28,622 nt of DNA from Candidatus Zhuqueibacterota bacterium (GCA_016783505.1 JADHWK010000030.1:1-28622); one strand, 5' to 3'. Positions 1-28,622 are shown, counted from the stretch's first letter. Translations and numbers: made by a program. The notes: generated from the letters alone by a model not told the origin.

Positions 1-238
1 CACGGACCATGGCCCAGGATAAGTCAAGTCCATCTACTTTATATCCCTTCTCTTGCAATTTTTCCGCTAATTTCCCTGTACCGCAAGCCAGCTCCAGGAT
101 CCCACTTACCCGCATTTCCAGCCCGGTCCAGATGGACTCAACATAATTTGCCCAGCGCTGGTAGTCCACGTGGTCCATTACCTGGTCATAAATGGGAGCC
201 AGACCCTCGTATGGTTGAACCTGGATCTTCTTTCCCAT
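1..238 (-). CDS. SAM-dependent methyltransferase, N-terminal part (cut by window edge)
   Basis: Reading the minus strand from an ATG at 238 gives 79 residues that run off the window at base 1. The N-terminus (MGKKIQVQPYEGLAPIYDQV) followed by ILELACGTGKLAEKL and GLDLSWAMV is the class I Rossmann-fold methyltransferase pattern: motif I is the E-L-A-C-G-T-G glycine loop that binds S-adenosylmethionine, and the D-L-S after the second strand holds the acidic residue that contacts the SAM ribose. The substrate cannot be told from this fragment; small-molecule or ubiquinone/biotin-pathway type methyltransferases (Methyltransf_11/25) share this start. It follows the PdxA gene on the same strand after a 72-base AT-rich spacer made of repeated CAATTTTCAAT-like words, so co-transcription is possible but not shown. 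Confidence 0.8.
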   Translation of the reverse strand, partial: MGKKIQVQPYEGLAPIYDQVMDHVDYQRWANYVESIWTGLEMRVSGILELACGTGKLAEKLQEKGYKVDGLDLSWAMVR

Positions 239-310
239 AGTATTGACAATTTTCAATTGACAAATGACTATTGTCAACAGATTATTTTTTCAATTTTCAA
301 TCGTCAATCT

Positions 311-1342
311 TCACTTATTACTTGTTCTGGCCAGTCTAATGGCGGTCTGGATAGCTTCTTTCATACTGCCCTCATCAGCTACTCCCTTACCGGCGATGTC
401 GAAAGCGGTACCGTGATCCGGGGAGGTGCGGATGAAAGGCAGTCCGGCGGTAAAGTTGACCCCAAAAGAACCCCCCAAGGAGCTGTAAAGCTTGACCGGG
501 ATCAATCCCTGGTCGTGATACATGGCCACGGCGGCATCCAGGCCGTAATCAGACCAGCGGGCAAACAGCGAATCGGCCGGATAGGGGCCCCGCACATCCA
601 TTCCCCCGGCTCTCATTTCCTCAATAGCCGGTGAGATGATCTTTGACTCCTCCTTCCCAAACTTACCCCCCTCCCCGGCGTGGGGGTTTAATGCACACAC
701 CCCAATCCTGGGATGGGGTATCCAGAAGACTTCAGTTAAAGCTTTATGAATAACGTTGGTCTTCTCCGTTACTTTCCGTTTGGTTAATTGGGTGGCGACT
801 GCCGCCAAGGGCAAGTGAGTGGTAACCAGACCGATGCGAAAAGAGCCGTTTAAGAACATCATGGCAAAGACCCGGGTTCCGGCAAGCTCGGCTAAAAATT
901 CCGTCTGTCCCGGAAAATCGTAACCGGCCTGGTGCATGGCCTGCTTTGATAGCGGAGCCGTTACCAGTCCATCGGCGGAACCCCCAAGGCATAGCTCGGC
1001 CCCGATCTTCAACGCCTGAAGGGCGGCCCGGCCGGCGTGTTCGGAAACCTTACCAAGGGCAATCCATTCCTCCCGAACCGGAACCCTATCCAGCACCCCC
1101 ACTATTTCAGGATCAGAGGAAATTTCCCCAGGACTTTCCACTCGCTGAAGCTTAAATCCTAACAGGTTGCCCTTTACAACTAAAAGTTTAAAAGTTTTCT
1201 CGAAAACAGTAAAACTACCGATCAGCACCGGGCGAAATGAGTCCCGAAATTCGGGTTCTGCCAGGGCTTTGAGAACCACCTCAGGACCGACCCCGTTGAA
1301 ATCCCCCATGGTGATGGCAAGGATGGGGTTGGCTTTTCCCAA
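311..1342 (-). CDS. pdxA: 4-hydroxythreonine-4-phosphate dehydrogenase (PdxA family)
   Basis: PdxA oxidises 4-phosphohydroxy-L-threonine with NAD in pyridoxal 5'-phosphate synthesis (DXP-dependent route); it is a cytoplasmic metal-dependent dimer. The 343-residue length is normal for the family. The N-terminal ITMGDFNGVGPEV block matches the ITMGDPxGIGPE signature, with F where P is usual. The three expected metal-ligand histidines are present: VTTH (residue 176), LNPHAGEGG (221) and AMYHDQG (276). The C-terminal LPFIRTSPDHGTAFDIAG block is strongly conserved. At PGQTEFLAEL a Gln replaces the common His of PGHTE. The start codon is TTG with a GGGG motif about 7 bases upstream; no ATG is available before the conserved domain, so TTG is probably right. 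Related PdxA2-type enzymes act on other hydroxy-acid phosphates, and no other pdx gene is nearby to decide. Confidence 0.92.
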   Translation of the reverse strand: MGKANPILAITMGDFNGVGPEVVLKALAEPEFRDSFRPVLIGSFTVFEKTFKLLVVKGNLLGFKLQRVESPGEISSDPEIVGVLDRVPVREEWIALGKVSEHAGRAALQALKIGAELCLGGSADGLVTAPLSKQAMHQAGYDFPGQTEFLAELAGTRVFAMMFLNGSFRIGLVTTHLPLAAVATQLTKRKVTEKTNVIHKALTEVFWIPHPRIGVCALNPHAGEGGKFGKEESKIISPAIEEMRAGGMDVRGPYPADSLFARWSDYGLDAAVAMYHDQGLIPVKLYSSLGGSFGVNFTAGLPFIRTSPDHGTAFDIAGKGVADEGSMKEAIQTAIRLARTSNK

Positions 1343-1511
1343 ATGGTTACCCCGTAAAAATTTTCTGATTAGTCGGGCGTCCGACCGATTACCAGATTAA
1401 TTTAAATTTAAGGCAATTTTACCAAAAAGTCAACCAAAAATAAAAACAACAGTTCACCACTAAATTTTATTTCTGAATCTTTTGGCCTTTCTCAACAAAG
1501 TCCCTTTTAAA

Positions 1512-1552
1512 CCCCCCCTTAATAAGGGGGGGGTGGGGGGGATTTAGGGGGG
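1512..1552. repeat. C7/G7 inverted repeat followed by G-run tract
   Basis: CCCCCCCTT (1512-1520) pairs perfectly with AAGGGGGGG (1524-1532) across a three-base loop. The plus strand continues with runs of 8, 7 and 6 G separated by T and ATTTA. The element resembles short interspersed C/G-run palindromes seen between genes in many bacteria. The plus-strand G runs could also form a four-stranded structure. No function is shown by the sequence. Confidence 0.6.
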
Positions 1553-1643
1553 AAAACAACATAGAGCCAAATTTGATGATTTTCATATTCTTTTTTTTTT
1601 TTTGTTGACTCAGTTGCTGAAATGTTACAAAATAAAAACAAAA

Positions 1644-1667
1644 AAGCCGATCCTTACCAATCGGCTT
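1644..1667 (-). terminator. Rho-independent terminator of the C25-like gene
   Basis: AAGCCGAT (1644-1651) and ATCGGCTT (1660-1667) form an 8-bp stem with an 8-base loop. Read on the minus strand the stem is followed by TTTTTTG and TTTTT. It lies 58 bases downstream of the stop of the 1726-6240 gene, in the right orientation to end it. Confidence 0.8.
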
Positions 1668-1725
1668 GCTTTAGACTAACCTTGTGCGGCACTCAAATCA
1701 CGGCGCCGCATTCCACATGATAACG

Positions 1726-4700
1726 TTATTTGAGATACAACATCTTCTTCAGACTTCGAAAATCCCCGGCCTGAAGCTCGTAAAAGTAAAGACCCGTCGC
1801 CTGGTCATTGGCGAACCAGGTCACCTCTTTGACCCCGGCTTCCATCTCCCGGTCAACGAGGGTGGCAATCTCCTGACCCAGAACGTTGTAGATCCTTAAA
1901 GATACCCAGCTTTTATCCGACAAGCCAAAGGTGATGGTGGTCTTCTTATTGAAGGGATTGGGAAAGTTCTGTGAGAGAAAGGTGGCCTGGGGAATGCCCC
2001 CCTCTTCGCCTTCTTCTTCAATCAGGACAAGGGGGAGGGTGGTGATGACCCGCAGGGTCCAGTCATTGAGGATGCCTTCATCCCCGAGGGCCACATCGGC
2101 CACGAAAAGTTCCCATTGGCCCTGAGCAGGCTCACCGACAAAATCCTCAAGACTACCCGGCCCGGGAAGGGGACTATCCCAGGTGTACCACAGGTTCAAG
2201 TTGGGAAAGTTAAACCCATTACGATCGTGGAGCCTCACCGTGGTTCCCCCCGGCGAGGTGAGCTCCACCACCAGGTCGCTGACCCAGGGATGAACAATAT
2301 CCAGAAATACCTCGACCCCCGCCACCTGGATGTCATCGTCTACCCGGCAGATGCTGCGAACCCGTTCCAAATTATTGTCGGGAATGGCCAGATCGGCCCG
2401 GCCTCCATAGTCTGCCACCAGGGCCCGGATCAGTTCAAATTCCACATCCGGGGTGGTCTGATCTTGTAAAACGGTTACATCGGATCTTATCTGGGGGATA
2501 AAGTCGGGATGGGATGCCCGCAGGGTATAGGAGCCCGGATAAATCCCCCCGATTTCAAACTCGCCGCTGGTCAAGGTTACGGCGCTTAAATCCGTCCCCA
2601 CTAGGTTTACTACCACACCGCTGTTGTTGTCCTGGCCTGAAAGGTCCACCCTGCCGGATATGGTCCCGGGCTCCCCGGGCTCAGGGGACAGCAGATAATT
2701 AACCGTATTAACCAGCAATTGGGCACCGATTTCCCGATCCATGGCCCGGTAGTTAAAACAGAAAAAGACCACTTGGGCACTAGCGGGATGGCTATTGTTA
2801 TCATAGACCAACACCCCACCCCAGTCAGGATCAGAACCCCAGGTATAAACGGCGTAGGCATCTGCGGCTGGCCGATTGCCATCCTGATCCCCCCATCCCT
2901 GATATGCGATCCCCAGGCTCTGGGGTAAAACATAAGGGAAGGTGGCAATGGGATGTTGGCTGAACTCAAGCGTTAGCGGGCCGCCCTCGTCAGCACCCCA
3001 GTCGGACACATGAAGGACCTTCCGGGCAAACGCCCAGTCGCCCGGGTAGGCGAGGAATTTATATCCCAATTCACCCCCTTCGAGCAACAATTTTCCCCCC
3101 CGGGCCACATAGCTTTTCAGGGAGTCCCGGAGGGTTGAATCGGGTAAGGGATCGAGGGCACCCCCACTGGAAAATACAATGAGGTCGTAACCATCCCAGC
3201 CTAAGGAATCAAACTGCGATACCCCATTAACCTGATAACCATAAGCTTTAAGGTCATCCATCACCAGCGGTGCCGAGGGGACCGGCGGGGTGAAGGCCTG
3301 AGTGATAACCGTTTTATCCTTGAGTATTTTGGAAACCTGACCCCCCGTCCCCCCTTTATCCTCGATGACCAAGACTCTGCCCGACATCCGCTCCAGTTCA
3401 AAATCCAGACGGAGGCTATCGGTATCTAGGATTACCGTCAAAAGATAGGATATATAATGGGGCGATTCGACCCTAAAAAGGTAACTGGAATAGGGAAGCT
3501 CCATCTGATAGGAGGGATCACAGGCCGAATCGGCCTCGACGACAGCATAGGGTTCATCCTGGGCATCCTGCCGAAAGATGGTAAGCCTCCCCCCCAGGGG
3601 TCTTGAGCTATCTTTTCCCCGGATAAATCCCCAGATCCGGGTTTTTGGGGCCGGGGTAAGCACCAACGCCACCTGGTTGGTATCTACCTTTAACAGATAC
3701 GGTTCATAATAAGGGACAAAGCCAAACGCCGAGACGTAAAGGCCATATATCCCTACGGACAGATCCCTCTCTACCACAAAACGACCGTCCTCATCGGTCA
3801 GGACGGAAAACCAGGGGGGCTCTAGTCCGGGATCTGCCCCCCCAGGGTATAGTTTGACCTCCATCCCCGGAAGGGGCTCGCCGGTCTCCATCACCCTCAC
3901 CCTTCCCGTCAGGCTTCCGAAGGCGGGGCGCACCGGGATGCTCTTCTGGTACAATCGGTAACCGGCCAGCCCCAGAACTGCCCACAGCTCTCCGGTAGTG
4001 GGCGGAGCAATCCGCAGGGTGTCCCCCCCAAAAGCCGTGTCAACCCCGCACCCCTTTACAAAAAGGGTGGCCCCCGGGGGTTCTGAAAAAAAGGTTATCA
4101 CCCCCGGCCAGGTATGGGTCAAGGCGCTGTCCAGTCCGATGTCCGGGGTTGAAACCTCTATCCCCGCATTCAGCAGATCAAGGGCCCCAACAACGCGGAT
4201 GGAGTCAACAAACAGGTCGTAGTTCTCCCCGGGCCGTCTTCCGGTGATCAGCAACGTCTCACCAAAGAGGGGGAGGAAGGACAGGCTGCAAAGGCCTGAA
4301 GCATCGGTGGTATCGGTCACCGGGGCTACGCCCCACCCGGAAACCCCGATCACCGTCCCCGGCAGGGGCAATCCCATCGTATCCCGAACCGTCACCGCTA
4401 TCCGGGCCTCCTGGTTCACCACCACCGTGTCGGGGTTCAGGATGACCCTGGTTGGCACTAAGGCCATTACCGTATCTATGAAAGCCTGATAGCCATTTTT
4501 GACAACGGAGAGAATCAGGGGGCCCTCTTCGGCAGGAACGGGGTTAAGGGCCAAGCTAACCCTCCCCAGGGGGTCGGTAGCCCCCTCCCCGTACCAGACC
4601 CCATCCCCGAACAGGGTCACCCAAGCCCCTGGAATCGGTCCGCTTAGGGATTGCACCCGAAGGGAGTACTCCGAATGGCCCAGGGGGAGAACAGGGCAAT

Positions 4701-6240
4701 AATCAACAAAAAGTTTTTGGGGGACGCCCATCAGCAGCGGGAGTGCTGGGTCGCTCAGAAGATGGTAGACCTCAAAATAATGATGGGCCCGGTTCAATCC
4801 ACGGGCGTAGACGGCCATTTTGGCCGCTAGCCCAGCCATTCCCAGCTCCAATAATTCGGGGGACCAGTCCCCAAACATCCCCTGACCCATCCAGACCTCC
4901 CCTTCCCCCCGGGCCCCCGGAAAGGCCGGCGCCCCAGGCTTCACCCGAGCTACTTCATCCTCCCCATCCCCGGAAAGAGCCCAGGTGGAGTCACAAATAA
5001 TACCCAGCAGTTCGGTGGAATGTCGGATGATCCCCCGGCCGGCGGGCGCCTCAGGTGGCCACCGGTCCAGATAGAAATTCAGATAAGAATCGTCCCCCCC
5101 AACGACTGAAAAAATCCCCTGGTCATATCCGATCAGCCGGTCGAGCACCGTTCCCAGTTCCTTAGGATCAGACACTAAAAGCCGCCCCAGGGCGATGTCC
5201 GGTATCCATTCCCCCCCATCCATGACCGAGTAGGGAAGATCGGTAGTAACCCCCGGGGTGGTGCCGGTAAAGGCCGGGACATCCCCCATGTCCCCCAGCA
5301 GCAGGACATAGGCCGGGGGGATCTCCCCGTAGCGGTATTGATTGAAGATATAATTTCGAATAGCATGCTGGCTTTCCCCCAGTTCGGTCACCGTCTTGAC
5401 GTCCATCCCAAAACCCTTCTGCCGCTTCCAATGGATAAAATCAGGGAGTTTGGGGTCATCGGCAAACCGATCCCCAACGATCAAAAGATACGCCGGTTTT
5501 TTCCCCTGGCCTATCCCCGCACCCCCGAAGGCCTCGGGGTTTAAAAGGAAGGAATTGGCAATGGCCTCAAACCCGGGCAGGTAGTATCGCTGGGAGACGG
5601 CCTCGGTGGTGGCAGGATCGGAATCGGAGAGCTGAACTTCCAGGGTTGCAGTGGTGAAAACCGTCAAGCTCCGGGAAGCAGGTTGATAATGGATAGGATA
5701 AAAGGCCACCCTTGCCATCCGGTAGGCCCGGAAGATGGACACATCGAGGATTTCAACCCGGGGGGATGGATAATCGGCTTCGGTGGCATAAAACTCCTCA
5801 TCGAAGGCAAATTTCCCGATGGACTTATCTTCGCCCTCAAGTACGGGTTTCTGAACAGGAATCAGGGGATAGTTCAACCCGTGGTCATATAAAGAAAAGG
5901 TTTTAACGGTGGAATCAACTACCTGGACGGAAACCCCGGCACCCCAGGGGATCCGCACCAGGGTAATGATAACCGGCAATTTCGCCTTACCTGGATCGGA
6001 AGTGTAGAAAAAATCCCCCAGGGAAATCTCGGCAAAGCTGCCCTTTGGGGTCTGCTTTTCTTCAACAAACATCCCCCCCAGGCTCACCGAGTATCGGACC
6101 GTCCCATAATCGGACCCTAGATGGAGGACCTGGGCCGGGCCCGGTGGGGTCTCCCCATCAAAGGCCAGCCATTCTGGGGCACCCAAAACCGGGAGGCCGA
6201 TTAGAAAAATGATAGAAACTAATAGCCGAATCATTACCAA
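1726..6240 (-). CDS. Large exported C25 (gingipain)-like protein with P domain and type IX sorting domain; catalytic core apparently missing
   Basis: The 1504 residues begin with a signal peptide (about residues 1-21, hydrophobic IIFLIGLPVLG then A). Residues about 249-505 resemble Peptidase C25: YLLIVGDRF, the IPPAYVLLLGD strand, TTDLPYSVMDG, PDIALGRL, and a terminal LLSDPALPLLMG. The usual central segment with the GHG histidine and catalytic cysteine is not seen; only about 120 residues lie between GRL..GYDQ and DPALPL. Then come Ig-like/CARDB-type segments (520-690), carboxypeptidase-regulatory-like repeats (775-860, 866-950, 1192-1270), a ThuA/GATase-like region (954-1185), a P/Homo B-type domain (about 1275-1400, HPWVSDLVVELTSPGG, NDWTLRV) and a type IX sorting domain (1423-1504, SQNFPNPFN, IYNVLGQE). 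Secretion to the cell surface is inferred. The first codon is TTG with AGAGGG 11 bases upstream; an ATG two codons later (6234) is an alternative. Confidence 0.85.
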   Translation of the reverse strand: MVMIRLLVSIIFLIGLPVLGAPEWLAFDGETPPGPAQVLHLGSDYGTVRYSVSLGGMFVEEKQTPKGSFAEISLGDFFYTSDPGKAKLPVIITLVRIPWGAGVSVQVVDSTVKTFSLYDHGLNYPLIPVQKPVLEGEDKSIGKFAFDEEFYATEADYPSPRVEILDVSIFRAYRMARVAFYPIHYQPASRSLTVFTTATLEVQLSDSDPATTEAVSQRYYLPGFEAIANSFLLNPEAFGGAGIGQGKKPAYLLIVGDRFADDPKLPDFIHWKRQKGFGMDVKTVTELGESQHAIRNYIFNQYRYGEIPPAYVLLLGDMGDVPAFTGTTPGVTTDLPYSVMDGGEWIPDIALGRLLVSDPKELGTVLDRLIGYDQGIFSVVGGDDSYLNFYLDRWPPEAPAGRGIIRHSTELLGIICDSTWALSGDGEDEVARVKPGAPAFPGARGEGEVWMGQGMFGDWSPELLELGMAGLAAKMAVYARGLNRAHHYFEVYHLLSDPALPLLMGVPQKLFVDYCPVLPLGHSEYSLRVQSLSGPIPGAWVTLFGDGVWYGEGATDPLGRVSLALNPVPAEEGPLILSVVKNGYQAFIDTVMALVPTRVILNPDTVVVNQEARIAVTVRDTMGLPLPGTVIGVSGWGVAPVTDTTDASGLCSLSFLPLFGETLLITGRRPGENYDLFVDSIRVVGALDLLNAGIEVSTPDIGLDSALTHTWPGVITFFSEPPGATLFVKGCGVDTAFGGDTLRIAPPTTGELWAVLGLAGYRLYQKSIPVRPAFGSLTGRVRVMETGEPLPGMEVKLYPGGADPGLEPPWFSVLTDEDGRFVVERDLSVGIYGLYVSAFGFVPYYEPYLLKVDTNQVALVLTPAPKTRIWGFIRGKDSSRPLGGRLTIFRQDAQDEPYAVVEADSACDPSYQMELPYSSYLFRVESPHYISYLLTVILDTDSLRLDFELERMSGRVLVIEDKGGTGGQVSKILKDKTVITQAFTPPVPSAPLVMDDLKAYGYQVNGVSQFDSLGWDGYDLIVFSSGGALDPLPDSTLRDSLKSYVARGGKLLLEGGELGYKFLAYPGDWAFARKVLHVSDWGADEGGPLTLEFSQHPIATFPYVLPQSLGIAYQGWGDQDGNRPAADAYAVYTWGSDPDWGGVLVYDNNSHPASAQVVFFCFNYRAMDREIGAQLLVNTVNYLLSPEPGEPGTISGRVDLSGQDNNSGVVVNLVGTDLSAVTLTSGEFEIGGIYPGSYTLRASHPDFIPQIRSDVTVLQDQTTPDVEFELIRALVADYGGRADLAIPDNNLERVRSICRVDDDIQVAGVEVFLDIVHPWVSDLVVELTSPGGTTVRLHDRNGFNFPNLNLWYTWDSPLPGPGSLEDFVGEPAQGQWELFVADVALGDEGILNDWTLRVITTLPLVLIEEEGEEGGIPQATFLSQNFPNPFNKKTTITFGLSDKSWVSLRIYNVLGQEIATLVDREMEAGVKEVTWFANDQATGLYFYELQAGDFRSLKKMLYLK

Positions 6241-6342
6241 GTTGTAATTAGCCCTCTTTAATTTTGAAAAAGTTGTTTCTGTTTTTCCAAAGGTTTTTTA
6301 ATCTCCTTAGGAATGTTCATTTTATCTCAATAATGCCATTTC

Positions 6343-6437
6343 ACATAACGGTTTCAGCATAAAAGAAGTCCTGAGCGTTAGCGAAGGATTTGGGTGATCC
6401 CGACAGAGTCGGGAGAACCTTTTATGTTGTGTTAGGC
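6343..6437 (-). other. attC-like integron recombination site 1
   Basis: On the minus strand the site opens with GCCTAAC (6437-6431; matches R'' RYYYAAC) and closes with GTTATGT (6349-6343; GTTRRRY with one mismatch). The inner arms CATAAAAG/CTTTTATG pair. The centre folds into two side hairpins, CCCGAC/GTCGGG and AAGTCCT/AGGATTT. It begins 29 bases after the stop of the 6467-6802 gene, as expected for an attC at the 3' end of a cassette. This is the weakest of the three sites because spacing between the AAC/GTT ends and the inner arms is unequal (8 versus 4 bases) and its consensus core faces the opposite way. Confidence 0.5.
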
Positions 6438-6466
6438 GATGCGGCGGGCTTACTTTATCCAACATC

Positions 6467-6802
6467 TCATCTAAACCTTTTTAATACTGTTTTTTGGATT
6501 ACTTGAAAGCGGTCTTTGACCCCAAAATCTTTATACAAACTTTCTGTTAAAGAACCCTCTGGATAATTTGTTTTATCCTGTATTGCCATAAGTTCTGTTA
6601 CAACAAGCATAAATTCCACTGTAAATTCTCCAACTTTATCTAATTCTTTAAATGGCTCAATGTGTTCAGGTTTAAAAAATTGGAGAGTTGGCGGGAATGA
6701 ATTTACAGGTTTAATCTGTTTAAGCATTATTGGAATATGGTCTTTCAATTTTAGAGTTAACGATGGATTATAAGCGTGTTTAACATACATCTTAACAGTC
6801 AT
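6467..6802 (-). CDS. Hypothetical protein (last gene of the third cassette)
   Basis: This is a 111-residue protein that I do not recognise. It has no signal peptide or membrane segment, is lysine- and hydrophobic-rich, and has a mixed alpha/beta look (for example KPEHIEPFKELDKVGEFTVEF). Its ATG overlaps the final codons of the upstream zinc-ribbon frame (TGACTGTTAA is shared), so translation is probably coupled. A second ATG four codons in (6790) is possible. It is followed after 29 bases by an attC-like site. Base composition is AT-rich like the neighbouring methyltransferase gene and unlike the GC-rich C25-like gene. No function can be assigned. Confidence 0.6.
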   Translation of the reverse strand: MTVKMYVKHAYNPSLTLKLKDHIPIMLKQIKPVNSFPPTLQFFKPEHIEPFKELDKVGEFTVEFMLVVTELMAIQDKTNYPEGSLTESLYKDFGVKDRFQVIQKTVLKRFR

Positions 6803-6953
6803 CTATTTCTGCCAAGATATCTGTTAGCTCTGTCAAAGTCCACTTACGACCGCATTTACAGTCTCCATTGTATGTATTCGGATACTAACCACCCTCGACT
6901 TCGAGCATTACTTCTCTCCCACATAAACATTTAATCGTCACTTCATTCTGCAT
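6792..6953 (-). pseudogene. Small CxC...CxC zinc-ribbon-like protein interrupted by an in-frame TAG
   Basis: A good ribosome site (GGAGG, 5-6 bases before ATG at 6953) starts a 53-codon frame ending with TAA at 6794-6792. It reads MQNEVTIKCLCGREVMLEVE-GG, then TAG (6887-6885), then YPNTYNGDCKCGRKWTLTEL and ILAEIDDC. The two Cys-x-Cys pairs (KCLCG and DCKCG) on either side of the stop would form one zinc knuckle, so the frame is only meaningful if the TAG is read through or is a recent mutation (CAG to TAG is one change). The next gene starts inside its last codons. Options are a fresh pseudogene, a sequencing error, or amber readthrough. Confidence 0.6.
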
Positions 6954-7062
6954 ATCTACCTCCTTCATTTTTCGATGGTTCCAAATCGTTCTCGCTTTTC
7001 GTCATGAAACAACATCGAATTATAAAGTACCCTAACTGGTTGTAAAATTTAAACAAAAATCT

Positions 7063-7938
7063 TCATTTCTTCCTTCGGTTATTTGTTAGATATTTCCTCT
7101 GTTCCTCAAGAAGTGTAAGTTGTCGTTCTATATTTTTAATCTCGTATTTTTTCAATCTTAATTTGTATTTTTCTTCAATAAGTCCTTTAGTCAGCCTATC
7201 AAGAATCATCTTGTAGTACTTTTCATCTATTTCTGCGGAAATATATTGCCTATTGAGAACTTTACATATCTCTATTTCAGAACCACTACCACCAAAAAGA
7301 ATCAACACAATCTCGTCGGGTTGAGTACAAGACTTTATTAACATTTCAGAAAGTTTTTGTGGTATCTGACAGGCATGGAACGTCTTTTCTCTACTCACAT
7401 TTTTAACCAAGTCAAAATAAAACCAATCATAGGGCATCCTTCCTGTTGAACCATTTGCTAAGTTTTTTAAAATCCGTCTATCTGTTGGATTCTTATAAGG
7501 AACTGCTACATTATTTTTGTAAAATTTGTTGTCCCTTGTCTTTCGACAATGCAGGATACTTCTATGGGCTGTGGTAAAACGTTTTGGAGTGTGCCCTACA
7601 TTTGTATTATATACCCAAGCATAATCATAAACTCCATAGCATGCCTCGTCCAAATATTTTACTCTCAAATAAGCGTTCTGTTTTGGATAGTTTATTAAAA
7701 ACATATTCCCTGTGTCTTTTAATACTCTCATAGATTCCCTTGCTAATTCGATATACCATTCAATATATTCATTAAAATTTTTTGTGTACGACTTATCTCC
7801 ATATTTCACCCCAACATTATAGTCAGGATCTCCATATACCATATCAACACTTTTGTCAGGTAATTCCTTCAATACCTCCATAATATCTTTTAGAAATACT
7901 TTATTTAGGTAACTCTCGATATCCTTATTAGCACCCAT
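7063..7938 (-). CDS. DNA adenine/cytosine-N4 methyltransferase, beta-type motif order, variant DPDY
   Basis: This 291-residue enzyme belongs to the N6/N4 DNA methylase fold (Pfam N6_N4_Mtase type). Catalytic motif IV comes first, YGDPDYNVG at residues 35-43, and the SAM-binding motif I FGGSGSE lies near the C-terminus at 215-221, which is the beta-class order. Motif IV is normally D/N/S-P-P-Y/F; here the second proline is aspartate. NYPKQNAYLRVKYLDEA and NTNVGHTPKRFTTAHRSILH lie between them. It would methylate an exocyclic amino group in a short DNA target. The ATG abuts the TAG of the preceding 180-residue gene, with GGAGG inside that gene's end, so the two are translationally coupled and probably form one restriction-modification unit. 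The AT-rich composition contrasts with flanking core genes. Confidence 0.85.
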   Translation of the reverse strand: MGANKDIESYLNKVFLKDIMEVLKELPDKSVDMVYGDPDYNVGVKYGDKSYTKNFNEYIEWYIELARESMRVLKDTGNMFLINYPKQNAYLRVKYLDEACYGVYDYAWVYNTNVGHTPKRFTTAHRSILHCRKTRDNKFYKNNVAVPYKNPTDRRILKNLANGSTGRMPYDWFYFDLVKNVSREKTFHACQIPQKLSEMLIKSCTQPDEIVLILFGGSGSEIEICKVLNRQYISAEIDEKYYKMILDRLTKGLIEEKYKLRLKKYEIKNIERQLTLLEEQRKYLTNNRRKK

Positions 7939-8481
7939 CTATGCCTCCTTCAGGGCATTATATAACATTGCTCGCCCTTTATAATTCCAATACACAATGT
8001 CTTCCATAATAAACATCCATTTTATCACTTTCAAAAGGATATCGCCCCTTGCACCTGTTTCAAATGATGTTTGTAAATCAGAATAATTTTCCAACAGTTG
8101 GTCAACATCATTTTCTGAGCACTCGTATATTGCAGTAAGCGCGTGCAATAAAACACTAAACTTTTGTGGGTTTTCCTGTTTTTTATTTTGAAAGTCGAAC
8201 TTAATCTCATCATGTGAGCCTTTCCCCAATCTAAATTCTTTCAACACTTCCACTTTAAAATCAAAGTTCCATTTATTCAAGCCTCCTGGCCTGAAGATAA
8301 AAAGTTGCTTACCAATTGATAAATTCTCCACGGGATAACGGAATTTTATCCCTTTTCCTCTTTGTTGGCTTTCAACATCAATAAATGTATTTACGACTTT
8401 TCTCACTATTTCATGACGAGCCATAGAACCCTTAATTTCAATCATTTTTCCAGTAATAATGGTTGTATCTTTTTTCTTCAT
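7939..8481 (-). CDS. Unrecognised 180-residue partner of the DPDY methyltransferase, candidate restriction endonuclease
   Basis: I do not recognise this protein. It has no signal peptide or membrane helix. The N-terminal part (ITGKMIEIKGSMARHEIVRK) is followed by a beta-rich FIFRPGGLNKWNFDFKVEV stretch and a helical C-terminus. FDFKVEV and EIKFDFQNKK contain acidic/Lys combinations that could fit a nuclease core, but no clean PD-(D/E)xK motif stands out. It is first in the cassette: AGGAG lies 8 bases before ATG, the start is 31 bases after attC-like site 2, and the stop abuts the methyltransferase ATG. A restriction enzyme or specificity/control partner is inferred from context only. Confidence 0.7.
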   Translation of the reverse strand: MKKKDTTIITGKMIEIKGSMARHEIVRKVVNTFIDVESQQRGKGIKFRYPVENLSIGKQLFIFRPGGLNKWNFDFKVEVLKEFRLGKGSHDEIKFDFQNKKQENPQKFSVLLHALTAIYECSENDVDQLLENYSDLQTSFETGARGDILLKVIKWMFIMEDIVYWNYKGRAMLYNALKEA

Positions 8482-8512
8482 GTTTTCATCTCCTTTTCAG
8501 GCGACCAATTGC

Positions 8513-8602
8513 GCCTAACGTCCGAGCGTATCTGAAGTCCAGCAGTCAGGCTGGATTTGGGCGGAGTGCCAAAGGCACGAAGCCAGATACGCTCTGTTAT
8601 AT
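8513..8602 (-). other. attC-like integron recombination site 2
   Basis: On the minus strand the 90-base site opens with ATATAAC (R''-like) and closes with GTTAGGC (8519-8513), a perfect GTTRRRY core. Inner arms GAGCGTATCTG and CAGATACGCTC are perfectly complementary over 11 bp. The centre folds into two hairpins, AAGTCCAGC/GCTGGATTT and GTGCC/GGCAC. It lies 70 bases downstream of the 8673-9515 gene, and the next gene starts 31 bases after the core. The words GGGCG-A/G-AGTG and CGAAGCC are shared with site 3, showing one family of sites. Confidence 0.75.
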
Positions 8603-8672
8603 GAAGTGGGGGTCATTCTTATGGCACCTGCCATTCTACACCACATATTTTAAACAACCCTGTGCTGAGAAG

Positions 8673-9515
8673 TCATAATAGTTTCTGCTGAGAAACGTCT
8701 TTAATAATGTATGGAGAAAGCCACTCCAACAGTTCACTCTGTTGTGGAGGACAAATACCTCGTGTCCTCAAAAGCCTCTGCATAATGTCATAAACCAAGG
8801 ACCAATCAATCTCTTGAAGTTTGGATGAATGTTTCTGGATGTTCTTCACTACTTGATAAGTTTTGTAAGGAATTGTGATGCAGGTAAGCAGGGTGTTCAA
8901 CCGTCCAGTCTTCCAATCCTTTCTGAATGTTGGTCTTCCATCCTTAACATTATACTTCACATCCTCGTTCCACCCGAGGATATCCATGAAATGTAGGAAT
9001 CCAAGGAGACCATACTCCATGAGGTCACTGATAGATTTTTCCAATTCTTGGATACTATCAGCAATCTTTTGACTCGGTTTGTATCTAATGATACCTTTCT
9101 TATCTTCTACATGATCCAATAGGTAAGCGTTCCTGTAAATCAAGGTTAGTACTGCTCTGAATATCTCAAAATCATAAACAGAAATCTTGGAGAGTTGTTT
9201 CCAAACAGTATCGAATCCATACGGTTCGTCTGCGTGTCCCACACAAGGTATCATATCATTTGGATTGGGATTTCTTGACTTAAAAACCTCCTTCCCAGGC
9301 TTGAGGAAATAGACCTCCACACCATTAGGAAGTGTAATAATGGCATGTTTTTTGGGAGAATCTAAGGAAGGCCCAGCTTCCCAACTAAGCGCCTCCGAGA
9401 TTCTCTTTATTCTCTTATTCTCTACCTCTTTGGGCTTACCTTTCTGGAGTTCTGTTCTTAAAAAATCAGGGTAGTTTGGATTTTCGGGTCTCCCTATAAC
9501 TTGTTTTTTTGCCAT
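8673..9515 (-). CDS. Unrecognised 280-residue partner of the NSPPY methyltransferase, candidate restriction endonuclease
   Basis: I do not recognise this 280-residue soluble protein. The N-terminal third is basic and contains AIITLPNGVEVYFLKPGKEV, which looks like a beta-hairpin with a following Lys. The rest is mostly helical (VYDFEIFRAVLTLIYRNAYL; LLGFLHFMDILGWNED). It starts 12 bases after the methyltransferase stop, with AAGGAAG overlapping that stop and 7 bases before ATG, so the pair is one operon. Its 3' end is followed by attC-like site 2. Tight pairing with a DNA methyltransferase inside a mobile cassette makes a restriction endonuclease the best guess, but no catalytic motif is clear. 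Confidence 0.7.
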   Translation of the reverse strand: MAKKQVIGRPENPNYPDFLRTELQKGKPKEVENKRIKRISEALSWEAGPSLDSPKKHAIITLPNGVEVYFLKPGKEVFKSRNPNPNDMIPCVGHADEPYGFDTVWKQLSKISVYDFEIFRAVLTLIYRNAYLLDHVEDKKGIIRYKPSQKIADSIQELEKSISDLMEYGLLGFLHFMDILGWNEDVKYNVKDGRPTFRKDWKTGRLNTLLTCITIPYKTYQVVKNIQKHSSKLQEIDWSLVYDIMQRLLRTRGICPPQQSELLEWLSPYIIKDVSQQKLL

Positions 9516-9527
9516 TTTAATTCTTCC

Positions 9528-11360
9528 TTAACTCTTTCTCAGGACTAATACGGTTTCTTCTCTTATAATTCCCTCACTGCTTTTTTGCAATTTTCTCCCA
9601 ACGAGCCTATCAATCTTGAAACCTAAATTTTCAGCTATTTCTAATAAAATTTTGTCGTTAGGAACTTCAATAGAATTGCCACCAACTATAAAATGATTGT
9701 TCCCAATGACAATTGCAGATTTACCCCCTTTCCTTAATACCCTCTTCATTTCTCTCAAAGTTTTGATCATATCAGTGTAAAACTTAAAACTACGAAGTCC
9801 TGCTTGCTGACGTCCATTTGAGATTAAATAATTAACAACCTTACTACCCGTTTCTGAAAAATCTGTTAAATTTTCATCCTTTTTAGTGAGTTTTTCCATT
9901 AGTTCTTTTCTATCATAGTTTACTCTTGGATTTCCCATCATATCTTTTCCTAATTTCTCGATAGATCCTGCCAATTCAAGGAGGACTAATTGAGGGTAGT
10001 CGTTTTTTATATAATCCAGTGCTACTGCGTAAGGGGGAGAATTTACTATACCACCTATTGATTCAGAGGATATTTCTTTCTTCATATTTCTCGTGTCAGC
10101 AATATATGTTTTAGATTTTCCTAATCGAATTTTTAAAGTTTTGTTCAATCTTTGAAAGAGAAATATTCTAAGGTAAAGATTATTAAGCCTTCCACGAAAT
10201 ACGTCTAAAAACTGGTCGCTTGTTCTTCGAGCCACATCACTAATCGTTCCACTTAATGATAGAAGCAAGAAATTTCTTATTTCTTCATCATTTATATTCT
10301 TGAGTAACTCTCTGGCTATAAGAACTTGTGGAACAGTTTTCTCCTTATCCCTTAAAGCATTCTTTAATTTTATGCACAATTGTTTCGATTTCTCCGAAAT
10401 CCAATTATAATTGACCTGTCCCCTAAAAAATGGGAGACTCCCATATGTTCCTCGCTTCCAACTGTATATCTCTTCGGTTAGTGTCTTAAGATACTCGTTA
10501 ATGCTGTCTTTCAATCTGGAAGTTTCAAGATTTAAAGAGTAGCACTTTACATTACTCATCAAGACAGAAAGAGGATTTATCTCAACTCCAACACTATCGA
10601 GCCCTAATAAAGAAGCTTCTACTAATAGTGTCCCGCTTCCAGCAAAGTTATCAAGAATAATTCCTTTATCATAAGGATAAATATTATTTAATAATGCTCG
10701 AACCATTTTAGGGTGAAATTTACCTTTATATGGATGGAAATAATGAGTGAGGTATAGGGAAGGCTCTTCTCTTATTGCAAAGTAGTCTTGAAGCCTTTTA
10801 CCTATGCTTAGAGTAGAAGATGCGGGAATGCGGTATATATCCTTTATGAGATGAGAAAATAATATTTCCACATTCCGTTCAACTTCCCTTTCGTTTCTAC
10901 TAAGTTTTGAGATATACTGTGATTTTTCAAGGAAATATTGATTTGTGATAAATCTGAAAAGAAGAAGACTGTCTTTTCTAAAGTAATGGACGTTCTTCTC
11001 CACTACTCCATCAGGAAATATATTTCTTAATAATTCGGACGGCGATTTATTCTCGCTCATAATTAGATAGATTTCTCGAGTATAGGATAGCCGTTTTACT
11101 AATTTAGAAATATCTCCCATTGTTTCAGATGTCCCAAAATATCCTTGAATCCTACCATATGACAACTCATGGGTTATAAAATCTTGAATTCTTATAGATG
11201 AATGTGTGAACTTATTTAATGGTTCCTCTTTTAATTTATCTGCAAAATTATAAATAGGCTTTACCATCCCAAATAAACTCTCTAATTCAAGTTTAGCAAA
11301 ATCTGTAGCCTCATGTTCGCTCTTTATATTGTTAAAGATTTTAAAATAAAAATAAAACAT
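9528..11360 (-). CDS. DNA methyltransferase with NSPPY motif and long N-terminal region
   Basis: This 610-residue protein has the order motif I then motif IV. SAM-binding ILDNFAGSGTLLVEA lies at 235-249, with acidic GVEINPLS after it, and catalytic NSPPYAVALDY at 440-450. THYFHPYKGKFHPKMVRALL just before motif I is typical of amino-methyltransferases that act on DNA. S/N-P-P-Y motifs are common in N4-cytosine enzymes, so m4C is a reasonable but unproven product. The first 200 residues (FYFYFKIFN, FAKLELESLFG, LVKRLSYTREIYLIM) resemble the N-terminal ferredoxin-like/THUMP-associated part of tRNA methyltransferases such as Trm11/TrmG10, which is unusual in a restriction-modification setting. 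GGAGAG lies 5 bases before the ATG. The gene starts 33 bases after attC-like site 3 and is AT-rich. Confidence 0.85.
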   Translation of the reverse strand: MFYFYFKIFNNIKSEHEATDFAKLELESLFGMVKPIYNFADKLKEEPLNKFTHSSIRIQDFITHELSYGRIQGYFGTSETMGDISKLVKRLSYTREIYLIMSENKSPSELLRNIFPDGVVEKNVHYFRKDSLLLFRFITNQYFLEKSQYISKLSRNEREVERNVEILFSHLIKDIYRIPASSTLSIGKRLQDYFAIREEPSLYLTHYFHPYKGKFHPKMVRALLNNIYPYDKGIILDNFAGSGTLLVEASLLGLDSVGVEINPLSVLMSNVKCYSLNLETSRLKDSINEYLKTLTEEIYSWKRGTYGSLPFFRGQVNYNWISEKSKQLCIKLKNALRDKEKTVPQVLIARELLKNINDEEIRNFLLLSLSGTISDVARRTSDQFLDVFRGRLNNLYLRIFLFQRLNKTLKIRLGKSKTYIADTRNMKKEISSESIGGIVNSPPYAVALDYIKNDYPQLVLLELAGSIEKLGKDMMGNPRVNYDRKELMEKLTKKDENLTDFSETGSKVVNYLISNGRQQAGLRSFKFYTDMIKTLREMKRVLRKGGKSAIVIGNNHFIVGGNSIEVPNDKILLEIAENLGFKIDRLVGRKLQKSSEGIIREETVLVLRKS

Positions 11361-11393
11361 TTTATCTCTCCACTAATTTAAGACCGCCGTTTC

Positions 11394-11470
11394 GCTTAAC
11401 GTTTGAGCATTTACGAACTTGCGAAGCAAGTTGGGCGAAGTGAAACGAAGCCGTAAATACTTTGTTATCT
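11394..11470 (-). other. attC-like integron recombination site 3
   Basis: On the minus strand the 77-base site opens with AGATAAC and closes with GTTAAGC (11400-11394), a perfect GTTRRRY core. Inner arms GCATTTACG and CGTAAATAC pair. The centre carries the hairpin AACTTGC/GCAAGTT with a GAA loop and the GGGCGAAGTG...ACGAAGCC words shared with site 2. It begins 7 bases after the stop of the antitoxin-like gene, and the next cassette gene starts 33 bases after the core, the usual spacing in integron cassettes. Confidence 0.75.
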
Positions 11471-11477
11471 GCCGTCG

Positions 11478-11690
11478 TCATTCAGTAGACTTCTGTAACT
11501 GGTGTTGAGCGATTAAATTACGAACCTCAGGAACTAATTCATACGGAATCTCCACCATACTCTGGCCCTCTTGTTCGTATGCTGCTTTATCTCCTGCTAA
11601 GGCTTCCTCTTCGGTCTGACGCTCGTAATAGGCTAAAACACGACGGACTCGGTCTTCGTCCCATCCGGGTGGAAACTTATTCTGCTTCAT
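11478..11690 (-). CDS. Antitoxin-like 70-residue protein (FPPGWDE family)
   Basis: The ATG at 11690 gives 70 residues beginning MKQNKFPPGWDEDRVRRVLA and continuing YYERQTEEEALAGDKAAYEQ, then a VEIPYELVPEVRNLIAQ helix. From memory, similar small acidic proteins are common in cyanobacteria and other environmental bacteria, usually just downstream of a BrnT/DUF4258-like toxin gene with which they overlap. Here the same overlap is seen: its first 14 bases lie inside the end of a toxin-like frame. The longer in-frame extension to 11762 is rejected as the start because those bases encode the toxin C-terminus in another frame. With the toxin truncated, this is an orphan antitoxin-like gene. DNA binding and autoregulation are family inferences. 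Confidence 0.7.
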   Translation of the reverse strand: MKQNKFPPGWDEDRVRRVLAYYERQTEEEALAGDKAAYEQEGQSMVEIPYELVPEVRNLIAQHQLQKSTE

Positions 11691-11769
11691 CTTTAGGCTC
11701 TGGGTCCGGTACATAAATAACACGCAGATACCGACCAGCTTGTGTCTGACCAATAGCCACACGTGATCC
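11677..11769 (-). pseudogene. C-terminal remnant of a BrnT/DUF4258-like toxin
   Basis: In the frame offset from the antitoxin gene the minus strand reads GSRVAIGQTQAGRYLRVIYV then PDPEPKDEAE and stop (11679-11677). The GQTQAGRYLRVIYV strand pair is characteristic of the C-terminal half of small RNase-like toxins of the BrnT/DUF4258 type. A TAA lies directly before the fragment, so roughly the first two thirds of the usual gene of about 90 codons are gone, as is the ITAYEL-type end. The fragment overlaps the antitoxin start by 14 bases. It marks the upstream, eroded edge of the cassette block. Confidence 0.6.
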
Positions 11770-11813
11770 TTACATTAATTTCTTCCGAAAAAGACGAGCT
11801 TTCTTAAAGTAAG

Positions 11814-11836
11814 AAAAAGCCTTTGAAGGCTTTTTT
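11814..11836 (-). terminator. Rho-independent terminator of the deaminase gene
   Basis: AAAAAGCC (11814-11821) pairs with GGCTTTTT (11828-11835) across TTTGAA. On the minus strand the stem is followed by more T-rich sequence (CTTTTTCTTACTTT). It lies about 90 bases past the stop of the 11929 gene. The symmetrical A/T flanks would let it work on both strands. Confidence 0.7.
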
Positions 11837-11928
11837 GAAAAGTATGCTCTCTCACGCTGAGGATTATATTACAAAAAAAATTGGAAAGAGTCAAGTCTTT
11901 TGTTGAAAAATTTCCACTTGATTATCGT

Positions 11929-13293
11929 CTATCCCACAATCCTTCCCGCTATCGCATTCACCCTCTCAACAATCTCCTCTTCATCATAGCCCACAATTTT
12001 CCCTTCCCTGACAACAACATCTCCATTCACGATTGTATACGCCGTTTCATGGTTATAACCTGAAAAAACGATGGCGGCAAGGGGATCTTCAAGCGCACCC
12101 GCATACTGGAGTTTAAACATATCATACAGGGCAAGGTCTGCACCCATACCCTCCTCTATCTTCCCAAGCCTCGATAGTTTTAATAGATCTGCACCATTCC
12201 TTATAGCCATATAGAGCGCCTGTCGCGCCGTCAATGCATCGGGGCCATATTTCACCCTCTGAGCAAGCATGGCATTCCTTACCTCTCCGAGTATATCGGA
12301 TGAATCGTTAGAGGCAGATCCATCCACTCCAAGCCCCACCCGGATTCCCATATCCAGCATCTCCTTCACCCTTGCGATACCGGATCCAAGCCTCATGTTG
12401 GATGTGGGACAGTGAGAAATACCCGTGTTTGTATCTTCCAACACTTTAAGCTCATCATCACTGAACCATATCCCGTGGGCAAAATACACATCCTCCCCAA
12501 GCCATTCCCAGCCTTCCATGAGAGCAAGAGGCCTTTTTCCGTATTTTTCAAGGCAGTAAATCCCTTCATCCTCTGTCTCGGCAAGATGCGTATGGATTAC
12601 AACACTGTGAGTCCTGCCAAGCATTGCCGTTTCCATCATCACATCTTCATCCACAGAAAATAGGCTGCAGGGCGCCAGCACTATCTTTCTCATTGCCAGC
12701 GGATCAGAATCATGAAATTTCTCAATCACCCTCACCATGTCTCTGATCACCTCTTCGGTATTTTGAACCACATGATTTGGGGGCAGCCCCCCATCACTTT
12801 CGCCCCTTGTCATAGATCCCCTTGAGGGAGAAAATCGTATCCCGGCCCTCGCAGCCGCTTCAAACTGAATTCCCATCATGTCACCTTTGAAGTCCTCAGA
12901 ATACAGGTACATCTGATCTGTGGTTGTAGTGGCACCGGTTTTCAGCAGTTCAGCGCTCCCCAGAAGGGTGGAATAATAAATGGCCTCCTCATCCATGCGC
13001 CCCCATATGGGATACAGATAAACAAGCCAGTCGAAGAGTTTTGCGTTCTGCGCCCCCGGGAGATTCCTTGTAAGCGTTTGAAAAAGATGGTGATGGGTGT
13101 TGATCATTCCGGGTATTACCAGAAACCGGGAGCAGTCTATCACCTCGGTGTTCATTAACTCCTGGGGGAATAACTGTATGGCAGGTGCTATCTTTTCTAT
13201 AACATTTTCCCTGATCAAAATGTCATGGTTTTTTAGCTCATCGTCTTTATCATTAAAGGTAGCAATGTAAAAACAATTCTTAAGCAGTATCAT
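11929..13293 (-). CDS. Amidohydrolase, probable 8-oxoguanine deaminase
   Basis: The protein hydrolyses an exocyclic amino group on a purine or triazine ring with a metal-bound water. It has the amidohydrolase superfamily metal ligands: MINTHHHLFQTLTRN (HxH near residues 67-69), HTHLAETEDE, FAHGIWF and GVDGSASND. The long match NAKLFDWLVYLYPIW, with SHCPTSNMRLGSG and ALYDMFKLQYAGALEDP, is typical of 8-oxoguanine deaminases and of the related hydroxyatrazine hydrolases, the main alternative. The start is set at ATG 13293 (454 residues), because the family begins like MILLKNCFYIATFND. The open frame extends 20 codons further to 13353, but that extension abuts a pseudogene stop and looks non-native. 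A terminator follows at 11814-11836. Confidence 0.88.
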   Translation of the reverse strand: MILLKNCFYIATFNDKDDELKNHDILIRENVIEKIAPAIQLFPQELMNTEVIDCSRFLVIPGMINTHHHLFQTLTRNLPGAQNAKLFDWLVYLYPIWGRMDEEAIYYSTLLGSAELLKTGATTTTDQMYLYSEDFKGDMMGIQFEAAARAGIRFSPSRGSMTRGESDGGLPPNHVVQNTEEVIRDMVRVIEKFHDSDPLAMRKIVLAPCSLFSVDEDVMMETAMLGRTHSVVIHTHLAETEDEGIYCLEKYGKRPLALMEGWEWLGEDVYFAHGIWFSDDELKVLEDTNTGISHCPTSNMRLGSGIARVKEMLDMGIRVGLGVDGSASNDSSDILGEVRNAMLAQRVKYGPDALTARQALYMAIRNGADLLKLSRLGKIEEGMGADLALYDMFKLQYAGALEDPLAAIVFSGYNHETAYTIVNGDVVVREGKIVGYDEEEIVERVNAIAGRIVG

Positions 13294-13353
13294 TTTAAAA
13301 CCACAAATAAACCTAAGACAAATGCTAATAACGTATCTCTTGTTAATTGCCAT

Positions 13354-13828
13354 CTAAAATAAAACAAGTTCAATGGAAATAATCTTCATAAGAAAGGCAT
13401 AGAAAGTATGAATCGCAAAAAGCAATTGTTTAAGTCTAACACCAGCCGGCATCCGATATAATTCCGCTGTTTCTGCGGCTGATTTCTTTGCTTTTTCCAA
13501 TTCTTGACCATATACAACACCAAAATTTTTATCCCATTCCTGAAAGAATACCTTTATTCGGGAGGGTGTCTGTCTTTCTTGATAATTTGCTTGGAACTTT
13601 ATATTCTATCGTAAGATAACCATAGACCGCGTCAGGTCTTCCTCTAAAGGTTGTAGCTGTTTTCTCATATCTGACATTGATATTTATACCCATCTTCTTA
13701 AACGTTCTTTAAAGCAATGGTTCCATGCCCATTTTGAGGTCTTCTTCTGTTTTGGCTCTACGAGCAATTTCTTTAATGTCTTCTGCTAATTTCTCTGTAT
13801 CTATTTGCCAATATTTCTTTGCTTCCAT
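13354..13828 (-). pseudogene. Decayed N-terminal fragment of a type IIG/Eco57I-like restriction-modification enzyme
   Basis: From ATG 13828 (GAGGAAC just upstream) the frame reads MEAKKYWQIDTEKLAEDIKE and on to MEPLL, then TAA. In the same frame it continues RTFKKMGIN, RGRPDAVYGYLTIEYKVPSK, LSRK. A shift then leads to VFFQEWDKNFGVVYGQELEK, ETAELYRMPAGVRLKQLLFA, IHTFYAFLMKIISIELVLF and TAG at 13356-13354. The RPDAVYG..IEYK nuclease-like strand and the FGxVYGxELxKA..LLFAxHTxxAxLMK block are, from memory, hallmarks of large Eco57I-type combined nuclease/N6-adenine methylases. Only the N-terminal ~150 residues remain, with one in-frame stop, one frameshift and no methylase domain. It ends exactly where the deaminase open frame begins. 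Confidence 0.7.
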
Positions 13829-13845
13829 TGTTCCTCACTTATCTG

Positions 13846-13995
13846 TCAGCTATGTGTAGGGACATCTTCTTCCCGCTCTTTACCCTCATAAATTAATTCA
13901 AATTCCTTAATTTGAATCTTGCCCCGAATGGCATGCTTGCAATGCAAAACACTAGAAAGCATAATCACCCTTTTCTCAGTAAAAATACGAGGCAT
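13846..13995 (-). pseudogene. Fragment resembling an ORF6N-domain protein
   Basis: A 49-codon frame reads MPRIFTEKRVIMLSSVLHCK, HAIRGKIQIKEFELIYEG and on to THS-stop. FTExxVxMLSSVLxxxxAI..xIQI matches the conserved FTEQGVAMLSSVLNSxRAIxVNIxIM segment of ORF6N-domain proteins, which are phage- and mobile-element-linked. The upstream DNA-binding part and the rest of the protein are missing. It is probably a decayed relic rather than a functional small gene, and it sits directly upstream of the restriction-modification fragment. Confidence 0.5.
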
Positions 13996-14065
13996 CTTTC
14001 AAATCCCGCCACAACTTAATGTTCCAAAATGGAATATCAAATCTTTAAATTCTTCCTGAAGCAGC

Positions 14066-15148
14066 CTAAAGGGTCTCCTCCGTTTCCGGGTCGAAGAAGT
14101 GGGCTTTGCCCATATCGAACACCAGATTCAGCTTATCCCCCACCCGGGCATCTACCTTTACGTCCATTCGGGCTACGAAAGGTAGACTGCCGCTATGCAA
14201 ATAAAGAAGGATCTCATGCCCCATCAGTTCCGATACCTCCACCTCGGCCAAGACTTTAGCCCGATGGGTAATACGGTCGGCAAACCGGGCGTCGCAGATA
14301 TTCTCCGGCCGAATACCCAGGATAACCTTTGACCTCCCCGACAGCCGTTCCCAAAATTCCTCGGGAATGGCCACGGAGATACCATCGGCCTTAAAGATGT
14401 GGTCTACGATCTGACCGTCAAAGAAGTTCATGGTAGGGCTGCCTATGAACCCAGCCACGAATTTGTTCACAGGATGATTATAAAGCCCCATGGGGCCATC
14501 AATCTGGTGGATGATGCCGTCCTTCATAACCACAATCCGATCGCCCATGGTCATCGCCTCCACCTGGTCATGGGTGACATAGACCATCGTCGCCTTCAGC
14601 CGGTTATGGAGCTTACTGATCTCGGTGCGCATCTGCACCCGCAGTTTAGCGTCTAAGTTGGAAAGGGGCTCATCGAACAGGAATACCTTGGGCTTGCGGA
14701 CAATGGCCCGGCCCACCGCCACCCGCTGTCGCTGTCCCCCGGACAAAGCCTTTGGCCTACGGTCTAAAAGCCCCTGAATGCCCAGGATGTCCGCTGCTTC
14801 CCTGACCCGCTGCTGAATCTCCAGCTTGGGAAAGCGCCGCAACTTGAGCCCGAAAGCCATGTTCTCATAAACCGTCATGTGGGGATAAAGAGCGTAGTTC
14901 TGAAACACCATGGCGATGTCCCGATCCTTTGGGGGAACGTTGTTCACCATCTTCCTGTCAATGTAGACCTCGCCACTGGTGGGCTCTTCCAGACCAGCAA
15001 TCATCCGAAGGGTAGTGGACTTGCCGCAGCCCGAGGGCCCCACCAACACCATAAACTCCTCGTCCTTGACCTTGATGTTGGCGTCTTTGACAGCCACCAC
15101 CCCCTTGTCAAAGATTTTGGTGACATCCTTCATCACTACCTCGGCCAT
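14066..15148 (-). CDS. ABC transporter ATP-binding protein, MalK/UgpC family
   Basis: This is a 360-residue ATPase that would power a sugar or polyol-type importer at the inner face of the membrane. All nucleotide-binding parts are present: Walker A GPSGCGKST (37-45), Q-loop VFQNYALYPHMT (Q83), signature LSGGQRQRVAVGRAIV (135-150), Walker B VFLFDEP (155-161), D-loop SNLDA and H-loop VTHD (H193). The C-terminal ~120 residues form the TOBE/OB-fold regulatory part (ILGIRPENI, FDPETEETL end). Length is normal. ATG has GGAGGG 8 bases upstream. No permease or binding-protein gene lies nearby; such ATPases are often shared by several CUT1 transporters, so the substrate is open. It is an ordinary, well-conserved core gene. 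Confidence 0.95.
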   Translation of the reverse strand: MAEVVMKDVTKIFDKGVVAVKDANIKVKDEEFMVLVGPSGCGKSTTLRMIAGLEEPTSGEVYIDRKMVNNVPPKDRDIAMVFQNYALYPHMTVYENMAFGLKLRRFPKLEIQQRVREAADILGIQGLLDRRPKALSGGQRQRVAVGRAIVRKPKVFLFDEPLSNLDAKLRVQMRTEISKLHNRLKATMVYVTHDQVEAMTMGDRIVVMKDGIIHQIDGPMGLYNHPVNKFVAGFIGSPTMNFFDGQIVDHIFKADGISVAIPEEFWERLSGRSKVILGIRPENICDARFADRITHRAKVLAEVEVSELMGHEILLYLHSGSLPFVARMDVKVDARVGDKLNLVFDMGKAHFFDPETEETL

Positions 15149-15203
15149 GGATTATTCCCTCCGATTCATTCTATATATAACATTTTTCCCCATATTGTAC
15201 GAA

Positions 15204-15302
15204 GTAGGGTGGGTGAAGCGCCAGCGGAACCCACCATCTATTTGAGCAAAGTTCCTTCTCACCACTAAGAGGATGGGTTTCGTTTCACTTCACCCATTCT
15301 AC
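15204..15302. repeat. GTAGGGTGGGTGAAG inverted repeat overlapping a stop codon
   Basis: GTAGGGTGGGTGAAG (15204-15218) is complementary with two mismatches to CTTCACCCATTCTAC (15288-15302). An inner pair, CGGAACCCACCATC and GATGGGTTTCG, extends the stem. The whole 99-base element is a long imperfect hairpin of the GTAGGGTGGG...CCCACC type that occurs as dispersed copies in many genomes. Its right end supplies the TAG stop of the glycosyltransferase gene. It may act as a terminator, but there is no T tract. Confidence 0.65.
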
Positions 15303-16846
15303 CGCTTGCTATGTTGGGGCCTATGAAGTTTTTTATTCAACCGGATCCTCCGGGCAATAGCTCGTTGACGGATAAGGGTCTTGTTGCGGATCTTCATCTC
15401 CGGATCCCGTCGGCTATCGGTGTTGTCCGGATGCCTGCGGTAGCGGTAGAGCACCGCAGGCACCCGGTCCACATCGTATTTCTCCGCCACCTGGGTTACC
15501 AGGTCATAGTCCTCAGCGTAGTGCCCGAAATCCTCCTCATTGAAGAGGCCGAATTCCTCGATCACCTTCCGGTGCCAGGTGCGCACCGCCCCGGCGCCAT
15601 CCACCCGCAGATGGTTGTTGCGGTCAAATTCCAGGTGCTCTATAACACCAAACTCGGGCATGGTTTTTCCATCCTCATCCATCAGTTCATAATAGGAGAT
15701 AGCGATGGCACATTTAGGGTTCTTTTCCAGATGATCCACCATCATACCCAAGGTCTTAGGGGTATATTCATCGTCAGAATCCAACTGGCTGATGTATTTC
15801 CCCCGGGCCGCCTTGACCCCCAAGTTCAGGGAAAAAGCGATGATGTTCTTATCGTTTTTAATCAATCGTATCCGGTCATCCCGGCGACAGTATTCTTCCA
15901 CCAGCTCAATCGTCCCGTCCCTGGATCCGTTGTCCACCACGATAATCTCGAAATCCTGCAACGTTCCTTTCAAAATACTGTCCAGGGCCTTACCGATGAA
16001 TCGAACCCGATTGTAGGCGGGAATAATAACGGAGACCATAGGACTAAAGGCCTCATCCCCGCGATAGGGAACCTCGACCGGGTCGTGGGTAAGGTAGGCC
16101 CCCTGGCGCCTGAGGAAATCCTTGAAGGCCTTCTCGATCTCCGCCTCTTCATCCTTTTCGTAAAAGAGATAAGAGAAACCCCCATATTTCCCCTCGCCGG
16201 GGAAGAATAGCTTGGAAGCCCCAACGTTCGTTTTTTCCTCGGCTTCCTCCGGGGAAATCCTCACCCCATACAGGATTTCTGGAAGACGAACCAGATCGTA
16301 ATGTTCGGAGAGCTTCAGCCTCAGGTCATAGTCCTGAGCCGAATTATAGCTGACATCATACCCCCCCACCGCTTTATAACTTTCTCTCCGAATAGCGTAG
16401 ACAAACCCGAAATGGGCCCGTTCGGTCACATCCCCGTCATAATCCCTGAGGATTTTCTCTTCAACATGACCGTCCGGGTAGAGCTCCCGGTAGTCGGCAT
16501 ATACCATGGCTGTCTCTGGTTTGGCCTTCATCGCCTGAAAGTATTTTTCACAAAGATTGGGGTTTAGAACAATGTTAGGAGGCAGTTCCATCACGTAATC
16601 TGAGTGAGCCCGTTTAAACCCATCATATTTCATCGAAGCGATGTTCTTATAGCGGGCATCCACCCGAACGATACGGGGATCGGAGGCTAATAGCTTCTCG
16701 GTTGCAGAGGACAAAGGGTCAAAAATACACTGGTTCAGGATTAAAATTTCTATGTCTTTTAGACTCTGATCCAAAACTCCCTTTAATGTGGTTTCCAAAT
16801 CCTGCTCCGCGGTATATAACGGAATGATAATAGTCATACTTGCCAT
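15299..16846 (-). CDS. Tandem family 2 glycosyltransferase (first domain degenerate)
   Basis: The 515-residue cytoplasmic enzyme has two GT-A domains. Domain 1 (about 1-200) starts MTIIIPLYTAEQDLE, but at the usual DxD position has VMELPPNIVL, so the metal-binding aspartates are missing. Domain 2 (about 268-500) is intact: VSVIIPAYNRVRFIGKALDS, EIIVVDNGSRDGT, LDSDDEYTPKT (DSD at 356-358) and HYAEDYDLVTQVAEKY with the conserved acidic ED base. Domain 2 should transfer a sugar from a nucleotide sugar. Targets are probably cell-surface polysaccharide or glycan, which is inferred. ATG 16846 has GGAGAC 8 bases upstream; MTIII at 16837 is an alternative. The stop lies within a dispersed inverted repeat. 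The window shows no sugar-pathway cluster. Confidence 0.9.
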   Translation of the reverse strand: MASMTIIIPLYTAEQDLETTLKGVLDQSLKDIEILILNQCIFDPLSSATEKLLASDPRIVRVDARYKNIASMKYDGFKRAHSDYVMELPPNIVLNPNLCEKYFQAMKAKPETAMVYADYRELYPDGHVEEKILRDYDGDVTERAHFGFVYAIRRESYKAVGGYDVSYNSAQDYDLRLKLSEHYDLVRLPEILYGVRISPEEAEEKTNVGASKLFFPGEGKYGGFSYLFYEKDEEAEIEKAFKDFLRRQGAYLTHDPVEVPYRGDEAFSPMVSVIIPAYNRVRFIGKALDSILKGTLQDFEIIVVDNGSRDGTIELVEEYCRRDDRIRLIKNDKNIIAFSLNLGVKAARGKYISQLDSDDEYTPKTLGMMVDHLEKNPKCAIAISYYELMDEDGKTMPEFGVIEHLEFDRNNHLRVDGAGAVRTWHRKVIEEFGLFNEEDFGHYAEDYDLVTQVAEKYDVDRVPAVLYRYRRHPDNTDSRRDPEMKIRNKTLIRQRAIARRIRLNKKLHRPQHSKR

Positions 16847-16989
16847 CTTAGTGCGTCTCCAAATTATAATGAGTAACTAAACCAATAAAGATTTTCAAAA
16901 TTCCCCCAGCTTCGGGTAGGCAAAAGTCTAGGCCTTGGTAAAGCCTTTATCTCGAATATTAGGGACAAAGGAGGATGGGAATAATTTTC

Positions 16990-17033
16990 GGAGTTAAGGC
17001 GTAAGCCTTTTAAAATCCTTACGGATTAACTCC
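16990..17033. repeat. Nested hairpin element between glycosyltransferase and SpoIID genes
   Basis: GGAGTTAA (16990-16997) and TTAACTCC (17026-17033) form the outer stem. Inside are two small hairpins, GGCGTAAGCC and ATCCTTACGGAT, giving a cloverleaf-like fold. It lies in the 264-base gap between two minus-strand genes. No T tract follows on the minus strand, so it is not a standard terminator. I see nothing else defined in this gap. Confidence 0.5.
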
Positions 17034-17110
17034 GCCGGTTTTCAAGAATAAATTCGTGGGCTGCTAACCAATCAGGCACCCGATTGAGGGGTAAAATTCC
17101 AAATCTGCGA

Positions 17111-18673
17111 TTAATAGACTTTTCTCATAAATGTGTTCTTATAATAATGACTGAGGATTTCCCGGTAGGATTTTCCCTCCAGCGCCATGGCCGCCGCTCC
17201 CACCTGACAGAGCCCCACCCCGTGCCCCCAACCGGCTCCTTTAAGGATAAATTTTACAGGACGACCGTCTTTCCCCATCTCTTTGACGACATAGAAGCAG
17301 GAGCTGTAAAGGTGGCTTGGGGACAGCATCTTTCGAATCTTCAATTGGTCCCTTATTTCAACTTTCTCTTTTTCACCAATAAATTCCATAACGGTAATCC
17401 TTCCCGAGACACCCCGCTTGACGGGCACCAGATCAAGAATAGGGCCGATTGACTGTCCCAGATTGAGCTGTAGGATTTCTTGAAGCTCCGCCTGGGAATA
17501 GCTCACCTGCCAGCGGAAATATCCCCCTATCCGATGCAGATGCCCGGGAAGGACTACATCGGGACAGGCACAGTAGACCGAAGGTCTGCCGTCAATGAAG
17601 CGCCTAGCGTTTTCATCGTCCTCTAAGGGCAGATAGGTTTCCACTTCGGAGGGATCCTCAGCATCAATCCCGAAGCCCATGTAGGGCACAGGCCCCCCTC
17701 CCCATATGTTTTCGTAGGCCTCCATGGCGCCGCCACAGATTTTGGAATACCGGGCATCGCAGATCTCATCACGGTAAACCAACACCTCCCCAAAAGTATT
17801 TTGAACAGCCTGTATGGACCGTTCCCCCTCCCTGCCCGACCCCTGGTAGCACTGGCAGTGGTCATCGGCACAGAGGTCGAAGTCGGCCTCGGGATGATGC
17901 TTACCCATAGTGGCCAGGGCGGTGTTCCTTCCCGCCACCGTCTGCGCTTTCAACAACTCCGGGGGGCTGTCTGCGGTCATCTCCGAGGAGTTAACACTGT
18001 AGAGGTATTCCTCAAGGGGAAGCTCATTGATCACCTGAACCTTCCCCGAATTGGAAAGGCCCATCTCAACGATACCACGATAGCTCTGGGTCTGAAGATG
18101 TTCCCAGTGAAATTCAATCCCCACCCGGATGTCCCCCACGGCAACTCGTCCCCTTTCCCGATCATCTGGCAAGATCCGAATTTTGTTGGAAACCACCCAG
18201 CCGGTCGGGTTTTGGTCTGAAAATAGACGCAGCTTTCCGACGGGAATCTTTATCCGATCGGGGATCACTTCCACATCTCCCGGGAAACTTTTCAAGGCTT
18301 CCTGGGCTGGGGTAGGATCGCCCCAGTCCCCCAGAAGGAGCCAGAATTCCCGGTTATCGGATAGTTCGGCCGGAAGTTCCGGAAACCGATGACTCATCTG
18401 AACGATCTTGGTCACCCATCCCATTTTACGGAAGGTCTTTTCTTGGTCAGATACAGGTTTTTCTTTTTTATCCCGAAAAACGAGTAACCGATATCTTACC
18501 TCCGCCGGGGAGGGGTCAACCGCCCTGACCTTCCACGGGGTATCAACGGGGGGTAATGTGGTAATCAGATTCCCTTCCCCGTCCTCAATCCGAAACGCTC
18601 CCTGAACCCGGAATTCCGCCTGGTCGGTCTCCTGCAATACCCCGATACGAATCTTTGGACCCTTTGTTGACAT
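17111..18673 (-). CDS. SpoIID/LytB domain protein
   Basis: SpoIID-family proteins are lytic transglycosylases that cleave peptidoglycan stripped of stem peptides. The domain is clear: LPLEEYLYSVNSSEMTADSP with the catalytic-type Glu (about residue 231), LLKAQTVAGRNTALA, ICGGAMEAYENIWGG, and the C-terminal GWGHGVGLCQVGAAAMALEG followed by ILSHYYKNTFM. The N-terminal 200 residues are less typical and include a region like the B-subtilis-type SpoIID N-extension. Many cysteines occur (LCADDHCQCYQG, YCACP), more than usual. No signal peptide is evident, which is odd for a wall enzyme. The start is taken as ATG 18673; a TTG six codons upstream (18691) is also open and neither has a strong ribosome site. 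It follows the symporter gene on the same strand with a short gap. Confidence 0.88.
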   Translation of the reverse strand: MSTKGPKIRIGVLQETDQAEFRVQGAFRIEDGEGNLITTLPPVDTPWKVRAVDPSPAEVRYRLLVFRDKKEKPVSDQEKTFRKMGWVTKIVQMSHRFPELPAELSDNREFWLLLGDWGDPTPAQEALKSFPGDVEVIPDRIKIPVGKLRLFSDQNPTGWVVSNKIRILPDDRERGRVAVGDIRVGIEFHWEHLQTQSYRGIVEMGLSNSGKVQVINELPLEEYLYSVNSSEMTADSPPELLKAQTVAGRNTALATMGKHHPEADFDLCADDHCQCYQGSGREGERSIQAVQNTFGEVLVYRDEICDARYSKICGGAMEAYENIWGGGPVPYMGFGIDAEDPSEVETYLPLEDDENARRFIDGRPSVYCACPDVVLPGHLHRIGGYFRWQVSYSQAELQEILQLNLGQSIGPILDLVPVKRGVSGRITVMEFIGEKEKVEIRDQLKIRKMLSPSHLYSSCFYVVKEMGKDGRPVKFILKGAGWGHGVGLCQVGAAAMALEGKSYREILSHYYKNTFMRKVY

Positions 18674-18727
18674 AATTAGATGATCAGCCAAGTTTCAGCA
18701 ACAAAAGCCTCAAGGCATAATGGGTAA

Positions 18728-20695
18728 TTACGCGGCTTCCCATTTTTCTTCCGTCAGGCTATTAACGATGACAACCACGCAAACAATCATTATCGCCATG
18801 AGTGCTAGTCCTGTAGTTGTGCGACCTAAAATGAATTGCCCGAAGCCTAACAAGACACTGAACGCGCCGATGATTGCCAGAATAGCATTGCGCCAATTTC
18901 GTGGTGTAAACAGCGTTCCCTGGCCCTCATCCAGGCCGACTTTGGCTGCAATGGCCCGCCAGCCTGGTCCGCCAGGATGAACCCTTTTGTAGAATTCGAT
19001 CAACTTGTCTTCATCTACTGGTTTGGTTAACATGGTTACCGTAAGCCAGATTGCTAACGAAATCGGTACGGTATAGATCAATGTCCAAGGGAATTTTTTT
19101 TCTGGTAGTGTTATGGTGAGTATCAGGGCTATGGCAATAATAGAAATAAGAATAATAAAAACCGATGAACGAAGATATTGGGCCCGCCATTCCTTTTTTC
19201 TTAGTCCCCAGATAAACAGTGCGATCAAACCAATGATAATCATTGCAGTGAGAATAATTTTAAGCGTTAGTTCAGATCTTACCAGCAAAACGACTGCCAC
19301 GACGCCAATTATTGAAGCAATAGCAGACATTTCAGACCAGGCATTAATTCGCCACCAGTACCAGCGCGCTATGTAAACTATACCAATACCAGCATTTATA
19401 GCCGAAAGTAATAGCCATGCAAAAAAGATGTCCTTCATCAAAAACGAAATGCCACCGCCCAGTATTGCCATAGAAATTACTGTAATGATGGATACACGAA
19501 CGTAATGTTTTTCAGAAGCATCTTTCTTTATAAAGGGACGATAGAAATCATTGATAATATAGGAAGCCCCCCAATTAATTTGAGTGCTGATGGTGGACAT
19601 GAATGCTGCCAAAAAAGAGGCTAACATGAGACCTAACAAGCCGGGTTTCAAATAGGTCAGCATTACAGCAATATAACCTAATTCTGGATCGGTCGCCAAT
19701 TGTCCAGTAAGTGGATTTTTAGTAGCAATGCCAGGGAATTTAACAGCAGCAACTAGACCAACGATAATCCATGGCCAGGGACGTAAACAGAAGTGGGCAA
19801 TATTAAACCAAAGATATCCTAAAAATGAATGTTTCTCATTTTTAGCAGATATCATGCGTTGTGCCAAATAGGAGCCGCCATCGGTGTTTCCAACAGTCCA
19901 CCATAGAAGAAGAATATATAGCAAAAAAATATGAAACCCATGATTCGGCGAATCAATTGATGGAATAATGGAGGTCATCGAAGCAGCCTGTTCTGTTCCA
20001 TAAATTTGAGGTAACTTGTCCAGAATGATGCCAAACCCTCCGATAGCATTTACCGAAATTATTGCCAGGAAAATGGCCATACCGATAGCTAAAAAGAATT
20101 GGAAAAAATCGGTTACTACCACACCCCAGAGTCCAGAGATTGAGGAATAAGATACGGTGATAAGGATACAGATCATGACTGTCCAGTGCTTGGGTAAATT
20201 AAAAGTCAGCCCCATAATTTTTGTCATGGATAAAATCACCCAGCCCATAACCAGGCAGTTGTAAGGTAAAGCAAAATAGAGCGCCCGAAAACCCCTTAAA
20301 ATTTTAGAGGGTTTACCTGAATAACGGAGGTCAACTAATTCAGTGTCAGTCAAAATGCGCGCCCGTCGCCACAACCGCGAGAAGAAAAACACTCCACCCA
20401 TGAACATGGGAATCTGTGCCCACCAGAACCAGTTCCCCCAGATGCCTTGTTTAACCACTAGACCACTGATCGCTAGTGGGGTATCTGCTGCAAAAGTGGT
20501 AGCAACCATAGAAGTACCAAGAAGCCACCACGGAACGCCACGTCCAGAAGCAAAATAGTCACTAATGCTACGGGTACCGCGACGGGAAAAGTAAATCCCG
20601 ATTAAAATTGAAAACAGAACGTATCCCGCCACAATGGCCCAGTCAATAGTCGCCAGTTGGCGGGTGAAGGAAAACTCTATAGGTTCCGGTGTCAT
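18728..20695 (-). CDS. Sodium:solute symporter family transporter
   Basis: This 655-residue inner-membrane protein has roughly 13-15 hydrophobic segments and the SSS-family layout: TIDWAIVAGYVLFSILIGIY as first helix, SDYFASGRGVPWWLLGTSMV (the xSDYFxAGR-type signature), FAADTPLAISGLV, GLWGVVVTDFFQFFLAIGMA, and FLAAFMSTISTQINWGASYI, which holds the Ser/Thr residues of the second sodium site. It would import a small solute with sodium; the substrate is unknown. A C-terminal soluble stretch (VDEDKLIEFYKRVHPGGPGW) precedes two last helices, as in several SSS subfamilies. ATG 20695 has GGAGGA about 10 bases upstream. It is the first gene of the run 20695 to 17111. Confidence 0.93.
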   Translation of the reverse strand: MTPEPIEFSFTRQLATIDWAIVAGYVLFSILIGIYFSRRGTRSISDYFASGRGVPWWLLGTSMVATTFAADTPLAISGLVVKQGIWGNWFWWAQIPMFMGGVFFFSRLWRRARILTDTELVDLRYSGKPSKILRGFRALYFALPYNCLVMGWVILSMTKIMGLTFNLPKHWTVMICILITVSYSSISGLWGVVVTDFFQFFLAIGMAIFLAIISVNAIGGFGIILDKLPQIYGTEQAASMTSIIPSIDSPNHGFHIFLLYILLLWWTVGNTDGGSYLAQRMISAKNEKHSFLGYLWFNIAHFCLRPWPWIIVGLVAAVKFPGIATKNPLTGQLATDPELGYIAVMLTYLKPGLLGLMLASFLAAFMSTISTQINWGASYIINDFYRPFIKKDASEKHYVRVSIITVISMAILGGGISFLMKDIFFAWLLLSAINAGIGIVYIARWYWWRINAWSEMSAIASIIGVVAVVLLVRSELTLKIILTAMIIIGLIALFIWGLRKKEWRAQYLRSSVFIILISIIAIALILTITLPEKKFPWTLIYTVPISLAIWLTVTMLTKPVDEDKLIEFYKRVHPGGPGWRAIAAKVGLDEGQGTLFTPRNWRNAILAIIGAFSVLLGFGQFILGRTTTGLALMAIMIVCVVVIVNSLTEEKWEAA

Positions 20696-20902
20696 ACTCT
20701 GTGGTTCCTCCGCTTTATGTGATTATTTCCAATTCAGTCTCTAAGATTACTATGGCCCAATCAATCATACTAAATTAACCGTTTTGCGTAACCCTCATAA
20801 GGGATACTTAATAACTGTTTAATATAATATTTTCAGATGAAAAAAACAACCTAATTTTTTAGATTTAGTTTCGGGTGGATGAGAAATTTCATTCAGTAAC
20901 TG

Positions 20903-20928
20903 TTCTTTCAAGGTAAACCTTGAAAGAA
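20903..20928. repeat. Perfect 12-bp inverted repeat
   Basis: TTCTTTCAAGGT and ACCTTGAAAGAA are perfectly complementary around a central AA. No T tract follows on either strand, so it is more like a protein-binding palindrome or a small repeat unit than a terminator. It lies about 210 bases upstream of the symporter start. Confidence 0.55.
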
Positions 20929-21022
20929 TTGTTGCTTACCTTCAGGTTAAAAAAGAGAAAATCAAGTATCTCTACCTTTGTGTATTCTTTCAATCAGGTA
21001 CCAGAGTGAAAGGTTTTTGTAA

Positions 21023-21054
21023 TGCTTCAATCCCGAACATTCGGGATTGAAGCA
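21023..21054. repeat. Perfect 15-bp inverted repeat
   Basis: TGCTTCAATCCCGAA (21023-21037) and TTCGGGATTGAAGCA (21040-21054) are perfectly complementary with a two-base centre. The core AATCCCGAA...TTCGG resembles a second copy near the window end (28564-28579). No T tract adjoins it. Confidence 0.65.
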
Positions 21055-21186
21055 ACTGTTGATTGGCTCTTGTCGGAACAATCTTAGGATTGGAACGATC
21101 TTGGGAAATGACATGAAAAAATGGTGCACCTGCAGAATTTTTTAGATTTAACCTCGGGGGGAGAAATCTTGGTTTGAAATGTCTAT

Positions 21187-22182
21187 TTAAACCTTACCCC
21201 ATTCCCAAAACAGTTCCTTCTGCGGGAACAACCCGAAAATCCCCCCGGTGTGGATGAAAAGAATTTTGTCGCACTTCTTAAATCGCCCCTTTTTGATTTG
21301 ATCTATCAAACCCAACAGGGCTTTGCCTGTGTAAACCGGGTCTAAGATCACCCCCTCCTTTCGGGCTACTCTTTTGATAAATTCCCGTTCTTCGGGCCAG
21401 GTCTGGGAATAGCCCGGCCCCACGTATCCATCAATGATTTTTACGTCTTCTTTTGACAAACCTAAGCTAAGCTTATAATTCCGTTTCGCTTCATCAATAA
21501 TTCCTTTGATCCGGTTTTTGAACTTCTCCTCGTCGTCACACACGTTTACCGATGTGATTTCACTTTTCAATCCGAAGATTTTTTTGCCCATCAACAGTCC
21601 GGCATGGGTCCCCCCCGAGCCGGTAGCGGACAGGATGAGGTCAAAGGCATCCGGTCCGGCCTGATCCTTAATCTCCAGGGCCGCTTTCACGTATCCCATC
21701 GCTCCCAGGGCGTTCGATCCCCCTTCGGGTATAACGTAAGGCTTTCGTCCCTTCGTCTTCAACCTTTCGGCCACCTCCGCCATGATGTCCTCGACCACTT
21801 CATATTCTTCCTCGGTGATGAATTTAAATTCAGAACCAACCAAATAATCAAGGAACAGGTTGCCGTCGTATTCTTTTGTCTCCTGTCCCCGGAGGACGAG
21901 GAAGGGCTTCATCCCCTGGCGGACGGCGGCGATGGCGGTGGCCCGGGCGTGATTGGACTGAATCCCCCCGCAGGTGATGACCATATCCGCCCCCTTTTGA
22001 AGAGCATCGGCCAGCAGAAATTCCAGCTTTCTAACCTTGTTCCCGGTCAGATCCCCCCCGGTCTGGTCATCCCGCTTGATCCAGATTTCAGGACCGCCAA
22101 TTTCTGCCGACAACCTCCCCAATTTCTCAATCCGGGTGGGCAGATTCGCCAGTGTTATTCTCCCCGGAAATTTAAAACCCAT
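21187..22182 (-). CDS. dcyD: D-cysteine desulfhydrase / ACC deaminase family PLP enzyme
   Basis: This is a fold-type II PLP enzyme of the ACC deaminase family. The PLP lysine lies in LTGNKVRKLEFLLADAL, the carboxylate-binding loop in CGGIQSNHARATAIAA, and the phosphate loop in ATGSGGTHAGL. Two positions separate ACC deaminase (Glu and Leu) from D-cysteine desulfhydrase (Ser/Thr and Thr). Here LDPVYTGKALLG and FIHTGGIFGLF have Thr at both, which favours D-cysteine desulfhydrase: D-cysteine to pyruvate, sulfide and ammonia. Length is normal (331 residues). The start is placed at ATG 22182 because GAGGG sits 9 bases upstream; the upstream ATG at 22191 directly abuts that GAGGG. Confidence 0.88.
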   Translation of the reverse strand: MGFKFPGRITLANLPTRIEKLGRLSAEIGGPEIWIKRDDQTGGDLTGNKVRKLEFLLADALQKGADMVITCGGIQSNHARATAIAAVRQGMKPFLVLRGQETKEYDGNLFLDYLVGSEFKFITEEEYEVVEDIMAEVAERLKTKGRKPYVIPEGGSNALGAMGYVKAALEIKDQAGPDAFDLILSATGSGGTHAGLLMGKKIFGLKSEITSVNVCDDEEKFKNRIKGIIDEAKRNYKLSLGLSKEDVKIIDGYVGPGYSQTWPEEREFIKRVARKEGVILDPVYTGKALLGLIDQIKKGRFKKCDKILFIHTGGIFGLFPQKELFWEWGKV

Positions 22183-22265
22183 TTGAATCATCCCTCAATT
22201 TTTTGCTTAACAAGAAAGTTTTAAAGGCTTATATTAAAATGAAAGCTTTTCAAAATAGGGTGAAA

Positions 22266-22514
22266 ATGGCTATTTATGAAGATGTTAAGAAAGCCCTTCA
22301 AGAGTTAATCGTTCCTGAAATCCGCACCCTACAGGTCGAAATGAAACGATTAGACGAAAACCTGCGTGTGGAAATGAAGCGATTGGACGAAAAGATTGAT
22401 TCCTTCCGACACGAATTTGCTTCTGAAATTAAACGGGTAGACCATAGTATTTCTTCCCTTGAAGAGCGATTAGGAATGGTACTTGAGATCAGGGAAAGGC
22501 TGGCTGCCCTATAA
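22266..22514 (+). CDS. Small coiled-coil protein with 11-residue repeats
   Basis: The 82-residue product MAIYEDVKKALQELIVPEIR continues with near-identical copies VEMKRLDENLR and VEMKRLDEKID, then SLEERLGMVLEIRERLAAL. Hydrophobic residues recur at coiled-coil spacing throughout, so it should form a long helical bundle or trimer. Similar small proteins (KxALQExIVPELRxL...IRERLAALE) are familiar as hypothetical proteins in thermophilic and candidate-phylum genomes; I know no function. AGGGTG lies 5 bases before ATG 22266. Upstream in-frame ATGs at 22203 and 22239 lack a ribosome site. It lies between two minus-strand genes, opposite to both. Confidence 0.65.
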   Translation: MAIYEDVKKALQELIVPEIRTLQVEMKRLDENLRVEMKRLDEKIDSFRHEFASEIKRVDHSISSLEERLGMVLEIRERLAAL

Positions 22515-22555
22515 GCAAAAGTTGCTTGACCCACCTGATTTCTCTCCCCCTTTTT

Positions 22556-23554
22556 TCAATCCTTAATCAAATATTTTCCATCTTTCAATTTGTTTTCCTT
22601 TGGGGTAAAATGGGCGTACTGGAGTCCGTCTTTCAGGGAGGCAGCCCCAATCTCCCCGTCTTTGTTTAAAGCAATAAAGGCCAACTGGAAGTCAATCTTG
22701 CCCTTTCGCTGTTTAATCAGTCGCTGCAGAGCCGCTTCGCAGGCCTCCTGGGGGGAAGCCCCCCGGCGCATCTCCTCGACCACTAAAAAGCTTCCACAGG
22801 TCTTGATAGCCGCCTCCCCCCGTCCGGTGGCCCCGGCCCCGCCCACCCCGTTATCCACGTAAAGCCCGGCCCCAATGATGGGAGAATCCCCCACCCGCCC
22901 GTGGATCTTGAAGGCCAGCCCCGAGGTGGTGCAGGCCCCGGCCAGATCGCCATTTTTGTCCAGGGCGATCATGGAGATGGTGTCGTGCCCCTGGGGCGGG
23001 GGGAACCAGTCGTCCTGGTCAGAAAGCTTCTCCTTCCATTCTAACCATCTCTCCCTGGCTTTATCAGTCAGCAGGTTCTGGCGTTTAAACCCGTGGGCTA
23101 AGGCAAAGCGTAACGCCCCCTCCCCCACCAGCATCACGTGGTCAGAACGTTCCATCACCCTCCGGGCCACGGAGATGGGGTGCACGATGTCCTGGAGAAA
23201 AGCTACCGCCCCGCAATTGCCATCGGGACCCATGATGCAGGCATCTAAGGTGACGACACCGTCCTCGTCGGGCAGTCCGCCGTATCCTACCGACATCAAT
23301 TCCGGATCGGCTTCAGAGACGTTCACCCCCTTCTCCACCGCATCCAGGGCTTTGCCCCCAGCCATCAGGATCTCCCCTGCCTTTGTATTGGCGGCCAGCC
23401 CGTGCTTCCAGGTGGAGATGACCACCGGAAACTCTCCCCGCCGGGATGGCCTTCCCTTCGCCCACAGATTCACATACTTTAATTGCGAAAGCCCCAGCCC
23501 GACCAGCCCTGCTTTTTGGAGAAAATCCCTCCGAGTCCATATTTTCTTAACCAT
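22556..23554 (-). CDS. N4-(beta-N-acetylglucosaminyl)-L-asparaginase-like Ntn hydrolase, Tat-exported
   Basis: This enzyme releases aspartate from GlcNAc-asparagine or related beta-aspartyl bonds and matures by self-cleavage. The 332-residue precursor starts with a twin-arginine signal (TRRDFLQKAGLVGLGLSQLK), so it should be exported folded. The self-cleavage site is PQGHDTISMIALD, with nucleophile Thr at about residue 192. Downstream GRVGDSPIIGAGLYVDNGVG and GAGATGRGEAAIKTCGSF are the conserved substrate-binding and glycine-rich blocks. Start ATG 23554 has GAGGGG 6 bases upstream. It converges with the coiled-coil gene and is divergent from the giant beta-helix gene. It could belong to glycoprotein or glycan scavenging; that link is inferred. 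Isoaspartyl peptidase activity is the alternative. Confidence 0.9.
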   Translation of the reverse strand: MVKKIWTRRDFLQKAGLVGLGLSQLKYVNLWAKGRPSRRGEFPVVISTWKHGLAANTKAGEILMAGGKALDAVEKGVNVSEADPELMSVGYGGLPDEDGVVTLDACIMGPDGNCGAVAFLQDIVHPISVARRVMERSDHVMLVGEGALRFALAHGFKRQNLLTDKARERWLEWKEKLSDQDDWFPPPQGHDTISMIALDKNGDLAGACTTSGLAFKIHGRVGDSPIIGAGLYVDNGVGGAGATGRGEAAIKTCGSFLVVEEMRRGASPQEACEAALQRLIKQRKGKIDFQLAFIALNKDGEIGAASLKDGLQYAHFTPKENKLKDGKYLIKD

Positions 23555-23705
23555 ATTTATCCCCTCTTTAATGTTATTCCCAAGTCATCCCTAATCCACC
23601 CCGCAGTCCCCCGGGTGCCTATTATTCCAGAAAATGAACTAACCTAAAAAAGATAAATAAAAAGAAGTTAATAAGCAATAGAAAAAGATAATTGAATAAT
23701 TAATT

Positions 23706-23736
23706 TTGTTAATTTTTTCCTTGATTGCTTTATAAT
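23706..23736 (+). promoter_or_regulatory. Candidate promoter of the beta-helix protein gene
   Basis: TTGTTA (23706-23711) and TATAAT (23731-23736) are separated by 19 bases in a very AT-rich 237-base gap between divergent genes, 55 bases before the ATG. The spacing is 2 bases longer than ideal and AT-rich DNA gives chance matches, so this is weak. Confidence 0.3.
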
Positions 23737-23791
23737 AATTTCGTATTTTAATAAATGGATAAACGGTTATAATTAAAAAAGAGGATGTATC

Positions 23792-26700
23792 ATGGGACAT
23801 AGAATACGAAAAGGCAAGTCATGTCATTTACTGCTTATTCTCACTTTGATTTTATTCTTAGGTTTTTCTGATCTTACGGTCGGCGATGAGACAAAGTGGG
23901 TTGCTGTGGGAATGTTACATGACTGGTATTCAAGCGCTGGCTGTGAAATAGAAGTAGGGCGAAGACATCTTATTTCGGATCAACAAGATGGGTTGAGATG
24001 GCCTGCTCAATTTAAATGGCAGGATAGCCAAGCCGCTAAAGCACTATGGATTGGTGCAACAAATTATTATGATCCATTAGTAGATAATACTTTTGATTAC
24101 AAAGTCGTTCATATAGGACCCAGAGTGCTGGATGAGTATAACGAATTCATGCCGGTAGAATTTAAATTGATTGGTCGTTTTAATCATCCGAGTGTTTTTG
24201 TAGATGGAATTCCTGCCACCGATATGACTTATATGGATGAAGTGGATGAGATTGATGAAACACTGAATTCGAATAGATTACTTTGTAATATTGTAAATAC
24301 CTCCATCGGCATCACGTTGACGAGGAAGATCTATGCGTTTAGCCAACAGAATCATGATAATTATTTTATTTATGATTATATCTTTAAAAACACCGGAATT
24401 TGTAATCAGGACAGTAGCATCACTCATGAACAAACCCTGGAAGGCGTTTATTTCTTTTTTCAATACCGATATGCTATTTGCCGAGAAGGCGGACCTTTCG
24501 GTTATTATTGGTTGCCCCAATCAACAGCATGGGGTCATAACACGATGAATAATGTTCTTTATGGGAATCCCTTTCGATGTATTTATTCATGGCATGGACG
24601 CCATTCATCATGTGGGTTCGATAATATCGGTGGACCTTATGCAACAGGTGATGGTCACCTTGGTGCAGCACAATTTCCCGGCGTGGTAACATTACATGCT
24701 GACGTATCAACATCAGATAACTCTGACGATCCTTTACAACCTACCTCAACACCCTATCTTGGATCAGATGAGCCTATAACATACAATAATAATCAATTTA
24801 ATGCTGCAATGATGTCCGTAGAGTATGCGGTTATGAGTTCCGGGCATCCAGAAAACACTCATGCTGAGGAGGTCGGGGAAGGATACGCTGACTTATGGGG
24901 TGGAACCCCAGGTGGATTTTCTCAATGTATTGGGTTTGGTCCATATACACTTGCCCCAGGGGATAGTATTCATATCGCACTTGCAGAAGGGGTTAGCGGT
25001 CTCAGTCGTGATTTATGCTATTCAATTGGAGATCAATGGTTGAACGGAAGCGGACCTTTTATATTGCCCGATGGTTCGGCCACGAATGATAGGGATGAAT
25101 ATAAAAATGAATGGGTATATACAGGTATAGATTCAATATTACAGACATTTGCTCGTGCTGAAGAGAATTGGGAAAGTGGTTTTGACATTCCGCAACCACC
25201 TCCTCCTCCAGCCACTTTTGAGGTGTTTTCAGACAGCGATCGGATACATCTTACTTGGTCAAATAATGCGGAATCCTGGCCGAATTTTGCCGGTTACAAG
25301 ATTTACCGTTCAGTAGGAACGTACGATACCACTTATCAGGAAATTTTTGCATGCGGGCAGGGAACTGGTCATCCTGATATCGTAAATAGTTACGAAGACA
25401 CAGATGTGACATATGGTCATGACTACTATTATTATATCGTGTCTTTTGACGACGGTAGCACCAATGATATCCAGCCAGGGGTTCCTTTGCGGAGCAGTAT
25501 GTTTTGGACCCGGACCATAGAGCCGGCCTATTTACGGGATTATCCAATGTTAGATGCAGATTTGTATGTTGACCCAAATGGTAGTGATGACAACAGTGGC
25601 CTTACCCCGGATGAACCTTTGCAGACCATTACTGCTGCTCTCGACAGAATTCTATCATACATTCTGCGTCCACACACTATTTATCTTGCTGAGGGCAACT
25701 ACAGTCCATCAACAAATGGTGAGAGCTATCCTTTGAATTTGAAGAGTTATGTTTCTCTCTCAGGAGCTTCTGAAGAGACCACAATTTTAGATGCAGAAGG
25801 GGTAGCTGGGGTTCTCTATTGTTCAGATGACGTCAATTTTGTTGTTGAGAATTTGACAATTCGGAACGGAGTTGCAGATCATGGTGGTGGGGTTTTCTGC
25901 GCTTCTTCCACCCCCACTTTGACTAATGTAACCATTGTTGGAAATTCGGCTAATTATAGTGGTGGCGGTATTTGGTGTATAGAAAATTCCGACCTATCCT
26001 TATCCAATGTGACCATTAGCGGAAATTATGCTAATGACTATGGCGGTGGAATTTACTTCAGTTCCAATTCCAGCGCGACTTTTGACTCTGACAACCGTTG
26101 TAACATTTTTATGAATGATGCCGGTAGCGTTGGATTTGACCTTTACTCTGTTTCCAATGTTCCTTTCATTGATCCTCCCAGTATCACTGTTGTGTTGGAT
26201 ACATTCACAGTGTTGTATCCAACAGATTATTATGCCTATCCTTCTGAGAATTTCACCTTTGATATCCTGAATTTTTTGGTAGAGCAAGCAGAAGCTGATT
26301 TGTACGTTGACCCGGTTGGCAATAATGATAACAGTGGCCTTTCTCCAGAGGAACCTTTACAAACAATTACCTATGCTCTCACAAAAATCTATGCAGATAG
26401 TCTACACCCACATACCATTTATCTAGCTGAAGGAACCTATAGTCCATCAACAAATGGTGAGAACTATCAATTGTATTGCAGAAGTTATGTTTCGCTATCA
26501 GGTGCTGCTGAAGAGACGACAATTTTAGATGCGGAAGGGGTAAGTAGGGTTTTATATTGTTATCGTGATAGAAATTTTATCATTGAGAATCTAACGATTC
26601 GAAATGGAGTTGCAAGTTCTGGTGGAGGCATTATCTGTTGGGAATCCAGCCCGAGTTTGACCAATGTGACCATTAGTGAGAATTCTGCAGGAAATCGGGG

Positions 26701-28396
26701 TGGCGGTATTTACTGTAGTGGATCCAGCCCGAGTTTGGTTAATGTGACAGTGAGCACGAATACGGCTGAATATTTTGGTGGCGGGATTCACTGTTATTAT
26801 AATTCCAACCCGAGCTTAGAGAATGTCACAATAAGCGGGAATACGGCATCTGTTAGTGGTGGTGGGATTTATTTTGGTTACTATTCTGGAGCTATTTTTG
26901 ATACTGTCAACCGATGTGACATCTTTTTGAACAATGCGGATGGTGTTGGATATGACCTTTATGCTGGCTCCGATGTTCCTATAATAAATGTGGTAGTTGA
27001 TACTTTCACGGTGTTGTATCCTACCGACGTTTATGCTTATCCAGTTAGTAACTTCACCTTTGATATCCTGAATTGTAAGATAGAACAAGCAGAAGCAGAT
27101 CTGTATGTTAACCCGAATGGTAATGACGACAACAGTGGCCTTTCTCCAGATGAACCTTTACAGACGATTACTTATGCTCTCACTTTAATCTTTGCAGATA
27201 GTTTGCGTCCCCACAACATTTATCTTGCTGAGGGAATCTACAGTCCCTCAACAACTGGGGAAAGCTATCCTTTAAATTTGAAGAGTTATGTTTCTCTTTC
27301 TGGTGCTGGTGAGGGGATAACAATTTTAGATGCGGAGGGGGAAGGTGGGGTTCTCTATTGTTCTAATACTAACAATTTTGTTATTGAAAACTTAACAATT
27401 CGGAATGGAGCTGCAGATTATGGGGGTGGGATTTACTTTATGGGATCCAACCCGGTTTTGACCAATGTGACCATTAGTGGGGATTCTGCAGGGTGGGGGG
27501 GTGGCATTTACTGTGAATCTTCCTATCCCTCATTCGTTAATGTAACCATTAGCGAGAATTATGCTCGATATGGCGGTGGGATTTATTTTATATCTTCTAG
27601 TCCCACCCTGACCAACGTGACCATTAGCGAAGATTCTGCTAGATACGGCGCTGGGATTTACTGCTATTCTTCCAACCCGAATTTGACCAGTGTGACCATT
27701 TATGGGAATTCCGCAGCTAGTAGAGGTGGCGGTATTTACTGTTCTTATAATTCCAATCCAACCATGATTAATGCAATTCTCTGGAATGATTCACCACAAG
27801 AAATCTATTTTTTCTTAGTTGCGGATCCTAATTCCGTCACCATTGCTTACTCGGATGTAGAAGGTGGCGAAGCCGCTATTATAACAACCAATGGCACCGT
27901 GAACTGGTTGGATGGAAATATTGATTCTGACCCGTTGTTTGTCGGTGGAGACCCGTTTGACTTCCACCTAACAGAAAACTCTCCTTGTATTGACGCTGGA
28001 ACAGCATTCTTCGAATGGGAAGGGGATACCCTTGTGAACCTTCCGGATACTGCTTTCAACGGTAACGCACCTGATATGGGAGCATTCGAATCACCGTACA
28101 TCGTAGAAATTGAAGAGTCCCAAATAGTTCCAAATAAATTTGTCCTATACCAGAACTACCCCAATCCTTTCAACCCGATAACCACCTTTAAATATGGACT
28201 TCCAAAGCCATCAAATGTGAGCTTAAAGATCTATAACATACTTGGTCAAGAAGTGACCACCTTGGTTGATAAGCATCAAATTGCCGGTTACCATCAAGCA
28301 AGGTGGGATGCTTCAGGGGTTGGTTCCGGGGTGTATTTCTATAAAATCACAGCCGGTGAATATTCAGCAGTAAAGAAGTGCATAATACTGAAGTAA
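23792..28396 (+). CDS. Giant secreted protein with Fn3-like domain, three beta-helix units and type IX sorting domain
   Basis: The 1534 residues begin with a signal peptide (KSCHLLLILTLILFLGFSDL, then TVGDE). Residues about 30-460 form a domain I do not recognise, rich in aromatic residues and asparagine. A proline linker QPPPPPATFEV leads to an Fn3-like domain (about 464-585). Three related units start at about 588, 835 and 1101, each opening ADLYVxPxGxDDNSGLxPxE and PLQTIT (DUF1565-like), then TIYLAEGxYSPST, SYVSLSGA, TILDAEG, NLTIRNG, and NVTISxNSA...GGGIYC coils. These are right-handed parallel beta-helix coils. The end carries NYPNPFNPITTFKYGLPKPS and IYNILGQEVTTLVDK, a type IX sorting domain (about 1450-1534). 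AGAGGA lies about 7 bases before ATG. It is probably a surface protein; a carbohydrate target is likely for the fold but no lyase active site is visible. Confidence 0.88.
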   Translation: MGHRIRKGKSCHLLLILTLILFLGFSDLTVGDETKWVAVGMLHDWYSSAGCEIEVGRRHLISDQQDGLRWPAQFKWQDSQAAKALWIGATNYYDPLVDNTFDYKVVHIGPRVLDEYNEFMPVEFKLIGRFNHPSVFVDGIPATDMTYMDEVDEIDETLNSNRLLCNIVNTSIGITLTRKIYAFSQQNHDNYFIYDYIFKNTGICNQDSSITHEQTLEGVYFFFQYRYAICREGGPFGYYWLPQSTAWGHNTMNNVLYGNPFRCIYSWHGRHSSCGFDNIGGPYATGDGHLGAAQFPGVVTLHADVSTSDNSDDPLQPTSTPYLGSDEPITYNNNQFNAAMMSVEYAVMSSGHPENTHAEEVGEGYADLWGGTPGGFSQCIGFGPYTLAPGDSIHIALAEGVSGLSRDLCYSIGDQWLNGSGPFILPDGSATNDRDEYKNEWVYTGIDSILQTFARAEENWESGFDIPQPPPPPATFEVFSDSDRIHLTWSNNAESWPNFAGYKIYRSVGTYDTTYQEIFACGQGTGHPDIVNSYEDTDVTYGHDYYYYIVSFDDGSTNDIQPGVPLRSSMFWTRTIEPAYLRDYPMLDADLYVDPNGSDDNSGLTPDEPLQTITAALDRILSYILRPHTIYLAEGNYSPSTNGESYPLNLKSYVSLSGASEETTILDAEGVAGVLYCSDDVNFVVENLTIRNGVADHGGGVFCASSTPTLTNVTIVGNSANYSGGGIWCIENSDLSLSNVTISGNYANDYGGGIYFSSNSSATFDSDNRCNIFMNDAGSVGFDLYSVSNVPFIDPPSITVVLDTFTVLYPTDYYAYPSENFTFDILNFLVEQAEADLYVDPVGNNDNSGLSPEEPLQTITYALTKIYADSLHPHTIYLAEGTYSPSTNGENYQLYCRSYVSLSGAAEETTILDAEGVSRVLYCYRDRNFIIENLTIRNGVASSGGGIICWESSPSLTNVTISENSAGNRGGGIYCSGSSPSLVNVTVSTNTAEYFGGGIHCYYNSNPSLENVTISGNTASVSGGGIYFGYYSGAIFDTVNRCDIFLNNADGVGYDLYAGSDVPIINVVVDTFTVLYPTDVYAYPVSNFTFDILNCKIEQAEADLYVNPNGNDDNSGLSPDEPLQTITYALTLIFADSLRPHNIYLAEGIYSPSTTGESYPLNLKSYVSLSGAGEGITILDAEGEGGVLYCSNTNNFVIENLTIRNGAADYGGGIYFMGSNPVLTNVTISGDSAGWGGGIYCESSYPSFVNVTISENYARYGGGIYFISSSPTLTNVTISEDSARYGAGIYCYSSNPNLTSVTIYGNSAASRGGGIYCSYNSNPTMINAILWNDSPQEIYFFLVADPNSVTIAYSDVEGGEAAIITTNGTVNWLDGNIDSDPLFVGGDPFDFHLTENSPCIDAGTAFFEWEGDTLVNLPDTAFNGNAPDMGAFESPYIVEIEESQIVPNKFVLYQNYPNPFNPITTFKYGLPKPSNVSLKIYNILGQEVTTLVDKHQIAGYHQARWDASGVGSGVYFYKITAGEYSAVKKCIILK
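25556..27780 (+). repeat. Three tandem coding repeats (beta-helix units)
   Basis: Units begin at 25556, 26294 and 27094, spaced 738 and 800 bases. Each starts with the codons for ADLYV and repeats the same phrase order. DNA identity is high in the first 90 bases of each unit and falls off in the coil region. The third unit has no DTFTVLYPTD-type end and instead continues with extra coils into the C-terminus. Confidence 0.8.
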
Positions 28397-28450
28397 TATT
28401 GTCTTCGGCGGTCTAACCCCCGCTACAGCTGCTCTTGATTCTATAATAAA

Positions 28451-28479
28451 AAAACCAGCACCGAAAAGACGCTGGTTTT
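28451..28479 (+). terminator. Rho-independent terminator of the beta-helix gene
   Basis: AAAACCAGC (28451-28459) and GCTGGTTTT (28471-28479) form a 9-bp stem with an 11-base loop, followed by TTATTT. It lies 55 bases after the stop of the giant gene and is correctly oriented for it. Confidence 0.85.
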
Positions 28480-28563
28480 TTATTTCTCCTTTAAAACTTC
28501 GCTAATCTCGGGTTTTGTTGAGATCCACCCAGAGCTTTTTCTTTATCCTTCAAATGGGGTGTA

Positions 28564-28603
28564 ATCCCGAAAATTTCGGAACGATCTTGGGACGGGATTG
28601 CAT
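28564..28603. repeat. Copy of the AATCCCGAA/GGAACGATCTTGGGA repeat
   Basis: AATCCCGAAAATTTCGG followed by GGAACGATCTTGGGA and CGGGATTGCA shares a 15-base exact word with 21092-21106 and a similar palindrome core with 21029-21045. It is a dispersed repeat in this genome; the window end cuts the flanking context. Confidence 0.5.
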
Positions 28604-28622
28604 TTGCAACAGCAGAGTCTCT

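Follow-up and report, generated by a model that had tools for sequence, protein, structure and literature searches.

Integrons are defined by the integrase IntI, and surveys look for IntI together with classical attC sites. The closest described systems are the IntI integrons, including those of archaea, and the CALINs (Ghaly et al. 2022, PMC9668308), which share with the system described here one site per cassette, boxes of the R'' and R' type with a boundary at G^TT, cassette ends that match, sites predicted to fold, genes in the same direction, an attI beside the recombinase gene (of a different motif, and absent from the window itself), cross-domain transfer, and a cargo of methylation/restriction and toxin-antitoxin genes. 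On the other hand, the recombinase of the present system constitutes a separate clade and lacks the IntI insert, its sites are unseen by a classical attC model and are conserved in sequence across domains, its attI is composed of ATATnCGAA palindromes, and the recombinase is located on the cassette strand. The reverse-orientation integrons of Spirochaetota (PMC9668308) also have a recombinase pointing as the cassettes do, but they use an IntI with an extra domain. Simple tyrosine recombinases near IntI are likewise found in the integron-like subgroup of Smyshlyaev et al. (2021, PMC8138268); in the accessible parts of that paper, no cassette arrays, attI or attC are described for the insertion-less members. 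The ILEs of Pseudomonas (PMC4542609) have in common with the present system the integron-like name and site-specific insertion, but according to the accessible text of that source they insert at rulB, and they are set apart here by description and not by sequence. A literature search among open-licence papers found no description of such a cassette system.

The window, that is, the whole stretch of 28,622 nucleotides that was analysed, is a complete contig (C29; JADHWK010000030.1) of a 2.5-Mb MAG, 60% complete, of Candidatus Zhuqueibacterota bacterium (GCA_016783505.1). It contains a block that is very probably a short mobile-cassette array of an integron-like system distinct from IntI integrons (Table 1). 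An earlier note on this DNA had proposed a cassette array bounded by recombination sites and carrying two methyltransferase modules, and this is supported. Its three structured sites were borne out. Their distances from the stop codons of the minus strand (6467, 8673 and 11478) are 29, 70 and 7 bases, respectively, and the next gene starts 31 and 33 bases past the cores of sites 2 and 3, as it had stated. All the genes of the block are on the minus strand, and its AT-richness was also confirmed, with a GC content of 33-42% versus 50-60% in the left flank and 44-49% in the right flank. In agreement with the integrase-free window of that note, neither an integron integrase nor a relative of the array-associated recombinase was reported on the contig. 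The search of the window against Rfam gave no match. Directly downstream of the array, positions 1726-6240 correspond to a C25 (gingipain-type) peptidase with propeptide, P-domain, carboxypeptidase-regulatory domains and Por secretion tail.

Table 1. Features of the cassette block of the window and of the recombinase locus of the same genome (contig C82).
Feature	Position	Strand	Boxes, ends or evidence
Site 1, attC-like	6343-6437	-	Minus strand: R'' GCCTAAC (6437-6431), R' GTTATGT (6349-6343), three-way branched hairpin between; R3 58.9 bits, E 2.4e-13; fold z -4.2 on + strand
Site 2, attC-like	8513-8602	-	R'' ATATAAC (8602-8596), R' GTTAGGC (8519-8513); R3 106.8 bits, E 5.3e-26; fold z -5.0 on + strand
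Site 3, attC-like	11394-11470	-	R'' AGATAAC (11470-11464), R' GTTAAGC (11400-11394); R3 51.9 bits, E 1.7e-11; folding alone not significant
Cassette 1, 2.2 kb	6349-8518	-	From TTAGGC after G of site 2 R' to G of site 1 R'
111-aa protein, last gene of cassette 1	6467-6802	-	Also present in Marinimicrobia, together with the site 1 R'' arm
Type II DNA N6/N4 methyltransferase, 291 aa, cassette 1	7063-7938	-	PF01555 E 8.7e-33; PADLOC MTase_II E 1.2e-144
180-aa protein, candidate restriction endonuclease, cassette 1	7939-8481	-	Position only, abuts the 291-aa methyltransferase
Cassette 2, 2.9 kb	8519-11399	-	From TTAAGC after site 3 to G of site 2 R'
280-aa protein, candidate restriction endonuclease, cassette 2	8673-9515	-	Position only, adjoins the 610-aa methyltransferase
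Type II DNA methyltransferase, 610 aa, cassette 2	9528-11360	-	PF01555 E 1.1e-10; PADLOC MTase_II E 5e-30
94-aa ORF, cassette 3	11478-11762	-	ORF call
Recombinase remnant (C-terminal, broken), contig C82	L019:9905-10363		62% identity
attI, contig C82	L019 ~9878-9850		Boundary 10/10, then three family sites

The sites are more than chance, as model R3, in which no sequence of this genome was included, recovered in the window exactly these three minus-strand sites, the next unrelated match having an E value of 0.9. Single-strand folding of the two strands was significant for site 1 (z -3.2/-4.2) and site 2 (z -4.5/-5.0), in both cases with better folding of the + strand ("bottom" with respect to the genes) than of the gene strand. 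Site 3, whose folding alone was not significant (z -1.7 and -1.3), is recognized by homology. The R'' box (RYYYAAC) is perfect in site 1 only, and the two perfect GTTRRRY boxes noted previously are the R' of sites 2 and 3; the boxes of the family are often GTTATNY or GTTGTCC.

The ends of cassette 1 are complementary at 4/4 variable bases (GTTAGGC vs GCCTAAC) and those of cassette 2 match at 1/4 only, giving complementary ends in one of the two testable cassettes of the window; because its ends do not match, cassette 2 may have arisen by fusion or by decay. The search for the 5' end of cassette 3 gave no boundary, and nothing GTTATCTGCC-like is present between 11476 and 11930. Two type II methyltransferase modules, probably of restriction-modification, make up the cargo. 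With respect to the restriction-modification genes proposed earlier, both methyltransferases are clear, and their partners are candidate endonucleases by position: the 180-aa protein had no family match and one PDB match of no weight, and the 280-aa protein had no match in family, PADLOC or PDB sequence searches. The gene of the 111-aa protein together with the R'' arm of site 1 showed 80.7% identity over 379 bp with a Marinimicrobia UBA2242 MAG (L042), beside a family site.

The starting point for the wider family was a set of weak DNA matches of site 2 elsewhere in its own genome and in two unrelated MAGs, from which a DNA pattern was built and searched over GTDB genomes. It was found in 99 stretches, mostly of seep and hot-sediment archaea (Methanophagales/ANME-1, Methanosarcinales, Thermoplasmata, Bathyarchaeota, Altiarchaeota, Archaeoglobus, and others) and of deep-branching bacteria, including Dehalococcoidia, Marinimicrobia, WOR-3, Aminicenantes, Zixibacteria, Thermodesulfatator, and Desulfotomaculum. 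Most of these genomes are MAGs. In an unbiased sample of 192 genomes obtained with strict filters, family sites were present in 22; as a fixed DNA pattern served as the seed of the family set, the arm sequences carry a bias and the prevalence figures are minimum values. Four pattern matches in viral contigs were discarded as coincidences in coding sequences without AAC/GTT boxes. On locus L024, half sites (3453-3505 and 4052-4089) share the R'' arm of the family, with their R' half replaced by a terminal GCACCCC...GGGGTGG hairpin; they are possibly fused or decayed sites.

The end-to-end alignment of the family follows the order NNNNAAC-A-arm-GGCTTCG-hairpin-CGCCCAAAT-hairpin-ACTTC-arm-(4-5)-GTTNNNN, in which box and arm are separated by about 1 base at one end of the site and by 4-5 at the opposite end. 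Covariation is present in every helix, 27 of the 34 pairs having changes on both sides, and its value was 0.270 versus 0.115 in shuffled alignments and at most 0.068 in slid controls; since part of the arm was fixed by the pattern, the covariation there comes from the window and C82 sites and from other variants. The window sites were among those used for model R2, and R3 detected 13 sites in the genome of this organism. Altogether, its genome has 17 family sites on 12 contigs, some in short arrays and some single. The earlier note had regarded hairpins scattered singly over the genome as evidence against cassettes, and such scattering is partly present; it does not refute cassettes, because single cassettes are also the rule in LR991653.1, the closed chromosome of a GoM-Arc1 archaeon with 43 sites.

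Family sites form same-strand arrays with a median spacing of 885 bp. The usual cassette is composed of one gene followed by a three-way hairpin site, about 0.9 kb in total, and the longest cassette ORF is oriented as its site in 87 of 92 cases. In an integron, whatever follows the G of R' is already part of the next cassette, and these bases should thus match the R'' of the following site rather than that of the site they adjoin; such agreement between the two ends of a cassette is expected if it is excised as a circle. The comparison of each R' with the reverse complement of the following R'' gave a mean of 3.16/4 matches, versus 2.03 (sd 0.11) after shuffling, with 0/10,000 shuffles as high; perfect end matches were obtained in 33 of 70 (6.6 expected), and the same-site control, R' against its own R'', remained at the shuffled level. 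For the single sites of LR991653.1 the upstream matching boundary scored 8.39/10, versus 7.62 by chance. These boundaries are placed in some cases at attI-like or other family sites and in others within other sequence, a distribution that suggests the existence of secondary insertion points.

The enzyme linked to the arrays, as determined by tblastn of several recombinases against the loci, is a tyrosine recombinase other than IntI. It contains the domains Phage_integrase and Phage_int_SAM_4, to which the L087 enzyme adds HTH_17 and a weak match to HARP, and keeps the catalytic residues. The IntI-specific insert (patch III, ~26 residues, ...ALPDALERKYPRAGHSW...) is absent from 13/13 aligned array recombinases, which constitute their own branch (92/89 support) beside IntI (100/100). 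The XerC/XerD copies of the genome under study (C36, C87) were placed outside this clade. A same-strand site is located within 2.5 kb downstream of 15/19 testable recombinases with at least 50% identity, compared with 19% of positions taken at random from these loci; the four exceptions include an IntI fragment. Copies without a nearby site are present in L185, L196, and L187. The five genomes with a close recombinase (~58% identity or more) are all among the 22/192 with sites. Additionally, in Ca. Argoarchaeum (G070:C41) an archaeal IntI with the insert adjoins, in divergent orientation, a distant array-type recombinase (L187:1-861 and 1446-2330), and relatives in L187, L021, L026, and L009/L010, with 35-47% identity and from genomes without family sites, have the same N-terminal motif, GRRWxPxxKxW (HARP-like).

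At 50-190 bp past the recombinase stop codon there is a GTT, and the bases following it match the R'' of the first cassette. This boundary is 10/10 bases in L019 (of the same genome as the window), L087, L096, L074, L116, L046, and L078, and 8-9 in most others. It is preceded by an attI-like site on the same strand as the recombinase, composed of palindromes ATATnCGAAnnnTTCGnATAT, often in tandem, the last one ending in ...GAACRA-GTT, and the motif recurs in many loci directly before such boundaries. The archaeal chromosome LR991653.1 holds an intact recombinase, encoded on the minus strand at L087:6622-7764, with attI and cassettes; it has two recombinases, both with a same-strand site downstream, and as it is closed, this speaks against a binning error. 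An attI, a cassette and a site are also present in the cultured bacterium Thermodesulfatator autotrophicus S606. The window is a CALIN-like array without recombinase, and the only copy seen in its 60% complete MAG is the C-terminal remnant of contig C82, accompanied by attI and three sites.

Cassettes are shared between distant genomes. Methanophagales archaeon L043:738-1464 and Dehalococcoidia bacterium L047:427-1153 share 727 bp at 89.5% identity, with each of the four ends at a distance of 1-4 bases from the R' G. A further 823 bp are common to Thermodesulfovibrionales L057 and Methanomicrobia L097 at 94%, and bacterium G020 and LR991653.1 have one cassette in common at 79%. The L043/L047 comparison shows the movement of a whole cassette between archaea and bacteria. 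The cargo of the family comprises methyltransferases, acetyltransferases, MazF/PemK, HepT-like proteins, and DNA methylases; methylation/restriction and toxin-antitoxin cargo of the same sort has been reported for integrons (PMC9668308).

The system works like an integron, yet it lacks the IntI insert and escapes the classical attC model. It is very probably composed of a tyrosine recombinase without the IntI insert, having up to the domains HTH_17, HARP-like, Phage_int_SAM_4, and Phage_integrase, an attI-like palindrome site that immediately follows the recombinase gene in the same orientation, and cassettes with mostly one gene and one three-way hairpin site each. Strand exchange by the recombinase would involve the G^TT of a folded cassette site and that of a second site, either attI or another one, and by this exchange a circular cassette, TTNNNN...NNNNAAC-hairpin-G, would be inserted or excised. 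Recombination, catalysis, the identity of the nucleophile, and the use of one folded strand are predictions from sequence.

An ordinary CALIN, with divergent attCs moved by an IntI elsewhere in the genome or the community, is unlikely. The R'/R'' boxes resemble those of integrons, as do the matching ends of the cassettes, CALINs are already known from archaea and bacteria (PMC9668308), and contig C44 of this same genome carries a decayed true integron, with an IntI pseudogene showing a large internal deletion (L020:2866-3190; second fragment 2 kb farther, at 5318-5366) and, following a DNA methyltransferase gene, a classical attC (L020:8845-8916). The genome search proposed earlier yielded this pseudogene, this true attC and further family sites; an intact IntI was not among the finds. 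However, a covariance model of 20 classical attCs from class 1 integrons, an Alteromonas plasmid and Gemmatirosa (R1), which recovered 20 sites in the Gemmatirosa array and the attC of C44 at 32.5 bits, listed in the window site 2 at 9.7 bits (E 2.3), amid chance matches of equal height, and neither site 1 nor site 3. Over the 99 family loci it touched ~2/194 family sites, both weakly. The family model found no site in the classical arrays L033 and L034, family sites are absent from the three genomes whose IntI exceeds the curated cut-off, and the heads of the arrays are occupied by the different recombinase, not by IntI. The earlier assignment of the three sites to integron attCs is not supported; they are part of a different family, and its associated recombinase is not IntI. 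Classical attC was rejected as their explanation, R1 being near-blind to window and family, and IntI was rejected as the main partner, with only a pseudogene on C44 that is not beside family sites. As a separate observation, a contig of Anaerolineales UBA4823 (L079) has classical attCs (3769-3897 and 5079-5207) together with a site of the new family, and therefore both cassette kinds can meet.

It is quite improbable that the recombinase is a passenger, a phage or transposon integrase, with the cassettes moved by something else: relatives at 35-47% identity do occur in genomes without sites, but close copies are always at the array head, on the same strand, and followed by the attI motif. The matching ends about 1 kb apart, the boundary after attI that matches the next site, and the whole cassettes that distant genomes share, cut at the site boundaries, would all be left unexplained if the hairpins were independent mobile or regulatory elements (MITE/REP-like, terminators) lying after genes by chance; many sites are indeed single and 3' of stop codons, but this reading is already contradicted and very hard to sustain.

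Considering the block as part of an integron-like system distinct from IntI integrons, a cassette system with another recombinase means that cassette capture is not unique to IntI. Such a system is an outgroup for the origin of integrons, and it accounts for some of the exchange between domains that takes place in communities of methane seeps and hydrothermal settings.
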